Assembly: GCA_012839565.1 (NCBI GenBank) | Contig: DUMZ01000019.1 | Coordinates: 62,001 to 126,000 of the forward strand | Direction of reading: 5' to 3' | DNA length: 64,000 nt | From: Anaerolineaceae bacterium | Lineage (GTDB): Bacteria; Chloroflexota; Anaerolineae; Anaerolineales; Anaerolineaceae | Shown here: positions 1-64,000 of the stretch, in pieces | Layout of the letters: every line of letters begins with the position of its first letter | How positions within the stretch are numbered: the stretch's first letter is position 1 | Position numbers and translations under genes: made by a program | The notes under the pieces: generated by a model | Seen by the model: the letters and a program-made list of their open reading frames with translations, nothing else | What the model was told of the DNA's origin: nothing | Database searches by the model: none

Positions 1-461
1 TGCGCCTGTTACTTTTGGGAGATGGTTCCCAACGGTCAAATATCGAAAAGATTTTTGATGTAGCTGGCGTGAGCGAACAAGTCTGGTTTGGCGGTCGTGT
101 GCCGAACGATACCTTGGGCACGTACTACGGCGCGGCGGACGTTTACGTCACACCCAGCCATGTGGATGGGTCTTCGGTATCATTGATGGAAGCCATGGCT
201 TGTGGCTTGCCCTCTTTGGTTTCCGATATTCCTGCTAACCTGGAATGGGTGCGTCATGGCGAGAACGGTTGGGTCTTTCCTGATAATGACCCAGTAAAGC
301 TTGCTGAAATTATCGGCAAATTAAAGAATGACGACTGGCGCGCGATGGCGCACCAAGCCCGTCAGGATGCTCAGGAAAAAGCCAACTGGAACAAGAATAA
401 ACAAAAGCTGTTTGATTGCTATCAATTTGTTCATCAGCTAAAGGATAAAGGTTTGGCATAA
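1..461 (+). CDS. Glycosyltransferase family 4, C-terminal part (truncated by window edge)
   Basis: The frame is open from the first bases of the window, so the gene starts upstream and only about the last 153 residues are seen; the TTG at 15 is not a credible start. The piece has the GT4 donor-binding half of a GT-B fold: an LLLLGDG strand, then ADVYVTPS and the EAMACGLP motif whose Glu contacts the nucleotide-sugar, then the usual ENGWVFP stretch. It probably transfers a sugar from an NDP-donor during surface polysaccharide assembly at the cytoplasmic face of the membrane. Its stop shares one base with the next ATG, so it is the head of the visible operon. Acceptor and donor cannot be told from sequence. 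Confidence 0.9.
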   Translation, partial: RLLLLGDGSQRSNIEKIFDVAGVSEQVWFGGRVPNDTLGTYYGAADVYVTPSHVDGSSVSLMEAMACGLPSLVSDIPANLEWVRHGENGWVFPDNDPVKLAEIIGKLKNDDWRAMAHQARQDAQEKANWNKNKQKLFDCYQFVHQLKDKGLA

Positions 462-1093
462 TGAAAAAAGCGTTCATTCTCCTTAGCGTTTTCGTTTTGC
501 TTTTGACCAGCGCCTGTGATTTGTTCGCATCGCCAGAGTCAAAGCCGACATCTGTGTCGGAACCGTCCGGCATGGAACGCTACTATGGACAGGGAATGAG
601 CATCATGCTTTTGCCAAGCTACGAAGCCCGAAACGTTCGCGATGATTTACCCAAAGTGATTGATGTTATCACACGCTTTACGGGCGGAGATGATGGTCTG
701 CTGGGTGGTCTTTTGGATAACGTTGAGCAAAACGTCGCCTGGTGGGGTTGGGACACCGAAACGCTTGAAGAAAACCCTTTGCGTCTTCTTATTATCAAAA
801 ACAAGGCCCTGCATGCCCTGCCAGTCACCGCCACAGCTGTCACCCTGCAACGCGCTTTAAACAGTGAGACCGCCCAGGTGGAGCAATCCACACTCAATTT
901 GGGAAGCCGTTCAATCGTGCGCCTGAAATATGTAAAAGAAGACGTCGCCTGGATTGCCTATGCCTTCAAAGAGCAAGGTTACTTTTGGCTGGCTTTGTTT
1001 ATGTTTACGCCCGAAGGTTTGATTGGCGCCCAGGATAGTTTTGAAAAAAGCATATCCACGATTATCATTGACCCGGTAGAAAATAATGACTAA
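461..1093 (+). CDS. Small lipoprotein of unknown function
   Basis: A protein of 210 residues starting with a Lys-Lys n-region, a hydrophobic core and a lipobox LTSAC with Cys19, so it is predicted to be exported and lipid-anchored. The mature part shows no family I recognise. It overlaps the preceding glycosyltransferase stop by one base and the next gene by eight, so it is translated with the polysaccharide genes. A role in the export or regulation of the glycan is possible but is only inferred from position. Confidence 0.75.
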   Translation: MKKAFILLSVFVLLLTSACDLFASPESKPTSVSEPSGMERYYGQGMSIMLLPSYEARNVRDDLPKVIDVITRFTGGDDGLLGGLLDNVEQNVAWWGWDTETLEENPLRLLIIKNKALHALPVTATAVTLQRALNSETAQVEQSTLNLGSRSIVRLKYVKEDVAWIAYAFKEQGYFWLALFMFTPEGLIGAQDSFEKSISTIIIDPVENND

Positions 1094-1883
1094 AGAAAAT
1101 CAAAATCAACCCGTTGTGGCAATTATTCAAGCCCGTATGAGTTCAAGCCGCTTGCCCGGCAAGGCACTTTTGCCGATAGCTGGTGTGCCCATGCTTAAAC
1201 GCGTGTTCGACCGCGTGCAACGGGCTTCCCTGGTAGACAAAGTCGTGGTGGCAACCACCAGCGATCCCAGCGACGATGCCATCGAAAAAGCCTGCGCTGA
1301 ATGGCAGGTAGCCTGCTTTAGGGGCAGTCTGTATGATGTGCTGGATCGCTACTATCAGGCCGCGAAGTTTTATGACGCCAGGACCATCGTGCGCATCACC
1401 GCTGATTGCCCGATGATCGACCCCCTTGAAATTGACAAAGTGCTGACACGCTTTTTTGAAACAGACTGCGATTTTGCCGCTAACCGGCTGCCACCACCAT
1501 TCAATCGCACCACACCGATTGGCATGGACACGGAAGTTTGCAGCTTTGATGCTTTGCAACGCGCCTGGGAAAATGCTGAACTGAGTTTTGAGCGCGAACA
1601 CGTTATGCCATGGCTTTACGAAACACCAGGACGAGCCAAAATCTGCGTGGTGGACGACCCGCGCGGGATTGGCCATTTGCGCTTCACTGTGGACACCCCC
1701 GCGGATTACGCGCTGGCTGAACAAATTTACACTTACTTTGGCGAGAACGAGGCTTTTGGGCTTGATGAACTGCTTGCAGCCAACGCCAAACATCCTGAAT
1801 GGCAAGCGTCGCTTAAAGAGATACAACACAAATCCTATTTAGACACAGACCACCGTGCCCTAAATCAAGAAGAAAAACCTTAG
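1086..1883 (+). CDS. SpsF-type cytidylyltransferase-like protein
   Basis: A protein of 265 residues with the N-terminal nucleotide-binding signature QARMSSSRLPGK (residues 15-26) and the downstream TADCPMIDP motif, typical of the SpsF/COG1861 branch of the CMP-KDO synthetase fold. Family members sit in surface-glycan clusters and are thought to activate or handle an acidic sugar with CTP. Here it lies upstream of two further cytidylyltransferases, so several activated sugars, or successive steps, are likely. The start overlaps the lipoprotein gene by 8 bp. The exact substrate is unknown. Confidence 0.85.
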   Translation: MTKENQNQPVVAIIQARMSSSRLPGKALLPIAGVPMLKRVFDRVQRASLVDKVVVATTSDPSDDAIEKACAEWQVACFRGSLYDVLDRYYQAAKFYDARTIVRITADCPMIDPLEIDKVLTRFFETDCDFAANRLPPPFNRTTPIGMDTEVCSFDALQRAWENAELSFEREHVMPWLYETPGRAKICVVDDPRGIGHLRFTVDTPADYALAEQIYTYFGENEAFGLDELLAANAKHPEWQASLKEIQHKSYLDTDHRALNQEEKP

Positions 1884-1904
1884 GAATTATCAGAGATTAT
1901 TGTT

Positions 1905-2783
1905 ATGACATCCATTCCGAACCCAAAATGCCTTTTATGCGGCAGTGAGAAGAGCAAATTATATAAAACAATTGAAAGCTTTGGTCACCCTGTTAGCTAT
2001 TATCTGTGCCTGGATTGTGGTTTTATCTACCAAAACGAAGCTGAGACCATTGCCAAAGACGAGGCTTTTTACGAAGAAAACTATCGTACTTTGTATCAGG
2101 ACAGCGAGGAGCCAACTGCCAAAGACCTGCGCCAACAGACTCTGCGCGCGCTGGACCAAGCTAAATTCCTGCGCGCTAACCTCTACGCGCCCAAAAACGT
2201 TTTGGATATCGGCGCTTCAAGTGGTCTTCTGCTGGATACTTTTCGCCAGGAATTTGGCGCTGGGGTAACCGGCATAGAGCCTGGCAATGCTTATCGTGCC
2301 GCAGCAGAAAAACGGGATATCCAAATGTTTAGTTCCCTGGAAAACCTGCTGGAAACGAATCACAACACGTTTGACCTGGTAACGATGATGCATGTTTTGG
2401 AGCATCTGCCCAAGCCAGTCGAAACTTTGCGTGAGATTCGTCAGTCACTTTTAGCCAGCAATGGCGCGCTTTTACTCGAAGTGCCTAATTTTTACGCCCA
2501 TGATTCGTTCGAACTCGCCCATCTTAGCTGTTTCACGCCACACAGTCTCAAGGAAATCTTGCGCCTGGCGGGTTATGAGATACAGGCTTTTCGCAAGCAT
2601 GGCCATCCGCGTTCAAAGACGCTTGATTTGTATATTGGCGCTTTGGCACGCCCGGTTATCCCCGAGCACGAACCTGGCGTAGTACGCCCCGAACGTTGCG
2701 TGCCCCTAAAACGCGTGTTGTCGATGCTTTGGCGCAAAGTCATCACCCGCTTGCGACCCAAAGATAGCTGGTTGGGAGCGTAG
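1905..2783 (+). CDS. Class I SAM-dependent methyltransferase with N-terminal zinc motif
   Basis: A protein of 292 residues. An N-terminal Cys4 knuckle (C9, C12, C35, C38) precedes a Rossmann methyltransferase core with the SAM-binding loop DIGASSG at 101-107 and the post-motif MHVLEHLPKP, as in the Methyltransf_23 type sugar methyltransferases of glycan clusters. It likely O-, N- or C-methylates a sugar or a glycan terminus. It sits 3 bp upstream of the next glycosyltransferase. The substrate cannot be named. Confidence 0.85.
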   Translation: MTSIPNPKCLLCGSEKSKLYKTIESFGHPVSYYLCLDCGFIYQNEAETIAKDEAFYEENYRTLYQDSEEPTAKDLRQQTLRALDQAKFLRANLYAPKNVLDIGASSGLLLDTFRQEFGAGVTGIEPGNAYRAAAEKRDIQMFSSLENLLETNHNTFDLVTMMHVLEHLPKPVETLREIRQSLLASNGALLLEVPNFYAHDSFELAHLSCFTPHSLKEILRLAGYEIQAFRKHGHPRSKTLDLYIGALARPVIPEHEPGVVRPERCVPLKRVLSMLWRKVITRLRPKDSWLGA

Positions 2784-2786
2784 CGT

Positions 2787-3758
2787 ATGGCCCTTTTGAC
2801 CCTTTTCACAACACCCAAGCCCTTTCAGGACCCTCACATCATCACCATTCAGCGCAACGCCTTGCGATCATGGAAAGCCCTGGGTGATGAAGTTGAGATT
2901 GTGTTCATCGGCGATGAATATGGCATGCCAGAGATTGCCCGGGAATTTGGTTTAATTCACCGCCCCGATGTGCAAGTCAATGAACTTGGCACACCCCTGA
3001 TAAGTTCCATCTTCAATATCGGCAGGGCTGAAAATGACAGTCCTTTTTTGGCTTACGTCAACACAGATATCATTCTTTTCCCTGACTTTCTTGAAACGCT
3101 AAAGAAAGTAGCCAACCATCTATCCAAATTTCTGCTGGTTGGTCAGCGTTACGACCTGGACATCACCGAAGAATTAGCTTTTGAACCAGACTGGCAAACC
3201 AGCTTATTAAAAAAAGCGCAAACTGAAGGCAAACGTCACGCCCGCGCGGGTAGCGATTATTTCATTTTTCCACGCGCTTGTTTTCAGGACATACCCGACT
3301 TTCGCGTTGGCAGAGCGGGCTGGGATAACTGGATGATTTACAAAGCGCGTCGCGAAAAGTGGACCGCGGTTGACTGCAGCGCTGATATCGACATCATTCA
3401 TCAAAACCATGACTACAGCCATCTGGCAGGCGGACAAATCCATTATCGCCAGCCTGAAACCGGTGTCAATATTCGCCTTGCTGGCGGTCGGCGCACCATT
3501 TTCGACCTGGACGACTGCGCCAAACGTCTGGTTGGTGGCAAACTCTTGCCTATGCCACGCAGTCGCACGCGTTTCAAGCGTGAGCTTATCCACTGGCCCT
3601 TACTTAATCTCGGCTGTTATGGAGCCAGTCAGGCATTATTCAAACTCTTAAACCCCGAACAAGCCAAACGCGAACTCGAACGTCAAAAAGAAATGGACGC
3701 CGCTTTGGCGATGCAAGAGGAAGAATTACGTAAAAAACAAAACGAGGGAGGTCGCTAA
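2787..3758 (+). CDS. Putative glycosyltransferase (GT-A like)
   Basis: A protein of 323 residues. The N-terminal half reads like a GT-A domain: a LTLFTTPKPF start, a stretch around residues 90-95 (YVNTDIIL) that could supply the Asp of a DXD-like metal site, and later a WDNWM block seen in surface-glycan glycosyltransferases. The C-terminal 30 residues are rich in Lys, Glu and Gln and probably helical. It overlaps the next gene by one base (TAATG). The assignment rests on weak motifs and on neighbours. Confidence 0.65.
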   Translation: MALLTLFTTPKPFQDPHIITIQRNALRSWKALGDEVEIVFIGDEYGMPEIAREFGLIHRPDVQVNELGTPLISSIFNIGRAENDSPFLAYVNTDIILFPDFLETLKKVANHLSKFLLVGQRYDLDITEELAFEPDWQTSLLKKAQTEGKRHARAGSDYFIFPRACFQDIPDFRVGRAGWDNWMIYKARREKWTAVDCSADIDIIHQNHDYSHLAGGQIHYRQPETGVNIRLAGGRRTIFDLDDCAKRLVGGKLLPMPRSRTRFKRELIHWPLLNLGCYGASQALFKLLNPEQAKRELERQKEMDAALAMQEEELRKKQNEGGR

Positions 3759-4777
3759 TGCCCCGATTTGGCATCAACCCATCCCGTGGAAAGACTTTGG
3801 ACTTTGAACCACCCCGTGTAACCGTGGCGGTACTTACCCATGTGCCCAACCTTACCGGATATTTTCAACACCGTTTGGACGTTACCAAACTGACCCTGCA
3901 AAGCATTCTCAAAAACACCGAAGGCGCTTATGAACTGTTGGTATTTGACAACGCTTCATGCCCCGAACTGGTGGCTTATCTCAAAGAACTTCAGGCCGAA
4001 GGGCAAATTGACACCCTGGTGTTTTCGCAACATAACATCGGCAAACTCAACGCTTTATGGCGCATCGGGCAACTGGCGATGGGCGAGATCATCGCCTACA
4101 CCGACGATGATGTTTACCATCTGCCGGGCTGGTTGCCAGCCCATCTGGCACTGTTTGATGGCTTTCCCAACGTTGGTGCGGTAACCGGCTTTTATATCAA
4201 ACAACGTGTCAACATGAGCAGTAATGCCACGCTTGCCTGGGCCAAAGAGCTGGAAGCCCGCCAACCGCAAGCTGTTCAGCGCGGTCAGCTTATCCCACGC
4301 AAATGGGAAGAAGAATATATGGACAACTCCGGTCGCAGCGAAGAACGCTATCAAAGCGAAATCGCGGGACTTGAAGACATTGTAGTTGAGCAAAATGGCT
4401 TGAAAGCCTGGGTCTCTGCGCATCATTTTCAGGTCATGCTTCCTAAAAAGGTTTTGCTGGAAACACTCTCCGAAATGCTGGAAGATGGCTGGAGCAATTT
4501 GATGATGGGACGCATGGTTGAGATGGATGACCGCATCGATGCCAAGGGCTACCTGCGCCTAACCACTTATGAGCAAACCATGCGCCTTTTGGGCAACGCC
4601 ATCGATGACGAAGTTGCCGCGCTTGCCAAACGTGACGGCGTGCAAACGCAATCATCCGTGCGCGATACACACCAGACGCACCAGGCACGGGGCATTTGGC
4701 GCAACGCCCGGGTACGTGCCCTTGCTGAACGGCTAACCAACTGGCTTTACCAAAAAATCCACAATGGGGGGGCATAA
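3758..4777 (+). CDS. Glycosyltransferase family 2
   Basis: A protein of 339 residues with a GT2 (GT-A) fold: VAVLTHVPN near the N-terminus, LVFDNASC for nucleotide binding, and YTDDDVYHLPGW as the acidic metal/donor motif. It presumably adds a sugar during assembly of the glycan made by this operon. The start shares one base with the stop of the preceding gene, and the stop lies just before the Gfo/Idh gene. No signal peptide or membrane segment is seen, so it acts in the cytoplasm. Confidence 0.85.
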   Translation: MPRFGINPSRGKTLDFEPPRVTVAVLTHVPNLTGYFQHRLDVTKLTLQSILKNTEGAYELLVFDNASCPELVAYLKELQAEGQIDTLVFSQHNIGKLNALWRIGQLAMGEIIAYTDDDVYHLPGWLPAHLALFDGFPNVGAVTGFYIKQRVNMSSNATLAWAKELEARQPQAVQRGQLIPRKWEEEYMDNSGRSEERYQSEIAGLEDIVVEQNGLKAWVSAHHFQVMLPKKVLLETLSEMLEDGWSNLMMGRMVEMDDRIDAKGYLRLTTYEQTMRLLGNAIDDEVAALAKRDGVQTQSSVRDTHQTHQARGIWRNARVRALAERLTNWLYQKIHNGGA

Positions 4778-4778
4778 G

Positions 4779-5774
4779 ATGAAGATTCTAATTGCTGGAC
4801 TGGGTTCTATCGGCAGACGCCATCTGCGGAATCTAATCGCCTTAGGCGAAAAGAATATTATTCTTTACCGCACGGGCAAGTCCACTTTGGACGATGCCGA
4901 GCTGGCGCCATTTCAAACTTTTACTGAATTAGATAAAGCACTTGCTCAAAAACCTGACGGTGTAATAATTGCGAACTCCAGCGCCTTGCATATGGACGTG
5001 GCATTGCCTGCCGCGCGTGCCGGGGCGAATCTTTTAATCGAAAAACCGGTATCGGACACCTTGGACGGTCTGGCTGAATTACAAGAGACACTGGATAAGC
5101 ACGGCAAACGTGCCATGACCGGTTTTCACTTTCGCTATCATCCTGTCTTGCAAGACATCAAGCGCGTCATCCAAGCCGGCACCTTGGGCAAAGTCTACTA
5201 TGCCAAAGCCCACTGGGGAGAGTACCTGCCCGACTGGCATCCCTGGGAAGACTATCGCCAAACCTATGCCGCGCGCGCTGATTTGGGAGGCGGGGTGTTG
5301 AACACGCTTTCGCATCCCTTTGACTACCTGCGTTGGCTGTTGGGCGAGGTGGAAACACTCGGCGCGCAGCTTGCGCATCTAAGCGCGCTTGAATTGAGCG
5401 TGGAAGACCATGCCGATATCAGCCTGAAGTTCGCCAGTGGCGCGATGGCGAGTGTGCATCTTGACTACTATCAAAAACCTGATTCCCATACCCTGGATAT
5501 TACCTTTGAAAAAGGGCGTATCGCGTGGAATAATGCAACGTCCAGCGCGGTGATGCATTACGCCGATGGACGCCCGTCCGAAACGCTTTTGGCGACCGAA
5601 GGCTTTGAGCGCAACACGATGTATCTTGAAGAAATGCGCGCTTTTTTGAGCCTGTGCCGTGGCGAGACGCTGGATTACTGCAGCCTGCAAGATGGCATCA
5701 GAGCGCAGCAAATTGTTATGACCGCCAAACGTTCAAACGCTGCTGGTGGCATGCTTTTGGCAGTAGAGTGGTAG
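4779..5774 (+). CDS. Gfo/Idh/MocA-family NAD(P)-dependent oxidoreductase
   Basis: The start is set at ATG 4779 (331 residues) because a run of G at 4765-4772 gives a spacing of six, whereas an in-frame ATG at 4764 would lie inside the preceding gene and lengthen a Rossmann start that already begins MKILIAGLGSIG. The dinucleotide motif GLGSIGRRH (7-15) and the EKP motif (88-90) are those of this family. Members oxidise or epimerise sugar nucleotides or free sugars. In the context of NeuB and cytidylyltransferases a role like PtmF of the legionaminate pathway is possible, but unproven. Confidence 0.85.
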   Translation: MKILIAGLGSIGRRHLRNLIALGEKNIILYRTGKSTLDDAELAPFQTFTELDKALAQKPDGVIIANSSALHMDVALPAARAGANLLIEKPVSDTLDGLAELQETLDKHGKRAMTGFHFRYHPVLQDIKRVIQAGTLGKVYYAKAHWGEYLPDWHPWEDYRQTYAARADLGGGVLNTLSHPFDYLRWLLGEVETLGAQLAHLSALELSVEDHADISLKFASGAMASVHLDYYQKPDSHTLDITFEKGRIAWNNATSSAVMHYADGRPSETLLATEGFERNTMYLEEMRAFLSLCRGETLDYCSLQDGIRAQQIVMTAKRSNAAGGMLLAVEW

Positions 5775-5784
5775 AATGTGACTC

Positions 5785-6615
5785 ATGACTGAAAGAACAG
5801 TTCTTGACAAATTCAATATGCGCGGAAAAACCGCACTGGTAACCGGCGGAGCGGGTTTGCTTGGCAAACGCTTTTCGCTGGCATTAGCGCAAGCCGGAGC
5901 CAACGTGGTGGTGGCTGATTTGAATTTGAATGCCGCCCAGGCCCACGCCGAGACCTTGGTCAGTAAAGGGTATTCTGCCATCGCGCTCGCTTTGGACGTT
6001 ACCGACCCCGCGTCATGCAAACAAGTTGTCGCCCAAACTTTGGAACATTTTGGTGGCATTGACGCTTTGGTAAACAGCGCCGGCATGGACCCTAAATTCG
6101 ACCCGCAAAACCTGGACAGGCAAAACAAAAACGCTTTTGAAAACTACGACTTGGAAGCCTGGCACTTTACGCTCGAAATCAATCTCACCGGTATGTTCCT
6201 GGCAACCCAAGCCACTGTACCGGCGATGCTTGAGGCGGGCAAAGGCAGTATCGTTAATATCAGTTCAACTTACGGTCTTAATGGCCCCGATCAACGCATT
6301 TATCCGCAGATTGACGGGCAGATTTCTTATAAACCCGTGGATTATTCTGTTGCTAAAGCCGGAGTAATCGGCTTTACACGCTATTTGGCTGCTTACTACG
6401 CCGGAAAGAACATTCGCGTGAACGCTCTTTCTCCCGGTGGCATTTTCAACGGCCACAATGATGACTTTTCACGCAACTACGTTGCGAAAACAATCATGGG
6501 ACGCATGGCAGACATCGATGAGATGGACGCCGCGATGCTCTTTTTGTGTTCCGATGCAAGTAGCTACATGACCGGCAGTAATCTCGTGGTAGATGGAGGG
6601 TGGACAGCATGGTAG
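5785..6615 (+). CDS. Short-chain dehydrogenase/reductase
   Basis: A protein of 276 residues with the classical SDR layout: a glycine-rich cofactor loop TGGAGLLG around residue 20-27, the NSAG strand, an active-site Ser in NISSTYG, and the YSVAK catalytic Tyr/Lys. An insertion before the catalytic Tyr (PDQRIYPQIDG region) is typical of SDRs in nonulosonate and flagellin-glycosylation loci such as PtmA. It probably reduces or oxidises a sugar intermediate. The 3' end overlaps the region before the next ATG, consistent with coupled translation. Confidence 0.87.
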   Translation: MTERTVLDKFNMRGKTALVTGGAGLLGKRFSLALAQAGANVVVADLNLNAAQAHAETLVSKGYSAIALALDVTDPASCKQVVAQTLEHFGGIDALVNSAGMDPKFDPQNLDRQNKNAFENYDLEAWHFTLEINLTGMFLATQATVPAMLEAGKGSIVNISSTYGLNGPDQRIYPQIDGQISYKPVDYSVAKAGVIGFTRYLAAYYAGKNIRVNALSPGGIFNGHNDDFSRNYVAKTIMGRMADIDEMDAAMLFLCSDASSYMTGSNLVVDGGWTAW

Positions 6616-7871
6616 AAAAACAAGAAGTCTTGGCTATCATCCCAGCGCGGGGCGGTTCAAAAGGTATTCCCGGAAAAAACATCAAACCTTTCGCCGGATA
6701 TCCTTTGATTGCTTACAGTATTTTGGCCGCCTTGCGTTCAGAGCAAGTCAGCCGGGTTGTTGTTTCAACCGACGATGAGGAAATTGCCCGAATCTCGCGT
6801 GAGTGGGGAGCCGAAGTGCCCTTTATGCGTCCCGCGGAACTAGCCCAGGATCATTCCACCGATTACCCCGTTATTGTGCATGCTTTAGAGTGGCTGGCAG
6901 AGCATGAAAACTATCACCCTGATGTAGTCGTACAACTGCGCCCCACTTCACCTGTACGCCCCACGAGGCTGGTAGATGACGCGATAGACATCTTGCTGGC
7001 GCATCCCGAAGCGGACAGTGTGCGTGGCGTGGTGCCAAGCGCCCAAAACCCCTTTAAGATGTGGACTATTGACCCTGACACAGGCGAAATGAAAACCCTG
7101 CTGACTGTTCCAGGCATCAAAGAGCCCTATAATGCGCCACGCCAGGCCTTGCCGGATACTTTCTGGCAAACAGGTCATATTGACGCGATACGGGTCGCAT
7201 CTGTTTTTGAAAAAGAGTCGCTTAGTGGCGATGTCATCTACCCGCTTTACATCGACCCGAAATTTACCGTGGATATTGATATCCCCAGCGACTGGCCGGT
7301 TGCTGAAGCGACCTTGCGCGAACTGGCCGCTGAAGTTGTGGACCCGGCTAATTTACGTCGCGCTTTTCCTGCCCGACCGCGTTTTTTGGTGATGGATTTC
7401 GACGGCGTTTTTACCGATAACCGTGTGATTGTCGATGAAAATGGACTTGAAAGCGTACGCGCGGACCGGTCAGATGGTTTGGGTTTCGGTCTCTTAAAAG
7501 CGCAAACGCCGGTAGAATGTATGATTATCTCAAAAGAGCGCAATTTGGTCGTTGCCCAGCGTGCTAAAAAGTTGGGCATCCCTGTCTTACAGGCGATTGA
7601 TGACAAAGCCACCGCTTTGCGTGACGAGATGCGCAAACGGGGTATGCGCGCTGAAGAAACCATCTTCGTTGGCAACGACGTCAACGATTTGCCAACTCTG
7701 GACGTGGCTGGCTATTTTGTCGCGCCGGCTGATTCTCACCCCGAAGTTATACGACGGGCAGATTTAATTTTGACTAAAAAAGGTGGGCGCGGTGCTTTGC
7801 GCGAACTTTGTGATATGCTCATAAGACATTGGCAAACGATATCCCACCATGAAACCCTGAATGGAGACTAA
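6609..7871 (+). CDS. Acylneuraminate cytidylyltransferase fused to a KdsC-type HAD phosphatase
   Basis: ATG 6609 is preferred over the in-frame GTG 6600 because a GGAGG sits at 6596-6600. The 420-residue protein has two domains. The N-terminal one carries PARGGSKGIPGKN (12-24), the CTP-binding signature of CMP-sialate/CMP-KDO synthetases. From about residue 260 a HAD domain begins with DFDGVFTDN (nucleophile and acid Asp) and ends with GNDVNDLP. The second domain resembles KdsC and the C-terminal domain of animal CMAS. It may dephosphorylate a nonulosonate 9-phosphate or act as an oligomerisation module, with the first domain making the CMP-sugar. Next to NeuB, this is the activation step of the pathway. 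Confidence 0.9.
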   Translation: MVEKQEVLAIIPARGGSKGIPGKNIKPFAGYPLIAYSILAALRSEQVSRVVVSTDDEEIARISREWGAEVPFMRPAELAQDHSTDYPVIVHALEWLAEHENYHPDVVVQLRPTSPVRPTRLVDDAIDILLAHPEADSVRGVVPSAQNPFKMWTIDPDTGEMKTLLTVPGIKEPYNAPRQALPDTFWQTGHIDAIRVASVFEKESLSGDVIYPLYIDPKFTVDIDIPSDWPVAEATLRELAAEVVDPANLRRAFPARPRFLVMDFDGVFTDNRVIVDENGLESVRADRSDGLGFGLLKAQTPVECMIISKERNLVVAQRAKKLGIPVLQAIDDKATALRDEMRKRGMRAEETIFVGNDVNDLPTLDVAGYFVAPADSHPEVIRRADLILTKKGGRGALRELCDMLIRHWQTISHHETLNGD

Positions 7872-7873
7872 AA

Positions 7874-8935
7874 ATGATTGATATTGAATTCTACATGAAA
7901 GTATATGACCTTAAAAAACGTCTGATGAATGGCGAAAAAATGCCCCGCGCCTTTTTGGAAGAGCAATTTGAAGCCTTTCGCAGCCCTGATCCAGTCGTTT
8001 ACAACATAGAAACAACCAACGCCTGTAATATGCGTTGTGAAATGTGCCCCCGCACAACCATGATGACCCGACCCATCGAAACCATGTCGCCCGAACTTTT
8101 CAAACGCGTGATTGACCAGCTGAAACCTTTCAGCACCGAGCAACTCAATCGCTGGGAAAAATTTGTGACGGAAAATTATGGCATTCACAAAAATGATATG
8201 AGTGAGAACCACTTTTTCCTGTATGTCATTCCACGCGTTATCGTCCTGCATGGCTATGGCGACCCACTGTTGGATAAAAACATGCCACAATACGTCAAAT
8301 GGATGACCGAACGCGGCCTTGAAAGCTACTTCTCGTGTAATCCTGCGAATATTAATATGGAACGCACGATTGAAACCTTTGAAAATGGTTTGGGTTATGT
8401 GAAGTATTCCATTGAGAGCGTTGACGACGATCGCCATAAAGAAGTGCGTGGCAAAGCGTCTAACTTTACTGAGTCTTACAAAAATATCCTTAAACTCTTG
8501 GAGCTCAAAGCCCAACGCAATTACCAGACAACCATTGTGATTACCATGATTAATCTCAACAAACCCTGGCAGGCAGACGAGTTTGAACGCTTGAAAGAAG
8601 CCTTTAAAGGTTTGGATGTTTATGTTTATCTCAAGAGCCAGGACCAAATGTGGTACGAAGATACCCAACAGGTCACACAATCCATTCACTGGCTGGAATT
8701 CTGTCAGTTCCCCTGGTCATCCATGACCATCAAGTCAAACGGTGAAGCGACAGAATGTGTGGAAGATTTTAACAATGAAATCATTCTTGGCGATACGCGC
8801 ACCGAAAGCTTGTATGATATCTGGAATGGCGCGAAGTACATTCAATTCCGCAAAGATCATTTTGATCTCAAACCAGGCATTAAATGTACCGAACAATGTG
8901 ACATGAACTTAATTGGACAATTCCTGAGTGCCTGA
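7874..8935 (+). CDS. Radical SAM enzyme with C-terminal auxiliary cysteines
   Basis: A protein of 353 residues. Cys51, Cys55 and Cys58 form the CxxxCxxC radical SAM [4Fe-4S] motif (ACNMRCEMC), followed by the HGYGDPLL strand. The C-terminal region holds four more cysteines (277, 295, 338, 342) in a SPASM/twitch-like arrangement, ending KCTEQCDM. It starts 2 bp after the cytidylyltransferase-HAD stop and ends 12 bp before neuB, so it belongs to the same pathway. Possible roles are dehydrogenation, epimerisation or deoxygenation of a sugar. The substrate is not known. Confidence 0.88.
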   Translation: MIDIEFYMKVYDLKKRLMNGEKMPRAFLEEQFEAFRSPDPVVYNIETTNACNMRCEMCPRTTMMTRPIETMSPELFKRVIDQLKPFSTEQLNRWEKFVTENYGIHKNDMSENHFFLYVIPRVIVLHGYGDPLLDKNMPQYVKWMTERGLESYFSCNPANINMERTIETFENGLGYVKYSIESVDDDRHKEVRGKASNFTESYKNILKLLELKAQRNYQTTIVITMINLNKPWQADEFERLKEAFKGLDVYVYLKSQDQMWYEDTQQVTQSIHWLEFCQFPWSSMTIKSNGEATECVEDFNNEIILGDTRTESLYDIWNGAKYIQFRKDHFDLKPGIKCTEQCDMNLIGQFLSA

Positions 8936-8947
8936 TAAGGAGTATTG

Positions 8948-9820
8948 ATGACCAGAGAAGTTTTAATTGACAACACAAAAATCGGTGATGGTCACCCCAC
9001 CTACATCATTGGGGAGATAGGCATCAACCACAACGGCGATGTCGAAATTGCCAAACAACTCATGCTGGCTGCCAAACAAGGTGGCATGAACGCGGTAAAG
9101 TTCCAAAAACGCACCCCTGAAATCTGTGTACCTTTGCATCAGCGCGAACAAATGCGCGATACTCCCTGGGGCTACATTCCTTACCTGGAATACCGCTATA
9201 AGACGGAATTTGGCAAAGATGAATACACCGAGATTGACCGCTATGCCAAAGAAATTGGCATCACCTGGTTCGCGTCGGAGTGGGATATCCCATCAGTTGA
9301 ATTTATCGAGGATTTTAATCCCGTCGCGCATAAAATTCCGAGCGCGCTCATCACCGACAAAGAGCTTTTGCGTGCCTATAAATCAACCGGCAAGCCGATA
9401 ATCGTCTCCACGGGCATGTCTACCATGGAAGAGATTCAAACTGCAATTGATATCCTTGGACTGGATGATTTGATCATTTGCCATACCACCAGCAGTTATC
9501 CCTGCCCGCCTGAAGAACTCAACCTGCGCATGATTCCCAAGCTGAAATCGCTTTATGATTGCCCCATCGGTTACAGTGGTCACGAAGTTGGCCTGGTAAC
9601 CACTGCCGTGGCGGTGGCGATGGGTGCCTGCCTGGTGGAACGCCACATCACGCTTGACCGCGCTATGTGGGGGTCTGACCAGTCCGCGTCAGTTGAACCC
9701 CAAGGCATTACACGTCTGGTGAAATATATCCGCGTAACCGAACGTTCGCTTGGCGATGGTATCAAGCGGGTTTATGACAGCGAGCAATCTTCATTAAGCA
9801 AATTAAGGCGCTATTCATAA
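8948..9820 (+). CDS. neuB: NeuB-type N-acylneuraminate synthase lacking the SAF domain
   Basis: ATG 8948 follows AAGGAG at 8937-8942, so the in-frame TTG 8945 is not used. The 290-residue protein is the NeuB TIM barrel: EIGINHNGD, VKFQKRTPE, STGMSTMEEI, GYSGHE and the terminal HITLDRAMWGSDQ block. The enzyme condenses phosphoenolpyruvate with an N-acyl hexosamine (or its phosphate) to give a nine-carbon keto-deoxy acid. Standard NeuB proteins are about 340-350 residues with a C-terminal antifreeze-like (SAF) domain; this one stops at SKLRRYS, exactly where that domain would begin. The stop is followed closely by the next gene. Confidence 0.9.
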   Translation: MTREVLIDNTKIGDGHPTYIIGEIGINHNGDVEIAKQLMLAAKQGGMNAVKFQKRTPEICVPLHQREQMRDTPWGYIPYLEYRYKTEFGKDEYTEIDRYAKEIGITWFASEWDIPSVEFIEDFNPVAHKIPSALITDKELLRAYKSTGKPIIVSTGMSTMEEIQTAIDILGLDDLIICHTTSSYPCPPEELNLRMIPKLKSLYDCPIGYSGHEVGLVTTAVAVAMGACLVERHITLDRAMWGSDQSASVEPQGITRLVKYIRVTERSLGDGIKRVYDSEQSSLSKLRRYS

Positions 9821-9823
9821 GCT

Positions 9824-11443
9824 ATGCTAAACGAAGGATTGTTTAAAAGAGTTCGCAATAAACTTGCGCTCAGTCTGGACGAAATTGATAACAAAGCGCG
9901 CATTCGCAAGCTTGCTGAGATTATCAACGAAAATAAAAAGCCTGCCCAGGGGCAAGCGGTCATTTTTTTCAACGCGTCAACGCGCCTTTCGCGCTTGAGT
10001 CTCAACGCGGGTTTTTCGCGCCTGGCGTCCTGGGCGTTGGAACTGCAAGGTGTGCCCGTGGTGCATTTTGTGTGTCAGCGTGGTTTGCAGCCATGCGTCC
10101 TGGGCACAAATCGCAAAGATGAAAGACTGCGCACACCCTGCCATACCTGCATCCTGGAGTCAGAAATTTTGTTTGAAGACTCGCAAAGCATAAACTTTGA
10201 TTTTAGCGAAGACCATGTGCTGGAAAGCGTGCTTGAAGGCCTTGATCTTGAAGACTTATATGATTTCACACACTTAGGCATTCCTTTGGGGGCCTTGGTT
10301 TTGCCAGCCGTGCGCTGGATCTTACGCCGTCATCACCTGGGAGACGACGAAATGACCTTGATGATTTACAAGGGCTATGTTCGTTCAGCGTGGTCATTCA
10401 CCCAACACTTCGAGAAAGCCTTGGACGAACTCGCGCCACGCGCCCTGGTCGTTTACAACGGCGTTTTGTACCCCGAAGGTGTCGCGAAATGGCTGGCGCA
10501 ACGGCGGGGCATTCGCGTTGTGAGTCATGAAGTGGGCTTTCAACCCTTGAGTGCCTACTTTACCGATGGCGATGCCACAGCTTACGATTTAGACATTCCA
10601 GCAGACTTTGCGCTTGATGAATCCCAAAATGAACGCCTGGATAACTACCTGCGCAAACGCTTTCAGGGCGACTTCTTTATGGCCGGCGTGCAGTTTTGGC
10701 CCGAGATGAGCCAGCTGAGTCCTGCGTTTTTGGCAAAAGCGCGTGAGTTCAGGCAAGTTGTGCCTGTGTTCACCAACGTGATTTTTGACACCAGCCAGGT
10801 GCATGCTAATCTCATTTTTGAGCATATGTTTGCCTGGCTTGACAACCTGCTTGAGGTCGCCAAAGCTAATCCTGATACGCTCTTTGTGGTACGCGCCCAT
10901 CCTGATGAAGCCCGCGAGGGTAAAGCCAGCGAAGAATCGGTCGCTGATTGGGCAGAATCGCGCGGTGTGGAAAAATTGCCAAATGTTCTCTTCATTCCAC
11001 CGCATGAGTTCATTAACTCCTATGACCTTATCCGCATGGCCAAATTTGTGATGATTTACAACTCAACCATCGGCATGGAAGCGTCCATTTTGGGCGCGAC
11101 GGTGCTTTCCGCGGGCAAAGCGCGCTTTACCGCGTCGAATGTAGTGCACTTCCCAGCCGACCGCAAGGCTTATGACCAAACCCTGCAGGATTTCCTGAAC
11201 GCGGAAAATCTTTCAGCACCCCCGGAACATAAAATCAACGCGCGACGCTTTTTGTATTATCAGCTTTATCGTTCATCCCTGGTCTTTGATGCCTTTTTGG
11301 AGCAGGATAAATACTGGCAAGGCTATGTGATGCTTAAAGATTTTGACTGGCAAAGCTTGTTACCCCAAAATTCCCCCGCCATACAGGCCTTTCTGGACGG
11401 AATGCTTGCCAACGGCAATTTTATGCTAAAGGAGGACGCCTGA
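9824..11443 (+). CDS. Large capsule-synthesis-like protein, putative glycosyltransferase
   Basis: A protein of 539 residues. The C-terminal half has FVVRAHPDE and then IYNSTIGMEASILG, the pattern seen in capsule polysaccharide (KpsS/LipB-like) and other GT-B transferases where a C-terminal domain binds CMP- or NDP-sugar. A Cys cluster (CQRGLQPC and TPCHTC) lies near residues 85-110. Since a CMP-activated acidic sugar is made by the neighbours, this may be the enzyme that uses it; that is inference. It overlaps the next gene by one base. Confidence 0.65.
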   Translation: MLNEGLFKRVRNKLALSLDEIDNKARIRKLAEIINENKKPAQGQAVIFFNASTRLSRLSLNAGFSRLASWALELQGVPVVHFVCQRGLQPCVLGTNRKDERLRTPCHTCILESEILFEDSQSINFDFSEDHVLESVLEGLDLEDLYDFTHLGIPLGALVLPAVRWILRRHHLGDDEMTLMIYKGYVRSAWSFTQHFEKALDELAPRALVVYNGVLYPEGVAKWLAQRRGIRVVSHEVGFQPLSAYFTDGDATAYDLDIPADFALDESQNERLDNYLRKRFQGDFFMAGVQFWPEMSQLSPAFLAKAREFRQVVPVFTNVIFDTSQVHANLIFEHMFAWLDNLLEVAKANPDTLFVVRAHPDEAREGKASEESVADWAESRGVEKLPNVLFIPPHEFINSYDLIRMAKFVMIYNSTIGMEASILGATVLSAGKARFTASNVVHFPADRKAYDQTLQDFLNAENLSAPPEHKINARRFLYYQLYRSSLVFDAFLEQDKYWQGYVMLKDFDWQSLLPQNSPAIQAFLDGMLANGNFMLKEDA

Positions 11444-12132
11444 TGAGTCTTGATAAAATTGTTGCCCTGGTACCCATGCGCCACGATTCGGTGCGCGTTG
11501 TCGGAAAAAACTATCGCCCGATGTGTGGCAAGCCGCTCTACGCGCACATCATTGAAACGCTGTTGGCTTGTCCGGAGATTGACAGCATCTTGGTCGATAC
11601 CGATTCGCCCGTCATTCTTGAGGGCCTGGAACGCGATTATCCTACGGTGAAACGCCTTTTGCGCCCCGAGCATATGCGCGCGGATACGCTGCCGATGAAC
11701 GATATCCTGATTTACGACACCCAACAGATTGACGCGGACCTTTATTTGCAAACCCACAGCACGAATCCGCTTTTGAAAGCTTCGACGATTTCAAAAGCGA
11801 TTGCCCAGTTGCGCGCCAACTGGCCCGAATACGACTCCCTGTTTGGGGTGACCCGATTGCAAACCCGCTTGTGGGATGCCAACACCCAGGCTGTCAATCA
11901 CGACCCCAACGTGCTTTTACGCACCCAGGATTTGCCACCCATTTATGAGGAAAACTCCTGTATTTACCTTTTTACCCGCGAAAACCTGGTCAAGCGGAGC
12001 AATCGCATCGGTTACAAGCCGATGATGTTTGAAATTGAGGCACAGGAAGCTTGGGATATTGATGAAGAAATAGACTTTAGCGTAGCTGAAGCGCTGATGA
12101 CGCAACAGCAGGCGCAATGTGAGGATAAATGA
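11443..12132 (+). CDS. Second cytidylyltransferase (CMP-sugar synthetase family)
   Basis: A protein of 229 residues with ALVPMRHDSVRVVGKN at residues 7-22, a variant of the CMP-sialate synthetase CTP loop, followed by ILVDTDSP and LQTHSTNPLL. It is a single-domain enzyme, unlike the HAD-fused one encoded at 6609. Presence of both suggests two different CMP-sugars or one divided task. It overlaps the previous gene by one base and the next by four (ATGA), so it is translationally coupled. Confidence 0.85.
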   Translation: MSLDKIVALVPMRHDSVRVVGKNYRPMCGKPLYAHIIETLLACPEIDSILVDTDSPVILEGLERDYPTVKRLLRPEHMRADTLPMNDILIYDTQQIDADLYLQTHSTNPLLKASTISKAIAQLRANWPEYDSLFGVTRLQTRLWDANTQAVNHDPNVLLRTQDLPPIYEENSCIYLFTRENLVKRSNRIGYKPMMFEIEAQEAWDIDEEIDFSVAEALMTQQQAQCEDK

Positions 12133-13103
12133 AAACAGTATTGATTACTGCAACTTATATGTTTCCCTTTTTAGACCGCTTTATTCCCATTTTGGAAAGC
12201 TTTGGGCTAAAGGTCATCGTGCCCGAAGTTGAAGAACGTATGGAAGCGGATGCACTGATGCCCTATGCCGGGCAGTTTGATGGCACGATCTGTGGCGATG
12301 ACCGCTATACCCCCGAAGTGTTGAAGGCATGCGCCCCACGCTTGAAGGTAATTGCCAAATGGGGTACAGGAATTGACTCGATTAATCTTGATGCCGCCCG
12401 CGAACTGGGTATTCAGGTGCTAAACACCCCCAACGCTTTTACGGTGCCGGTGTCTGAAAGTGTGCTGACCGCGATTTTATGTTTCGCGCGCAACCTGCCC
12501 TGGATGGACGACGCCATGAAACGTGGCGAGTGGAAGAAAATCAGCGGACACACCCTGAGCGAAAGCACGGTTGGCGTGATTGGCGTGGGCAATATCGGCA
12601 AAGCTGTCCTGCGACGTGTACGCGGGTTTGGCTCGCGCCTTTTGGGCTACGACATTGTTGACATCGCGCCCGATTTTGTCCTTGAAAACCGGGTAGAGAT
12701 GACCGACCTGCGCAGTCTGCTGGAACAATCCGATTATGTGTGCTTATGCCCTTCGCTTACGCCAAGTTCAAACCGCTTGATTGACGCAGAAAAACTGTCC
12801 TGGATGAAACCCAGCGCGGTTTTGGTAAACGCTTCACGGGGTCCTGTGGTGGTGGAGAAGGATTTGATTGAAGCCTTGCAAAACGGTAAATTACGTGGCG
12901 CGGCGTTGGATGTTTTTGAATTTGAGCCTTTGCCTAAAGACAGTCCCCTGCTTGAGATGGACAATGTATTGCTTTCGCCCCACAACACCAACAGCAGCCC
13001 CTATTACTGGGAACGCGTGCATTGGAATTCAATCCGCAACTTATTGATGGGCCTGGATATCCCTGTGAGCGATATCGAAAGCCTTAAGCGTTTGGAAAAA
13101 TAA
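12129..13103 (+). CDS. D-isomer-specific 2-hydroxyacid dehydrogenase
   Basis: A protein of 324 residues with the phosphoglycerate-dehydrogenase fold: the Rossmann loop GVIGVGNIGKAV, the catalytic Arg in NASRGP, the Glu in DVFEFEPLP and the His in LSPHNT. It should interconvert a 2-hydroxy acid and a 2-oxo acid with NAD(H). Located in the nonulosonate operon through a 4-bp ATGA overlap, it may act on a sugar-acid intermediate rather than in serine synthesis. Confidence 0.87.
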   Translation: MKTVLITATYMFPFLDRFIPILESFGLKVIVPEVEERMEADALMPYAGQFDGTICGDDRYTPEVLKACAPRLKVIAKWGTGIDSINLDAARELGIQVLNTPNAFTVPVSESVLTAILCFARNLPWMDDAMKRGEWKKISGHTLSESTVGVIGVGNIGKAVLRRVRGFGSRLLGYDIVDIAPDFVLENRVEMTDLRSLLEQSDYVCLCPSLTPSSNRLIDAEKLSWMKPSAVLVNASRGPVVVEKDLIEALQNGKLRGAALDVFEFEPLPKDSPLLEMDNVLLSPHNTNSSPYYWERVHWNSIRNLLMGLDIPVSDIESLKRLEK

Positions 13104-13159
13104 AACGGCTTGGCTTAACTAAATTATATTTTCAAGTCAGTTTAAGGAAGTGAGTAAAG

Positions 13160-13924
13160 ATGAGCGCTGAGAAACAAAAAACGGTTCTTATTACGGGAGC
13201 CTCGGGTGGCATCGGTAAAGCCACAGCAAAAGCCTTTGCTGAACGTGGCTATCGTGTCGTTGGCGTGGGTCGTTCCGCGAAAGCAGTTGACTTCCCCGCC
13301 GATGGACTTTACATTCAGGCCGACCTGACCAAACTGGATTCTTTCGAGATCATCTTTGCGCGCTTGCGTGAGTATTGCGACCGCCTGGACGTGCTGGTTA
13401 ACAACGCCGCCTACCAAATCACCAAACCTTTGCTGGAAACCACCGTTGAAGAATGGGACACGGTGATGGCGACCAACTTGCGCCCGGCATTTCTGATGGC
13501 GCAGAAGGCGCACCCCTGGCTAAAAGCGACAAAGGGTGCCATCGTCAATGTCGCTTCGGTGCATGCCGTGGCAACTTCCGCTAACATCGCGGCATATGCT
13601 GCCAGCAAAGGTGGGGTTTTGGCATTAACACGGGCAATGGCAATTGAATTTGCCCCTGATGACATTCGGGTAAACGCCGTTCTGCCTGGCGCGGTGGATA
13701 CCCCCATGTTGCGCGCGGGCATTAAACGCGGCCGTGAGGGTGAACTGCCTGAAGAAGAACAAATGGCAGCCCTGGCAGCCAAAACGGTGAACGGACGCAT
13801 CGGTCTGCCCGAAGAAATTGCTTCGGTCATCTGTTTTCTGGCGGATAACAGCCAGTCAAGCTTTATGACCGGTCAAGGCGTAATTGTGGACGGTGGCGCG
13901 ACCTGCCGCTTATCCACCGAATAG
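13160..13924 (+). CDS. Short-chain dehydrogenase/reductase
   Basis: A protein of 254 residues with TGASGGIGKA at the N-terminus, NNAA, the Ser in NVASVHA, YAASK as catalytic Tyr/Lys and the end IVDGGATC. This is a standard 250-residue SDR. An AAGGAAG lies upstream of ATG 13160. It follows the hydroxyacid dehydrogenase by 56 bp, in which an AT-rich stretch might carry a promoter, so it may be the last gene of the glycan operon or be separately expressed. Substrate unknown. Confidence 0.85.
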   Translation: MSAEKQKTVLITGASGGIGKATAKAFAERGYRVVGVGRSAKAVDFPADGLYIQADLTKLDSFEIIFARLREYCDRLDVLVNNAAYQITKPLLETTVEEWDTVMATNLRPAFLMAQKAHPWLKATKGAIVNVASVHAVATSANIAAYAASKGGVLALTRAMAIEFAPDDIRVNAVLPGAVDTPMLRAGIKRGREGELPEEEQMAALAAKTVNGRIGLPEEIASVICFLADNSQSSFMTGQGVIVDGGATCRLSTE

Positions 13925-13985
13925 CAAAATCCGCGCTACTGTCAGCCCTTGGCTGTGATAAAATAATTTCAGAAAGGACTTAGCA

Positions 13986-14237
13986 ATGAAAATTCATGTA
14001 GAACCCGATTTCTCGCGTAACGAACAAATCGCGGGCTTGATTGAACAGATTAGCGCGTATATCGAGCAATACCATCATGGCACGGTTCAACTGGTTGGCA
14101 TTGAAGGCGATACCGTAAAGGTGCGCCTGGGTGGCGCGTGTGAAAGCTGTCACCTTTCTGAACACACCTTGCAGGGCTGGGTAGCCGGCACCATTCGCCA
14201 GTTCTTCCCGGAAGTGTCCATCGAGTCGGTAAGTTAG
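13986..14237 (+). CDS. NifU C-terminal-domain Fe-S scaffold protein
   Basis: An 83-residue protein consisting only of the NifU/NFU domain. It has the GACESC motif (Cys52 and Cys55) followed by HLSEHTLQGWV, matching the family pattern GxCxxC with the downstream SxxTL. The two cysteines would bridge a [4Fe-4S] cluster in a dimer and pass it to client enzymes. The radical SAM enzyme in the upstream operon and IorA are plausible clients. An AGAAAGGA lies before the ATG. Confidence 0.88.
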   Translation: MKIHVEPDFSRNEQIAGLIEQISAYIEQYHHGTVQLVGIEGDTVKVRLGGACESCHLSEHTLQGWVAGTIRQFFPEVSIESVS

Positions 14238-14282
14238 GCTTTTTGTTCCCTTAAACCAACCAGGCATGTGTAATGCTTATTT

Positions 14283-14308
14283 CGGCGCGACCCCTCGCCG
14301 TTTTTGTT
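14283..14308 (+). terminator. Rho-independent terminator after the NifU-like gene
   Basis: A five-base GC stem (CGGCG 14283-14287 with CGCCG 14296-14300) and an 8-nt loop are followed directly by TTTTTGTTT. It lies between two convergent genes and stops transcription on the plus strand. Confidence 0.65.
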
Positions 14309-14333
14309 TAACTGGTTCTTGTAATGCAACGCT

Positions 14334-15194
14334 TTACTCAAAGCACTTTAGCTTTTCTAAGAACTCAGGGTTGATTACTTCCGCCCAGGCATCATCAAAC
14401 CACGACGGAAGTTTTTCGCGTTGAGCACCGATAACCAGCGTCGTAAGCGGGCTGACAATCTCATTGAGGAACTGTTCTTGTGGGTTTAATGGTCCATAGC
14501 TGGCTTTAAAGGCTTCAGCTGCACTGGGGCTAAGCGAGGCGCAGACGTTGCCTACATCCATAACCGGGAAACCGATGCCAAGCAAATTGTAGTCGAACAT
14601 CAAGGCACTCTTTTCATCACGCGCTACTGCCAGATTGACATAATAAAAGTCATTATAAGTCAGTGTTTTTGGAGTCGCTTGAATGCACGCGCGAATAGGG
14701 TCAAACAGGCTATCCAGGATTTGCCAGAGTTCAGCATCCTGGCTTTGCGTACGTGCCTGTGCCATGGCAAAGCCTTCGCGCGAGAAGAAGTCCAGTTCGG
14801 AATACCAGGTCAGTGCTGGGTCGTTCACCAGCGTTTGTCCCAAACCGTGGAGTTTTTGATACCACGCAGCCAGGACACATACAATTTTCTCAGATTGCAT
14901 ATCTTCCGGTTCACCAAGCCGCCAGGTATCACTGTAGCTTAAGTCTTCCATTAAAAGCGCTTTTTCAGTGGTCGCAATGAGCGGAATGGTTGGAATACCC
15001 ACCGACTGCAGTTGCTGATAATGAACTATCTCACGCCGATAAGTCTCGTTGTCAAAAAACTTGAGAACATATCGCCCACCATCCACGCTTTGAACCGCGT
15101 AAAGGCCGATACCGTCCTTCTCACGCATCAAGTCAACAGCCTTGACAATAATAGACATGCGTTCACACTCAATAAGCACTTTGTTATCGTTCAT
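14334..15194 (-). CDS. APH/choline-kinase-like phosphotransferase
   Basis: ATG at 15194 is chosen because GGAAGG lies about eight bases upstream; an in-frame GTG at 15230 lacks a ribosome site. The 286-residue protein has an aminoglycoside-phosphotransferase fold: a VLKFF strand with the ATP-binding Lys, MEDLS hinge, WYQKLHGLG, TYNDFYYVNL as the catalytic loop and MFDYNLLGIG as the metal-binding DxD-like strand. The catalytic loop has Asn-Asp where the common motif is HGD. It may phosphorylate a small alcohol or sugar. A LacI-like palindrome lies about 150 bp upstream. Confidence 0.7.
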   Translation of the reverse strand: MNDNKVLIECERMSIIVKAVDLMREKDGIGLYAVQSVDGGRYVLKFFDNETYRREIVHYQQLQSVGIPTIPLIATTEKALLMEDLSYSDTWRLGEPEDMQSEKIVCVLAAWYQKLHGLGQTLVNDPALTWYSELDFFSREGFAMAQARTQSQDAELWQILDSLFDPIRACIQATPKTLTYNDFYYVNLAVARDEKSALMFDYNLLGIGFPVMDVGNVCASLSPSAAEAFKASYGPLNPQEQFLNEIVSPLTTLVIGAQREKLPSWFDDAWAEVINPEFLEKLKCFE

Positions 15195-15343
15195 AAACAA
15201 ACCTTCCCGCCCTATTGTAAAACAAAACACACGGATGGCACAAAGGTAGTTTGCTTCGGTTTATCAATCGGGAAACACACAAAATAAAACCTATAGCGAA
15301 TTATTACACAAACGAAAAATGTGTTTTCCGTTCCATCGTTTCA

Positions 15344-15381
15344 ATCGTTTTGCAACGCAAACGTTATCGTTGCAAAACGAT
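15344..15381. promoter_or_regulatory. Perfect 14-bp inverted repeat enclosing a LacI/PurR-like operator
   Basis: The arms ATCGTTTTGCAACG (15344-15357) and CGTTGCAAAACGAT (15368-15381) are exact inverse copies with a 10-base centre. The inner 16 bases 15355-15370 (ACGCAAACGTTATCGT) match the E. coli PurR operator consensus ANGCAANCGNTTNCNT with one mismatch, including the central CG that LacI-family hinge helices use. It lies between gdhA and the kinase gene in a gene-free stretch of about 320 bp. It may be an operator for the kinase, or alternatively an RNA hairpin. The rest of this gap holds no ORF I would support. Confidence 0.45.
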
Positions 15382-15420
15382 AGCACTAGCGTTTCATAAC
15401 CAGCGAATACTTCATAAAAC

Positions 15421-15450
15421 AAATCCCCCCAGCAAATTGCCAGGGGGGAT
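15421..15450 (-). terminator. Terminator of the glutamate dehydrogenase gene
   Basis: ATCCCCCC (15423-15430) pairs with GGGGGGAT (15443-15450). Read on the minus strand the stem is followed by a T-rich ATTTGTTTT, and it lies about 65 bp past the gdhA stop. Confidence 0.7.
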
Positions 15451-15513
15451 TGTGATTCGGTTTCATCAGTTGCTGACTTGTGGGCCTAGCGCCACGCATC
15501 AGCACCTATCCAT

Positions 15514-16800
15514 TTAGATCCAACCACGCAGTTTCATGGCTTTGACAACTTTGTCAATCGCAACCATGTAAGCGGCGTCGCGCATATAGACTTTCTTATC
15601 AAGTGACATGCCCAAAACGGAGGCGAATGCCTGCGACATCTTGTGGTCGAGTTTTTCGAGCACGTCTTCGCGTGACCAGTAGAAGTTTTGGTCGTTCTGA
15701 ACACCTTCCATGTAGGAAACAGTCACACCACCAGCGTTGCACAGGAAGTCAGGCACCAGGAAGATACCGCGTTCTGCAATCACTTTATCGGCTTCGGGAG
15801 TTGTGGGGCCGTTGGCGGCTTCGGCAATCATCTTCACGTTAGCGTGAATTTGATGCACGGTTTCGCCTGTAATCTGGCCTTCGAGCGCGGCAGGAACAAC
15901 CACGTCCACATCCTTGGAAAGCCAGGCGTTGCCATCTTCAATCAGATAACCGGCTGCTTTGGCTTTTTCTTTGTCGATGGTGCCGTATTGGTCGGTGATG
16001 CTCTTCAGGAACATCGCGTCAATGCCATCTTCTTTGGTGAAAGTGTAGGATTTGCGGTCTTCGCGGTCCCAGCAGGAAACGCAGATCACTTTTCCACCCA
16101 CGTAAAGAGGATAGCCGATAGCAACATATTGACCAACATTACCAAAACCCTGCAATGCGGCTTTGGTTTCTTTGGGGTTGATGCCAAGGTGTTTCATGGC
16201 TTCGCGAATGTTGATACAAACACCAAAACCGGTCGCTTCGGTGCGGCCTTCTGAGCCGCCACCACCGAGGGGTTTACCGGTGATAACGCCAGGAGTATAT
16301 TGACCAACGATGGCTGAATATTCGTCCATCATCCAGCCCATCATTTGGGCGTTGGTGCCAACGTCGGGCGCGGGCACGTCGATGCGGGGACCAAGTTCTT
16401 TCCAGAGCGCGCGGATGTAGCCACGTACCAGACGTTCTTTTTCGCCTTCTGAAAGCGTTGAAGGATCTACGTCCACGCCACCTTTACCACCACCGAGGGG
16501 GATATCAGCAACGGCTGTTTTCCAGGTCATCCACATTGCCAAAGCGTTGACAGTGTCGATGGTTTCGCCAGCAGCAAAGCGGATGCCGCCCTTGTTGGGG
16601 CCACGCACGTCGTTATGTTGCACGCGGAAGCCGGTGAAGACACGCAAAGTACCGTCATCCATGCGAACAGGGATGCGGACAGTGAATTGTTTCAGTGGCC
16701 AGCGCAACATATCGCGGATATCTTGGCTGAGATCGAGCTGATCAGCCACTTTGTCGAATTGAGCTTGCGCCATGGTAAAAGCATTAGTATTTTCTGTCAT
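15514..16800 (-). CDS. gdhA: Glutamate dehydrogenase (Glu/Leu/Phe/Val dehydrogenase family)
   Basis: A protein of 428 residues, full family length. It carries GPNKGGIRF, the catalytic-lysine motif PLGGGKGGVDVDP, VPAPDVGTN and the coenzyme-binding domain with GFGNVGQYVA. It interconverts glutamate and 2-oxoglutarate plus ammonia with NAD(P). AAGGAG precedes ATG 16800. The aminotransferase gene lies upstream on the same strand, which suggests that glutamate formed by transamination is oxidatively deaminated here during amino-acid fermentation. The 175-bp upstream gap probably holds its promoter. Confidence 0.95.
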   Translation of the reverse strand: MTENTNAFTMAQAQFDKVADQLDLSQDIRDMLRWPLKQFTVRIPVRMDDGTLRVFTGFRVQHNDVRGPNKGGIRFAAGETIDTVNALAMWMTWKTAVADIPLGGGKGGVDVDPSTLSEGEKERLVRGYIRALWKELGPRIDVPAPDVGTNAQMMGWMMDEYSAIVGQYTPGVITGKPLGGGGSEGRTEATGFGVCINIREAMKHLGINPKETKAALQGFGNVGQYVAIGYPLYVGGKVICVSCWDREDRKSYTFTKEDGIDAMFLKSITDQYGTIDKEKAKAAGYLIEDGNAWLSKDVDVVVPAALEGQITGETVHQIHANVKMIAEAANGPTTPEADKVIAERGIFLVPDFLCNAGGVTVSYMEGVQNDQNFYWSREDVLEKLDHKMSQAFASVLGMSLDKKVYMRDAAYMVAIDKVVKAMKLRGWI

Positions 16801-16975
16801 TAATTATTCTCCTTTGTTGGGTTTTGTTTTGAAAAAAGAAAGACTGGTACGCAAAATAGGGCACCAGCCTGTGTTGATGTATTCATTTGAGAAGGTCCTC
16901 AGTCCCATATCTCCTCGCATATTCAGCATCTTAACCATATCTCAAATTGCGCTTTTAAGCAACTCCTTCACTCGT

Positions 16976-18133
16976 TTATGCGAACTTCTTGATATAGCGC
17001 GCGATACGTTCAAGCGCTTTTTCGATTTGCTCGTAAGACGTCGCGTAGGAAGCCCGCGCGAAACCGATGCCGGCATCGCCAAAGCTATCGCCAGGCACAA
17101 TCACCACGCCTTCTTCCTTGAGCAGTCCCATGCAAAATTCTTCGTCGCTCATACCAAAGCCCGAGATACGCGGGAAGCAGTAAAACGCGCCTTTGGGTTC
17201 AAAGGTTGGCATACCCAAAGAATTAAACCCATCCACAATCAGCTTACGCCGGCGGTCGTATTCAGCGACCATTTCCAGCACATAAGGTTCGCCTACGCGC
17301 AGGGCTTCCAAGCCAGCATATTGCGCCATAATCGGCGCGCACATGACAGAAAACTGATGCACGCGCACCATCGCGCTGATGATTTCACGGTGCGCGCAGG
17401 CATAACCCAAACGCCAGCCCGTCATCGCGTAAGATTTTGACCAACCGCCCAAAAGAATCGTGCGGTCTTTCATTCCAGGCAAAGCGGAGAAACAAACATG
17501 CTCTTGCCCGTAGACCAGGCGGTCGTAAACTTCATCAGCAATCACCAGGAAATTATGCTTTTGGGCGAGTTCGGCGATTTGCAGCAAGGTTTCACGGCTG
17601 GCTACAGCACCGGTGGGGTTGTTGGGATAGGTAAGAACGATGGCTTTGGTTTTTTCAGTAACCGCGGCAGCGATATCTTCAATTTTCGGTACAAAGAGAT
17701 TTTCCTCATACGTCGCCACCTCAACAACCACGCCTCCAGCCAGTTTAACTTCCGGTTCGTAGGAAACAAAAGCCGGTGTTGGGATGATAACCTCATCGCC
17801 GGGCTGCAAGATAGCCGTACAGGTGAGATACAGCGCCTCGGACACGCCGACGGTGATGATGATTTCATCGGGCGCATAGTTGACTTTATAAAGTTTATTC
17901 AGGTGCGCGCCGAGTTCCTGGCGCAGTTCCAGCAGTCCCAAATTTGCGGTGTAGTGCGTGGCGCCTTCTTTAAGCGCGCGGATGCCAGCCTCAACGATGG
18001 GTTGCGGTGTGGTAAAGTCAGGCTCCCCTAAACCAAGCGAGATGACATCGTCCATAGTCAGGGCGATGTCGAAATATTTCCGAATGCCGGAAGGTTTCAG
18101 TCCAGTAACGCGTGGGTTTATGAAATCAATCAT
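16976..18133 (-). CDS. Class I/II aminotransferase (PLP dependent)
   Basis: The start is ATG 18133, five bases past GGAG; the longer frame to 18211 would run into the upstream gene. The 385-residue protein has the fold-type I motifs: SLGLGEPDF near the N-terminus, YPNNPTGA, ADEVYDRLVY and the PLP lysine in GGWSKSYAMTGWRLGY. It resembles the aspartate/aromatic aminotransferase I-gamma branch. With glutamate dehydrogenase downstream and IorAB elsewhere in the window, it could supply aryl-pyruvates for ferredoxin-linked oxidation. Substrate range is not determinable. Confidence 0.92.
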   Translation of the reverse strand: MIDFINPRVTGLKPSGIRKYFDIALTMDDVISLGLGEPDFTTPQPIVEAGIRALKEGATHYTANLGLLELRQELGAHLNKLYKVNYAPDEIIITVGVSEALYLTCTAILQPGDEVIIPTPAFVSYEPEVKLAGGVVVEVATYEENLFVPKIEDIAAAVTEKTKAIVLTYPNNPTGAVASRETLLQIAELAQKHNFLVIADEVYDRLVYGQEHVCFSALPGMKDRTILLGGWSKSYAMTGWRLGYACAHREIISAMVRVHQFSVMCAPIMAQYAGLEALRVGEPYVLEMVAEYDRRRKLIVDGFNSLGMPTFEPKGAFYCFPRISGFGMSDEEFCMGLLKEEGVVIVPGDSFGDAGIGFARASYATSYEQIEKALERIARYIKKFA

Positions 18134-18167
18134 CATATCTCCTTTGTTGAATTTAGTTCTGATTTGT

Positions 18168-19181
18168 TTAAGAGCTTGCCCAGGAGTTGTCTCCCAGGTT
18201 AAATTTGCCACTTAATGAATTGATAACACAGTCATAGCCGATAAGCGAAGCGTCCAGATGCGAATTGCTCACATGCGCGCCCGGGCTAAGGATTGAGTCG
18301 CTGATAGAGCTGTTTTGCACCACACAGTTTGCGCCTATGGAAGTGAAGGGTCCGATAATCGAGCCACTCACCCGCGCGTCAGGGTGGATAAAAACCGGCG
18401 GACGGATAACGCTATCCGCAAGTGTGTGGATATCTTTCATATTGTCGCGACCATTCTCCAAAAGATGGCGGTTGGTGTCCAGCAAGGCTTCAGATGTACC
18501 CGCATCAAGCCAGGTACTCACCTGTTCAATGCGCATTTTACTGCCTTCTTCAAGCAGAATGTTCAGCGCGTCCACCAGGAAATACTCACCCTTAAGCGAT
18601 ATATTGCGCGCGATTTGTTCCTTGATGGCTTTGGTTAAATCTTTGCCTTCTTTAAAGTAATAACAACCGACCACTGCCAGATTGTTGTGCATTTCGTTTG
18701 GTTTTTCGATGAGTTGGGTTACATAGCCAGACGCATCCACCTCCACAACACCAAAACGCCGCGGGTCCGGCACGGGCTTCACCCAGGCGATGGCGTCAGC
18801 AGTCTCATTTTCAAGATTGCTAAAGTCGCTGTCGATGAGCGTATCCGAGAAGATGGTCAGTGTGGGGCCATCCATAAAAGAGCGGGCTTGCCACAAGGCA
18901 TCAGATTGCCCACGCATGGTGCGTTGTTCAACATAGTTGATGTTTTTTTCAGGGTGGTGATTCTTCATGTAAGATTTGATAACCGGTTCCTGGCCAGGAG
19001 ACATAATAAAAACATACTCAATCTCATCTTGGTTGGGAATGGTCTTGAACATCGCTAAAAGATGGTCCAGCACGGTGGCACCAGCCAGCGAAAGCAGAGG
19101 TTTGGGTCTGCTCCAGGTTAAGGGGCGCAAGCGTGAGCCTAAGCCAGCCATCGGTATCAGGATGCTTAGTTTTTCTGACAT
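18168..19181 (-). CDS. Sugar-1-phosphate nucleotidyltransferase with left-handed beta-helix
   Basis: ATG 19181 follows GGAGG with a spacing of six. The 337-residue protein begins with the pyrophosphorylase motif MAGLGSRLRPLTWSRPKP and ends with hexapeptide-repeat rungs (DSILSPGAHVSNSHLD region). It should make an NDP-hexose from NTP and a hexose-1-phosphate; glucose-1-phosphate thymidylyltransferase and mannose-1-phosphate guanylyltransferase are the nearest types. It lies just upstream of the aminotransferase gene on the same strand, though the functions need not be linked. It may serve the glycan operon at 1-14 kb. Confidence 0.88.
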   Translation of the reverse strand: MSEKLSILIPMAGLGSRLRPLTWSRPKPLLSLAGATVLDHLLAMFKTIPNQDEIEYVFIMSPGQEPVIKSYMKNHHPEKNINYVEQRTMRGQSDALWQARSFMDGPTLTIFSDTLIDSDFSNLENETADAIAWVKPVPDPRRFGVVEVDASGYVTQLIEKPNEMHNNLAVVGCYYFKEGKDLTKAIKEQIARNISLKGEYFLVDALNILLEEGSKMRIEQVSTWLDAGTSEALLDTNRHLLENGRDNMKDIHTLADSVIRPPVFIHPDARVSGSIIGPFTSIGANCVVQNSSISDSILSPGAHVSNSHLDASLIGYDCVINSLSGKFNLGDNSWASS

Positions 19182-19250
19182 TTCCGTCCTCCAGGTATTT
19201 AGCAAGCCAGGTGGGCTTGCCTTTTATGTCATTATATCGCTAAAGATGAA

Positions 19251-20045
19251 TTAAGGCTCGGGTTTATAAACAATCAATTCCGAAAAGCGCACGCTGAGTG
19301 GCGTATCGCCGGCAGAACGGGCAATCAGCCCTAAATGGCCTTCAAGCTTGCTGCGCGCCTGCAAACTGAATTGATAACTGCCGTTGACAAAGAAATCGAG
19401 TTGTCCGTCAATGGCCTGAATGCCAAAAACATTGCGCGCTGGGGCGTTTGGCACAAACTTCCTGGCGCTTTCCCACTTGGTTATCGGCATCACCCCCTCA
19501 GGCAAGACACGGTCAACCATAAGCTGCCCCTGGCAGTTGACCCAAAGGCGGTAAGTGCCTGACACACTGTTCCGCCAGAAAACGATTCCATACCGGTCAT
19601 TTTCAGAGCACAGGGCGGTCTCAATGGTAAATTCCAGATAGAAATTTCCCGGTAAAATGTACGCGCTTAGGCTTTCCGCCTCAACTTTTTCACCCAAAAC
19701 GACCACCGAAAGCGCGTTTGGTTCATAGATGATTTTATACGCGGGCTCGTTGTAGGTCTGCCAGAGCGTTTCATCGCTAAAGTCATCTTCAAACAGAACT
19801 TCTCTGTTGGGAGCAGGTTCCGGGCTGTCTTGTTCAGCCGGTGATGTTTTACTTGGGCTGATGTTAGTTGGCGTGGCGGGGAACCAGTCAATCGTCGCGG
19901 TGGGAACAGGGGTATGGGTGGGTAATGGGGTGTTTGTGGCTTCGGGTTCGCCTTCTAATGGCACGCAAGCAAGCAGAGCCAAACACAGGCAAAGTGTGGC
20001 AATGTAAACCACCGTCTGTTTAATGCGTTTGATGCGATACACCAT
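19251..20045 (-). CDS. Lipoprotein with concanavalin-like beta-sandwich domain
   Basis: A protein of 264 residues. A basic start and hydrophobic stretch end in the lipobox LLAC (near residue 26-27), followed by a Thr/Pro linker (TNTPLPTHTPVPTAT), a linker style common in Anaerolineae exported proteins. From about residue 85 there is a DDFSD start and beta-rich sequence like LamG/DUF1080 jelly-roll domains, which often bind carbohydrate. It is predicted to sit on the outer face of the membrane. The true ligand is unknown. Confidence 0.75.
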   Translation of the reverse strand: MVYRIKRIKQTVVYIATLCLCLALLACVPLEGEPEATNTPLPTHTPVPTATIDWFPATPTNISPSKTSPAEQDSPEPAPNREVLFEDDFSDETLWQTYNEPAYKIIYEPNALSVVVLGEKVEAESLSAYILPGNFYLEFTIETALCSENDRYGIVFWRNSVSGTYRLWVNCQGQLMVDRVLPEGVMPITKWESARKFVPNAPARNVFGIQAIDGQLDFFVNGSYQFSLQARSKLEGHLGLIARSAGDTPLSVRFSELIVYKPEP

Positions 20046-20098
20046 TATTTAGATAAATCTGTTTCGCGTTCCGTGTTGGCTCTGCCCGCCAGGTATAG

Positions 20099-20437
20099 CT
20101 ACATGCTAATGACTGAATAGCCCTGCTCGATGTAAGGACGTACGCCAGCGTGACCGGTCATGTCGTTCAGCATGGGCAAACCGGTAGCCAGGTTTTGCTC
20201 GTACACGCCCAAAGTATGCGAACAAGCCAGACAAATGCCCGCGATCAGTCCCTTTTCAAGCGCTTGTTTAAAGAACTTGTTGCCTTCTTCAGCAAGCACA
20301 GCAGGCAACTTAACCGATGCGCCTTCAAAGATAATCTTCACTTCAGCACCCGCCTCAGCAAGATCCAGCGCGTTGAGCAAAATGTGTTGGAAACACATCT
20401 TCTCGCCCGTCATGGCATAAAACAATACTTTTTGCAT
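20099..20437 (-). CDS. DsrE-family protein
   Basis: A protein of 112 residues with the DsrE/DsrF-like alpha/beta fold: VLFYAMTG start, KIIFEG strand and the Cys pair in GICLACSHTLG, where sulfur-carrier members hold their active Cys. GGAGG precedes the ATG by six bases. It may take part in persulfide handling or be a small redox or regulatory protein. No sulfur-metabolism genes adjoin it, so the role remains open. Confidence 0.8.
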   Translation of the reverse strand: MQKVLFYAMTGEKMCFQHILLNALDLAEAGAEVKIIFEGASVKLPAVLAEEGNKFFKQALEKGLIAGICLACSHTLGVYEQNLATGLPMLNDMTGHAGVRPYIEQGYSVISM

Positions 20438-20563
20438 CTTAATCCTCCGGGTTATTGATGGCCTTATTATAAGGTAGCTGGCTGGTTTTGTTCAAAAAGC
20501 TGAACAGGGTTTATCGCGCCTTGTCGTACAAGTTTTATGGTCATTTTAATAGGCTCAATTTTT

Positions 20564-20592
20564 CAGCCGATTGCCCGTTTGCAACTCTGATG
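20564..20592 (+). repeat. 29-bp direct repeat, left copy
   Basis: This 29-base segment starting CAGCCGATTGCCCG and ending CTCTGATG recurs exactly, in the same orientation, at 24257-24285. The two copies bracket an AT-rich block of about 3.7 kb with unusual gene content. Confidence 0.85.
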
Positions 20593-20632
20593 GTAGCATT
20601 TTTTCTCAAATCAGGATATACGTTACAATTAA

Positions 20633-20980
20633 GAAGGCAATGGACAAATACAGATTGGAACTGCACGTTTGCTTGAGCAAGCAAGATATGTCAAAAAAGG
20701 TGATAGTTACACGATTATGAATCTATTGAATGAATCTAAAGCGGTTAAATACATCGCAGGATATCTCCATCTAATTTCTGACATACTAAACCAGAATACT
20801 AATTTCGCATCCTTAGACGTAGAAGACCAAAACAGGTTAATTCTAATAAATTACAATCAAGGAGTGGAAATGACGTTAGCGTCCCTTAATGTTGGTTCAG
20901 TATACAATCTGATTAACGAATCTAGTTATGACAACCAAACACTAGATTCCTATCGAAGATGGAAAGGAGAAATAAGGTGA
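20633..20980 (+). pseudogene. Truncated lysozyme/transglycosylase-like C-terminal remnant
   Basis: The open frame starts just after a stop at 20630 and has no convincing start before conserved-looking sequence GNGQIQIGTARLLEQA, which resembles the GxGQIQ(I/V)xTA substrate-groove motif of lytic transglycosylase/lysozyme folds. It continues through AGYLHLISDIL and a stretch typical of such C-terminal helices, to a TGA at 20978-20980 that overlaps the GTG start of the next gene. TTG 20669 or ATG 20717 could start a short product. The family call is an inference from a short motif; the missing N-terminal half argues for a decayed gene. Confidence 0.45.
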
Positions 20981-21597
20981 AGAAACTCTTAGCAACACTT
21001 TTTTGCCTCCTTTTTTTGGTTGGTGCTTGTAATGTCCACAGAGAAATATATACTGAAAATGATGTTTCGGTTCTACTTCCTGCTATTCAAATCGAAGAAG
21101 ACCAGTTCCCATTCAAAAAACTATCTGCAGAAGTAGAAAAACTCTTACCTTCAGAGTTAGATTTCAATACAGTAATAATAACAGGTGCATGCGGACAGAT
21201 TGATGATTTTCGCAGTGGAATACTCTATTACAAATATTTCAGAAAAGGCCGAGGTTTATTCTTATGGAAAGAATATCCCATTGAATATACTGTTACGGTC
21301 AATATAAACTCGTTGGAAGCCTCAGTTGAATCTTTGGAACGAAATGAATATTACACGCCCCAACCTTCACGTTTACCGGATGATCAAGAATTTAATGATT
21401 CAATAAAACTTATCAGGCAGAAAATGAAAATTGATTTTCTGGACAAAGATGACTGCAAATATACAATATCGACCTTTGGAGATATTTGGCTCGTTACTCT
21501 ATGGCCTGGAGCGAATAGCGATTTTGAAAAAGCAAAAAAGTTTTGCATAAACACAGAAACTGGCATAATCACTGACCCTTGTGATTATAAAGAATGA
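20977..21597 (+). CDS. Lipoprotein of unknown function (AT-rich island)
   Basis: GTG 20977 is the start: AAAGGAGA lies six bases upstream and the product begins MKKLLATLF with a hydrophobic core and lipobox LVGAC, Cys18. The 206-residue protein shows no family I recognise; mature part is rich in acidic and aromatic residues. The start overlaps the preceding frame by four bases (GTGA), so the two were once coupled. AT-rich, like the rest of the island. Confidence 0.65.
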   Translation: MKKLLATLFCLLFLVGACNVHREIYTENDVSVLLPAIQIEEDQFPFKKLSAEVEKLLPSELDFNTVIITGACGQIDDFRSGILYYKYFRKGRGLFLWKEYPIEYTVTVNINSLEASVESLERNEYYTPQPSRLPDDQEFNDSIKLIRQKMKIDFLDKDDCKYTISTFGDIWLVTLWPGANSDFEKAKKFCINTETGIITDPCDYKE

Positions 21598-21604
21598 TGA
21601 GTAA

Positions 21605-21775
21605 CATTGTTTTGCGAGTGGGAATACATCCATTATTGAAGATAATGAAGGCTATATATGGGTACTGGCAAACGATACCTCTTCAAGGCAAAGCTTAGTG
21701 ATATTGATGGACAGTAATGAGAATATGTTTGACAATTTAAATGAGAAAGGACGAAAACTACTGTACTGGTGCTAG
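21605..21775 (+). pseudogene. 57-codon gene remnant without start
   Basis: An open frame without an initiation codon encodes a protein-like segment (EDNEGYIWVLAND, later LVILMDSNENMFD) ending at TAG 21773. It looks like the end of a beta-propeller or sensor protein, but it is too short to name. It lies in a 244-bp gap otherwise lacking genes and fits a picture of gene decay in the island. Confidence 0.25.
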
Positions 21776-21841
21776 AAGATACTATTTGTGAATGATATAC
21801 AACGAATTAGCACTTTTTATTTGCCATGATTCAGGATAAAA

Positions 21842-22266
21842 ATGCGAGATGCATTACTTCTATTTGAACAACAAAGCATAACCATGTTGCTAGAAAGGGA
21901 CAATCCTGTTTTATAATTGTTGCGTGCACAATACAAACAGGTCATAGAAAAAAGCTCACTATGACCGGCGTCGGATTTTATGTGTATTTTTACTTGGGCA
22001 AACATGTTCAAAGGGTCGATAAAGCCTTTCAAGTGAAAGAGAATTTGGAGATAGAAAATATAAAGGCCTACGTCCCAAGCTTAGAAGCAGGTTTAGGATT
22101 TATCCTTTTTATAAGGGAAGAAGTTTTATCCATGTTGGAAACCTATACATATGATAATGAAGCATTTCCTGAAAATTTAGACAGTGCTGTTCTATCATAT
22201 GGTATTAATGGAAAAAGAAATTTCAACAAGTTGGCCCAACAGCGGGAGATTAATAGAAATGAATAA
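21842..22266 (+). pseudogene. Broken gene of unknown family (internal stop and frameshift)
   Basis: ATG 21842 begins a frame (MRDALLLFEQQSITMLLERD) that meets TAA at 21914 and then reads on in the same frame (LLRAQYKQVIEKS) to TGA 21962. From 21961 a second frame, shifted relative to the first, carries on protein-like sequence (GVGFYVYFYLGKHVQRVDKAF ... ) for 101 codons. The two parts read as one protein of about 140 residues that has suffered at least one nonsense change and one frameshift. The family is not recognised; size and island context resemble immunity-type or orphan proteins, but that is speculation. Confidence 0.45.
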
Positions 22267-22324
22267 GTGTTAATCTGATGGAGAGTAAGAATCTCAAAGA
22301 TAGCATGTGTGAGAAGGATTAAAA

Positions 22325-22966
22325 ATGAAAATAAATAAATGTTTATTTCCAAAAGTAAGCTTGATAGTTCTCATTCTGATATTGATTTTAACAATTCTAT
22401 TGTTAGCTCTGAATTCGCCCCGTACTCACTATACTTATTCTCAGGTAGTTGGTCAAATTAAGCTCGAATATCCCCGAACCTGGTCAATTGCAGATGAACG
22501 ATTAAGCGGGATGACGATTGTTAAATCTCTCCCTTGGGATAAAAAAGTCAGAGGCGTAATTGTCATAACATATGGTAATCTATGCCAAGAGAATGTTGAT
22601 GGCGAAACGTATGTTCAATCAAATTGGAAAAGTCTGACTGAGAGTAACCAACAGGTTCAGGGCTTTTCGATAACAGACATCGCCACTTATAGCATAAAAG
22701 AAAAGGCGGTTTATAGCTATTCTTACAACATTCCCCTTGATAAAATAGCAGAAAGTCGGATAGCTGATTATGCCAGGGATATGTTTCCCAGCTTAAGTCC
22801 AAAACAAACAATCCAAGTAAATGTTGTTGAAAGTGTTGTTAATAAGTCGTATGTAATAGCTGTATTTTTGACAACTTTTTCCGACCAGAAAGCTTATTTT
22901 GAAGCCAAAGAAATAATCGAAAGTATAGACTTAAGCTTGTTCCCTTGCAGGTTACCAGCTGACTGA
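22325..22966 (+). CDS. Membrane-anchored exported protein of unknown function
   Basis: A protein of 213 residues. GAGAAGGA lies about eight bases before the ATG. A strongly hydrophobic segment at about residues 11-29 acts as signal anchor; there is no lipobox. The rest is a soluble alpha/beta-like domain beginning VGQIKLEYPRTWSI, a pattern like PsbP/DUF1795-type domains in which a short strand-turn precedes a conserved P-x-x-W. AT-rich and located inside the repeat-bounded island. The function is unknown. Confidence 0.65.
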   Translation: MKINKCLFPKVSLIVLILILILTILLLALNSPRTHYTYSQVVGQIKLEYPRTWSIADERLSGMTIVKSLPWDKKVRGVIVITYGNLCQENVDGETYVQSNWKSLTESNQQVQGFSITDIATYSIKEKAVYSYSYNIPLDKIAESRIADYARDMFPSLSPKQTIQVNVVESVVNKSYVIAVFLTTFSDQKAYFEAKEIIESIDLSLFPCRLPAD

Positions 22967-23108
22967 TGGCTATGAACTCGAAATGTTATTATGGTTGAAG
23001 TTCCCCGATGGATAGCGAGTGGAATTTTGATTGCTACGTTTACATTGATATCAATCCGATGTTAAATGATAGTGCTAATGTTATATATTGGACATTTGGG
23101 AGATACCT

Positions 23109-24161
23109 ATGATGAAACTACGAATCTGTATAATCTGCTTACTCATAATGGCAATGTTGCTTTCAGGGTGCAAGGAAAAACAAGATTTTAGCACTTGCAA
23201 TGTATCAGAGCTTGATGTATCCAAAATGGTTCTTTTGAATACATATGAATTTCCCTTTCAGCTTTCCAAAGCTTCAATATCACCTTTAGAAAATTTAATA
23301 GCAGTATCTTCAAGAGAACCTTTCTCTTTTACAATCTTTAAGCAAGGTTCAAAAGTAAGCGAGCCACTCTTTACCATGCAAATTGATGGCTTTGTTGAAG
23401 AGTTTATTTGGGATAATGCGGGGCGCAACTTAGCAATACTACCTACTGGTGATGAATTATATATTTATAATTCGGACAATAATGAGTTAAAAGTTTATGT
23501 CTCAGATTCTGGGCCAATAGGCCGATTTAATTGGTCTGAAAACGGGAGCTCTTTTTTAATCAGTTACCTATCTGAAACTTCAGCTTCTTTGTTTGATCTT
23601 ATTGAAACAGATTCTTTTTCCAAATTGGCATCGTACAAACGCCCTGAAAAATTTACGAATGGTGTTTCTCAAATGGCATGGTCTGCAAATGATATCAACG
23701 GGATGGTTGTTTTCTTTTCCTTAAATCGCCTTTTTCAATACGATCTAAAGAACGAACTACTAAGTGAAATATCAGTTGATGTTCTGGATACAGGAAATAA
23801 TGATGTTGAATGGATGGGAAAAGACTCTTTTTTAGTCATAGCCAACAAGGTATATGATCTCGACTTTTACCAACTTAAAAATGGTGAATTACAACATCTC
23901 GGCAAATTACCAAAGGAATCAACGGGTATTTCATTTGACAGTGGTAAGCTCATAAACGATAAAACAGTTTACGCATTTTATATTAGATCAGAAGCTATTT
24001 ATTTGTTTGATTTAGAAAGCTTACAGTTTACAAAGCTGATGAATATTGACTTCACAAATCAAAACCGTGCATATATATTTGATATAGATATGAAGGCGAA
24101 CACCTTGATTATTGTTAATCGGGAAGAAAACAAAATTGATAGTTACAGCCTCCTTAATTGA
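23109..24161 (+). CDS. Lipoprotein with beta-propeller-like repeats
   Basis: ATG 23109 is preferred (GGGAG six bases upstream) over an in-frame TTG 23088. The 350-residue product begins with a signal sequence and lipobox LLSGC, Cys21. The mature part has several repeats of the type hydrophobic strand, W-(S/D)-x-(D/N)-G/N, for instance FIWDNAGRNLAIL, FNWSENGSSFLIS, MAWSANDIN and VEWMGKDSFLV, typical of WD40/TolB-like propellers. A protein of similar design is encoded at 27107-28306 in the second AT-rich block. The ligand is unknown. Confidence 0.7.
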   Translation: MMKLRICIICLLIMAMLLSGCKEKQDFSTCNVSELDVSKMVLLNTYEFPFQLSKASISPLENLIAVSSREPFSFTIFKQGSKVSEPLFTMQIDGFVEEFIWDNAGRNLAILPTGDELYIYNSDNNELKVYVSDSGPIGRFNWSENGSSFLISYLSETSASLFDLIETDSFSKLASYKRPEKFTNGVSQMAWSANDINGMVVFFSLNRLFQYDLKNELLSEISVDVLDTGNNDVEWMGKDSFLVIANKVYDLDFYQLKNGELQHLGKLPKESTGISFDSGKLINDKTVYAFYIRSEAIYLFDLESLQFTKLMNIDFTNQNRAYIFDIDMKANTLIIVNREENKIDSYSLLN

Positions 24162-24256
24162 ACTTGCTTTCCGTTACAAAGCCAAATAGCCACAGGTACC
24201 CGAAGCACAGTATACAGGATCCTTTATAGCTTTTTTTATTTGTCTCAGTATACCCA

Positions 24257-24285
24257 CAGCCGATTGCCCGTTTGCAACTCTGATG
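24257..24285 (+). repeat. 29-bp direct repeat, right copy
   Basis: Exact second copy of the sequence at 20564-20592. Immediately beyond the repeat the sequences diverge. It marks the right border of the AT-rich island, about 75 bp before the next gene. Confidence 0.85.
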
Positions 24286-24359
24286 ATGGCACCGTGTTTT
24301 AATTAATGCCTTGTCGCAGTGCTTTTTTGAGTTGTGCTAAACTTTAAAAACATCAGGAA

Positions 24360-24851
24360 ATGAGGTTGCGAAGCATGAAATCACTTTATATCCAGCAAAA
24401 ATTTTTCAAAATCCTGGACCACTATCCCATCACCGATGAGAACGGACAAACCATCTATCAGGTTGACCAGGAGTTCAACCCTATCGGCCATACCGTTCAT
24501 GTTTCAGACCCCAACGGGAATCACCTTTTTACTGTGGACAGGGTTGTGCTGACCTTACTGCCAAAATTCATGGTCAGGTTTGCCAACGGGAAGGAAATCA
24601 GCATCCAAAGTAACTTCAGCTTACTTCACCGGGATATTGACATTGATCCGGAACATTTAGGGCTTAATGTGATGGGTGACTTTTGGGGACATGAATATAC
24701 CCTTACCCAACGCGGAAACACCGTTGGCAGCATTTCCAAAGAATGGCTGTCTCTGACTGACAATTATCGGCTGGATATTTTTGATGAGACCTTGCAGGAT
24801 CTCTTTGTTGCCGTGGTCATTGCCATTGACTGCTTACTTGACGAATCCTGA
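24360..24851 (+). CDS. LURP-one-related (LOR/YxjI-like) protein
   Basis: 163 residues from ATG 24360, or 158 from ATG 24375; ribosome sites do not decide between them. The sequence has the LOR/tubby-like barrel pattern: LYIQQKFF, YQVDQEFNPIGHTVHVSD with paired strands, NHLFTVDRV, and a terminal hydrophobic helix AVVIAIDCLLDE that usually threads the barrel. Bacterial members are small soluble or membrane-associated proteins related to phospholipid scramblases, with no settled function. Base composition is normal again here, in contrast with the island on the left. Confidence 0.75.
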   Translation: MRLRSMKSLYIQQKFFKILDHYPITDENGQTIYQVDQEFNPIGHTVHVSDPNGNHLFTVDRVVLTLLPKFMVRFANGKEISIQSNFSLLHRDIDIDPEHLGLNVMGDFWGHEYTLTQRGNTVGSISKEWLSLTDNYRLDIFDETLQDLFVAVVIAIDCLLDES

Positions 24852-24862
24852 TGGTCTAAGCC

Positions 24863-25891
24863 TTACCAGTCACGGCTGGTTGCCATCACTGGCGCGGTAT
24901 CGCGATAATTAGGCCCACTCGGCGCGATGATCTCTTTTTGCACGGTTTCGTAAAGGATATCCCCGCGCAGTTCGTCCACGGTATAGCAAACCGCGCCCAT
25001 ATTATCCGCCAGGCGTTGCGCCAGGCCGGCGTCAAAGACCTTTTGCTCCATGTTAATCACCACGCTGTGAATCTTCTCGCGTTTGAACATGCCCGCCAGT
25101 TCTTCAAGCTCCTGGGGCACATTGCGCCCGGGTTGATAGGCCACATTGCCGGCGCCATCGGTAAGTACGATTAACAGGGGTTGCACGTCGGGGTGCAGAA
25201 TCTTCTCGCGCTGCACCACCTCATAAGCCATCACCAAACCCGCCGCGAGGGGCGTCTTGCCACCGATGGGGATGTTTTCCATAGCGCGCTGGGCCAAAAC
25301 CACCGAGTTGGTGGGCGAAAGCACCAGGGTCGCGCGGTCTTTTTGGAAAACGACCAGACCTACCCGGTCGCGTCGTTGATAAGCATCGGTAAGCAGGGAC
25401 AAAATCGCCGCTTTGGTTGCCGACATGCGCTCTGATACCGCCATCGACCACGAGCCATCCACCACAAAGAGAATCAGGTTGGCTGTTTTGCGCATGCGAA
25501 TTTTCTTTTGGAAATCTGCCGAACGCACCGCGAAAGCCACCTTGTTGCGCTCTTTTAGCGCCTGGCGTTTGCGCTGATAAGGCGCGGCAGCGCGCAGAGT
25601 GGCGTCAAAGGCAAGGTCGCTGGTGTCGCCCGGGGCATGGCGCGCGGCAATATAGCGACCCCGCTTGGTTTTCGAGCGGGTTTGCGAGCGTCTGCCACCC
25701 TGTTTGCGCACCATTTCGTCCAGGGGCGTGTCAAGCTGGCGCGGTTCAAAGGTCTCGCTGGCCTCCATCACCTGCCCGCCTTCCCACCAGTGCGCGTCAA
25801 GCGTGGTGAAAATATCCTGCTGGCCTTCCCCTACCAGCGGGATTTCATCTGAAATATCAGGCTGAACTTCGCCCTCAGCTAGAGGGTCGCT
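24863..25891 (-). CDS. von Willebrand A (chelatase D-type) domain, probably translated as -1 frameshift extension of the AAA+ gene
   Basis: The frame is open without a stop from the A9 run at 25899-25891 to TGA 24863. It first encodes an acidic, Gly/Gln-rich linker, then a basic block (GGRRSQTRSKTKRGRY), then a vWA domain with the MIDAS motif DGSWSM, the Thr of GGKTPL and the Asp in VLTDG. This is the C-terminal half of BchD/ChlD-type chelatase subunits. An ATG at 25771 exists but has only a weak ribosome site and would cut off the linker. The likelier reading is a fusion of about 712 residues with the upstream AAA+ domain through a -1 slip. It may drive Mg or Co insertion, or act as a MoxR/vWA-type chaperone. 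Confidence 0.85.
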   Translation of the reverse strand, partial: SDPLAEGEVQPDISDEIPLVGEGQQDIFTTLDAHWWEGGQVMEASETFEPRQLDTPLDEMVRKQGGRRSQTRSKTKRGRYIAARHAPGDTSDLAFDATLRAAAPYQRKRQALKERNKVAFAVRSADFQKKIRMRKTANLILFVVDGSWSMAVSERMSATKAAILSLLTDAYQRRDRVGLVVFQKDRATLVLSPTNSVVLAQRAMENIPIGGKTPLAAGLVMAYEVVQREKILHPDVQPLLIVLTDGAGNVAYQPGRNVPQELEELAGMFKREKIHSVVINMEQKVFDAGLAQRLADNMGAVCYTVDELRGDILYETVQKEIIAPSGPNYRDTAPVMATSRDW

Positions 25892-25899
25892 TTTTTTTT
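25861..25899 (-). promoter_or_regulatory. Putative -1 frameshift signal: A9 slippery run plus downstream hairpin
   Basis: On the minus strand the AAA+ gene reads GAT AAA AAA AAA GCG. A one-base slip back on the A9 run (25899-25891) enters the vWA frame. Four bases downstream CCCTC (25886-25882) pairs with GAGGG (25876-25872), with the zero-frame stop TAG in the loop; a competing stem GCTGA/TCAGC (25879-25875 with 25865-25861) overlaps it. This matches the layout of slippery-site signals reported in chlD-type chelatase genes. Transcriptional slippage or a homopolymer sequencing error are alternatives. Confidence 0.6.
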
Positions 25900-27000
25900 A
25901 TCGGAATCGTCCGGCGTGGCGCCGTCGTCGCCATCTTCTTCGGGATATTCTGTCACTGTGCTAAGCGCTTTTAGTCCGTCAATCTTCTCGTTGAGCGTTT
26001 CGATGCCCACACCGCTCTTACGGAATGGACCCGCCTTAACGCGATGGGGCAACGCCAACTCAGCCGCCAGACCGATATCCACCGGCGAGATGCGTCTGCG
26101 CCCGTCAAACGCCGCCTGGGCGCGCGCGCCTTTAAGGATGACCATATCCGAGCGGTGCCCGTCAACTTCCATTGATGACGTCAGCTCCGCGATTAAGGTC
26201 AGGTCGCGCTGAGTGTAGCTAACCTCATCCAGCAGGTACTGCGCGGCTTTGATTTTATTACTCAGTTCCTGCTCTTTGGGTGCCCACTTCGCCTGAAAAG
26301 CGGCGGGGTCGGCTTCAAAGGCGATGTTTCGGCGCATGATTTCAACCCGTTTGGCTTTGTCAAGAATGCCGTGGATATCCACCGAAAAAGCAAAGCGGTC
26401 CAAAAGCTGCGGACGCAAATCGCCTTCTTCGGGGTTCATTGTGCCCACCAGGATAAAGCGCGCCGGATGGCTAAACGAAATACCCTCGCGCTCAACCACG
26501 TTTACGCCCATGGCGGCGGAATCCAGCAGGATATCCACCACATGGTCATCCAGCAGGTTGACTTCGTCGATATAAAGCATGCCACGGTTCGCCGCTGCCA
26601 GCACGCCGGGCTCAAAATGACGCTCACCCAGCTGGATGGCGCGTTCGATATCCAGCGTGCCCACCACACGGTCTTCGGTGGCAGAAACCGGCAGGTTGAT
26701 GAAGGGTGTCTTGCGGGTTTCGGTGGGCAGGGGGTCCTCGCCGGCTTCAAGGCGCTCAAGGCACTCCGTGCAGAAGCGGCTTGGATGGGCTGGGTCACAG
26801 GCAAAGCGACAGCCTTTCACCACTTCGATTTCCGGCAGCAGGGCTGCCAGGGCGCGCGCCGCGGTCGATTTGGCGGTGCCACGCTCGCCACGAATCAGCA
26901 CGCCGCCGATACGCGGGTCAACCGCGTTGAGAATCAGCGAGCGCAGCATCATCTCCTGGCCAACGATAGCGGTGAAGGGAAAAATAAGGTTGTTGTTCAT
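25879..27000 (-). CDS. AAA+ ATPase, chelatase I subunit type
   Basis: ATG 27000 follows AAGGA by eight bases. The 373-residue product is a BchI/ChlI/CobS-like AAA+ ATPase: IVGQEMM start, Walker A GERGTAKSTAA near residue 38-48, the CDPAHPSRFCTEC insertion, Walker B LYIDEVNLLDDHVVD, sensor motif GTMNPEEGDLRPQLLDRF. It ends with an acidic tail (EEDGDDGATPDDSDKKK), which in D-type subunits is the linker to a vWA domain; here the zero frame stops just after the A9 run. Thus the short product would be an I-type subunit and the slipped product a D-type subunit. The large chelatase subunit (BchH/CobN) is not in the window. Confidence 0.92.
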   Translation of the reverse strand: MNNNLIFPFTAIVGQEMMLRSLILNAVDPRIGGVLIRGERGTAKSTAARALAALLPEIEVVKGCRFACDPAHPSRFCTECLERLEAGEDPLPTETRKTPFINLPVSATEDRVVGTLDIERAIQLGERHFEPGVLAAANRGMLYIDEVNLLDDHVVDILLDSAAMGVNVVEREGISFSHPARFILVGTMNPEEGDLRPQLLDRFAFSVDIHGILDKAKRVEIMRRNIAFEADPAAFQAKWAPKEQELSNKIKAAQYLLDEVSYTQRDLTLIAELTSSMEVDGHRSDMVILKGARAQAAFDGRRRISPVDIGLAAELALPHRVKAGPFRKSGVGIETLNEKIDGLKALSTVTEYPEEDGDDGATPDDSDKKKATL

Positions 27001-27063
27001 AAGTTCTGTCCTTTGCAAGACGGATTATAGCACGGCGGGTGCGTTTTTCAATGCTGGGTGAAG

Positions 27064-27095
27064 GGTTTTTAGATGATTCTTATCATCCTAAAACC
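27064..27095 (-). terminator. AT-rich hairpin past the lipoprotein gene
   Basis: GGTTTTTAGATGAT (27064-27077) pairs with ATCATCCTAAAACC (27082-27095) apart from one mismatch, with a 4-base loop. It lies 12 bp beyond the stop of the minus-strand lipoprotein gene and upstream of the AAA+ gene, so it probably ends transcription of the former, although no clear T run follows. Confidence 0.4.
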
Positions 27096-27106
27096 TATTC
27101 AGCGTT

Positions 27107-28306
27107 TCAATTCATAAAATCAATTTTCCTGAAGAACAGCGGCGCGGGAAATGCAGAACGGTTTATTTCCGTGATCAACCGACTTTCAAGCTTGCCATCA
27201 GCAAGATATAGTCCGTACAGATTCAAAGTCTCGGGATCAATGTAAGTCATATATGGCCAATTTGAGATATCTTTTTGAATTGTAGAGCAAGCTTCTTCAT
27301 TAATTAAGTTATCAGCTTGTTCATCAACTGCGTACTTTTCACCTGTTTTTAAGTCAATTAGGTAATCATGACCATCTGAAACAGAAAAATAATAACGCGT
27401 CTGGGTATGATTATCCCACCCAATATAAAAATCTTCTGCATAATAAATTTCTTCCCATGAAAGCGATTCGTCTTCTTCCGCGACAGAATAAACGCTTGAT
27501 TTTCCTTCAGATGACCTTGTAAACAAAGATGGATACATATCTCCTTCAAACCAATTCAAGTCAAGCAATTTCCAGGTTTTTTGCAGTTCAGGCATTACAG
27601 GCAACTCATTAATTTCGCCTGTTGTAAGATCAAAAATTTTTGGGATGTCAAGCTCGGTGAATGCGAAATGTTCTCCGTTTGGTGACCAGGCAAATTGGCC
27701 ATACTGACCCATAAATGCGAATTTCTCTTCACCTGTGTTTACATCTATCACATAATGGAAATGCCCACTCGCTCCATCCTGGTTTCCTAAATAGGCGTAG
27801 TGTAAATAACGGCCATCTGGCGACCAATCCAAACCATCTCTTATAAAACTGCCCCTATAACATTCCCCCCCATTAATCATTATTATGTGCTTATTAGGAT
27901 GCACCTTGCTGATTTGTATCGCATTGCTTCCATCAGGTTCCATAATCCAAACACTTGTTTCCCCAGGTAAATTTTCTTCTCGTTCAAGGTCAACTGAATT
28001 GGACTTTACATAAGCAATTAACGAATTATCTGGCGACCAGGTCGCATCCAGGTAATTATTTTCCTCATCGCCTAATAACAAGGTGAATGTTTGGCTGCGC
28101 GTGTTATAAAGTCCGATTCTATCTTTTCCTTTTTTCGAACACCAGAAATACGGATCATAAGTTTCGGTAATTGAAACCAAAATATTGTCAGTATTGAATG
28201 CATTTGTGTCTTTTTCGCCCTGCGAAACACATGAACTCAATACGACAATTAGCGCCATTAAGCAGAATAGCAATTTGTACTTGTTCGATTTTTGGAAACA
28301 ATTCAT
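27107..28306 (-). CDS. Lipoprotein with TolB/WD40-like beta-propeller
   Basis: ATG 28306 is chosen (AAGGAAGG upstream); the longer frame to 28348 overlaps the neighbouring gene. The 399-residue product has a signal sequence and lipobox LSSC, Cys26. Repeats such as ATWSPDNSLIAYV, LDWSPDGRYLHYA and FAWSPNGEHFAF are the W-S-P-D/N-G blades of a TolB-type propeller. It is AT-rich like the island at 20.6-24.3 kb and resembles the propeller lipoprotein encoded there. Likely surface exposed; ligand unknown. Confidence 0.78.
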   Translation of the reverse strand: MNCFQKSNKYKLLFCLMALIVVLSSCVSQGEKDTNAFNTDNILVSITETYDPYFWCSKKGKDRIGLYNTRSQTFTLLLGDEENNYLDATWSPDNSLIAYVKSNSVDLEREENLPGETSVWIMEPDGSNAIQISKVHPNKHIIMINGGECYRGSFIRDGLDWSPDGRYLHYAYLGNQDGASGHFHYVIDVNTGEEKFAFMGQYGQFAWSPNGEHFAFTELDIPKIFDLTTGEINELPVMPELQKTWKLLDLNWFEGDMYPSLFTRSSEGKSSVYSVAEEDESLSWEEIYYAEDFYIGWDNHTQTRYYFSVSDGHDYLIDLKTGEKYAVDEQADNLINEEACSTIQKDISNWPYMTYIDPETLNLYGLYLADGKLESRLITEINRSAFPAPLFFRKIDFMN

Positions 28307-28344
28307 TTTAGCCTTCCTTTTTATTGCAAACGATACTGAAATCA

Positions 28345-28914
28345 TCATCTTTCAGGTAAGATGATGACATCCAGGTAAGCTAACAGCGGTTTTGTTTTAT
28401 TTCCAGCTTCATCAAGCAGATATCCTTTCGATACAATTCTTACTGATGTAGCTTCCTTGATAAATTCTGATGGAATCACCATGATGCCCCCTGTCACGAG
28501 CTCAGACAAGGCAGGAACCGGCTTCACAATATATTCTTCCCGCAGATAGTTTACATGATTGTCAATAACAACCCATTCACAGCTGTCCTGCATAAAAATA
28601 TAGAACTTTTCAGTTTCCTTCAGGTCAAAAATAATTGGCGAAGTAAAACCAGTTAATATAACATCAAACAATAACTCATCACTAGCATAAAGGTGGGTCT
28701 TTTGTCCATTTACATAATCAACTGTTATCGTTTTATTGATGTCATCTTTGGCGGTCATCCCGACTTTTTCCAAAAATAGAGTTTCCTTGTTACACGCTGT
28801 TTTTTGCTGGCAAGCAGTGAAACAAAACAGAAAACCAAACAGAAATAATCCAACATATACTAACAGAATCATTTTAAAAGCGGGTAATCGTTTAGGTGGG
28901 TTTTTGTAATCCAT
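28345..28914 (-). CDS. Putative lipoprotein of unknown function
   Basis: ATG 28914 is taken as start (AGGAT seven bases upstream), giving 189 residues. A hydrophobic segment at about residues 15-32 ends in CFTAC, a plausible lipobox. The mature part contains short beta-like strands (ITVDYVNGQKTHLYA) without a recognised family. It is 39 bp upstream of the propeller lipoprotein and likely co-transcribed. AT-rich. In the 210 bp upstream, only a degenerate 34-codon frame is seen. Confidence 0.6.
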   Translation of the reverse strand: MDYKNPPKRLPAFKMILLVYVGLFLFGFLFCFTACQQKTACNKETLFLEKVGMTAKDDINKTITVDYVNGQKTHLYASDELLFDVILTGFTSPIIFDLKETEKFYIFMQDSCEWVVIDNHVNYLREEYIVKPVPALSELVTGGIMVIPSEFIKEATSVRIVSKGYLLDEAGNKTKPLLAYLDVIILPER

Positions 28915-29124
28915 TTTTCTATCCTGTCTGCTCAAAAATTTATCTAAGCCAGCATTTAAAGCTAATCAGATTCCAGTGCGTGGGTTTATTCCTTAGGCAA
29001 ATCATGCTCAACCCATGCTATTACACATTGATTTGATGGGAAGCCACCAATTATTTTATAAGCACGTACAAGCAGTATCTTTTTAACCACTGTGTTTTTT
29101 CTTTGCCATATACTGGTGCAAGCA

Positions 29125-29619
29125 CTAATTATCAGTTTGAGGTGTTAGTGTTTTTAGTTGTTCAGGTGTGTAATAACCGCAATCCCAAATATCAAGGTAA
29201 CGCAGATATACACAATTTAGTCCATGTTCATTATAGTCAAAACAGAGACTATATGGTTCATTCGCAATAATTGTTTTACTGGGTTGCGTTAGATAGACGT
29301 AATCACTTATTGGCCCATCTGGAACGTGGTTAATATAATTTGGAATTAACTCCTCCAATTCCTTTGGAGGCTCTAAATGGTCATCCAAATAAGCTTCAAT
29401 TGCTGAAATTAAAATATTACCAGTCTCAATCCCTTTATTGATATAGAAAGCCTCAATATCGTGGTTTCCAACCGATGTGGCTTTATACGATTCGTCAATG
29501 TAAAACACCGGTGTTTCAGTTATTGCTATAGAACTTGTTTCGATTTGCTTTGACGAGCAGGCTGTTAGCAAAAACGACAAGCCTATCAACATAAGCAGTG
29601 TTAATCGTTTTTTTCGCAT
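29125..29619 (-). CDS. Small lipoprotein of unknown function
   Basis: A protein of 164 residues with MRKKRLTLL start, hydrophobic core and lipobox LLTAC, Cys21. A segment around residues 65-110 (GNILISAIEAYLDDHLEPPKELEELIPNY, interrupted here for length) is reminiscent of the C-terminal part of pseudopilin-like proteins, where a helix is followed by a PxxLxxLxPxY motif. The call stays open. It is the outermost of three minus-strand AT-rich lipoprotein genes next to the mevalonate module. Confidence 0.65.
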   Translation of the reverse strand: MRKKRLTLLMLIGLSFLLTACSSKQIETSSIAITETPVFYIDESYKATSVGNHDIEAFYINKGIETGNILISAIEAYLDDHLEPPKELEELIPNYINHVPDGPISDYVYLTQPSKTIIANEPYSLCFDYNEHGLNCVYLRYLDIWDCGYYTPEQLKTLTPQTDN

Positions 29620-29700
29620 GATTACTTCATTACTTTCGAGACCGTTTCTATGCCACCTGTTCGAAATGATATTTATCCTATCCTGACTCTATTTTATCAA

Positions 29701-30873
29701 CTACTCAAATCTCGTCAGCACATGCGTGGCGGCGAGGGAGGCGTTGCCAGCAAGCGTCTGCACCATGCCCACACGCGCGTTGGGGATTTGGTTGGCGCCC
29801 GCTTTGCCCCTCAACTGCAGACTGGCTTCCAGCGCCTGAAAGACACCACTCGCGCCCAGCGCGAAACCGCGCGCTTTGTTGCCACCCATGGTCGCCACCG
29901 GCAAGCTGCCATCCAGCGCCAAACTGCCATCCGATGCCAGTTTCCAGGCCTGCCCGCGTGGCGCGGCGCCAATGGCTTCCAGCGAAAGCAAGGCATGCAG
30001 GGTGGTGATATCGGAATACTCAAAAAAGTCAAGGTTTTCCAAACTGAGCCCGGCGCGTTCCAGGGCGCGCTGGGACGAAAGCGCGGCCGCATCGAAAAAC
30101 AGGGGGTCGAGCCGGTCGTGCAGTGCCAGGCGGGAGTTAGCCACCGCTGAACCCGCCAAGCGCACCGCCTGATCGCGCAGGGCGGATGGCAGGCGCGAGC
30201 CACGTGTCAAAATCAGCGCGGCAGCCCCATCCGCCAGGGGAGCGACATCATAAAAATTGAGCGGGGGCTCCACCAATGCCGCTTTCTTATAGGCTTCGGC
30301 ACTTATCGCGCGCCGGAACATGGCATGCGGGTTTGCCACAGCGTTGGCATGCGCGATCATCGGGATTCCTGCCAGGGCATCACGCGGGAAAGCGTTTTCG
30401 TGCAGGTAACGTTGCAACAAAAGCGCGGCCTGACTGTTGGCGTTCATGCCAATTTCGCTTTCAAAGTCCGCGTCGAGACTTTGCGCCACAAGCGCGTCCA
30501 GTTCGCTGCTGACGCTATCGGTCACTTTTTCAATGCCCAGTACCGCCACCACATCAGCCGAGCCCGCCCAAATGGCGTTGGCAGCCAGTTGCAGTGCCAC
30601 GCCACCGGATGCCTCCGCGGCTTCAACGGTGAGCGCTTCAGCCTGACCGGCTAAGCCGACCTGGTCGCAAATCAAGGCGCCTAAATTCGCCTGGCGCGAT
30701 GCACTCGCCCCGAGCATGTTGGCCACATAAAGAGCCTGCGGAGCCAAACCTTGCGCGTCTTCAACAGCTGCCAAAAGCGCCTGCAGACCTAAATCGCGCA
30801 AGCCAAGATCCCAAAGTTCGCCAAGCGGCGTTTGGCCAATGCCTACAATAAAAACATCATCTGAAAAACTCAT
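29701..30873 (-). CDS. Thiolase-superfamily protein with altered active site
   Basis: A protein of 390 residues, full length for archaeal/SCP-type thiolases, starting FIVGIGQTPLG. At the place of the nucleophilic Cys (family pattern VExACASGG) it reads VEAAEASGG, so Cys is Glu. At the GHP histidine motif (family KARGHPxGATG) it reads KARGFALGASG, so His is Phe. The rest of the fold is intact. Its start shares one base with the HMG-CoA synthase stop, the same pairing as in archaea, where thiolase and synthase form a complex with a DUF35 protein. It may be a structural or non-classical partner rather than an acetyl-CoA acetyltransferase. Confidence 0.85.
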   Translation of the reverse strand: MSFSDDVFIVGIGQTPLGELWDLGLRDLGLQALLAAVEDAQGLAPQALYVANMLGASASRQANLGALICDQVGLAGQAEALTVEAAEASGGVALQLAANAIWAGSADVVAVLGIEKVTDSVSSELDALVAQSLDADFESEIGMNANSQAALLLQRYLHENAFPRDALAGIPMIAHANAVANPHAMFRRAISAEAYKKAALVEPPLNFYDVAPLADGAAALILTRGSRLPSALRDQAVRLAGSAVANSRLALHDRLDPLFFDAAALSSQRALERAGLSLENLDFFEYSDITTLHALLSLEAIGAAPRGQAWKLASDGSLALDGSLPVATMGGNKARGFALGASGVFQALEASLQLRGKAGANQIPNARVGMVQTLAGNASLAATHVLTRFE

Positions 30874-31970
30874 TATTCAATCACAATCTCGCCTCTAAAG
30901 CGAACATAGGTAGCGTAGTCAATTTCGGTGCGGCGCGCGATGTAGTCTTGGGTGCTCAAGGCGTTGTGGCGGCGTTGCAGGATAGGCTTGCGGACTTCAA
31001 TGATGAACGAGTCCGAACCCGCGCCAGAGCCGTAAGAGGTCATCAGGATACGATCGCCGGGCTGAGCGATATCTAAAATCGCGCTCAAACCAATCAGCGC
31101 GGAACCGGAATAGGTGTTGCCGATGCGCGGCACCAGCAAACCTGGCGCGATTTGCTCGGGCGTAAAGCCGAGGCTTTTTGCCACACGTTGTGGAAATTTA
31201 GTGTTGGGCTGATGAAAAACCGCCCAGTTGAAATCTTTTGCCTGATAGCCACTTTCGGCGAGGATGCGTTCGGTGGCGGCAGTGATATGCGCGAAATAAG
31301 CCGGCTCGCCGGTGAAACGCTGGCCATGTTCGGGATAAAAGGCATGCGCGCGACGCCAAAAGTCGGGCGTGTCTGAGACATAGGAGTAGCTTGCCACAAT
31401 TTCAGCCAGCGCGGTCTCGGCAGGGCCGATGATATATGCCGCGCCACCCGACGCGGCGGTATATTCCAGGGCGTCGCCGGGCTTGCCCTGGGCGGTGTCC
31501 ATGCCGATTGCCAGACCATATTCGCCCATACCCGAGCCAACCAGCGCCATGGCGGCGATCATGGCTTCGGTGCCGGCCTTGCAGGCGAATTCCCAGTCGC
31601 CAGCCTGAATGGAGCGCGGCGCGCCGATGGCTTCGGCAACGATCGTTCCACTGGGTTTGACCGCGTAAGGGTGCGACTCGCTGCCCACCCACACCGCGCG
31701 CAACTGACTGGCATCAATTTCGGCACGCTTGAGCGCGTTGCGGGCAGCTTCGATGGACATGGTAACCACGTCTTCGTCCAGTCCCGCCACGGCTTTTTCG
31801 ATAATCGGCAGGCTACCTTCGCCACCGCTCCAAATGCGCGCCACCTCTTTGGCGGGCAGACGGTAACGGGGCACATAGGCACCATATCCGGTTATGCCCA
31901 CGGGCTTGAGCGGTTTGTGGATATGGCTGTGTCGCGGATAATTGTGCGCATGATTGTTGTTATCAGTCAT
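30873..31970 (-). CDS. Hydroxymethylglutaryl-CoA synthase, archaeal type
   Basis: A protein of 365 residues. GITGYGAYVPRYR start, ESHPYAVKPSGTIV, the active-site Cys in FACKAGTEAM and the His in FHQPNTKFP are all present, matching archaeal HMG-CoA synthases rather than the longer bacterial MvaS. It condenses acetoacetyl-CoA with acetyl-CoA to HMG-CoA, the second step of the mevalonate route to isoprenoids. It overlaps HMG-CoA reductase upstream by 8 bp and the thiolase homologue downstream by 1 bp, so the three are one translational unit. Confidence 0.93.
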   Translation of the reverse strand: MTDNNNHAHNYPRHSHIHKPLKPVGITGYGAYVPRYRLPAKEVARIWSGGEGSLPIIEKAVAGLDEDVVTMSIEAARNALKRAEIDASQLRAVWVGSESHPYAVKPSGTIVAEAIGAPRSIQAGDWEFACKAGTEAMIAAMALVGSGMGEYGLAIGMDTAQGKPGDALEYTAASGGAAYIIGPAETALAEIVASYSYVSDTPDFWRRAHAFYPEHGQRFTGEPAYFAHITAATERILAESGYQAKDFNWAVFHQPNTKFPQRVAKSLGFTPEQIAPGLLVPRIGNTYSGSALIGLSAILDIAQPGDRILMTSYGSGAGSDSFIIEVRKPILQRRHNALSTQDYIARRTEIDYATYVRFRGEIVIE

Positions 31971-33243
31971 GTCTGTCTTCTTTCATTTCTTTTAGGATTT
32001 CCTGAGCGCGTTGGGCGTTGATGGCGTTTTCTCTGACCATTTGGTCTGCCACGTTTTGCGCCTGGCTGGCATTCGCGCCAGCTGCCAGCGCGATTTGGCG
32101 GGCGTGCAGGCTCATGTGTCCGCGCTGAATGCCCTCGGTTGCCAGAGCGCGCATGGCGGCCAGGTTTTGCGCCAGGCCAACCGAGACGATAATCTCGCCC
32201 AGTTCTTCCGCGGTGCGTACGCCCATGAGCTTTAAGTTGGCTTGCGCGGTTGGATGCACGCGCGTGGCACCGCCAACGATGCCCACCGCCATGGGCAGGG
32301 TCAATTTGCCATGCAGGTTGCCGTTTTCATCTTTTCGCCACTGCGAAAGGCTAGTGTAGCCACCATCGCGCGCGGCGTAGGCGTGCGCGCCGGCTTCAAT
32401 AGCGCGCCAGTCGTTACCCGTGGCAAGCACAACCGCGTCAATGCCGTTCATAATGCCCTTGTTGTGCGTCGCGGCGCGGTAAGGGTCGGCAACGGCGAAG
32501 GCCCAGGCTTCCAGAATGCCATCGCGGACAGTCTCGCCACTGTAGCTATCAAAAGCGAGCGTTTCCAGCGCGAAGGTGGCTTCGGCAGTCGCCAGACGTT
32601 TATCAGCCAGATTAGAGAGGATTTTTAGATGCACTCTGCCACCGGTCAGCTTGGCGACTGGTTCAGCGAGTTGCTCAAGCGCGGTGTTGATGGCGTTGGC
32701 GCCCATCGCGTCGCGGACGTCCAAAATGAGATGGATGACGAGAAAAGGCCCGATTGGTGAGCTTTGGACAAGGCGGGTTTCGATATCCCGCGCGCCACCC
32801 CCGCGCTGGACTAAACGGGGCGCGTTGTCGTTGACGATTTTCAGCAGGCTGTCTTTGTTTTCGTTGATGATTTTCGCGGTGGCTTCGGGGTCTTTCAAAT
32901 CAAGCAGCTGAAGCTGGCCAATCATCTGCTGACTGCTCATGCTGGCGGTGAAGCCGCCGGATTTTTGGGCAAGCCTGGCCATGAACGACGCGCCGGCAAT
33001 CACCGATGGCTCTTCAAGCACCATGGGCACCAAAACCGCTTTGCCATTGACCACGAAGTTTTGGGCGATGCCGATGGGCAGGCTAAAAACGCCCACCGCG
33101 TTTTCGACCATGGCATCTGCCCGTTCGGGGCTCAAGCCCTTTTGCGATGTGAACGTTTGCAAATCGCTGGCGGTCAGCGCGGTGTGGTCTTGCAGGTATT
33201 GATGTCGCTCAGTTAAGCTGAGTTGATAAAATTTCTTCGTCAT
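31963..33243 (-). CDS. mvaA: Hydroxymethylglutaryl-CoA reductase, class II
   Basis: A protein of 426 residues, the size of class II (Pseudomonas mevalonii/Staphylococcus type) reductases. Motifs: ENAVGVFSLPIGIAQNF, EEPSVIAGAS, HNKGIMNGIDAVVLATGNDWRAIEA (shown in parts) and the C-terminal GHMSLHARQIA with the catalytic His. It reduces HMG-CoA to mevalonate with NAD(P)H. It is the first gene of the mevalonate module; the later kinase and decarboxylase steps are not encoded nearby. Confidence 0.94.
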   Translation of the reverse strand: MTKKFYQLSLTERHQYLQDHTALTASDLQTFTSQKGLSPERADAMVENAVGVFSLPIGIAQNFVVNGKAVLVPMVLEEPSVIAGASFMARLAQKSGGFTASMSSQQMIGQLQLLDLKDPEATAKIINENKDSLLKIVNDNAPRLVQRGGGARDIETRLVQSSPIGPFLVIHLILDVRDAMGANAINTALEQLAEPVAKLTGGRVHLKILSNLADKRLATAEATFALETLAFDSYSGETVRDGILEAWAFAVADPYRAATHNKGIMNGIDAVVLATGNDWRAIEAGAHAYAARDGGYTSLSQWRKDENGNLHGKLTLPMAVGIVGGATRVHPTAQANLKLMGVRTAEELGEIIVSVGLAQNLAAMRALATEGIQRGHMSLHARQIALAAGANASQAQNVADQMVRENAINAQRAQEILKEMKEDRHD

Positions 33244-33337
33244 AAGCGCCTTTTATTATGCCCGGTTCAGGCATATGGCTTAGTTATAGCGGTTTGAAAC
33301 TCTAAAAAACTATCAGACTTGCCCAAAAAGCATCAGT

Positions 33338-34141
33338 TTAGCTAAATTTTGATGATTTTGCGTCCCTGATTTCAATGAGCAAGTCGCGCATTTGGGGGAA
33401 AATGACCGGATTGGCGGCCAAAATGTCCACACTGCCTTCCAGCAAATTCGCTTCGCCAAAGAGTCCTTCCACTTTACCACCCGCTTCGCGCACGAGCAGG
33501 ATACCGGCCGCGACATCCCAGGGGTTTAGGGCGATTTCCCAAAAGCCTTCCGCGCGTCCGGCGGCGACATAAGCCAGGTCCAGCGCTGCCGAGCCCAAAC
33601 GCCGAATGGTTTGGCTGTGACGCGCCATATGGATAAAGTAATCCATGTTGGAGCGTGGTGTGTCAATTAAGGAATGTCTGAAACCGGTAATTAAAAGCGA
33701 ATCAATAAGCTTGTCGATTTTTGAGACTTGGATTGGCTTGCCATTGAGCCAGGCGCCTTTGCCTTTTTCCGCGCTGAACAGTTCGTCCATCTCGGGGCAA
33801 TAAATGACGCCCAGCTGAAGTTCGCCTTCAAAGGCATAGGCAATAGAGATGCTATACTCTGGCAAGCCATGCGCGTAGTTTAAGGTGCCGTCGATGGGGT
33901 CGATATACCAGCGGTGCGCGCCATCCTTTTGGTGCATGCCGGTTTCTTCACCTAAAACAGTGTGCTTTGGAAAGTTTGTTGCCACCTGGTCTAGCAAGTA
34001 AGCTTCAATCGCCTTATCGGCACGGGTCACCAGGTCGGCAAGCCCTTTTTGTTCGATATCCAGGTCTTCCTTGCGCATTTCGATGGCCATCTGTCCGACA
34101 GTTCGCGCCCATGATTTTATTTGCTCTAATTGCGGTTTCAT
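33338..34141 (-). CDS. Inositol-monophosphatase-family phosphatase (SuhB-like)
   Basis: A protein of 267 residues with the three metal-site signatures of the family: GEETG, WYIDPIDGTLNYAHGLPEY and WDVAAGILLVREAGG. It hydrolyses a phosphate monoester such as inositol-1-phosphate, or another small sugar phosphate, with Mg. AAGGA lies before the ATG. It stands alone, 95 bp past the HMG-CoA reductase start on the same strand, and could be the first gene of that transcript. Confidence 0.93.
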   Translation of the reverse strand: MKPQLEQIKSWARTVGQMAIEMRKEDLDIEQKGLADLVTRADKAIEAYLLDQVATNFPKHTVLGEETGMHQKDGAHRWYIDPIDGTLNYAHGLPEYSISIAYAFEGELQLGVIYCPEMDELFSAEKGKGAWLNGKPIQVSKIDKLIDSLLITGFRHSLIDTPRSNMDYFIHMARHSQTIRRLGSAALDLAYVAAGRAEGFWEIALNPWDVAAGILLVREAGGKVEGLFGEANLLEGSVDILAANPVIFPQMRDLLIEIRDAKSSKFS

Positions 34142-34323
34142 ACACGTCCTTGGTTTGTATAGTATGGTCTCTCTATTGTATCAATTATTAGCCCATCAGA
34201 GCGATTGCCGTCTGTAAAGTTTTCACTTTTATCCACATAAAAATTGCTGCTGGAACCGGAAGAAAACTGATAACTGTGGATAAGTTTTGAAAATCTGTGG
34301 ATAAAAGACTGGGCTATTGGGGA

Positions 34324-34980
34324 TTACCAGGCTTCGCCTTCGCACTCCGCCTGTAATTGATTGAAAAATTTATGTAAAATGGTCTCTCGTTGAGCAGCAA
34401 TTTGTTTGCCCGTTGAAGTGTAAAGACGGTCTTTAACGTGGCGAAGTTTGAAAAGATATTCGTGATAGGCGCTATGAGGTTCATCGGGGAGTCTTTCGCC
34501 GGTGTTCAAAAACTGCTCCGAAGGCCTGGCGTAAAACGGTTGACCGGCGTGGGTGGCATAGGCGATGGTACGCGCCACACCAACCGCGCCGAGAACGTCC
34601 AGTTTATCGGCGTCGAAAACGCATTGCGCCTCAAGGCTTTGGGATTGCTCGCCATCATGCCGATAGCGATGGGCACGAATACAGTGTTGCACCGCCTCAA
34701 TGCGCTCTTTTTTCCAGCCGGCTTGTGCTAAAATCTCGCCCGCAAACTGCGCGGATGCCAAATGGTGCCCCATGCGCGCGCCATCTTCCCCGCCCGGTGT
34801 CGCGCCGCGCGAATCATGCAAAAGCGCGGCGACATACACAATCTCAAGGTCAGCAGCTTCGTTTTCAGCGATTTTCATTGCAAGATTAAGCACGCGCAAG
34901 GCGTGCTCAAAATCGTGCGCCAGTCCCGCGCTGGCATACCAGGCACGGGCATCTTCAATATCAGGATAAAAGTCCCACAT
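34324..34980 (-). CDS. HD-domain phosphohydrolase
   Basis: A protein of 218 residues with the HD signature: H in HDFEHALRV, HD in AALLHDSRG, then HH and a late Asp in FDADKLDVLG. Such proteins (YedJ/YpgQ type) cleave nucleotide or other phosphate esters with a divalent metal. It overlaps the hutI stop by one base (TAATG), so the two are translated together. The substrate is not known. Confidence 0.85.
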   Translation of the reverse strand: MWDFYPDIEDARAWYASAGLAHDFEHALRVLNLAMKIAENEAADLEIVYVAALLHDSRGATPGGEDGARMGHHLASAQFAGEILAQAGWKKERIEAVQHCIRAHRYRHDGEQSQSLEAQCVFDADKLDVLGAVGVARTIAYATHAGQPFYARPSEQFLNTGERLPDEPHSAYHEYLFKLRHVKDRLYTSTGKQIAAQRETILHKFFNQLQAECEGEAW

Positions 34981-36236
34981 TATTTTTGTGGATATAGCTC
35001 GCCTTTTTTGATAACGTTCGCGACCATGTTGGTACCGTAGCGATAGGTCAAAATGCGGTAGTCGGGGACGCTTAGAATCAAAATATCGGCTTGTTTACCG
35101 GCTTCAATCGAGCCGATTGTGGCATCGCGTAAAACCGCTTTGGCAGAGTTGATTGTGCTGGCAGCCAAAGCCTGGCTGGGTGTGAGTTTCATATAGCGTG
35201 TTGCCAGAGCTTGCATAAACTGCATGGATTCATTCCAGGTTGTGCCGGGGTTCAGGTCAGTCGCCAGGGCAAGATAAGCATTAGCCGCAATCATTTCGCG
35301 GGCAGGTGAGTATTCGGACTGGGCCAGCCCAAAAGGTGTGCCCGGAAGTGAGACTGCAACGGTTTCGGATTGTGCCATCTTTTGAATGTCTTCAAGCGAA
35401 GTCTTTACCAGATGGTCAACCGAAGCAGCGCCAAATTCAGCACCCAGACTCGCTCCGCCAAGATTCTCGAACTCATCAGCATGCAATTTGAGCGGAAAGC
35501 CCAGGTCTCGTGCGGTTTGGAGAATTTCGCGCGTTTCTTCAATTTCGAATACATCTTTCTCGCAGAAAACGTCCACAAAGGGCAAGGCTTGTCCGGGAGC
35601 ATGTTTAAGCCACCAGCTTTTGGTCTCGGGCAATGCCACTTCGCAAAGCCAGCGTGTGTAACCGGCAGTATCGCCTTTGAATTCCACCGGGATGGCGTGC
35701 GCGCCCATGTAGGTGGGCACTAACTCGATAGGGCCCGCCTTGTTGATTTCCAGCACAGCTTCAAGCTGACGGAATTCGGTCTCAAGGTCAAGCCCATAGC
35801 CCGATTTTGCCTCCATGGTGGTTGTACCGTGAGCAAAAGCGCGTTGGGCACGTTCCATGGCTTGCGCCACGAGCTCGTCCAGGCTTGCTTTGCGCGTAGC
35901 ATTGACTGTGGCAGCAATGCCCCCACCAGCCGCCATAATTTCCATGTAGCTTTTGCCTTCCAGGCGCATTTCATATTCGTGGGCACGGTTTCCCGCCCAT
36001 ACCAGATGCGTGTGGGGGTCAACAAAACCGGGTACGATGGCGCGTTGTTCGGCGTTGATACGTTCAGCGTTTGGATATTTTTCGAGCAAATCGGCTGATG
36101 TACCGACTTCCAAAATGGTGTCGCCCTGAATGGCAAGCGCGCCATTGGGAATAATCTGAAGCGCGCCCAGTTGATGACCACGTTGCGCGCCTCCGACGGT
36201 TGTTACAAGTTGTGAGCTATTGTATATGAGTTTCAT
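34980..36236 (-). CDS. hutI: Imidazolonepropionase
   Basis: The start is ATG 36236 (418 residues, the family length); the longer frame adds 34 residues with no counterpart and runs into the divergent promoter region. Amidohydrolase motifs: HTHLVWAGNRAHEY, GGGIAATVNATR, EAKSGYGLDLETE, KLHADEF and ATDLNPG. It hydrolyses imidazolone propionate to N-formimino-glutamate in histidine degradation, in keeping with amino-acid fermentation. HutH and HutU are not in the window. Confidence 0.94.
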   Translation of the reverse strand: MKLIYNSSQLVTTVGGAQRGHQLGALQIIPNGALAIQGDTILEVGTSADLLEKYPNAERINAEQRAIVPGFVDPHTHLVWAGNRAHEYEMRLEGKSYMEIMAAGGGIAATVNATRKASLDELVAQAMERAQRAFAHGTTTMEAKSGYGLDLETEFRQLEAVLEINKAGPIELVPTYMGAHAIPVEFKGDTAGYTRWLCEVALPETKSWWLKHAPGQALPFVDVFCEKDVFEIEETREILQTARDLGFPLKLHADEFENLGGASLGAEFGAASVDHLVKTSLEDIQKMAQSETVAVSLPGTPFGLAQSEYSPAREMIAANAYLALATDLNPGTTWNESMQFMQALATRYMKLTPSQALAASTINSAKAVLRDATIGSIEAGKQADILILSVPDYRILTYRYGTNMVANVIKKGELYPQK

Positions 36237-36272
36237 GCCTATATTGTAATAGATTTTGGCCTTGTTTTCACC

Positions 36273-36303
36273 TTGTATGTTAATAATCGGCTGCGTGTAT
36301 AAT
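36273..36303 (+). promoter_or_regulatory. Candidate promoter for the GT39-like gene
   Basis: A perfect -10 TATAAT lies at 36298-36303, with TTGTAT at 36273-36278 as a possible -35, spaced 19 bases. It sits in the 89-bp divergent gap between hutI and the membrane protein gene. Confidence 0.45.
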
Positions 36304-36325
36304 AAGTCCAACGGAGAAGACAGCG

Positions 36326-37918
36326 ATGAAAATTTCACTTTCTGCTAAACAAGAAAAGATACTGGAATTCATTCTGGTTTTAGCTATTGTCACCGTAATA
36401 AGCATCTCAACTTTGTCTGCTGCCAACCCCGCGCTCAATCCACCAGGGCGTGATGGGGGTTTCTTTATGTATGTTGGCAAAGCCATCAAGTCCGGCGCGA
36501 AACTTTATGCTGATATTTGGGACTCCAAAGGCCCGTTGATTTTCTGGATTAATGCGCTTGGTGTGGGCAGGGATTTCTCCCGATGGGGTGTATTCGGTCT
36601 TGAGTTGCTTTTCATGAGTTTGGCGTTTTGCATTCTTTACTATTCACTCAAGAGACATTATGGCAGTCTGGCTGGCATTGTTGCCGTGCTTGCCGGGGCA
36701 CTGCTGTTAAAACCAGTTATTGGCCCAGGCAATTCGACCGAAGAATATTCACTGCTTTTCACTGCGATTTCAATAGCCAGCTTAATTCTACTCATATACA
36801 AGCCCAAACGTGGTTTTTGGGCGTTTACCTTAATGGGGATGATGATTACATTAAGCTTTCTCTTGCGGGCTAACAATATCGGCACCTCTGCCATGGTCAT
36901 CCTGACAGGCTTCATACACATCATTCTTAGCAAAAAAGGCCCAAAGCTTTGGCAAGCCCTGCTTTTTGTTCTTGCTGGTGTGTTGCTTGTAGCAGTTCCG
37001 GTTGTTGTTTATTTCAGCTTAAACGGGACTCTGTTGGCGATGCTGGAAGCTTCCATTCTTTACAATTTTTCATACTCAACAAGCAGTGGCAAAGCTTTTT
37101 CAAACAGTCTCCGCCCTGCTCTCAGCTTCTTTAATGCTTGGCTGGCAGTGTTTATTCTGATTTGGATCTATGGCATCCGGCAACTGGTTTCCCAGATAAA
37201 AGATAAGAAAATTGACTCTGTCCTGGTTCTTACTGTCCTGGCATTTCCTGTGGAAGCCTTGATGAGTTCCATATCTGGTCGGGGTCATAACCATTACTTC
37301 ATCTGTTGGATACCCGCCCTTATGCTCCTGGCAGCTTATTTTATATCGAAAGCAAGCATCATCATCAAAAATAAGTATCTTTCAGAAATTCAAACGAAAA
37401 GACTACCCATTACATTGGGCATCATTTTGCTCATATTACTTGCAGGGTCATTTAATTCGGTTTTTCAGACAACGAAACTAATTGGGGCAAGCATCATTCG
37501 TCCAAATGTGAATCGCGAATACCGCGACGCCCTTTCAGAAAAAATAATGGAAATAACCGAAGCCAGCGATAAGGTGCTTGTTTTCGGTGGACAAGCCGGA
37601 ATAAATATGATGTCTCAACGTGATTCTATAAACACAGCGCTTTTTTATCCCGCAATTAATGACTCGGATATCGGATTACAAGTGCAAGCAGACTTTTTCG
37701 AAACGCTCAAGCAAGAACAACCGCGCTTAATTATTGATATGCATGCTATCTATCCCGAACATATCCCTGCTATTAATCCCGAAACGCAGCAAAATCAGCG
37801 CTTTGTTGTGAATTTTTCTTCAAACCTGAACGAAGTCATAGCCTGGATAAATGAACATTACGAAGAACATGAAACAATCGATAATTACATCATCTATCGT
37901 CTAAAGAACAATCAATAA
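36326..37918 (+). CDS. GT39/ArnT-like membrane glycosyltransferase
   Basis: A protein of 530 residues with about ten hydrophobic segments. After the first helix comes PPGRDGGFFMYVGKAI then LYADIWDSKGPLIFWINALG (shown split), the acidic first-loop motif of GT-C PMT/ArnT-family transferases that use polyprenyl-phosphate sugars. The C-terminal 120 residues are soluble. It would glycosylate a lipid, protein or polymer on the outer face of the membrane. GGAGA is placed before the ATG. Confidence 0.85.
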   Translation: MKISLSAKQEKILEFILVLAIVTVISISTLSAANPALNPPGRDGGFFMYVGKAIKSGAKLYADIWDSKGPLIFWINALGVGRDFSRWGVFGLELLFMSLAFCILYYSLKRHYGSLAGIVAVLAGALLLKPVIGPGNSTEEYSLLFTAISIASLILLIYKPKRGFWAFTLMGMMITLSFLLRANNIGTSAMVILTGFIHIILSKKGPKLWQALLFVLAGVLLVAVPVVVYFSLNGTLLAMLEASILYNFSYSTSSGKAFSNSLRPALSFFNAWLAVFILIWIYGIRQLVSQIKDKKIDSVLVLTVLAFPVEALMSSISGRGHNHYFICWIPALMLLAAYFISKASIIIKNKYLSEIQTKRLPITLGIILLILLAGSFNSVFQTTKLIGASIIRPNVNREYRDALSEKIMEITEASDKVLVFGGQAGINMMSQRDSINTALFYPAINDSDIGLQVQADFFETLKQEQPRLIIDMHAIYPEHIPAINPETQQNQRFVVNFSSNLNEVIAWINEHYEEHETIDNYIIYRLKNNQ

Positions 37919-38064
37919 TAAGCATTATGGCAACAAAACAAACGACTACATTATCTTCATGCTGAAAGAAGATATGGATTTGTAAAAATCAAACTTATTT
38001 ATCGCCCTTAAAACCACTTGCTCGGCTATACTATATAAAATTAATATTTTTTCCAGGAGGCAAT

Positions 38065-39261
38065 ATGCCAAAAAACAAAACTTTGCGTTATCTCATGTTT
38101 GGCTCGCTTTATTTTACCCAAGGTACCATTTTGGGCTATTTTGCTTCGCTCAACGCGCTTTATCTGCTTGACCATGGTTTGACATTGACCGATGTCGGCG
38201 TTTTTGGCGCGATCGCACTCATTCCGTTCATCATCAAAATCTTCCTTGGCATGCTCAGCGATAGAGTCAGCCTGTTTGGCAAAGGGCATCGCGTCCCCTA
38301 CATTTTTATTGGCCTGGCGGTGCAGTTCGTTCTGCTCGTGTTTGTGCCCTTCGTCAATCCAAGACAATACTATTGGGTATTTGTGGCGATAGCATTTCTT
38401 TTGCAGCTTGGTATGGCGCTTTACGACACCTGCACCGATGGTCTCGCGCTGGATACCGCTCCCGAAGAAGAACATGGACGTATTCAAGCCTGGATGGTAG
38501 GCGGGCGCGCGGTGGGCACCATTGTGGCAGCCTCCGCGGTGGGTCTCCTGGCCGATAACGTTTCCTGGCAAGCCGTCTTTTGGACTTTAGCCGCGCTGAC
38601 TTTACTGCCCTTACCTTTCCTGATTGGTGTCAAAGAACCCGAAAAGGTATCTTCCGAACGCTTCGACTGGTCCGCCTTCAAAGCCTTTAAGAAGTGGCAA
38701 GTGAACGCGACCGGCATTGCCGGCTTGCTCATCTTTTTGGTGATTGTGGGCGCCAACCAGCTCGTAAACCCCTTTTTAACCGAAGTCTTTGACATTTCTC
38801 TTTCTCAGGCGGGCATGGTCACTTCGCTTTGGGGTATCGGCATTGTGATCGGCTCAATCGTTGGCTCAGGACTAATCAAAAAGCTGGGAGACCGCACTGC
38901 CACCTATGTGATGCTGGCGATGGTAGCACTCAGTCTGGCGCTGTTGGCGACTTTGGTGACCGCGAATCTGGGGCTCATCATGGCGATTGTCCTGGTCGTG
39001 CTTTATGGTGTGACGTATGGCGCTGCGCAGACGATTACTTTCGCGCTTTGCATGGGTGTGACCGATACGCGCATTGCCGCCAGTATGTTCGCGATTCTGA
39101 TGGCTTTCACCAACGTGGGTCAGGGCATCGGTCTGGCGATGGGTGGCGCGCTGTCAGATTTCGCCGGCTTCCGCTGGACCTTCATCGCCTTTGCCACTGT
39201 ATGTGTCCTGGTTTTACCCTTCTTGCCAGCGGTCTTTAAGAAACAGGAGAAAAGCTCATAA
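38065..39261 (+). CDS. MFS transporter
   Basis: A protein of 398 residues with twelve predicted membrane segments. A loop after helix 2 reads GMLSDRVSLFGKGHR, the MFS signature, and helix 4-5 has DTCTDGLALDT, as in PUCC/AmpG-like or folate-biopterin-type transporters. CCAGGAGG precedes the ATG. It stands alone between the GT39-like gene and the restriction-modification pair. Substrate unknown. Confidence 0.88.
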   Translation: MPKNKTLRYLMFGSLYFTQGTILGYFASLNALYLLDHGLTLTDVGVFGAIALIPFIIKIFLGMLSDRVSLFGKGHRVPYIFIGLAVQFVLLVFVPFVNPRQYYWVFVAIAFLLQLGMALYDTCTDGLALDTAPEEEHGRIQAWMVGGRAVGTIVAASAVGLLADNVSWQAVFWTLAALTLLPLPFLIGVKEPEKVSSERFDWSAFKAFKKWQVNATGIAGLLIFLVIVGANQLVNPFLTEVFDISLSQAGMVTSLWGIGIVIGSIVGSGLIKKLGDRTATYVMLAMVALSLALLATLVTANLGLIMAIVLVVLYGVTYGAAQTITFALCMGVTDTRIAASMFAILMAFTNVGQGIGLAMGGALSDFAGFRWTFIAFATVCVLVLPFLPAVFKKQEKSS

Positions 39262-39298
39262 TAGCAAATCTTTCGCATCTGCATATCTAAGCATGGTG

Positions 39299-39304
39299 TA
39301 TAAT
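39299..39304 (+). promoter_or_regulatory. -10 box of the restriction-modification genes
   Basis: TATAAT lies only 11 bp before the ATG at 39315. Transcription would start about 3-5 bases before the ATG, giving a nearly leaderless message. No convincing -35 is seen. Confidence 0.4.
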
Positions 39305-39314
39305 TTTTATAAGG

Positions 39315-40619
39315 ATGAAAGAGAAACTTAAATCAAATCTAAGAACAGAAAACGACAGAGCATGGTATCGGTTTTTTGAAAATCGAGACTTTTTTGAGGT
39401 CTTAACTTCAAACAAAGAAATAATCGTGAGTTCCACTGATCTGAAAAAGTATGGAGGTAGAGAACCTCGTTTGATGGCAAAAATAGACACTCGTGAAGAG
39501 TTGCCTAGCATTTTTAAAAAATTTAACATTTCACTTTTGCCTATTCAAAACAAACAATATTTATTGTTCATTGATGATTCAAAAAATCTCTTCTATGATT
39601 TTCCCATCTTAAAAACTCCTGTTATTACTAAATTTCCAAATGCGACGATTTCCAATCTCGAAACTTTACAGGAACGACATATTTCATCTGAATCAAAAGC
39701 CCTTGATTTTGCCTATATTGCTTCTATTTTAAAAACATTTACTGGTGAAGATAATTTATGGTTAACGATTAGAGGACGCCAATATTCAAGTAATTTTGAT
39801 TTGATAATACCCGCCTTGAACCGAACCCAAACTATATCCAGCACACAGATAGAGGTTGATGCTGGATATGAGAGCAACGATGCAATTTATTTGATTGAGG
39901 CGAAAATGGGGAATCGAACCAACTTTAATGTTAGGCAACTACTTTTCCCTTATCTTAATTGGTCATCTAAAACTAAAAAACAAGTTGTGCCTGTTTTCTT
40001 TACTTTCTCTAATGGTGTTTATACTATACATGAATTCAAATTTTCCAACATCCTTGGAGATACTAGCATTTTAAGAACTTCTTCTTATGCCTTAGCAGAC
40101 AGCAAAATAACTCTCCAAAACCTAATGGATATTTTCAAGCAATGTCCTGAAAGTGATATCTATAATCCCCAAGTCCCATTTCCACAAGCCAATGATATAA
40201 ACAAAGTTATTGATACCGTGACTGTCATTGATCAGGGTATTAATAGCAAAGTTGAACTGGCAAGTCACTTTGAGTTTGACCCAAGACAAGCTGATTACTA
40301 CGCCAATGCGGCATTATTTTTAGGTTTCATCAAACGAGGCGACGAAGGTTTTGAGCTAACAAAGATTGGGACAGAACTCACCCAAGAAACTTCCAGAGCC
40401 CAACGCGTCTTGAAGATTTTTAACCGCATGTCCAAAATTCAGGTCTTACGGCCTGTAATCCAACAATTTTTGTCAAATGGGATGGATGAGCAAGCCATTG
40501 ATTACAATGCCTTTATCAAAAATTTAGAGAAATACTATAGTTTAAGAAACACGACCCCTCGACGACGTATTAGTACAGTAAAGACATGGCTAATTTGGAT
40601 AAAAGAGGGGTTATCATGA
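39315..40619 (+). CDS. Type II restriction endonuclease (probable)
   Basis: A protein of 434 residues encoded directly before a DNA adenine methylase with an ATGA overlap. A PD-(D/E)xK nuclease core is visible: IEVDAGYE (Asp near residue 181), then IYLIEAKMG (Glu about 195, Lys about 197), followed by a Q-x-x-x-x-P-Y helix. The C-terminal third looks like a winged-helix DNA-binding region (FIKRGDEGFELTKIGTEL). The recognition site cannot be told from sequence; related D12-class partners often recognise GATC or GATATC. Strongly AT-rich compared with its flanks, so probably acquired. Confidence 0.8.
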   Translation: MKEKLKSNLRTENDRAWYRFFENRDFFEVLTSNKEIIVSSTDLKKYGGREPRLMAKIDTREELPSIFKKFNISLLPIQNKQYLLFIDDSKNLFYDFPILKTPVITKFPNATISNLETLQERHISSESKALDFAYIASILKTFTGEDNLWLTIRGRQYSSNFDLIIPALNRTQTISSTQIEVDAGYESNDAIYLIEAKMGNRTNFNVRQLLFPYLNWSSKTKKQVVPVFFTFSNGVYTIHEFKFSNILGDTSILRTSSYALADSKITLQNLMDIFKQCPESDIYNPQVPFPQANDINKVIDTVTVIDQGINSKVELASHFEFDPRQADYYANAALFLGFIKRGDEGFELTKIGTELTQETSRAQRVLKIFNRMSKIQVLRPVIQQFLSNGMDEQAIDYNAFIKNLEKYYSLRNTTPRRRISTVKTWLIWIKEGLS

Positions 40620-41575
40620 CCGTTTTGCAGGAAGTTAAATACGAAAGGCGTTTCTCTTTTTTTAGAAATGATAATGCTTTCCCAATCTTAAAGTGGGCAG
40701 GCGGGAAACGCCAATTGTTACCTGTTATTCACAAGAACTTACCGTCTGAGATTCATAAAGGTGAAATAACAACTTATATTGAACCGTTTTTTGGCGGTGG
40801 CGCGGTCTTTTTTTCACTCACAAACAACTTTACGTTTTTATCAAAAACAATTTTAGATATCAATAAAGCGCTTATGTTTTTTTATAAAAACCTTCGTGAC
40901 AATGTTGAGCCATTAATTGAACTCCTAACAGATATTCAGAAAACATACGACGGTTTAAATGATTCTGAGCGAGAAGAATATTACTATAGTCAAAGATCTA
41001 TATATAACGAAGAAATTAGTTGCATTTATTCACAGAACACTATTTTAGACTGGTTGAATCCTTCAGCACGACTTCTCTTTTTAAATAAAACCGGCTTCAA
41101 TGGCTTGTATCGGGTAAATTCAAGCGGTGAGTTTAATGTGCCTTTTGGCTCATATAAAAACCCAAAAATTTGTGATGTTTCCAATCTTCGCGCAAGTTCA
41201 AAAGCCTTAGAGCATACAGCAATCGTACATGGGGATTTTGAACTTTCCATTAACGAAATTGATCATAAAAGCTTTGTGTATCTTGATCCGCCTTATCGCC
41301 CACTTTCAACGACATCTAGTTTTAATTCTTATGCTAAGGAATCTTTTGATGACAGTGATCAAATTCGACTTGCTGAATTCTGTAAATCAATAGACGCGAT
41401 TGGCGCGAAGTTCTTACTGAGTAATTCTGACCCTAAAAACATTGATCCTAACGATGACTTTTTCGATAAATTGTATAGGGGTTTTTCAATCAAACGTATC
41501 AATGCTCGCAGAAATATTAATAGCGATGGTAGCGGTCGCGGCATTGTATCAGAATTGCTAATTAAAAATTATTGA
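40616..41575 (+). CDS. DNA adenine methylase, D12 class (Dam/DpnM type)
   Basis: The start is ATG 40616, overlapping the nuclease stop by four bases (ATGA), preceded by AGAGGGG; the ORF could extend to 40586 but that lies inside the nuclease. 319 residues. SAM-binding PILKWAGGKRQLL at the N-terminus, YIEPFFGGGAVFF, and the catalytic DPPY in VYLDPPYRPL mark an N6-adenine methyltransferase of the Dam family. It protects host DNA from the neighbouring nuclease. AT-rich, same origin as its partner. Confidence 0.95.
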   Translation: MTVLQEVKYERRFSFFRNDNAFPILKWAGGKRQLLPVIHKNLPSEIHKGEITTYIEPFFGGGAVFFSLTNNFTFLSKTILDINKALMFFYKNLRDNVEPLIELLTDIQKTYDGLNDSEREEYYYSQRSIYNEEISCIYSQNTILDWLNPSARLLFLNKTGFNGLYRVNSSGEFNVPFGSYKNPKICDVSNLRASSKALEHTAIVHGDFELSINEIDHKSFVYLDPPYRPLSTTSSFNSYAKESFDDSDQIRLAEFCKSIDAIGAKFLLSNSDPKNIDPNDDFFDKLYRGFSIKRINARRNINSDGSGRGIVSELLIKNY

Positions 41576-41588
41576 TACTAATTTACAA

Positions 41589-42068
41589 ATGATTTCCAGC
41601 GTCACAAAAAGTTTATCGGCACACAAGCTCACCCTCGCGATTGCGGAAACAAGTACGGGTGGAATGATTGCCAACATACTCACCGACCAGGCTGGCGCGT
41701 CGGCTTTTTTCAACGGGTCGATTGTGGCTTATTCTTATGACTCTTTACGCGATGTCTTGTATGTCAGACCGGAAACGCTCGACTCGCATGGCGCGGTTAG
41801 CGAAGCAACCGTGCGCGAAATGGCGCAAAGCGTGCGTCAGATTCTCAACGCTGATATAGGCATCGGCATTTGTGGCATCACTGGCCCCAGTGGTGGCACA
41901 GTCCAGAAACCCGTTGGCACAAACTGGCTGGCGATAAGCGACGGAAAGAACACGAGCACTCATCACGCTGTTTTTAATGGCGACAGGATTGCCATCAAAA
42001 CCCAAATGGCTCAACACGCCCTGGCTTGCCTGGCCGATTTTCTTGAACGCCACTACCCCAGGCCCTAA
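41589..42068 (+). CDS. pncC: CinA C-terminal-domain amidohydrolase (PncC type)
   Basis: A protein of 159 residues made only of the CinA-C domain: AETSTGGMIANILTD, FFNGSIVAYS, and GIGICGITGPSGGT. It deamidates nicotinamide mononucleotide to nicotinate mononucleotide in pyridine-nucleotide salvage. The N-terminal MoaB-like domain of full CinA is absent, which is common. It precedes a ComEC-type gene by 18 bp and is likely co-transcribed with it. GC content returns to normal after the restriction-modification pair. Confidence 0.9.
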   Translation: MISSVTKSLSAHKLTLAIAETSTGGMIANILTDQAGASAFFNGSIVAYSYDSLRDVLYVRPETLDSHGAVSEATVREMAQSVRQILNADIGIGICGITGPSGGTVQKPVGTNWLAISDGKNTSTHHAVFNGDRIAIKTQMAQHALACLADFLERHYPRP

Positions 42069-42086
42069 CCAGCGCAGGCACTCACC

Positions 42087-44432
42087 ATGACCAGCCCATC
42101 CCCCGCGCCAGCTTCCGCGACGCCCCAACAGAAGCAAAAGCCCCTTTCAAAACAACTCCGCTTACCCGCTTTTATGCCTTTCTTTTGGCTGGGGATTGCC
42201 ACAATCGTTGGCGCTTTTTTGGCGCATAAGCTAAAACCCGATGGCAAACTGTGGCTTGTCGCCTTGGGGCTTAGTCTGGTTGGTTTCGTGATTGATGCCA
42301 CCAAACAGCATCGCCAAAAAAGGCGACGCAAAGTTTCGGTTTTTCTGGTACTCACCAGTCTTTGTCTCAGCGCGTTTCTTTACACTAACAGTCTCCCCAA
42401 GAACACCCCACAATACGTCAACTATTACAACGACAAAGGCACGGTGAACTTTAGCGGCCTGGTTGTTAAACCACCCCGTCAAAAACGCAGTGTTATTGAA
42501 CTGACGGTGCGGGTTGAATCCATAAAAATAGACCAGAGTGACGAAAACGCGCAAGACCTGAAAGGGCTAATCCTGGTTGAAGTCCCTTTGGGCAATGACT
42601 ACAAATACGGCGACCGCATCAGTGTTTACGGCGAGCTTAACCAACCACCCGAAGGGACCACTTTCTCTTATCGCGACTATCTCTTCCATAAGGGCATCTA
42701 CGCCGTGAATCAATATGGCGCGGTTCGGCTGATGAGCCGCGGGCATGGCAGCCCTTTCCTGCGCGCTTTATATGCCCTTCGCGAAAGAAGCAATCAGGTC
42801 TTGCAAAACAACTTCCCCAACCCCGAAAGCGCTCTGCTGCGCGGCATTTTGCTCGGCGATGAAAGTGGTATTTCCAGCGAACTCGCCCAGGACTATTCGC
42901 GAACGGGCACGTCGCACATCATCGCCATTTCCGGGTTCAACATGGTCGTTTTGGCGGGGGTAGTCAGCGCGATTTTAAGACGTCGCGCGGGTCGTTTGTG
43001 GGATAGTCTCATTGCCATCGCGGTACTTGGGGCTTATACGCTCTTTGTAGGCGCCAACCCGGCGGTTACGCGCGCCTTTGTGATGAGTGCTGTCGCGATT
43101 TTGGGCAGCAGCATCGCCAGGCGAGGCAATCTGCTCAACAGCCTGGGCTTGAGTGTCTTTATCATGGTGCTGATTGACCCGCATCTGCCCTGGGATATCG
43201 GCTTTCAGTTTTCGGTGATGGCGACCTTATCGCTTTCCTTGTTCGCCACACCTTTGCAGGCCTGGGTGGAAGAAAAATTGCAAAAGCGGTTTCCCGATGA
43301 AAAAGCGCGCAACATCGCCAGCTTTATTAGTGAGTATTTTTTGATCACTCTCGTCGCGCAGGTTTTGGTGCTTCCCCTGATAATCTATCATTTTAGGGAA
43401 GTTTCCTGGCTGTTCCTGCTGGCAAATCCGCTCATTTTGCCTGTTCAACCCCTGGTGATGATACTAGGATTGCTGGCTTTAATCGCTGGTCTTTTTTCAG
43501 TTCCACTTGGACAGTTTCTGTCATGGCTCAGCTGGCCCTTTGTGGCTTATACCAACAAAGTGGTCAGTGGACTGGCGCGTATGGCACCAAATGCCTGGCA
43601 CCTGCCCAGCTTTAGCGCCTGGTGGTTGCTGGTTTACTACGCCCTGGTTTTTCTGCTCGCCTTTCGCCCAAAGTTCAAATCATCCGATAAACCCATTTGG
43701 CAACCGGTTTTCGCGTTGCTGGGATTAGGCAGTCTCGCCATCGTTTTAGCCGTGCATCTGGCAAGCCGACCGGATGGCAAACTGGGCATCAAAGTCTTCA
43801 ACAACCCGGACGCGCCCATTGTTTTAGTCCGCACGCCCAAAGGAGAGATGATATTAAGCGGTGGCGCGACCAGCGCGACGCGTTTGGCGGAGAACGTTTC
43901 CAAAGCTCTGCCACCTTTTCAGCAAAACATTGCCTATCTTATCGTGCCTGGCTGTAAAAAGGCGCAACTGAATGGCTTTTTCGGATTGCCGGATCAGATG
44001 CGCATCGGCACAGTCCTGTGGGCTTGCGACCCTGAAAGTTCTCGCACCGCGCAATCGCTCTTCAGTTATTTTGAAAACAAAGACCTCTCCCAGCTCATCA
44101 TCGACAATCAATATCTGCTCAACTGGTCCGGCGGTGAAATGAGTTTTGCGATTGATGAAGAAGGTCTGCAAGCGCTGATGATAATAGAAGCTGATTTTAG
44201 TGCTGTAGTTGATTACGGCGTTGCTGCACCAAGCCTCAGGTCAGATGATTTGTCATTGTGGGTGGGTAAACCTGATGATAACACCACCACCTGCGCGGCG
44301 ATTATGCTCAGCACAGCTGAAAGTGCTTCAAAACCAGAGATGCAATGCCCGACAGAATTTGTGCCGGTATCTGAACACGACTGGGTGCTTGTCAGCACCG
44401 ATGGTCAGCAAGTTTGGCTCCGCGTGAAGTAA
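42087..44432 (+). CDS. ComEC/Rec2-family protein with degenerate C-terminal domain
   Basis: A protein of 781 residues. An N-terminal pair of membrane helices and a beta domain (DUF4131-like, VNFSGLVVKPPRQ) are followed by the competence core with GILLGDESGIS and SHIIAISGFNMVVLAG, then some eight helices. In typical ComEC the C-terminus is a metallo-beta-lactamase domain with HxHxDH; here the corresponding part reads AYLIVPGCKKAQLNGF and no His cluster is present. It probably forms a DNA-uptake channel whose nuclease function is lost or supplied elsewhere. Confidence 0.88.
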   Translation: MTSPSPAPASATPQQKQKPLSKQLRLPAFMPFFWLGIATIVGAFLAHKLKPDGKLWLVALGLSLVGFVIDATKQHRQKRRRKVSVFLVLTSLCLSAFLYTNSLPKNTPQYVNYYNDKGTVNFSGLVVKPPRQKRSVIELTVRVESIKIDQSDENAQDLKGLILVEVPLGNDYKYGDRISVYGELNQPPEGTTFSYRDYLFHKGIYAVNQYGAVRLMSRGHGSPFLRALYALRERSNQVLQNNFPNPESALLRGILLGDESGISSELAQDYSRTGTSHIIAISGFNMVVLAGVVSAILRRRAGRLWDSLIAIAVLGAYTLFVGANPAVTRAFVMSAVAILGSSIARRGNLLNSLGLSVFIMVLIDPHLPWDIGFQFSVMATLSLSLFATPLQAWVEEKLQKRFPDEKARNIASFISEYFLITLVAQVLVLPLIIYHFREVSWLFLLANPLILPVQPLVMILGLLALIAGLFSVPLGQFLSWLSWPFVAYTNKVVSGLARMAPNAWHLPSFSAWWLLVYYALVFLLAFRPKFKSSDKPIWQPVFALLGLGSLAIVLAVHLASRPDGKLGIKVFNNPDAPIVLVRTPKGEMILSGGATSATRLAENVSKALPPFQQNIAYLIVPGCKKAQLNGFFGLPDQMRIGTVLWACDPESSRTAQSLFSYFENKDLSQLIIDNQYLLNWSGGEMSFAIDEEGLQALMIIEADFSAVVDYGVAAPSLRSDDLSLWVGKPDDNTTTCAAIMLSTAESASKPEMQCPTEFVPVSEHDWVLVSTDGQQVWLRVK

Positions 44433-44801
44433 GGTGATACGCAAACTGCCATCATCTTTGTTATTTAACGACTAAGTGCCCCAGACGCCTACCGGGGCAC
44501 TTGAGTATTAAGGAGGGGAAGAAGAGAAATTGTTATATCGCTTTTATCTTAGCTCTTTTTTATCTCTCGTGCTTGACGCTTAACCTACGCTTACCATACG
44601 ATTTTGAAGAAATCAGACTTTTTTGTAAGCTCAATGCGCCAAACCGCTCATATAACACCGTTATTTCCAGATACTCAACTTATAAAGTGAGAATGTTTAA
44701 ATTCACCCCGCTTAAGCCATTATGCGTTAGAATTTCTCCACAAGGACGAGATTTTGTACTCGTGCCTATCTTTGAAACTTTGTATTAACAAAAGGAGTTC
44801 T
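44433..44801. other. Gene-free gap of 369 bp with one hairpin
   Basis: AGTGCCCC (44475-44482) pairs exactly with GGGGCACT (44494-44501) and may end the comEC transcript, although no T run follows. A 95-codon frame from TTG 44501 lacks a ribosome site and protein-like features. No other gene is seen. Confidence 0.5.
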
Positions 44802-46556
44802 ATGTCCCCCAAAAAACTGCGCTTTCTCTATCTCTGCATCGCAATTGTCCTTATTTTTGGCATGCTTGTTGGCTCACAAACTGTGACCGCCAACCAACCC
44901 CTGCCCGAAATCCAGGTACTTATCGTACCCTTTGAGAATCGCGACCGTCTGCAAATCCTTGCTGACCGCTACGACGTTGTGGAAGTTCACCACGACACAC
45001 AGACCGTCAAAATATTCTCTTCACTCAATGACCGTGACGCATTGTCACGCGATGGCTTCAGCTGGACGGTTGACATCCCCTACACCAGAGAAATCAACAC
45101 TGTCAGGGAGAAACTGCCTAATCAAACTTCGGGTATGCCCGGATATCCCTGCTTCCGCACAGTGGATGAAATGTACGCGCGTACAGCCGAGCTCGCCAGT
45201 CTTTACCCCGACCTGGTTGAAATCATCGACATCGGCGACAGCTGGCAGAAAATTAACAGTGGCGGCACAGCTGGCTACGACATAGAAGTACTACTGATTA
45301 CCAACAAAAACAACCCGGAAACGCCAAAATCGGATACTTTCTATATGAGCAACATCCACGCCCGCGAGTGGGCTCCGCCGGAAGTCAATCTGCGTTTGGC
45401 AGAATTTTTGCTTGAAAACTACGGCCAAAACCCGGATATTACCTGGATGCTTGATTACAACCGTGTGCACATGGTTATCGTCAGCAATCCTGATGGGCGT
45501 TTGATTGATGAAGGTGGCTCCAACCGTATGCAACGTAAAAACTACAACACCAATCACTGTCCTGGCCAATATGGTAACTACAACCAAACCGGTGTGGACC
45601 TTAACCGCAACTATCCCTTTGCCTGGGGAAGCGGTTCAAATCAGTGCGATCTTACTTACCCAGGTCTCTCTGGTAATTCTGAGCCCGAAACCCAGGCCAT
45701 TACAGCCTACCTGAGCACTATCTTTGAAGACCAGCGTGGCCCCGGTGAAAACGACCCGGCTCCAGCTGACACAACCGGCATGTTTATGGACCTGCACAGC
45801 TACAGCGAATTGATTCTCTATCCCTGGGGCTATACCTACGATAACGCGCCTAACCACAATCAACTTAAAACCGTGAGTTATAAATTAGCCTATTACAACA
45901 AATACCTTCCCCAAAAATCCACGACTTTATACCCGACATTAGGCTCAACAGATGACTTCGTCTATGGTGAATTTGGTGTACCCGCCTTCTGTGTCGAAAT
46001 GGGTGTTACCTTCCATGAAAGCTGCTCACGATTTGAAAGTGAAATCTGGCCAGACAATCAACAGACGCTCCTAAGAGGCATCAAACTTGCGCGCCGACCC
46101 TACATGGACTCTTATGGTCCTGAGGTTACTTTCAACAGCATCCCCGCCAACCCTGTAAATCCTGCGCAACCGATGATTGTCAACGTCAACATCGATGATA
46201 CCCTTCACAGCAGTTATGAGGGTGGCATTCCTTCGCAAAACATTGTCGCCTATCGTTACAGCTTTGACAAACCCAGCTGGATTGAAGGCGCGAACCCGGT
46301 CACAGTCAATCGTAATATAGGTAAACCTAAAAGCGATGTGATGTTTTCGGTGGACGTATCTCACTTAAGTCCTGGCAAACACACGATTTTTGTAGAAGGC
46401 AAGGATGCGGATGGCAACTGGGGCATTCCCACAGCGGCATGGTTTACCGTTGGCTCGGCTCCAATGCCAACACCTACCCCTGTCCCAACACCCGGGCCAG
46501 ACCCCATGAGCAACTGGATTTACCTGCCAATCATTGTCAATCCTGACACGCCCTAA
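44802..46556 (+). CDS. Secreted zinc carboxypeptidase, M14 family
   Basis: ATG 44802 follows AAAAGGAG by five bases; an in-frame ATG at 44754 would precede the signal peptide. The 584-residue product has a signal peptide, a propeptide of about 90 residues, then the M14 catalytic domain: the Zn-binding H-x-x-E in SNIHAREWAPPE, the third ligand in FMDLHSYSE and the catalytic Glu in FCVEMGVTF. After it comes a beta-sandwich and a linker PTPTPVPTPGPDP, with the end WIYLPIIVN. It degrades peptides outside the cell, feeding amino acids to fermentation. The tail is of a kind often found on exported Chloroflexota proteins. Confidence 0.93.
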   Translation: MSPKKLRFLYLCIAIVLIFGMLVGSQTVTANQPLPEIQVLIVPFENRDRLQILADRYDVVEVHHDTQTVKIFSSLNDRDALSRDGFSWTVDIPYTREINTVREKLPNQTSGMPGYPCFRTVDEMYARTAELASLYPDLVEIIDIGDSWQKINSGGTAGYDIEVLLITNKNNPETPKSDTFYMSNIHAREWAPPEVNLRLAEFLLENYGQNPDITWMLDYNRVHMVIVSNPDGRLIDEGGSNRMQRKNYNTNHCPGQYGNYNQTGVDLNRNYPFAWGSGSNQCDLTYPGLSGNSEPETQAITAYLSTIFEDQRGPGENDPAPADTTGMFMDLHSYSELILYPWGYTYDNAPNHNQLKTVSYKLAYYNKYLPQKSTTLYPTLGSTDDFVYGEFGVPAFCVEMGVTFHESCSRFESEIWPDNQQTLLRGIKLARRPYMDSYGPEVTFNSIPANPVNPAQPMIVNVNIDDTLHSSYEGGIPSQNIVAYRYSFDKPSWIEGANPVTVNRNIGKPKSDVMFSVDVSHLSPGKHTIFVEGKDADGNWGIPTAAWFTVGSAPMPTPTPVPTPGPDPMSNWIYLPIIVNPDTP

Positions 46557-46574
46557 ACTGGGATTTATCTAAAA

Positions 46575-46607
46575 AAAAGAGTTGGCTAAGCTTTGGCCAA
46601 CTCTTTT
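46575..46607. terminator. Bidirectional rho-independent terminator
   Basis: AAAAGAGTTGGC (46575-46586) and GCCAACTCTTTT (46596-46607) form a 12-bp stem with a 9-base loop. It sits between the convergent M14 protease and thioredoxin-reductase-like genes and has U-rich tails in both directions. Confidence 0.85.
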
Positions 46608-46644
46608 GATTTAATCAGACCGAACAAAATTCTGATTTACTTTT

Positions 46645-47613
46645 CTATTCTGAATGCCAGTCAAGGCGGGCAGACTTTTTACCACGCAGCCATTTTTCAG
46701 CTTCAATCGCAGCGATGGCACCATCGCCCACGGCAATCACCGCCTGACGCACACGGGTACACAGCACATCCCCCACAGCGAAGACACCGGGAACAATAGT
46801 TTGCATATTACGGTCAACCTGCAAGCAACCCTGCTCACCCGGATCCAATTGTCCAGCTAAAAAGTCCGTGACAGGTTTTCCACCCTGCAAATAGACAAAA
46901 ACACCATCCACTACCAGCTGGTTTAACGTTTCAGGCTTGCCCGCGTTTGCCCAGCGTAAGCCTTCTACCTTGTCCTTGCCGTAAATCTCGCGCACCCGCG
47001 CATTATAGTAAGGAACAATTTTATTGTTATGGCGCATCGTTTCGCAGAGTTCATCCGATGCCTCAATCTGCGTGGCAGGAACCAAAAGATGCACTTTGGA
47101 TGCGAAACGCGAGAGATAAAGGGCTTCTTCCAGGGCTTCATCGGTTTTGCCGATTACCGCGACCTCTTTGTCTTTGTAAAATGCCGCGTCACAAACACCA
47201 CAGTAAGACACGCCCCTGCCTAAAAATGCCGCTTCGCCGTCGATCAGGTTCGCCCTGCCCATTGACCCCGTGGCAATGATGATGGCTTTGGCAAAATAAG
47301 CGTCGAAGTTTCCGTAAACCGTTTTTATCTCTGAACCCAAGTCCGTACCAACGGCTTTATCATTGATAAATTCCGCGCCAAAATCAGTTGCCTGTTTGCG
47401 CATCACACTCAAAAGTTCCGCGCCGGATACATCACCGACCACGCCAGGGAAGTTGGCAATTTTACTGGTCACACCCAGGGCACCGGTAGTAAGACCTTTA
47501 TCCAGGACACCTGTCTTCAGTCCAGCCCGGGCAGTATAAATCGCCGCCGTCGCGCCAGCAGGACCGCCACCAATAATTAACACGTCATATTCGTTTTTAT
47601 CGTTTTCTGTCAT
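46645..47613 (-). CDS. Thioredoxin-reductase-like FAD/NAD(P)H oxidoreductase
   Basis: ATG 47613 follows GAGG at a spacing of five. 322 residues. FAD motif GGGPAGATAAIYTARAG, redox pair CGVC in SYCGVCDAAFY (family CATC), and the terminal GDVLCTRVRQAVIAVGDG. The NADPH motif GxGxxA/G is replaced by VIGKTDEALEEA, which departs from the usual GGGDSA and suggests altered coenzyme use, as in ferredoxin- or F420-linked relatives. It would reduce thioredoxin or a similar disulfide protein. Confidence 0.82.
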   Translation of the reverse strand: MTENDKNEYDVLIIGGGPAGATAAIYTARAGLKTGVLDKGLTTGALGVTSKIANFPGVVGDVSGAELLSVMRKQATDFGAEFINDKAVGTDLGSEIKTVYGNFDAYFAKAIIIATGSMGRANLIDGEAAFLGRGVSYCGVCDAAFYKDKEVAVIGKTDEALEEALYLSRFASKVHLLVPATQIEASDELCETMRHNNKIVPYYNARVREIYGKDKVEGLRWANAGKPETLNQLVVDGVFVYLQGGKPVTDFLAGQLDPGEQGCLQVDRNMQTIVPGVFAVGDVLCTRVRQAVIAVGDGAIAAIEAEKWLRGKKSARLDWHSE

Positions 47614-47767
47614 TAGCACCTCGCAAATGTTTAAAAAGTCTATCCAATCCCCCAGCGGATGCCAAAATATAGTGCAAGGTTAACAGTTTTCTAAGATATT
47701 ATCTTGTGCTTATCCCCACTTATTAATGATGAATACTTGAGATTTAGGTCGCAAATCTCAGCCAGTT

Positions 47768-48034
47768 TTAGGAAGACTGTCGAATAGAACGCAAAATAGC
47801 CACCAAACCACCAGCCCCAATCGCGCTGATTAAAATCGCATTCCATGGCGCGGGGATAAAGGACAGCGAAATGCCCCATTCCTTAATTAAAACGTTCGCC
47901 AGATACGCGCCAACAATGCCCGCTACCGCCGCACCGAGAAATTTAAATTTATAGCCTTTCATCGCGGTGTCAGTTATAAAGCCAACAATCGCGCCTACCA
48001 ATATCATCTGTATCCAGGGGTTTAGTTCAAACAT
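47768..48034 (-). CDS. Small membrane protein, GlsB/YeaQ/YmgE-like
   Basis: A protein of 88 residues with three hydrophobic segments and glycine-rich GAAVAGIVGAYLANVL and GAIVGFITD, as in the transglycosylase-associated (PF04226) family of stress-related small membrane proteins. GGAGG lies near the ATG. The role in the cell is not established for the family. Confidence 0.65.
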   Translation of the reverse strand: MFELNPWIQMILVGAIVGFITDTAMKGYKFKFLGAAVAGIVGAYLANVLIKEWGISLSFIPAPWNAILISAIGAGGLVAILRSIRQSS

Positions 48035-48079
48035 CTCGCCTCCATAAATAACACTATATCAAATTCTGCATTTTCCAAC

Positions 48080-48124
48080 ACCCGTGCGCTTTGTGCTGTC
48101 ACTCGCGGTTTCGTGAGCACGGGT
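48080..48124. other. Imperfect hairpin in the gap upstream of dnaN
   Basis: ACCCGTGC (48080-48087) pairs with GCACGGGT (48117-48124); inside it TCAC and GTGA form a further short stem. It lies between the divergent small membrane protein and dnaN genes. It may be an RNA leader structure or an operator; nothing decides. Confidence 0.3.
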
Positions 48125-48202
48125 AAGGAATTTCACCATATCAGAATTGTCATATCAAATTATAGCCCGGTTTCACGAAATATCCGGATTTTATATAAAG
48201 AA

Positions 48203-48211
48203 TGGTATACT
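48203..48211 (+). promoter_or_regulatory. Extended -10 promoter of dnaN
   Basis: TGGTATACT contains a TGn extension and a TATACT -10 box, 37 bp before the dnaN ATG. No good -35 is seen, as is common with extended -10 promoters. Confidence 0.45.
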
Positions 48212-48248
48212 TAAAAGGATAAAAAAGTCATCACGCTGGAGGAGTTTT

Positions 48249-49385
48249 ATGAAAGTTGTCATTCAACAGAGTCAACTCGCACATGGGGTGAGTGTGGTTG
48301 CACGTGCCGTAACCCCCCGCTCAACCTTGCCTGTGCTTTCGAACATTCTCATTAAAACTGATGGGGAACGCTTGCGCCTTTCTGGCACCAATCTCGAACT
48401 GGGAATCAGCGCCTGGATTGATGCGAAAGTGGAAAAGGAAGGCGGATTAACCGTTCCAGCCCGCACCTTTGCGGATTTGGTTAGCAACCTGCCCAGCCGC
48501 GAAGTCACGCTCACCGTGGATATTCCCACCCAAACCTTAAATGTCAAATGTGGCACACTCAACACCGACATCAAAGGCATCAGCGCGGATGAATTCCCAC
48601 CTATGCCAGCACCCGACCTTGATGAAGCCATCCCATTGAACGTGGCAAACTTCAAAGAGATGATTAACCAGGTTGTCTTTGCGGCATCTACTGAAGATTC
48701 ACGCCCCAATCTCACCGGCGTTCACATGAGTTTTGAAGACGAAATGCTCGAAATGGCGGCAACCGATGGCTATCGCATCTCAATCTCGCGCGCGCCGATG
48801 GCAGGCGTGGGCAAGCAAAAGCTCGAAGCGCTTGTGCCCGCCCGCGCGCTTTCTGAACTCTCGCGTGTGGCAGTCAATGGTGATGAAACCCTGAAGATGA
48901 CTTTTCCTCCCGGTCGTGGTCAGGTAATTTTCCATCTTAAAGACGTGGAACTGGTCTCGCAGCTGATTGAAGGTAACTTCCCCAATTACAACGCCATTAT
49001 CCCGCCCACTTTCAAAACCCGCACCGTGCTTTCAACCAGCGATATGCTCAAAGCCTGTAAGCAGACAGAAATTATCGCGCGCGAAGGCAACTACATCGCG
49101 CGACTTGACATTCAGCCCGATGAAAACGGCGATGGCATTGCCCAGCTGGATATTTCTGCCAATTCCGAACAAACCGGTTCATCTGAAGTGATTGTAGACG
49201 CTTCGGTTGAAGGTGTGCCCTTGCTGATTAGCTTCAACATTCGCTACCTGCGCGAAGCGCTTGAAGTTATCAAAACTCCGACCGTGATTTTGGAAACGAA
49301 CGCTCCCAACACGCCTGGTTTGTTGCGCCCGGTCGATGATGAAAGCTTCAAGCACATCATCATGCCCATGAACATCCCCCGCTAA
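48249..49385 (+). CDS. dnaN: DNA polymerase III sliding clamp (beta subunit)
   Basis: ATG 48249 follows GGAGGAG; an in-frame ATG 102 bp upstream is not needed. 378 residues, standard length for the three-domain clamp: start MKVVIQQSQLAHGVSVVARAV (shown in part), RSTLPVLSNI, TDGYRIS, and the C-terminal LRPVDDESFKHIIMPM. As a dimer it encircles DNA and tethers the replicative polymerase. dnaA and recF are not next to it, so the classical origin arrangement is absent here. Confidence 0.97.
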   Translation: MKVVIQQSQLAHGVSVVARAVTPRSTLPVLSNILIKTDGERLRLSGTNLELGISAWIDAKVEKEGGLTVPARTFADLVSNLPSREVTLTVDIPTQTLNVKCGTLNTDIKGISADEFPPMPAPDLDEAIPLNVANFKEMINQVVFAASTEDSRPNLTGVHMSFEDEMLEMAATDGYRISISRAPMAGVGKQKLEALVPARALSELSRVAVNGDETLKMTFPPGRGQVIFHLKDVELVSQLIEGNFPNYNAIIPPTFKTRTVLSTSDMLKACKQTEIIAREGNYIARLDIQPDENGDGIAQLDISANSEQTGSSEVIVDASVEGVPLLISFNIRYLREALEVIKTPTVILETNAPNTPGLLRPVDDESFKHIIMPMNIPR

Positions 49386-49404
49386 TTTTTCCCTTATTAG
49401 AATC

Positions 49405-49440
49405 AAAAAGGCTGCTTTGAATGAGCAGCCTTTTTTCTTT
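49405..49440. terminator. Terminator between dnaN and iorB
   Basis: AAAAAGGCTGCT (49405-49416) and AGCAGCCTTTTT (49424-49435) form a 12-bp stem with a 7-base loop followed by a T run on the plus strand. It serves the convergent genes on both sides. Confidence 0.85.
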
Positions 49441-49458
49441 TATATACAAACGGCGAGA

Positions 49459-50040
49459 CTAAACCAGGGACATACCCAGTTTGAGCGCCTTTTGGTTGAC
49501 TTCAACAAACTGCTCGCGCACGTTCTCCGCGATAATCTTGTTCCAGTCGATTTCATCGTGCAAGCCCAAAGCCTTTAGCGCGACGCCCAATAGAATGATG
49601 TTCATCGTGCGGGGATTGCCGAGTTTTTCAGCTTCTTCGGTCGCGTCAAGCGCGATGACGCGCCCGGCACGCGCTTCAATCAGCTCCTGAATATTAGGCG
49701 GATAGACATCCTTGCCGGAAAGCACGCCAATCGGGTTGACGCGCGCGCGGTTCAAAATAACCACGCCTTCGCCATCATCACGCAGATATTCCAAATTGCG
49801 CAGAACTTCAAGTTCTTCAAAGCCGATGATGATATCACCTTTTTTCTTTGAAACAACCGGCGACCAGACTTTTTTGCCGTATCGCACATGGGTTAGTACG
49901 GGACCTTCGCGCTGGGACATGCCATGCACTTCGCTCATTTTCACGTCGTAGCCATTGTCTTGCAAGCCAAGGGTCAAAAGGCGGCTTGCCAAAATCGTTC
50001 CCTGGCCACCAACACCAGTCAGTAGAATGTTTTTAGTCAT
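49459..50040 (-). CDS. iorB: Indolepyruvate:ferredoxin oxidoreductase, beta subunit
   Basis: ATG 50040 lies two bases past the iorA stop and follows AAAGGAG; 193 residues. LLTGVGGQGTILASRLL at the N-terminus and EVHGMSQREGPVLTHVRYG are the hallmarks of the gamma-type domain of 2-oxoacid:ferredoxin oxidoreductases, IorB branch. With IorA it oxidatively decarboxylates aryl-pyruvates to aryl-acetyl-CoA and reduces ferredoxin, a step of anaerobic amino-acid fermentation. Confidence 0.94.
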   Translation of the reverse strand: MTKNILLTGVGGQGTILASRLLTLGLQDNGYDVKMSEVHGMSQREGPVLTHVRYGKKVWSPVVSKKKGDIIIGFEELEVLRNLEYLRDDGEGVVILNRARVNPIGVLSGKDVYPPNIQELIEARAGRVIALDATEEAEKLGNPRTMNIILLGVALKALGLHDEIDWNKIIAENVREQFVEVNQKALKLGMSLV

Positions 50041-50042
50041 GC

Positions 50043-51827
50043 TTAGGCTCCTTTCAGTTGAATGGCATCCACAGGACAGACCTGCGCGCAAACGCTGCAT
50101 CCCACGCATTTGTAGGGGTCAATGCTGGACTTTTTCTTATCCACCTGGAAGACAATCGCCGGACAGCCGGTGCGGGTACAGGCCTTACAGCCGATACAAA
50201 CATCTTCGAGCACTTCATATTGCGTTTTGAAAGGGTTATTGAACTCTTTCAGATCCCATTCGTGCATTTTCTTGAGCGCGCAAGGCCAGCGGGTGATGAT
50301 AACCGACGGACCTTCAAGTTCCAACGCCCAGTTAAGCGTTTCTTTGACTTCTTTTAGGTTGTTCGGGTTGATAGTGCGCACGTTCTCAAAACCCAGTGTT
50401 CTCACCAGCGCTTCGATATTCACCTGTTCGGTGATTTCTCCCTGCACGGTCATGCCAGTGCCGGGGTTTTCCTGCTGACCGGTCATGGCGGTGATGCGGT
50501 TGTCGAGAATGACGTTAACCGTGTTGCTCTTGTTGTAGGCCACGTTCATCAGGGAGTTGATACCGGTATGGAAGAAAGTGCTGTCGCCCAGAACCGAAAC
50601 GACGCGCATTTTGTTGTCTTCAATCGTGTCAAAGATTTGCTGCGCGCCATGCCCCGCGCTGATGCTGGCACCCATGCAGATAGTGCTTTCAATGGCATGA
50701 TAAGGCGCGCCCGATGATAAGGTGTAACAGCCAATATCGCCAGAAATCATCACATTGCGCTTGCGACCCAGCTCAAAGAAGAAACCACGATGCGGACATC
50801 CGGCGCAAAGTGTGGGCGGACGACCGATTAGCGCTTCGGCCAGTTCTGCGTCAGCTTCGATTTTTTCGCCATAGATGACTTCGCGAATGACTTCCGGCAG
50901 CATTTCGCCGTTGCGCGGGAAGATGTTTTTACCGTCACAGGCGATGCCCAAACCGCGTACAAAGTCCTCGATGTAGGGGTCGTTTTCTTCAATGATGTAA
51001 ACTTTGTCAACTTTCGAGGCAAAGTCTTTGATCATCTCTGCTGGCAAGGGGTTTGTGAAACCAAGTTTGAGATAGGAGGCTTCATCGCCAAAAACTTCGC
51101 GGGCGTAAAGATAGCAATCGCCGGAACAGATGATGCCAATCCTGGTGTCGCCATATTCGGCACGGTTCCATTTGCAGTTATTTGAGTAATCTTCCAACAA
51201 CTTCAAATTGCCTTGCAGTTTCACCTTCATAATGCGCGCGTTGGCAGGCACAGCAACATACTTTTTGATATTCTTCGCGTAGGGCTTGATGGGCACTTCA
51301 ACCCGTTCGCCTAACTCAACCAGGCTCTTGGAATGGCACACACGTGTGGTCATGCGGTAAAGCACGGGCACATCATATTGTTCGCTTATTTCAAAAGCAT
51401 CGGCGAGCATATCTTTGGCTTCCTGACTGTCAGCGGGTTCAAACATCGGCACCATGGCAGCTTTGGCATAGTTGCGGTTGTCCTGCTCGTTCTGCGAAGA
51501 GAACTGGCCAGGCTCATCGGCCGTGATAACCACCGCGCCACCGCTCACACCCATATAAGCAAAAGTGAAGAACGGGTCTGCGGCAACGTTTAAGCCAACG
51601 TGTTTCATAGCCGCCAAGGCTCGCGCACCCGCGATAGACGCGCCAATAACCGACTCGAGGGCTACTTTTTCATTAGGCGCCCATTCAGCTTTAATGACGC
51701 CTTTATATTTGGAGATATTTTCGAGAATTTCAGTGCTGGGTGTACCCGGATAAGCGGCAGCAAAACGCACGCCAGCTTCGTAGGCACCACGAGCAACAGC
51801 TTCGTCTCCAGTTAAGAGATGTTTCAA
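50043..51827 (-). CDS. iorA: Indolepyruvate:ferredoxin oxidoreductase, alpha subunit
   Basis: The start is TTG 51827, placed five bases after AAGGAGG; the GTG at 51860 would put that ribosome site inside the gene. 594 residues. Domains: pyrimidine-binding PORalpha part with AAAYPGTPSTEI, the TPP domain with SGDIGCYTL and VLGDSTFFHTGINSL, and a C-terminal ferredoxin domain with two cluster motifs, CIGCKACTRTGCP and CVGCSVCAQVCP. It oxidises 2-oxo acids derived from aromatic amino acids using CoA and ferredoxin. Cotranscribed with iorB. Confidence 0.95.
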   Translation of the reverse strand: MKHLLTGDEAVARGAYEAGVRFAAAYPGTPSTEILENISKYKGVIKAEWAPNEKVALESVIGASIAGARALAAMKHVGLNVAADPFFTFAYMGVSGGAVVITADEPGQFSSQNEQDNRNYAKAAMVPMFEPADSQEAKDMLADAFEISEQYDVPVLYRMTTRVCHSKSLVELGERVEVPIKPYAKNIKKYVAVPANARIMKVKLQGNLKLLEDYSNNCKWNRAEYGDTRIGIICSGDCYLYAREVFGDEASYLKLGFTNPLPAEMIKDFASKVDKVYIIEENDPYIEDFVRGLGIACDGKNIFPRNGEMLPEVIREVIYGEKIEADAELAEALIGRPPTLCAGCPHRGFFFELGRKRNVMISGDIGCYTLSSGAPYHAIESTICMGASISAGHGAQQIFDTIEDNKMRVVSVLGDSTFFHTGINSLMNVAYNKSNTVNVILDNRITAMTGQQENPGTGMTVQGEITEQVNIEALVRTLGFENVRTINPNNLKEVKETLNWALELEGPSVIITRWPCALKKMHEWDLKEFNNPFKTQYEVLEDVCIGCKACTRTGCPAIVFQVDKKKSSIDPYKCVGCSVCAQVCPVDAIQLKGA

Positions 51828-52028
51828 AATGGCCTCCTTGGATAGTTTTTTGCTTGGCACACGCCAACATTACTATTGTAACGCAAATACCGGGTATTAG
51901 GACCTTATTTTTTTGTTTTTATTCAGCTGCTTCACAAAAATTTTTTACTTGATTAAATTTTCCATACTGCGATTTTTCTGATAAAATAAAAGGTTAGCTT
52001 GTAATCGAATATTTGACGAATGTAACAA

Positions 52029-52057
52029 TTGACGCCATTGTTAGATAATGGTATAAC
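52029..52057 (+). promoter_or_regulatory. Promoter of the regulator-MFS operon
   Basis: TTGACG at 52029-52034 and TATAAC at 52052-52057 are separated by exactly 17 bases. Start of transcription would fall near 52064, directly before a palindrome. Confidence 0.7.
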
Positions 52058-52071
52058 TAAGCAAATTAAGC

Positions 52072-52087
52072 TTAGACGGTCGTCTAA
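52072..52087. promoter_or_regulatory. Operator-like palindrome
   Basis: TTAGACG and CGTCTAA are perfect inverse arms around a GT centre. The site lies just after the predicted transcription start and 38 bp before the regulator ATG, a usual place for a repressor to block its own gene. Confidence 0.6.
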
Positions 52088-52125
52088 CCCTCTGCTAATA
52101 AAATATATTTTAAGGATTACACACA

Positions 52126-53187
52126 ATGAGTTCTTATACGGACGCAAAACTTCACTGGGAATTTGGTACCGCCTATGATTTCTTCGTAAGCCAATTAGTG
52201 CTTCATCACCCTGAACGCTTTAGCTTGCGACCAAACTGGGCAGCAGGTGTACGTTCCCGTTTAAATCCTGAATTAAGGCAAACGCTTGAACACGCTGAAA
52301 ACGCATTACCCATGCCCATTCGCTTTGTTTTCAACCTGCCTGGAAAAACCAAAAACGCTGATGCGGTACTCAAAGAGCTTGGAAGCCTGGCGCCCCTAAA
52401 ACGTCTTGAACTTATTTCTGGTTTCGAACGCATCAACCCGACCTGTCAAAAAATTTTGCGTGAAACTACACCTGGCAATCCATGGTCCGATGTCGAACGT
52501 GAGATGCTTCTTGAAAGCACAGCAAGTGCAGACCGCAAGAGCAGCCCACGGTACTTAGAAAGCCTTTATGCCATTTGGTCAGACCCTAAAGCTTTCTCGG
52601 ATATGTATCTCGCTGCATTAACCGCCTATAAGGACAATTTTTTCGCTGAAGAAGAACAACGCATTCTGCCAGCGCTGAAGCAAGCGCTTTCTTACGCGCA
52701 AATGCGCGCGGGCAGCCTTTCTTTGCCTTTACTGCTTGAAGACCTGACCTCAGGCGTGCGCTATTCTGACCTGGAACAAACCAAAAACATCCACCTGGCA
52801 CCATCTTTTTGGATTTCGCCCTTGATGTTCTCAGTCCGTCCGGAAAAAGACCGTTTAATTATTCTCTATGGTGCCCGTCCGGATAACATGGCAATTATCC
52901 CCGGCGACCCCGTACCAGACAGTCTTATGCGCGCGCTCAAAGCCGTGGCAGACCCTACCCGCTTGCGCATTATGCGTTTCTTGGCACAAAGCCCACAAAC
53001 CGCAGCGCAACTCTCGCGCTCTTTGCGATTGCGCCCGCCAACAGTAAACCATCACCTGAACGAATTGCGCATTGCCGGGCTGGTGCATATTACGATAAGC
53101 CAGGGCGGTGACCGCCAGTTTGCCACACGATATGATGGCATTGACGCCATGCACGACCTGCTGACGCGATATTTGCATGGAATCTAA
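52126..53187 (+). CDS. ArsR-type winged-helix regulator with large N-terminal domain
   Basis: A protein of 353 residues. The last 90 residues form an ArsR-like DNA-binding domain: LKAVADPTRLRIMRFLAQ, then the recognition helix region TAAQLSRSLRLRPPTVNHHLNEL and a wing. The 260-residue N-terminal part has no cysteine cluster for metal and is likely a ligand-sensing domain (DUF5937-like). It is followed after two bases by an MFS transporter, so it probably controls that pump and, via the palindrome upstream, itself. Confidence 0.82.
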   Translation: MSSYTDAKLHWEFGTAYDFFVSQLVLHHPERFSLRPNWAAGVRSRLNPELRQTLEHAENALPMPIRFVFNLPGKTKNADAVLKELGSLAPLKRLELISGFERINPTCQKILRETTPGNPWSDVEREMLLESTASADRKSSPRYLESLYAIWSDPKAFSDMYLAALTAYKDNFFAEEEQRILPALKQALSYAQMRAGSLSLPLLLEDLTSGVRYSDLEQTKNIHLAPSFWISPLMFSVRPEKDRLIILYGARPDNMAIIPGDPVPDSLMRALKAVADPTRLRIMRFLAQSPQTAAQLSRSLRLRPPTVNHHLNELRIAGLVHITISQGGDRQFATRYDGIDAMHDLLTRYLHGI

Positions 53188-53189
53188 AT

Positions 53190-54512
53190 ATGGAAGAAAG
53201 CACCGAAGCCCTGTCAACCGAGCCCGATGAACGCGGTACAGACAGAAAAAGTAATCCCATCAAGACCTATATTGAAAGACTAAAAGCCTTTAGCACTAAT
53301 GCGCGCTTGTTTTTAGTCGGCGGTTTTCTGTTTGGTATCGCTGGTGGTATCAACCAACTGCTCTTCAATTTTTACGTTCTGAGTCAAGGTTATACTGAAG
53401 GAACACTGGGAAAAATCGTTACCGCGCGCAGCCTGACAACTTTGCTGGCCGCCATCCCGATGGGCTATCTTGTTGACAAAATAGGGCGCAAACGAGCCTT
53501 TTTCTTTAGCCATCTTTCCTTCGCGCTAAGCATTGTGTGCATCCTTTTGTTCCCATCCATACCTGTATTCCTGACAATGGGTATGGTGCAAGGCCTTGCC
53601 CAATCCTTATCCGTTGTCGCGCAGGGGCCATTCCTGATGGAAAACAGCGAGGAAACCGAACGCACCTATCTGTTCAGCATCTCTTCGGGCATCGGTACGA
53701 CAGCCAGCTCGGTAGGACAATGGTTTGGTGGCTTTCTACCCGGTATCTTCGCGGGGATGCTCCTGGTAAGCGCCATGGACACCAAAGCTTATAGTGCCGC
53801 TTTGTGGTTTGTAGTCCTGTTCGCGCTTTTAGCGCTTGTACCAATAAGTTTTATAAAGGAAAACCGTCGTGATCCAAGCGCCAAGCGCTCTGTGTTTGCT
53901 CCTGTTACCTTCTTTAAACGCGCACCGAAAAAATTCACCAGGCTCATTTTACCCGGCTTGGTTACCTCAATCGGCGCTGGCATGGTTATGCCCTTTATGA
54001 ATGTCTTTTTCCGAAACGTTTACCGCCTTTCGGATAATTCCATCGGTGTTATTTTTGCCTGGGGCAGTCTGGCGATGGGTATCGGTTTGATTATCGCGCC
54101 AATGATTGCCGAACGCGTGGGCAAGATTCAAACCGTAGTAGCCACCCAAGCCTTGTCCATTCCTTTTTTGGTTTTACTCGGCTTTTCCGGCAGAGTTGAA
54201 TTAGCCATAATCGCGTATTATTTCCGATTGACGCTGATGAATATGAGTAGCCCTATTTTTTCCACCTTCGCCATGGAACAAGTCGAGCCAGAAGCGCGCG
54301 CCATGTTGGCCAGCCTTAACAGTATGGCCTTCAACTTTGGCTGGGCATTCAGCCCGACAATCAGTGGTATCTTGCAGGAACGACACGGTTTTGGCCCATC
54401 ATTCACAATTACTATCATCCTTTATACTGTTTCAACCTCAATGTATTACTTCTGGTTTTGGCACAAGAAGAAGACGCCTGCCACGGTTGAGCAGGCACAA
54501 AAGCTGAATTAA
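53190..54512 (+). CDS. MFS transporter, drug-efflux type
   Basis: A protein of 440 residues with twelve hydrophobic helices and a soluble N-terminus of about 35 residues. The loop after helix 2 reads PMGYLVDKIGRKRAF, the MFS signature. It starts two bases after the regulator stop, so the two genes form an operon; pump and repressor pairs of this sort usually export a toxic compound sensed by the regulator. Confidence 0.88.
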   Translation: MEESTEALSTEPDERGTDRKSNPIKTYIERLKAFSTNARLFLVGGFLFGIAGGINQLLFNFYVLSQGYTEGTLGKIVTARSLTTLLAAIPMGYLVDKIGRKRAFFFSHLSFALSIVCILLFPSIPVFLTMGMVQGLAQSLSVVAQGPFLMENSEETERTYLFSISSGIGTTASSVGQWFGGFLPGIFAGMLLVSAMDTKAYSAALWFVVLFALLALVPISFIKENRRDPSAKRSVFAPVTFFKRAPKKFTRLILPGLVTSIGAGMVMPFMNVFFRNVYRLSDNSIGVIFAWGSLAMGIGLIIAPMIAERVGKIQTVVATQALSIPFLVLLGFSGRVELAIIAYYFRLTLMNMSSPIFSTFAMEQVEPEARAMLASLNSMAFNFGWAFSPTISGILQERHGFGPSFTITIILYTVSTSMYYFWFWHKKKTPATVEQAQKLN

Positions 54513-54541
54513 TTGATTGAGATTACACCAAACGAAATGCT

Positions 54542-55480
54542 TTAACTCTCCGGGTTAATCCGAAACTCGTAGATACCGTCTTCGTAGGCCCAAAGATGCC
54601 CACAACCCGGGCAGGTTTGATTTTCGCGCGCCTCAGGCAAGCTGGTATCACAAATCGGGCAAGCGAAAAAGGCATCGCCTTCAGGTTTTTGGCCAGATCC
54701 GACAGCAACAGACTTGGTGAACACGCTCGGGCTAAGCTGAATGATGCCCCCCGTATGCTGGAACAGAGAATCTAACGCAACCAAAACCTCGTGTTTGACC
54801 CGTCGTTTCAACGCGTTGATGCGAAAATGGGATACGGTGAGCTGTTTTTTAAGCGCGAACTGGTTCTCTTTAAGCAATTTGCGAACGGTTTTAGGATGAA
54901 AATTGTAATTTAGCGCGACAAATTCCACCTGTTCTTTGGTGAAAGGGTTCCATTTTTGTTTACCCAGGAGATAACGCGCGATGGCTTTGAGATTGCGCTT
55001 GTTGGCAAATTCAAGAACAAACACGGCATCCTCACCAAGCACCCGGCGCACGTTGGCAAGGGCGCTGTTAGCATCGGAAAGATGATGCAGGGTGCGGATC
55101 ATCGTGGCGCCATCAAAAAGACCGCCGACAAATGGCAGCTTGTAAATATCCGCGGTGACATAGACATAACGCGACGAATCACCCAGGCGTTCGCGCGCCT
55201 GCAAAAGTTGTGTGCGGGAGTAGTCCAAGAGCACAACGCGTTCCCAGCCGGCATAACGGGGCGTATTACGCCCGGCACCCGCGCCAAGTTCCAGCAAAAG
55301 CTTGCCTTGCTTGGGCATCAGCCGTTTTAGCGCGACTTCTTCAACCGCGTCTTCATAGCGACGCTCGCCGGTATCCCAAAATACTTCCTGGTAATCAGAG
55401 CCTTCGTAGGAACAGACCTGGGGGGTTTCTTCCTGATGAATATCGCTTGTGGCAGCAGCTGGTTTGTTACTGTTTTTCAT
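54542..55480 (-). CDS. SAM-dependent methyltransferase with C-terminal Cys4 ribbon
   Basis: ATG 55480 is selected (GAGGAC six bases upstream); the longer frame runs into the SRP RNA gene and reads it as protein. 312 residues. A class I methyltransferase core with LLLELGAGAGRNTPRY and TMIRTLHHL is followed at the C-terminus by ACPICDTSLPEA and TCPGCGHLW, a Zn-ribbon like Trm112/YcaR. Possible substrates are lipids, quinone-like compounds or tRNA; not decidable. Confidence 0.82.
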   Translation of the reverse strand: MKNSNKPAAATSDIHQEETPQVCSYEGSDYQEVFWDTGERRYEDAVEEVALKRLMPKQGKLLLELGAGAGRNTPRYAGWERVVLLDYSRTQLLQARERLGDSSRYVYVTADIYKLPFVGGLFDGATMIRTLHHLSDANSALANVRRVLGEDAVFVLEFANKRNLKAIARYLLGKQKWNPFTKEQVEFVALNYNFHPKTVRKLLKENQFALKKQLTVSHFRINALKRRVKHEVLVALDSLFQHTGGIIQLSPSVFTKSVAVGSGQKPEGDAFFACPICDTSLPEARENQTCPGCGHLWAYEDGIYEFRINPES

Positions 55481-55504
55481 GTCAGTCCTCGTTAAAGAAA
55501 TGTT

Positions 55505-55604
55505 GGGCAGGTTTGCCGGCAACACCCAGAGATACCTCCTTACCGCTGCTTCCTCTCGGACCTGACGGGGTTCGCAGGGCTCTGCCGCACCGGTCCCACC
55601 CAAC
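55505..55604 (-). ncRNA. ffs: Signal recognition particle RNA, small bacterial type
   Basis: The minus strand carries the invariant domain IV: GTCAGGTCCG, a short tetraloop, then GGAAGCAGC and GGTAAGG. Outer strands pair as well, GGGTGGG (55601-55595) with CCTGCCC (55511-55505), and CCGGTGCGGCA with TGTTGCCGG. Length is about 100 nt. It binds Ffh and targets membrane and exported proteins. Protein frames predicted across it are artefacts. The ends are estimated from pairing and promoter position. Confidence 0.93.
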
Positions 55605-55611
55605 GGGAATA

Positions 55612-55640
55612 AGGATACCTGTTTCCGGGGCGGGTGTCAA
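55612..55640 (-). promoter_or_regulatory. Strong promoter of the SRP RNA gene
   Basis: Read on the minus strand: TTGACA (55640-55635), 17-base spacer, TATCCT (55617-55612). Transcription would begin near 55604-55605. Confidence 0.85.
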
Positions 55641-55697
55641 TTCTTCGTGGCATTTTTTGTGTCTGCTTTGTACAACACTGGAAATGTGTGTGAGATC

Positions 55698-56222
55698 TTA
55701 AATCAGACTCTGGTCGCAAATATCCTGATAGCCACAACCACGACAACGAGCCACTGCGCCATGTGAACGGCTGGGCACGTCAGCGCAAGCTTCAACTGCA
55801 CGCAGCTGATTAATCAAATCCAAAAACCTTTCCTTTTCAGCCTCGCTGTAGGGCACTTCAAAACTCTTATCCTGATAACGAATGACCCCATAAGGCGGTG
55901 CTTGCCCATAACTTTGCTCCAGCAAGTAACAATACGCCAAAACCTGAAAGACATGCGCGCGGTAAGCTTGGACAGGCGCGGGGGTTGACTTGAAATCAAC
56001 CGGCACCAACTCACCACTTGCCAGACGCATCACGTAATCCGGTTTGCCAACCAGTCTTAGCTTTGAATCAAAAAACGGCTTGGGAACGGCTTGCAGCTGG
56101 TCGGTATCGGCGTATATCAGACGTCCGCTGGGCAGTCCACTGGCCTTTTTGAACCATAAGGCAAGCAGTACCAAAACAAGCGCGATACCTAATAAGAGAA
56201 CAGGTATAAGCCAGCTTTTCAT
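55698..56222 (-). CDS. Cas4/RecB-like nuclease, C-terminal half, membrane anchored
   Basis: A protein of 174 residues. Residues 4-24 form a membrane helix followed by KK. Then comes a PD-(D/E)xK core: VGKPDYVM with Asp62, VPVDFKS with Asp76 and Lys78, HVFQVLAYCYLLEQ with the Q-x-x-x-Y motif (Gln93, Tyr97), and a C-terminal cluster Cys160, Cys163, Cys169 (CRGCGYQDIC). Cas4 binds its [4Fe-4S] cluster with one N-terminal and three C-terminal cysteines; the N-terminal one is missing here and found in the partner gene, with which it overlaps by ATGA. No cas genes or CRISPR array are near. Confidence 0.8.
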   Translation of the reverse strand: MKSWLIPVLLLGIALVLVLLALWFKKASGLPSGRLIYADTDQLQAVPKPFFDSKLRLVGKPDYVMRLASGELVPVDFKSTPAPVQAYRAHVFQVLAYCYLLEQSYGQAPPYGVIRYQDKSFEVPYSEAEKERFLDLINQLRAVEACADVPSRSHGAVARCRGCGYQDICDQSLI

Positions 56223-56440
56223 TTCCCCACCAGGATAATGATCAGGGCTATCAATGCCAGCAAGGCTGCGACAACAATCAGGACGGGTATCAGTTTCACC
56301 TGCCGGGCATGGGTTTGATGGCTTTGCGTGCCGGCATCCATGGCGGGCTGATTCACTGATGGCTCACCTTGCAACTGATACCACCAAGCCCGCTCGCAAT
56401 ACAGAAAACTGTTCAGTTCCGAAGCTTTAATCACACGCAT
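56219..56440 (-). CDS. Cas4-like nuclease, N-terminal half, membrane anchored
   Basis: A protein of 73 residues. It begins KASELNSFLYCERAWWYQ, with Cys15, and continues to a G-x-x-x-H segment (His41), which are the first Fe-S cysteine and the first motif of Cas4/Dna2-type nucleases. Residues 49-72 form a hydrophobic helix ending GK. Its stop overlaps the ATG of the next gene (ATGA), so the halves are made together. With N-terminus inside for this half and C-terminus inside for the other, the two soluble parts would meet at the cytoplasmic face. The ribosome site is weak. Confidence 0.72.
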   Translation of the reverse strand: MRVIKASELNSFLYCERAWWYQLQGEPSVNQPAMDAGTQSHQTHARQVKLIPVLIVVAALLALIALIIILVGK

Positions 56441-56634
56441 GGCTCAATTGTAACTGCTGATATCAAAATGTCGAATGAGAAATGAAATAACATAGCCTTA
56501 AACACTTGCCAAATTTTGCTTATATCGCGTTAGCAATAACACGAGTAACATGATCGTAATATTGCTATTTGCAAATTTGCTTATTAAAACACAATCAATC
56601 AAGGCGTTTTTCTCGCGCAAAGAATACAGCCATA

Positions 56635-56660
56635 GAAAAACCCGCTTGCGCGGGTCTTTC
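56635..56660 (-). terminator. Terminator of the SSB-DUF3467-translin operon
   Basis: ACCCGC (56640-56645) and GCGGGT (56650-56655) with a TTGC loop; on the minus strand the stem is followed by a T-rich stretch. It lies about 35 bp beyond the translin-like stop. The remaining 200 bp toward the Cas4-like gene is AT-rich and without genes. Confidence 0.75.
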
Positions 56661-56691
56661 TATTAAATCTTAATTTATCAATAAGCTTTCG

Positions 56692-57342
56692 TTACTGGTT
56701 AGCTTCTCGGTCAGCTAACAGTTCGGTGAATTCATCTATTTTCTTGGTCAGCATTTCCTGACGGTAGGCGGTGGTGATATCCGCGCGGGTGCGCTCGATG
56801 ATACCCCGTGCCAGGTCCGTCCGCCGGCGCAGTCCATCGGTAACAGCATCTGGATAATCCATCGTTACCAGTTGGGTAAAAATCTCATCCATGTTGAAAA
56901 GCAAACGTTCAACTTCATCGGTATAACCTGTGCGCAAGATATCCAGGCAACGTCGCCGCATCTCACCGATGGTTTCAGTCAGCCCATTCAGCCACGCGGG
57001 AAGATCTATGCCCATTTCGTTGGGAGAAGGAATAGGCTGGTCGTAAATAATCGCCGCGGTTAGCTTGGCTTCGCAAAACTCCTTTAGCGCGTCCTGAGTG
57101 TAGCCTGTGTAATAAAGGTCAGGATGTTCACGCTTGAGATGCTGAAGAATGTCATCCACTATCACCTGACCCTGTTGCAATTCTTCTTGTGCCTGCTGCA
57201 CATCGCCCCTGTGAATAGCGCGAATGGTAAGCGAGGCACGGCGAATCAACTCGCGCGCGTTTTTGAGAGCTTGCTCACGCTGATCGGTTTTCGCGTTGAA
57301 TTCCTCGTGAATTTGCTCACAGATTTTTTCTAAATTCTTCAA
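56692..57342 (-). CDS. Translin-family protein
   Basis: TTG 57342 is taken as start, one base after the DUF3467 stop and six bases past AGAAGG; an ATG at 57432 would overlap that gene by 89 bp. 216 residues, all helical. Translin/TRAX signatures: RAIHRGD (41-47), Y-x-x-G-Y-x-x-D-A-L-K-E-F-C-E-A (78-92), LNGLTETIGEMRRR (118-131) and NMDEIF (150-155). Glu88, Glu91, Glu127 and Asp152 are placed like the acidic residues of RNase-active TRAX. Translins bind ssDNA/RNA and some cut RNA. It shares an operon with SSB. Confidence 0.85.
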   Translation of the reverse strand: MKNLEKICEQIHEEFNAKTDQREQALKNARELIRRASLTIRAIHRGDVQQAQEELQQGQVIVDDILQHLKREHPDLYYTGYTQDALKEFCEAKLTAAIIYDQPIPSPNEMGIDLPAWLNGLTETIGEMRRRCLDILRTGYTDEVERLLFNMDEIFTQLVTMDYPDAVTDGLRRRTDLARGIIERTRADITTAYRQEMLTKKIDEFTELLADREANQ

Positions 57343-57343
57343 A

Positions 57344-57658
57344 CTAGCCTTCTTCCGACGGGTCTTTTGGGTCTGCTGTTCTAAAAAGCTGGTCAGCCAG
57401 CGAGTGTCCTCTGGGGATTTTGATTTCGCCAAAGTTTTTCTCGTAGCGCAGCAAATTCTCGGTCAAGGCCTGCAAAAACAGCTTTGCGCCCAAGGGCGAG
57501 AAAACCAGTCGTGTACTTATCTTGGGCTTTATTCCCGGCAACATACCTGCAAAGTCGAGAATAAATTCCTGGGGCGTATGTGAGATATACGACATATTCA
57601 CATACGTTGCGGGCAAGTCTTCTGGTACGGTAATGGTAATTTTTTTGATATCCGCCAT
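57344..57658 (-). CDS. DUF3467 protein
   Basis: A protein of 104 residues. YVNMSYISHTPQEFILDFAG, later TRLVFSPLGAKLFLQALTEN and YEKNFGEI, follow the DUF3467 pattern (N-x-x-x-x-x-x-S-x-x-E-F-x-x-D-F, then R-x-x-x-S-P-x-x-A-K, then Y-E-x-x-F-G). The family has no known function. It lies between SSB and the translin-like gene with gaps of nine bases and one base, so it is probably linked to nucleic-acid work. Confidence 0.88.
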   Translation of the reverse strand: MADIKKITITVPEDLPATYVNMSYISHTPQEFILDFAGMLPGIKPKISTRLVFSPLGAKLFLQALTENLLRYEKNFGEIKIPRGHSLADQLFRTADPKDPSEEG

Positions 57659-57667
57659 TACTGCGAC

Positions 57668-58066
57668 CTAGAAGGGGATTTCGTCATCATCCATGGAATC
57701 GTCCATGTAATCACTTCCACCACCGGCAGAATCAGAGCGGGATGACAAGAAGCGCACCGTCTCCGCGGTTACTTCGTAGCTGCTTGCCCAGCTTCCGTCG
57801 TTGCGCTGATAAACGCGTGGTCCGCCATATTGTGGATCGGGGTACAGGCGTCCTTCAACCAAAACTTTGGAACCTTTCTTGAGATACTGATTGCAGCTTT
57901 CGGCTTGTCTGCCCCAAACTGAAATGCGGAACCAGGTGGTTTCGTCAGTATCTTTGTAACGGCGGCTGGTCGCAACGCTAAAGCTGGTAACCGGGTTTCC
58001 GTCTGGCGTGAATCGCATTTCTGGGTCACGTCCTAAATTGCCTACGATAATAAGTTTCTGATACAT
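57668..58066 (-). CDS. ssb: Single-stranded DNA-binding protein
   Basis: ATG 58066, preceded by AAAGGA, gives 132 residues; the longer frame toward 58276 runs across the tRNA. The OB fold begins KLIIVGNLGRDPEMRFTPDG, has FRISVWGRQAE and a short Gly/Ser linker, and ends in the acidic tip DDEIPF that recruits partner proteins. It coats ssDNA in replication and repair. First gene of the SSB-DUF3467-translin operon. Confidence 0.95.
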   Translation of the reverse strand: MYQKLIIVGNLGRDPEMRFTPDGNPVTSFSVATSRRYKDTDETTWFRISVWGRQAESCNQYLKKGSKVLVEGRLYPDPQYGGPRVYQRNDGSWASSYEVTAETVRFLSSRSDSAGGGSDYMDDSMDDDEIPF

Positions 58067-58175
58067 CTTTGTAAAATCCTTTCGCTTTTGTGTCGAATCT
58101 TCAGCTATAATTTTACTAGAAAAAGCCCTGTTATGGAAACTTTTTTTGATGCTTTTCAAATCCACAACAAAACGC

Positions 58176-58205
58176 TTGACGTTTTCGAAGGCAATAGGAT
58201 ATACT
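58176..58205 (+). promoter_or_regulatory. Promoter of tRNA-Pro
   Basis: TTGACG (58176-58181), an 18-base spacer and TATACT (58200-58205), about 12 bases before the mature tRNA end. Confidence 0.65.
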
Positions 58206-58217
58206 TCAATCTCGCGC

Positions 58218-58291
58218 CGGGGTGTGGCGCAGACGGCTAGCGCGCTGCGTTTGGGACGCAGAGGTCGTCGGTTCAAGTCCGACCACCCCGA
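58218..58291 (+). tRNA. tRNA-Pro (anticodon UGG)
   Basis: A 74-nt cloverleaf: acceptor CGGGGTG with CACCCCG, D arm GCGC/GCGC, anticodon stem CTGCG/CGCAG with loop TTTGGGA (anticodon TGG), T arm GTCGG/CCGAC with TTCAAGT, and discriminator A at 58291. CCA is not encoded. A T run follows. Confidence 0.97.
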
Positions 58292-58328
58292 CTTTTTTGT
58301 TTAAAAGGTATACTTAGGCTACAAAGCT

Positions 58329-59051
58329 ATGGCAACACCTTTTCTTTCCATTATCATTCCCGCCCATAACGAGGCGACGCGCCTGCCACAAACGCTTGCT
58401 TCGGTGCAAAATTATCTCGCCAGCAAGGACTTTGACGCTGAGGTGATTGTCATCGAAAATGCCAGCGACGATGAAACCGCGCAAATCGTGCGCGACTGGC
58501 AAGCGAAAATGCCTAATCTGCGCTTGATTTCGCGCGAAGAAGCCGGCAAAGGTGGCGCGATAAAACAGGGTATGCTCGAAGCACGTGGGGCGTATCGCTT
58601 TATGGCGGACGCTGACCTTTCTATGCCGATTTCAGAACTTGAGAAATTTTTATCAATGGGTAAAAGCCATCATGTTGCCATCGCCTCGCGCGAAGCCAAA
58701 GGCGCAAAGCGTGTTGGTGAACCCGAATACCGCCATCTCATCGGACGGGCGTTTAATTTACTGGTCAAGTTAATCGTCTTGCCCAAAGTTGAAGACTCGC
58801 AATGTGGCTTTAAATGGTTTAGCGCCGAAGCCGCCCAGCGCATTTTCCCACTGCAAACCATGACTGGCTGGAGTTTTGACGTGGAAGTTTTGGCCATCGC
58901 GCGCGAACTCGGTTACACCGTTACCGAAGTGCCCATCCTTTGGTACTATCAGGAAGGCTCTCGCATCAATGTATTCAAAGACAGCTGGCGCATGTTCCGC
59001 GACCTGTGGCATATCCGGCGCAAACGCAAAAAGGGAATGTATCGTGGCTAA
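58329..59051 (+). CDS. Dolichyl-phosphate-glucosyltransferase-like GT2 enzyme
   Basis: A protein of 240 residues. FLSIIIPAHNEATRLPQTL, VIENASDDET, EAGKGGAIKQGM and FMADADLSMP are typical of polyprenyl-phosphate glucosyl/mannosyltransferases (ALG5/DPM1-like). It would charge a polyprenyl phosphate with a hexose for membrane GT-C enzymes such as the GT39-like one at 36.3 kb. A TATACT lies 15 bp before the ATG, so a very short leader is likely, and no ribosome site is evident. It overlaps rnhB by 8 bp. Confidence 0.9.
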   Translation: MATPFLSIIIPAHNEATRLPQTLASVQNYLASKDFDAEVIVIENASDDETAQIVRDWQAKMPNLRLISREEAGKGGAIKQGMLEARGAYRFMADADLSMPISELEKFLSMGKSHHVAIASREAKGAKRVGEPEYRHLIGRAFNLLVKLIVLPKVEDSQCGFKWFSAEAAQRIFPLQTMTGWSFDVEVLAIARELGYTVTEVPILWYYQEGSRINVFKDSWRMFRDLWHIRRKRKKGMYRG

Positions 59052-59706
59052 ACGCTTTGACCCAGCCAGCATACCCCCATGGCCCACGCTCGACTTTGAA
59101 AACGCGCTATGGGCGAAGGGCAAGGTGCTCGTTGCCGGGCTGGACGAAGCAGGCCGGGGCGCGCTGGCAGGTCCTTTGTGCGCCGCGGCGGTCATTTTGC
59201 CCGCCGATGACCCTGAAATCCCCACTAAATTATTTGAAGTGCGCGATTCCAAGCAACTTTCTGCTTTTGACCGCGAAAAACTCGCCCCGCTCATCCGCGA
59301 GCTGGCCCTGGATTTCTCAATCGCCTGGATTGAAGCCGACGAAATCGACACCATCGGTATGGCGCGCGCCGGCAGAGAGATTTTTTATCTGGCGCTGCAA
59401 GGCTTGCACCTGAAACCCGACCATGTCCTTGTTGACCACTTTACTATCCCTGGTCTGGAGATCGCGCAAACGAACCTGACCAAGGGCGACCAACGCTCTC
59501 TAAGCATCGCCTGCGCCTCGGTTTTGGCGAAACAAGCCCGCGACGCGCGCATGATAGACTTAGCGGAAAAATATCCGGCTTATTTTATTGCTGAAAACAA
59601 AGGTTATGGCAGCCCTGACCATATAAAAGCCATTCAAAAGCTGGGATTAACGGATATTCACCGAAAAAGTTTTTGCGAAGGGCTTTTTCAGCTTTCGCTG
59701 TTTTAA
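59044..59706 (+). CDS. rnhB: Ribonuclease HII
   Basis: The start is GTG 59044 (AAGGGA upstream), overlapping the previous gene by 8 bp; 220 residues. VAGLDEAGRGALAGP carries the DEAGRG active-site motif, DSKQLS follows, then LVDHF for the third Asp (family D-x-x-x), and KGYGSPDH at the end. It cuts the RNA strand of RNA-DNA hybrids and removes misincorporated ribonucleotides. The N-terminal 30 residues before the fold are a short extension. Confidence 0.94.
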   Translation: MAKRFDPASIPPWPTLDFENALWAKGKVLVAGLDEAGRGALAGPLCAAAVILPADDPEIPTKLFEVRDSKQLSAFDREKLAPLIRELALDFSIAWIEADEIDTIGMARAGREIFYLALQGLHLKPDHVLVDHFTIPGLEIAQTNLTKGDQRSLSIACASVLAKQARDARMIDLAEKYPAYFIAENKGYGSPDHIKAIQKLGLTDIHRKSFCEGLFQLSLF

Positions 59707-59727
59707 TATGGATTTATAGGAGAGAAA

Positions 59728-60525
59728 ATGAGCGAAGAAACCCGACAAATTTCAAAACTTGGCCGCCTGGCACGCAATCTTTATGACGGTCTGCGTCGTC
59801 TGCCGACTGTACCCGGTGCTTATTTGCACCCCTGGCGAAGGGAATCAATACGCAAACTGGGCGCGCTAAAGAACAGCCACAAAGGCGAGCGTTGTTTCAT
59901 CGTGGGTAATGGCCCTTCATTGAAAAACACCGATTTAAGTCTGCTCAAAAACGATTTTGCCATCGGCATGAACCGCATTTTCCTGGCGGAAGAAGAACTC
60001 AACTTCAAACCAGATGTTTTGGTGTGCATCAACGATTTGGTCGTGGAACAATCCGTAGACGAATTTAACGCTCTCAAGATGCCTAAGTTTTTCTCCTGGC
60101 GCGCGCGAAAGTGGTTGCAAATGGACGACTACACCCACTTTCTTTACACCACTTATACCGAACCGAAGTTCGCGCGGGATTTGCGTGGCAGGGTTTGGGA
60201 AGGCGCCACCGTCACGAATGTTTGTCTGCAACTGGCCTATCATCTGGGTTTTAAGGAAGCCATTTTGATCGGCGTTGACCACAGTTTTGCCACCAAAGGC
60301 ACACCCAACACCACCGTGCAAAGCCAGGGCGATGACCCCAACCACTTCTCGGCTGCCTATTTCGGCAAAGGCTTCCGCTGGCAACTGCCCGACCTGGAGA
60401 CTTCCGAGGTCGCCTACCGCATGGCACGCAAAGCCTACGAAGCGGACGATCGCAAAGTGCTCGACGCAACCATCGGTGGCAAGCTGGACATTTTTGAGAA
60501 GGTTGATTACGAAAGTTTGTTTTAG
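59728..60525 (+). CDS. MptE-like/DUF115 protein
   Basis: A protein of 265 residues with CFIVGNGPSLKNTDLSLL, GMNRIF, VCINDLVV, and GVDHSFATKG, the pattern of the 6-hydroxymethylpterin diphosphokinase MptE-like (DUF115) fold, also seen in flagellin-glycan and sialyltransferase-like (GT42) proteins. GGAGAGA lies before the ATG. In a genome with a nonulosonate operon a glycan role is possible; pterin phosphorylation is the alternative. It ends before a terminator shared with dnaK. Confidence 0.78.
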   Translation: MSEETRQISKLGRLARNLYDGLRRLPTVPGAYLHPWRRESIRKLGALKNSHKGERCFIVGNGPSLKNTDLSLLKNDFAIGMNRIFLAEEELNFKPDVLVCINDLVVEQSVDEFNALKMPKFFSWRARKWLQMDDYTHFLYTTYTEPKFARDLRGRVWEGATVTNVCLQLAYHLGFKEAILIGVDHSFATKGTPNTTVQSQGDDPNHFSAAYFGKGFRWQLPDLETSEVAYRMARKAYEADDRKVLDATIGGKLDIFEKVDYESLF

Positions 60526-60558
60526 CCACACCATTTCAAACCCAAATTGCATGAATCT

Positions 60559-60592
60559 AAAAGCGGTTGGTGTAAAAACCAACCGCTTTTTC
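60559..60592. terminator. Bidirectional terminator between the DUF115 gene and dnaK
   Basis: AAAAGCGGTTGG (60559-60570) and CCAACCGCTTTT (60579-60590) form a 12-bp stem with an 8-base loop and T-rich flanks on both strands. Confidence 0.85.
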
Positions 60593-60614
60593 TGTTTCAA
60601 TTCAAAATCCAGGC

Positions 60615-62510
60615 TTATGCTTCAGTAAATTCGCCATCAACGACGTTGTCATCACCGTTGGGCTGGGACCCGCCATATCCGGCTTGTCCGTTAGCACCAC
60701 CCTGGGCTTGCTGATAAGCCGCGGTGCCGATTTCCTGCATCACTTCGCTCAATGCCTGGCTGGCGTTCTTGATCGCGCTCACGTCATCGCCAGCAATCGC
60801 GCCACGCAGCACCTGAATCTTGGCTTCAGCATCGTTGCGCTTGGCAGCGTCCACCTTGTCGCCCAGATCGCGCAGGCTCTTTTCCGACTGGTACGCCAGG
60901 CTCTCACCCATATTGCGGGCTTCAATCAGCTCGCGTCGGCGGTCATCTTCAGCCTTGTTCATCGAGGCTTCGCGCACCATGCGTTCCACGTCCTGTTTGT
61001 TCAGGTTGGTTGTAGCCGTGATGGTCACCGTTTGCGCCTTGTTGGTGGCTTTATCCTTGGCGGTTACGCTCAGGATGCCGTTGGCGTCGATGTCAAAGGT
61101 CACTTCAACTTGTGGGATACCACGTGGAGCGGGCGGGATGCCTTCCAGGCGGAAGCGTCCCAGCGTCATATTGTCGTTAGCCATAGGGCGTTCGCCCTGC
61201 AGAACGTGAATATCAACCGCGGTTTGGCTGTCTTCGGCGGTGGAGAAAACTTCGGTCTTCTTCACCGGAATGGTCGTGTTGCGTTCGATGAGACGGGTCA
61301 TTACACCACCGAGCGTTTCAAGTCCCAGTGAAAGCGGGGTTACGTCCAAAAGCAATACGTCCTTCACTTCGCCCGAGAGCACGCCACCCTGAATGGCGGC
61401 ACCGATCGATACAACTTCGTCCGGGTTCACGCCCTTGTTGGGTTCTTTGCCGTTGGTGTGTTTCTTGACGAACTCCACCACCATGGGCATACGGGTTGAA
61501 CCACCCACCAAAACGACTTCGTCGATTTTGTTCAAGGGGATACCCGCGTCTTTCATGACCGCGTTGAATGGAATCAAGGTGCGTTCCAAAAGGTGTTCGG
61601 TCATTTGCTCAAACTTGCTGCGGCTGAGCTTCAGCAAAAGGTGCTTGGGTCCACTGGCATCAGCGGTGATATAAGGCAGGTTGATTTCGGTCTCAAGCAC
61701 GGAGCTGAGTTCGATTTTCGCCTTTTCAGCAGCTTCGCGCAGGCGTTGCAAAGCCTGACGGTCGGCACGCAAGTCCACGCCTTGCTCTTTTTTGAATTCA
61801 TCCGCCGCCCAGTTGACGATTACGTTATCCCAGTCATCGCCACCCAAATGGGTGTCACCGTTGGTCGCGCGCACTTCCACCACACCATCGCCAACTTCCA
61901 AAAGCGAAACGTCAAAAGTACCGCCACCAAGGTCAAAGACCAAAATGGTTTCGTTGGCCATCTTGTCAAGCCCATAAGCGAGAGCTGACGCGGTGGGTTC
62001 GTTGATGATGCGCATCACTTCAAGTCCAGCGATTTTGCCAGCGTCTTTGGTTGCCTGGCGTTGGCTGTCATTGAAATAAGCCGGCACGGTGATAACCGCC
62101 TGGGTCACTTTTTCGCCCAGATAGGCTTCGGCATCTGCCTTGAGTTTGGCGAGAATCATCGCGCTGATCTCCTGGGGCGTGTAATCTTGCCCGGTCATAG
62201 GGATACGAATCCGCGCGTCGCCGGTTGGCCCTTCAACGACCTTGAACGAAACCATGCCTCGTTCGCCACTGATCTCATCATAACGTCGGCCCATAAAGCG
62301 TTTGACCGATGAAATGGTGTTTTCGGGGTTTACCACGGCCTGACGTTTGGCGGGGATACCCACCAGGCGTTCGCCGTTTTTGTTAAAAGCTACCACGGAG
62401 GGCAGTAAGCGTGAGCCTTCTGAGGTGGGGATAACCACCGGTGATCCACCTTCCATTACCGCCACCGCGCTGTTTGTTGTTCCTAAGTCAATACCTATAA
62501 TTTTTCCCAT
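60615..62510 (-). CDS. dnaK: Hsp70 chaperone DnaK
   Basis: A protein of 631 residues, full length. [19 protein letters not shown] start, the phosphate-2 motif [26 protein letters not shown], and the substrate-binding domain with a Gly/Gln-rich tail ending VVDGEFTEA. It folds and refolds proteins with ATP. grpE and dnaJ are not next to it. GGAGAA precedes the ATG. I see no CIRCE inverted repeat (TTAGCACTC-N9-GAGTGCTAA) in the 100-bp upstream region, so HrcA control is not evident. Confidence 0.97.
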
Positions 62511-62614
62511 ATTTGTTCTCCTAATTTGTTCTTAATCTGCATAGATAATAGCCAAGCAGTGCAAGAGAAACGTTAACGAAATGTTTGTTTGGTATTAATG
62601 GATGAAGATATTGA

Positions 62615-62640
62615 AAACAGCCCAGATAACCGGGCTGTTT
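62615..62640 (-). terminator. Terminator of the phosphoglucomutase gene
   Basis: AAACAGCCC (62615-62623) and GGGCTGTTT (62632-62640) pair in a 9-bp stem; on the minus strand TTTTC follows. It lies 27 bp past the pgm stop. Confidence 0.75.
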
Positions 62641-62666
62641 ATTGTTTTTTGCTTTCAGTAATACGC

Positions 62667-64000
62667 TTACTGAATATCGTCAAACAAACTATCGACGATT
62701 TCTTTAGCTTCCTTTTGAATTATTCCCAGGTGGTCAGCGCTTTCAAGGCTTTCAGCGTAAATCTTATATTTATCTTCCGTGCCAGAAGGACGTGCGGCGA
62801 ACCAACCCATTTCAGTCACAACCTTTAGCCCACCGATGGGCGCATTGTTGCCAGGTGCTTCGGTCAATTTAGCCAAAATTGGGTCTCCTGCCAAAGACCT
62901 CACTCTAACCTGAGCAGGAGAGAGTTTACCCAGTACTTGCTTTTGCGCGACTGTAGCCGATGCATCCAAGCGGGCATAGTAACTGCGACCCAGTTCGGCT
63001 TCAATTTCCTTGTAGAGCAAGCCGGGGTCTTTGCCGGTTACAGCCAGTATCTCCGCGGCGAGCAGGTCAAGAATGATGCCGTCTTTGTCCGTCGTCCAGG
63101 TTTTGCCATTCTTACGCAGAAAAGACGCTCCCGCGCTTTCTTCGCCACCAAAAGCGATAGAACCATCCTCAAGTCCGGGCACGAACCATTTGAAACCGAC
63201 CGGCACTTCACACAAAACGCGACCCTGGCGTTTGGCAACGCGGTCAATAATCGAACTTGACACCAATGTTTTGCCGACCATCGCGCTTTCGGCCCAGTCC
63301 GGACGATGGCTAAAGAGATAATCCACCGCCACCGCCAAATAGTGGTTGGGATTCATCAAGCCCACACTGGGCGTAACGATGCCATGGCGGTCAAAATCGA
63401 CATCGTTGCCAAAGGCGATATCGAACTGGTCTTTCATCGCCACCAAATTCGCCATAGCGTAGGGTGAAGAGCAGTCCATGCGGATTTTGCCGTCATAGTC
63501 CAGGGGCATAAACGAGAAAGTATGGTCAACACGCTTGTTGACTACTTCCAGGTTCAAACCATAGCGCTCGGCAATCGGCTCCCAAAAGGCAATGCCCGAA
63601 CCGCCCAAGGGGTCAACACCGATGCGCACACCGGCTGCAGCAATCGCCTGCATATCAATCACATTCTGCAGGTCTTCCACATAGGGGCTGATAAAGTCAA
63701 GCATTTGCGTCGTTTCAGCGGCGAGTGCCTTGCGCAAGGGCAGGCGTTTGACATCGCGCATACCGTCAGCGATGATTTCGTTGGCGCGGTTTTGAATCCA
63801 TTTGGTGATATCCGTATCCGCGGGACCACCTGAGGGCGGATTGTACTTAAAACCACCATCTTGCGGTGGATTATGCGATGGCGAGATAACGATGCCATCC
63901 GCCAGGTTTTTGGGATGGGCTTCATTCCAGGTGAGAATGGCATGCGAAATAACCGGCGTGGGCGTGTACTGATTGCCCTGATGCAAGCGCAGTTCAACAC
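62667..64000 (-). CDS. pgm: Phosphoglucomutase (alpha-D-glucose-specific), partial
   Basis: The frame remains open to the window edge, so the N-terminal part (about 100 residues) is missing; some 444 residues are seen. [21 protein letters not shown] has the catalytic phospho-Ser loop, [10 protein letters not shown] the Mg-binding motif, and [11 protein letters not shown] and [12 protein letters not shown] the sugar and phosphate-binding motifs, in the order of E. coli Pgm. It converts glucose-1-phosphate and glucose-6-phosphate, supplying the sugar nucleotidyltransferase and glycan routes. Confidence 0.95.

Follow-up and report, generated by a model that had tools for sequence, protein, structure and literature searches.

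A 3.7-kb AT-rich island between 29-bp direct repeats at an inversion breakpoint in an Anaerolineaceae genome, probably derived from Rhs toxin and immunity genes

Features of the locus

The window, meaning the whole 64,000-nucleotide stretch of Anaerolineaceae DNA analysed here, carries an AT-rich island between two divergent host genes. Its features are given below, where G010 is the closest relative and G008 and G021 are other related genomes.

20099 to 20437, minus strand: left host gene, which we take to be DsrE-like; 85.7% identity in G010
20478 to 24374, no strand: inversion breakpoint zone, not alignable to G010
20564 to 20592, plus strand: direct repeat copy 1, 29 bp, exact
20633 to 20980, plus strand: i1, what is left of the C-terminal part of an Rhs-type toxin tip (lytic transglycosylase-like), lacking the N-terminal half; match in G021
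20977 to 21597, plus strand: i2, 206-aa lipoprotein, probable immunity protein from its position; 4-base overlap with the tip stop
21629 to 21778, plus strand: propeller-type gene fragment; its Reg_prop match is weak (E = 0.014) and falls short of the curated cut-off
21961 to 22266, plus strand: i3, 101-aa ORF (from the ORF list and profile searches)
22325 to 22966, plus strand: i4, membrane-anchored 213-aa protein; relative in G008; PsbP/DcrB/Tsi3-like predicted fold
23000 to 23112 (limits approximate), plus strand: short C-terminal gene fragment, seen as an open frame
23112 to 24161, plus strand: i5, lipoprotein; weak beta-propeller matches (eIF2A/WD40-type), below curated cut-offs
24257 to 24285, plus strand: direct repeat copy 2, 29 bp, exact
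24375 to 24851, plus strand: right host gene, LURP-one-related (PF04525, E = 3.8e-12); 73% identity in G010
27107 to 29688, minus strand: second AT-rich island of three co-directional lipoprotein ORFs, 3 kb to the right of the first

All five ORFs of the first island (i1 to i5) run in the same direction, left to right. The interior between the repeats comprises 3,664 bp at 35.1% G+C, and the outer intergenic stretches have G+C fractions of 0.389 and 0.393. A reading of the same DNA made from sequence only had placed the shift in composition at the repeats; G+C does change near them, but the real change is where the flanking genes begin. Tetranucleotide distance to the core of the window was 0.541 for the island and 0.135 to 0.196 for 19 core segments; between the island and the G008 pocket that holds the relative of i4 it was 0.23. 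In 60 related genomes, i2 and i5 had no relative, i4 had one in G008 only, and i1 had a clear relative in G021 only. The island is likely to be foreign DNA acquired by this genome.

The ORF list and profile searches revealed no recombinase gene within the island, which upholds the sequence-only reading on this point. Neither a repeated intergenic element inside the island nor a terminal inverted repeat at it was found, transposases were also absent from the profile results, and no island protein matched an anti-phage defence family. Carriage as phage or plasmid cargo was rejected: i2, i5 and the i4 alignment had no matches in viral contigs, i2 had no phage match and i4 had no plasmid match.

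Gene content of the island

Over 116 alignment columns, the full open frame containing i1 (20633-20977, with no stop crossed) is 39% identical to the final part of an ORF on contig C16 of G021. An Rhs core ends at the beginning of this 262-aa ORF (TIGR03696, E = 3.8e-5 for the ORF; the match in the G021 genome is above the cut-off), which also encodes a transglycosylase domain of the SLT type (PF01464, E = 5.2e-5). This alignment identifies i1 as the C-terminal portion of an Rhs-type toxin tip. It begins in mid-tip, about 40 bp inward of repeat copy 1, and the toxin is therefore taken to be dead. The broken genes reported earlier are thus real, since two short fragments lie between ORFs in addition to the truncated i1.

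In G021 the tip is likewise followed by a lipoprotein gene, of 207 aa (206 aa for i2), with the same 4-base start/stop overlap in both genomes. The similarity between the two lipoproteins is weak (z = 2.3, with 12 of 500 shuffles as good), so it is position, rather than proven homology, that makes i2 a probable immunity protein. The structure model of i2 (pLDDT 40.9) was too poor for use. There is no known relative of i3; the gene preceding the i4 homologue in G008 was considered and rejected, as the similarity was not significant.

i4 shows 44% identity to a gene of G008 (Anaerolineaceae bacterium UBA1415); that gene also lies in an AT-rich pocket, close to one with weak matches to terminases. 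The best Foldseek matches of the i4 model (pLDDT 69.4) belong to the PsbP family, and lower-ranked matches include the immunity protein Tsi3 (E = 8.7e-4), DcrB and EagT6; a PsbP/Tsi3-like fold is thus predicted. Fusions of PsbP/MOG1 domains to an immunity family are listed in PMC3482391. Derivation of the island from the Rhs toxin/immunity gene pool is probable. The toxin-tip remnant, the likely immunity genes and the inversion described below go beyond the earlier account of this DNA.

The repeat pair

The two exact 29-bp copies proposed from sequence were confirmed at 20564-20592 and 24257-24285, both on the plus strand, and no comparable match arose in 100 dinucleotide shuffles of the window. 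Ungapped extension of the match gave 33 identical positions out of 35. Dispersal of the 29-mer through the genome, the outcome named beforehand as speaking against island borders, did not occur, and a dispersed repeat was ruled out: there is no third copy at up to three mismatches in the whole assembly (1,969,548 bases in 20 contigs, 95.6% complete). In the 516 kb of the genome scanned more closely (26%), the nearest further match had nine mismatches. This part was also scanned for exact repeats of at least 18 bp with 0.1 to 15 kb between copies. Among the matches listed, the pair was the only such repeat in the scanned part of its own contig (C19); on other contigs, again among those listed, there were tandem coding repeats, intergenic arrays, a small dispersed palindrome and, on contig C9, one repeat pair of about 190 bp.

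The 26-base core of the repeat was absent from the 200 other genomes of a 201-genome set that includes the window's own, which is uninformative because the junction of the two host genes is itself new in this genome as a result of the inversion. An exact scan of the genome_contigs and viral_contigs collections, from which records near the window's genome were possibly excluded, gave no match to the 29-mer. The 29-mer also showed no similarity to the Rhs loci examined (best 10 mismatches).

The G+C of the repeat (0.552) is above that of its surroundings. The only dyad in it, found by eye, is of 4 bp, as expected by chance, and its best likeness to two dif sites was 9 of 25 positions, a weak test. 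A tRNA or Rfam element was ruled out, neither being found at the site. For a target duplication made by transposition, 29 bp is long. The proposal of an inserted segment is supported by foreign composition and gene distribution; that the repeat is a target or attachment-site duplication is less secure, with no tRNA nearby and no dif likeness.

The copies sit about 40 to 100 bp from both ends of the foreign segment, and on balance the repeat is slightly better read as the footprint of an insertion than otherwise. With no mismatch in 29 bases, the two copies have diverged by at most about 10% (95% limit). An insertion that created the repeat would therefore probably postdate the split from G010, whose intergenic DNA is no longer alignable.

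Two other origins bear on the repeat. A tyrosine recombinase supplied in trans might have integrated the island as a small cassette, with the 29-mer as att core and a 3.7-kb circle that can be excised. A perfect direct repeat of att-core size around DNA with no recombinase would fit this, as would the five tyrosine-recombinase genes elsewhere in the genome, all on other contigs. However, the site has no tRNA, the dyad is at chance level, dif likeness is lacking and there is no second island with the same repeat, making such a cassette unlikely. It would be a special case of the insertion of an immunity island favoured below.

Equally doubtful is an origin of the repeat as a short duplication, or as an old repeat, that by chance flanks what deletions and the inversion left of a larger Rhs locus. 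The larger size of Rhs loci and the truncation of i1 some 40 bp inside copy 1 would fit this, and deletions are often bordered by short repeats in Haloquadratum, according to PMC3119063. Yet chance flanking accords poorly with copies lying so near both ends of the foreign segment, and a repeat richer in G+C than its surroundings, with no copy elsewhere in the genome, also argues against it.

Probable insertion site and inversion

The breakpoint zone extends from the conserved bases upstream of the left host gene, which itself had no Pfam or NCBIfam match, to the start of the right host gene. In G010, which has no island here, a LysM-type gene and an RNase Y cluster come after the left gene, and the upstream neighbour of the LURP-one gene is a MarR_EPS-like regulator with sugar genes beyond. 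(Names of neighbours come from NCBIfam on the copies in the window's genome; remaining names are our own reading.) In the window's genome the LysM-type and MarR_EPS-like neighbours lie together on C19 at about 52.05 to 52.14 kb, and the island lies between the two host genes at 82.5 to 86.4 kb. As read from gene order, a single inversion of about 30 to 34 kb accounts for both junctions, and the island fills one of its breakpoints.

Two markers, a nucleotidyltransferase-type gene and a hydrolase gene, lie on one contig in 15 relatives (G001, G002, G005, G007, G008, G010, G011, G013-G017, G020, G022 and G023). All 15, counted by hand from listings, have the markers close together in the G010 orientation; in other genomes of the genus they were on separate contigs or had no listed match. 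Since all 15 keep the old arrangement, that of the window is derived, and relatives therefore cannot offer an empty site. No sequence common to the two breakpoints was found and the island edges are unlike the other breakpoint, so there is no sign of a repeat-driven inversion, and one driven by repeats common to its breakpoints was rejected. No island DNA was found at either intergenic site of G010 or between the left host gene and the LysM-type gene of G020. Joining the flanks at one repeat copy gives a divergent intergenic region of 244 bp, ordinary beside the 276 bp of G010.

The island may instead predate the inversion; it would then have occupied one of the two intergenic sites and either have given rise to the breakpoint or marked it. 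It lies exactly within one breakpoint zone, and genomic islands at inversion breakpoints are described for Helicobacter in part of PMC8002640. Set against this are the dissimilarity of the two breakpoints, which have no repeat in common, and the island-free sites of G010 and G020; this order of events is improbable.

A second island and Rhs genes in relatives

The second AT-rich island contains ORFs at 27107-28348, 28345-28935 and 29125-29688. It is absent from G010, which has just about 725 bp at the equivalent place. No edge repeat of more than 11 bp was found at it, so an edge repeat is not general to such islands. The protein encoded at 28345-28935 has relatives with 29 to 42% identity in G019, G027, G021 and G018, in each of which (4/4) the gene is directly downstream of an Rhs core or tip. 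These relatives were sought in 18 loci and then in more, and their neighbourhoods form a biased sample because many loci had been picked for their Rhs cores. In G027 the gene starts 9 bp after an Rhs ORF, and the same array encodes a Tox-REase-7 tip (PF15649), a known polymorphic toxin family. The window's genome gave no Rhs core match; such matches are present in 10 of 29 genomes of the genus. The second island speaks for reading the first as an orphan-immunity island.

It also bears on whether an unrelated AT-rich piece was joined to the contig in assembly through a common 29-mer, some short-read assemblers using a k-mer size of 29. Apart from that coincidence of length, the evidence is contrary: a neighbouring island of the same type, 3 kb off, lacks repeats, relatives of i1 and i4 exist within the same genus, and both inversion junctions are visible on one contig. 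An artefact is accordingly very unlikely.

Origin and possible role

The explanation that we favour, with modest confidence, is that the 3.7-kb segment is an orphan-immunity island acquired horizontally from the pool of Rhs polymorphic-toxin genes present in this bacterial group, the repeat most likely marking its insertion. The cargo would comprise the decayed end of a toxin tip, a lipoprotein in the position of an immunity protein, and further co-directional membrane and lipoprotein genes. It would have entered in a single event between the two divergent host genes, where the lineage-specific inversion of about 30 to 34 kb has a breakpoint, leaving the 29-bp direct repeat as its footprint. 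With the toxin itself presumably dead in this genome, the lipoproteins and the PsbP-like protein may give spare protection by binding toxin tips delivered by related bacteria. Points counted against the island reading are the weak similarity of i2 to the G021 lipoprotein, the lack of known relatives of i5 and i3, the biased sample of relatives of the 28345-28935 protein, the second island without a repeat, the length of the repeat, and the lack of an integrase.

A bolder version would be a mobile orphan-immunity cassette of Chloroflexota, free of a recombinase and bounded by repeats, that circulates in Anaerolineaceae by means of a host recombinase acting at the 29-mer and protects a non-producer from the Rhs toxins of its relatives. 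This is speculative, and improbable as it stands.

If the orphan-immunity reading is true, a streamlined Anaerolineaceae lineage of about 2 Mb that itself lacks an Rhs core retains two adjacent blocks of genes of the spare-immunity type. It would also indicate toxin warfare among uncultured Chloroflexota and supply concrete candidate pairs of toxin and antidote. The locus would then be one mapped case of such an island in an inversion breakpoint.

Comparison with known systems

Genomic islands with direct-repeat ends are known as a class. The island resembles them in its foreign composition and in the perfect direct repeats at both ends, but it is very small, is not at a tRNA and has no integrase inside. 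The terminal inverted repeats and transposase of transposons were not found at it.

Recombinase-associated arrays (rAID), as described in part of PMC12247911, consist of AT-rich (<41% G+C), orphan, co-directional genes of about 100 to 350 codons, which the island resembles, having at least two co-directional genes below 41% G+C. In contrast to rAID, it has no upstream tyrosine recombinase, the five of the genome being on other contigs, no conserved, repeated intergenic motif was found within it, and its host is not one of the Bacteroidales.

Polyimmunity loci (excerpt of PMC3482391) share with it short co-directional genes that vary between close relatives; the island differs in its toxin remnant, loose spacing and intervening fragments. 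Extended loci of this kind are, in that excerpt, reported solely in certain proteobacteria, bacteroidetes, firmicutes and actinobacteria. The Typhi immunity islet (PMC7400221) and T7 immunity arrays (PMC9484751), both from partial texts, are further cases for comparison. A literature search on Rhs and immunity genes in Chloroflexi and Anaerolineae yielded no such island, which is no proof of absence.

Orphan rhs-CT/immunity modules and orphan immunity genes are described for Salmonella and Serratia in excerpts of PMC3967940 and PMC10539506, the latter including an orphan immunity gene that was protective by experiment. As in these modules, a displaced C-terminal Rhs fragment, here a tip without a core, precedes a gene placed like an immunity gene (i2, with its 4-base overlap and weak similarity to the G021 lipoprotein) and further, unrelated immunity-like genes. 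Compared with the excerpted modules, the island is distinguished by a truncated tip, by lipoproteins, by its distance from Rhs loci and by a genome with no Rhs core. By analogy, the island appears to follow the same logic as known orphan-immunity systems, making it an interesting case rather than a categorically new one.

Other AT-rich and repeat-associated loci

A second AT-rich island, at 27107-29688 of the window, is made of lipoprotein genes, the middle one of which (28345-28935) belongs to the Rhs-linked lipoprotein family. The island is absent from the closest relative (G010), and no repeat longer than 11 bp was found at its edges. Also AT-rich is the stretch at 39315-41575, where a type II restriction enzyme is paired with a methyltransferase.

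In G027, another relative, Rhs genes form a tandem array (5510-10110 of L107, contig C137), in which a Tox-REase-7 tip is followed by another ORF and then by a long Rhs ORF that has an unnamed tip and its own lipoprotein.

In Anaerolineaceae bacterium UBA1415 (G008), a relative of the membrane-anchored island protein i4 and a PsbP-type lipoprotein (2544-8252 of L052, contig C27) lie inside an AT-rich pocket or next to it. A gene with weak matches to terminase large subunits lies close to this pocket.

Elsewhere in the genome containing the window (G000), an intergenic repeat of about 190 bp occurs in two copies separated by 4,561 bp (13690-18440 of L069, contig C9), which flank genes for a DeoR-like regulator and for a protein of 885 aa (42% G+C). 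A palindrome inside this repeat is also present on contig C7. Two adjoining tyrosine-recombinase matches, in opposite orientations, lie at 46597-47853 of C7. Finally, an intergenic repeat of about 38 bases forms arrays, in both orientations, at the ends of contigs C4 (236-2100 of L064) and C7 (1-650 of L067).

Follow-up and report, generated by a model that had tools for sequence, protein, structure and literature searches.

Nucleases of the Cas4/AddB/Dna2 type act on free DNA ends, and those that carry an Fe-S cluster are, to our knowledge, single chains. The arrangement of one plus three cysteines that holds the cluster is also present in Dna2, AddB and Exo5, and MGME1 is without a cluster; we know of none among these four that is built from two membrane-anchored chains. 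Membrane-tied nucleases are known from natural competence in EndA and NucA. Within the Cas4 family, one N-terminal and three C-terminal cysteines go together with the biochemistry of a 5'-3' DNA exonuclease (PMC12538437). Cas4-family genes outside CRISPR loci, termed solo-Cas4, are monophyletic in many Chloroflexi, and uncharacterised roles in repair or defence have been suggested for them (Hudaiberdiev et al. 2017, PMC5704561). The words 'split' and 'transmembrane' are both absent from the main text of PMC5704561, and no published description of a split Cas4 was found in the literature searched. The Cas4 family itself is already known, and the split, two-gene membrane form described in the following is apparently undescribed.

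The window analysed here, a stretch of 64,000 nucleotides from an Anaerolineaceae bacterium, carries on its reverse strand two genes that we consider, with good confidence, to encode an obligate two-chain, membrane-anchored Cas4-family Fe-S nuclease having a single shared active site and cluster. Half 1 (56219..56440) encodes 73 residues comprising an N-terminal Cas4-type nuclease part and a C-terminal membrane helix; half 2 (55698..56222) encodes 174 residues that start with a membrane helix and continue into the PD-(D/E)XK core. The stop and start codons of the two genes overlap in an ATGA (56219..56222), and a possible ribosome-binding site, GGTGGGGAA, is situated 5' of the half 2 ATG. Half 1 contains C15 (codon at 56396..56398), predicted as the sole N-terminal Fe-S ligand, then the GTQSH sequence with H41, which together with G37 constitutes motif I (G37xxxH41), and finally the hydrophobic C-terminal helix with basic residues on its N-terminal side. 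In half 2, the N-terminal helix has KK on its C-terminal side and precedes all catalytic motifs of that chain, namely GKPD (D62), VDFK (D76, K78) and QVLAY (Q93, Y97); C160, C163 and C169 (codons within 55716..55745) are predicted as the three C-terminal Fe-S ligands. The first-pass annotation had identified both reading frames, their overlap and the listed motifs and cysteines, all of them correctly as judged from the sequence and the ORF translations. Its statement that neither half alone holds a complete site stands as well: H41 and C15 are in half 1, the remaining catalytic residues and the other three cysteines are in half 2, and the full catalytic set with four cysteines exists only in the pair.

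Profile searches assign the two genes to complementary parts of one family. The match of half 2 to PF12705 extends over positions 120-247 with 45.8 bits, above the cut-off; half 2 also passes the cut-off of PF01930 with 35.9 bits, and scores 61.5 bits over positions 58-178 of TIGR00372 (cas4), for which the cut-off is 65. Half 1 gives weak matches, none passing a cut-off, that are confined to the initial 45-60 positions of these three profiles, so supplying the start of each where half 2 supplies the remainder. Searching the half 1 profile against solved structures gave no match by sequence. In 99 linked pairs from relatives, counted together with the pair of the window, C15, G37, H41, D62, D/E76, K78, Q93, Y97, C160, C163 and C169 are each conserved 100/100, well beyond what chance would produce. 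The pair thus presents the motif-I histidine, the aspartate, the (D/E)xK, the QhXXY and the 1+3 cysteines characteristic of Cas4, in two genes instead of a single polypeptide. Compared to the nearest relative, dN/dS is 0.37 for half 1 and 0.08 for half 2, which indicates purifying selection on both genes.

Among the described systems, solo-Cas4 (COG1468/PF01930) is alike in having the PD-(D/E)XK core, the QxxxY and the 1+3 cysteines, in being located outside CRISPR loci and in being inherited mainly vertically. As a Cas4-family gene set found outside CRISPR loci, the pair belongs to solo-Cas4 as defined, but it is a variant, consisting of two genes rather than the one of PMC5704561 and having a membrane hairpin in the middle. 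CRISPR-associated Cas4 (7mi4; type I-C, 8d3l) shares the fold, the active site and the cysteine pattern; it is, however, a single soluble chain encoded beside cas1/cas2, whereas the pair is split, membrane-anchored and without cas neighbours. The nuclease domains of Dna2, AddB, Exo5 and MGME1 belong to the same superfamily and have the same overall fold, yet they are parts of larger single chains or, in MGME1, are devoid of the cluster. EndA and NucA act outside the membrane using an unrelated active site, in contrast to the catalytic part of the pair, which is predicted to be cytoplasmic and to contain an Fe-S cluster.

The genomic neighbourhood of the pair does not include cas1 or cas2. Directly upstream of half 1 is the gene of a TRAX/translin-like protein (56692..57432), followed by those of a DUF3467 protein (57344..57658; PF11950) and of the single-strand DNA-binding protein SSB (57668..58069; PF00436), all on the reverse strand and all, the TRAX-like protein included, understood as context. 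The TRAX assignment derives from the orthologue in a relative (L179), which matches AfTRAX (3zc1) with an E of 2.7e-25; the score against Pfam Translin is 22.9 bits, under the cut-off of 25.9. In the TRAX-like gene of the window, acidic residues are conserved that may correspond to the RNase site of TRAX. Half 2 is followed on its strand, after about 100 nt, by a gene for the bacterial small SRP RNA (55502..55601), and a methyltransferase is also among the neighbours. The genes often found 3' of half 2 in relatives we take, from our own reading of the sequences, to be NAD kinase and RecN, and in other classes the pair presumably follows an RseP-like gene.

Given this surrounding, the pair, the TRAX-like nuclease and SSB might form a module for nucleic-acid decay or defence whose target at the membrane would be RNA or invading DNA. 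The order SSB-DUF3467-TRAX-half 1-half 2 is shared by the window and close relatives, the part up to half 1 recurring also in L001-L004 and L158, and a TRAX-like gene is placed directly upstream of half 1 in 70/110 genomes, 12 of these with half 2 elsewhere. TRAX is, however, present in 180/199 genomes of the class, including genomes that lack the pair, and being so nearly universal it is uninformative as a partner in phylogenetic profiles; moreover, inheritance of the pair looks vertical, and no defence-island neighbours were seen in the loci compared. We regard the module as a possible but rather unlikely explanation. Regarding CRISPR, the first-pass annotation had reported no CRISPR or cas genes, which is accurate for the window but not for the genome: a complete-looking type I-C locus with Cas8c-like, Cas7, Cas4, Cas1 and Cas2 and about 89 repeats is found outside the window (G000:C6:122000-134403, L191). 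The description of the pair as a non-CRISPR relative of Cas4 is retained, with the CRISPR-associated Cas4 of the genome encoded elsewhere. Since the type I-C locus has its own single-chain Cas4 of 220 aa, the split protein is no stand-in for CRISPR adaptation.

Both chains appear to be anchored in the membrane. Membrane helix 1 spans about residues 51-72 of half 1 (56225..56290), and in half 2 residues 4-24 or thereabouts (56151..56213) form membrane helix 2, both assigned from the statistics of the 99 pairs, in the case of helix 1 from hydropathy and charge. All half 1 sequences pass the simple hydropathy threshold used for a membrane helix. Of the half 2 sequences 94% do so, while in the other 6% the N-terminal helix is under the threshold. 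Over the 99 pairs, the mean number of Lys and Arg residues around helix 1 is 3.25 before and 0.46 after, and around helix 2 it is 0.25 before and 3.72 after. By the positive-inside rule, this asymmetry of charge suggests that half 1 is oriented with its N-terminus in and its C-terminus out, and half 2 with its N-terminus out and its C-terminus in. The nuclease parts of both would therefore be cytoplasmic, and the break between the genes would fall on the outer side, in the loop of a membrane hairpin.

For structure prediction we used the pair of a relative from the same order (L073), in which the halves share a frame and are separated by one TGA, which was read through to give a linked chain. 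In the alignment behind the model (A4), half 1 and half 2 are for the most part on separate, unlinked rows; it replaced an alignment (A3) that had placed membrane helix 1 on helix 2. When A4 was compared as a profile to the single-chain Cas4 of the genome, the C-terminal part alone was aligned. AlphaFold2 returned a mean pLDDT of 93.2 and a pTM of 0.86 for the linked chain, with one continuous helix (31-84) in which the motif-I region is joined to membrane helix 1, another helix (96-124) corresponding to membrane helix 2, and the beta core after it; the hairpin is long. The best solved match is Cas4 in Geobacter Cas4/1 (7mi4), with Z 19.8 and 2.7 A for 178 residues in the model range 1-268; type I-C Cas4 (8d3l) gives Z 18.5, and AdnA, SSO0001, Exo5 and Dna2 follow. 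In line with the single enzyme envisaged in the first-pass annotation, the linked chain of the orthologue forms one confident Cas4 fold, in which the proximity of the halves is partly imposed by the linking. That the halves assemble into one enzyme is strongly suggested by the model, the linkage in L073 biasing the chains to meet. Half 2 might instead work alone as a membrane nuclease or nucleic-acid binder, half 1 being a regulator or chaperone outside the fold: half 2 does have the D, the D/E-x-K and the QxxxY that form the core of many PD-(D/E)XK enzymes. We consider this improbable, for the pieces that half 2 is missing, the first cysteine and the motif-I histidine, are located in half 1 and are invariant there in 100 sequences, and the linked halves give a single confident fold.

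The two-gene form is conserved across Chloroflexota, also with the genes far apart, and represents a genuine division of the enzyme, not the remains of a damaged gene. An orthologue of half 2 is present in 50/61 close and order-level relatives, and in the first relatives examined half 1 was always a separate ORF directly upstream, with its own C-terminal membrane helix. When 199 genomes of the class were searched with a profile for each half (A1 and A2), half 2 was found in 138 and half 1 in 141, a few of the half 1 matches being weak; with the weak matches removed, both genes are present in 136 genomes, half 1 only in 2, half 2 only in 1 and neither in 60 (Fisher p=2e-47 for co-occurrence). 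The absence of both genes from a third of the class implies that the function is dispensable. At the level of the phylum, 129/400 genomes have a half 2 match at E<=1e-10 and 115/400 a half 1 match at E<=0.01, numbers that include some ordinary Cas4 and weak matches. Half 2 without half 1 was considered from 18 loci at which half 1 seemed to be missing, and it was rejected when a targeted search of the 18 genomes recovered half 1 in every one, mostly at a distance. No single intact gene was found as the general form.

The spacing of the halves is equally informative. Among the 136 class pairs, 55 are adjacent (gap <=150 nt), 37 are separated by 151-3000 nt, and the remaining 44 have their halves unlinked or on separate contigs; separate contigs are by themselves no proof of distance in draft genomes. 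Distance is evident in a one-contig genome (G070), where the halves are found at 3,051,906 and 244,715, and in G520, which has them on one contig at 1,076,035 and 188,716. Overall, the gap varies from -1 to thousands of nt in all relative frames, and the split is common to many families and to other classes. Several genomes have a whole gene between the halves; at 11 loci (L097, L130, L157, L169-L174, L177, L179) a gene for an L,D-transpeptidase (YkuD) is located between the halves or beside half 1. With unlinked pairs and free spacing, neither frameshift nor read-through nor translational coupling can be a general requirement, and the products of unlinked genes must meet as separate chains. 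That a single protein arises at the overlap, through read-through or a programmed ribosomal frameshift, would accommodate the arrangement in the window, as well as the four loci L049, L073, L086 and L088 in which the halves share a frame with one stop between them, but it is rendered highly improbable by the variation in frame and spacing, the intervening genes and the many unlinked pairs. A recent frameshift or an assembly error in an ordinary solo-Cas4 gene, for which the 4-nt overlap in the window could speak, as it might occur in a broken gene, is practically ruled out by the conservation of the split over families, classes, frames and spacings, by the unlinked pairs including that of G070, and by the purifying selection on both genes.

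Nor does a single-gene ancestor emerge from the fusions. The sole intact single-chain forms with a membrane hairpin were found in three loci of one family (L107, L111 and L112; f82), each as one ORF in which the motif-II Asp is lost, GKPD having changed to GKPT, ARPA or GKPA. Two of the three could be placed in the tree, nested within the split clade, and all three are probably derived, inactive fusions and possibly pseudo-enzymes. Separately, both halves are fused into a short soluble protein in L136 (3800-4459, forward strand), with no membrane helices; it is degenerate, having neither the motif-I His nor the D/E of the D/E-x-K, and is on this account probably inactive. In a small tree, all split forms stand apart from single-chain Cas4 with support of 91/86.

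Translated searches of plasmids extend the distribution beyond Chloroflexota. Pairs of the same anatomy with a 4-nt overlap are found on Paludisphaera borealis PALBO2, Singulisphaera pSINAC03 and Marinobacter pMAQU02, the half 1 of the last being divergent, and another pair of this anatomy is carried by Bacillus subtilis plasmid NRS6116_2. These pairs from Planctomycetota, Marinobacter and B. subtilis (L193, 2642-3423; L196, 2151-2923; L194, 1480-2414; L195, 1676-2414) carry the annotation of a hypothetical protein, or CFI-box-CTERM in the case of Marinobacter, next to a PD-(D/E)XK or Dna2/Cas4 protein, and their placement in the small tree is uncertain due to long branches. Relatives of the pair were not found in the viral contigs and phages searched.

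The obligate two-chain nuclease is proposed to form as follows. With the N-terminus of half 1 and the C-terminus of half 2 both inside, the two helices would pair as a hairpin, in whose short outside loop the break between the chains would lie. The helix bearing the motif-I His would continue directly into membrane helix 1, and the two cytoplasmic parts would close into one Cas4 domain with one active site, its [4Fe-4S] cluster being held by cysteines from both chains (C15 of half 1; C160, C163 and C169 of half 2). The domain would thus be fixed at the inner face of the membrane, and neither chain would be active alone, activity needing both genes and assembly in the membrane. By analogy to the family (PMC12538437), we infer a 5'-3' polarity for the split enzyme. 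As for its task, our tentative suggestion is the trimming of 5' ends, or the degradation, of DNA that arrives or becomes exposed at the inner membrane face.

Lastly, the pair has implications for how the family is counted and understood. As half 2 passes the cut-off of PF01930, half of the enzyme was probably counted among the Chloroflexi of PMC5704561, so that solo-Cas4 numbers for Chloroflexota are probably based on one half of a protein; the 73-aa partner has probably been overlooked, as a hypothetical protein or a missed gene. With the homologous pair on plasmids of Bacillus subtilis, the function becomes accessible to tests in a model organism. A broader picture, plausible to us at low confidence, is that of an old Chloroflexota class of obligate two-chain, membrane-anchored Fe-S nucleases, switched by assembly and spread through plasmids to Planctomycetota, Gammaproteobacteria and Bacillus subtilis, that gate DNA crossing the membrane. 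If the proposed assembly is true, nuclease activity would be switched on only by the pairing of helices in the membrane, catalytic residues and cluster ligands being divided between two proteins; with one cysteine provided by one small membrane protein and three by another, this would be an enzyme that requires membrane assembly to work.
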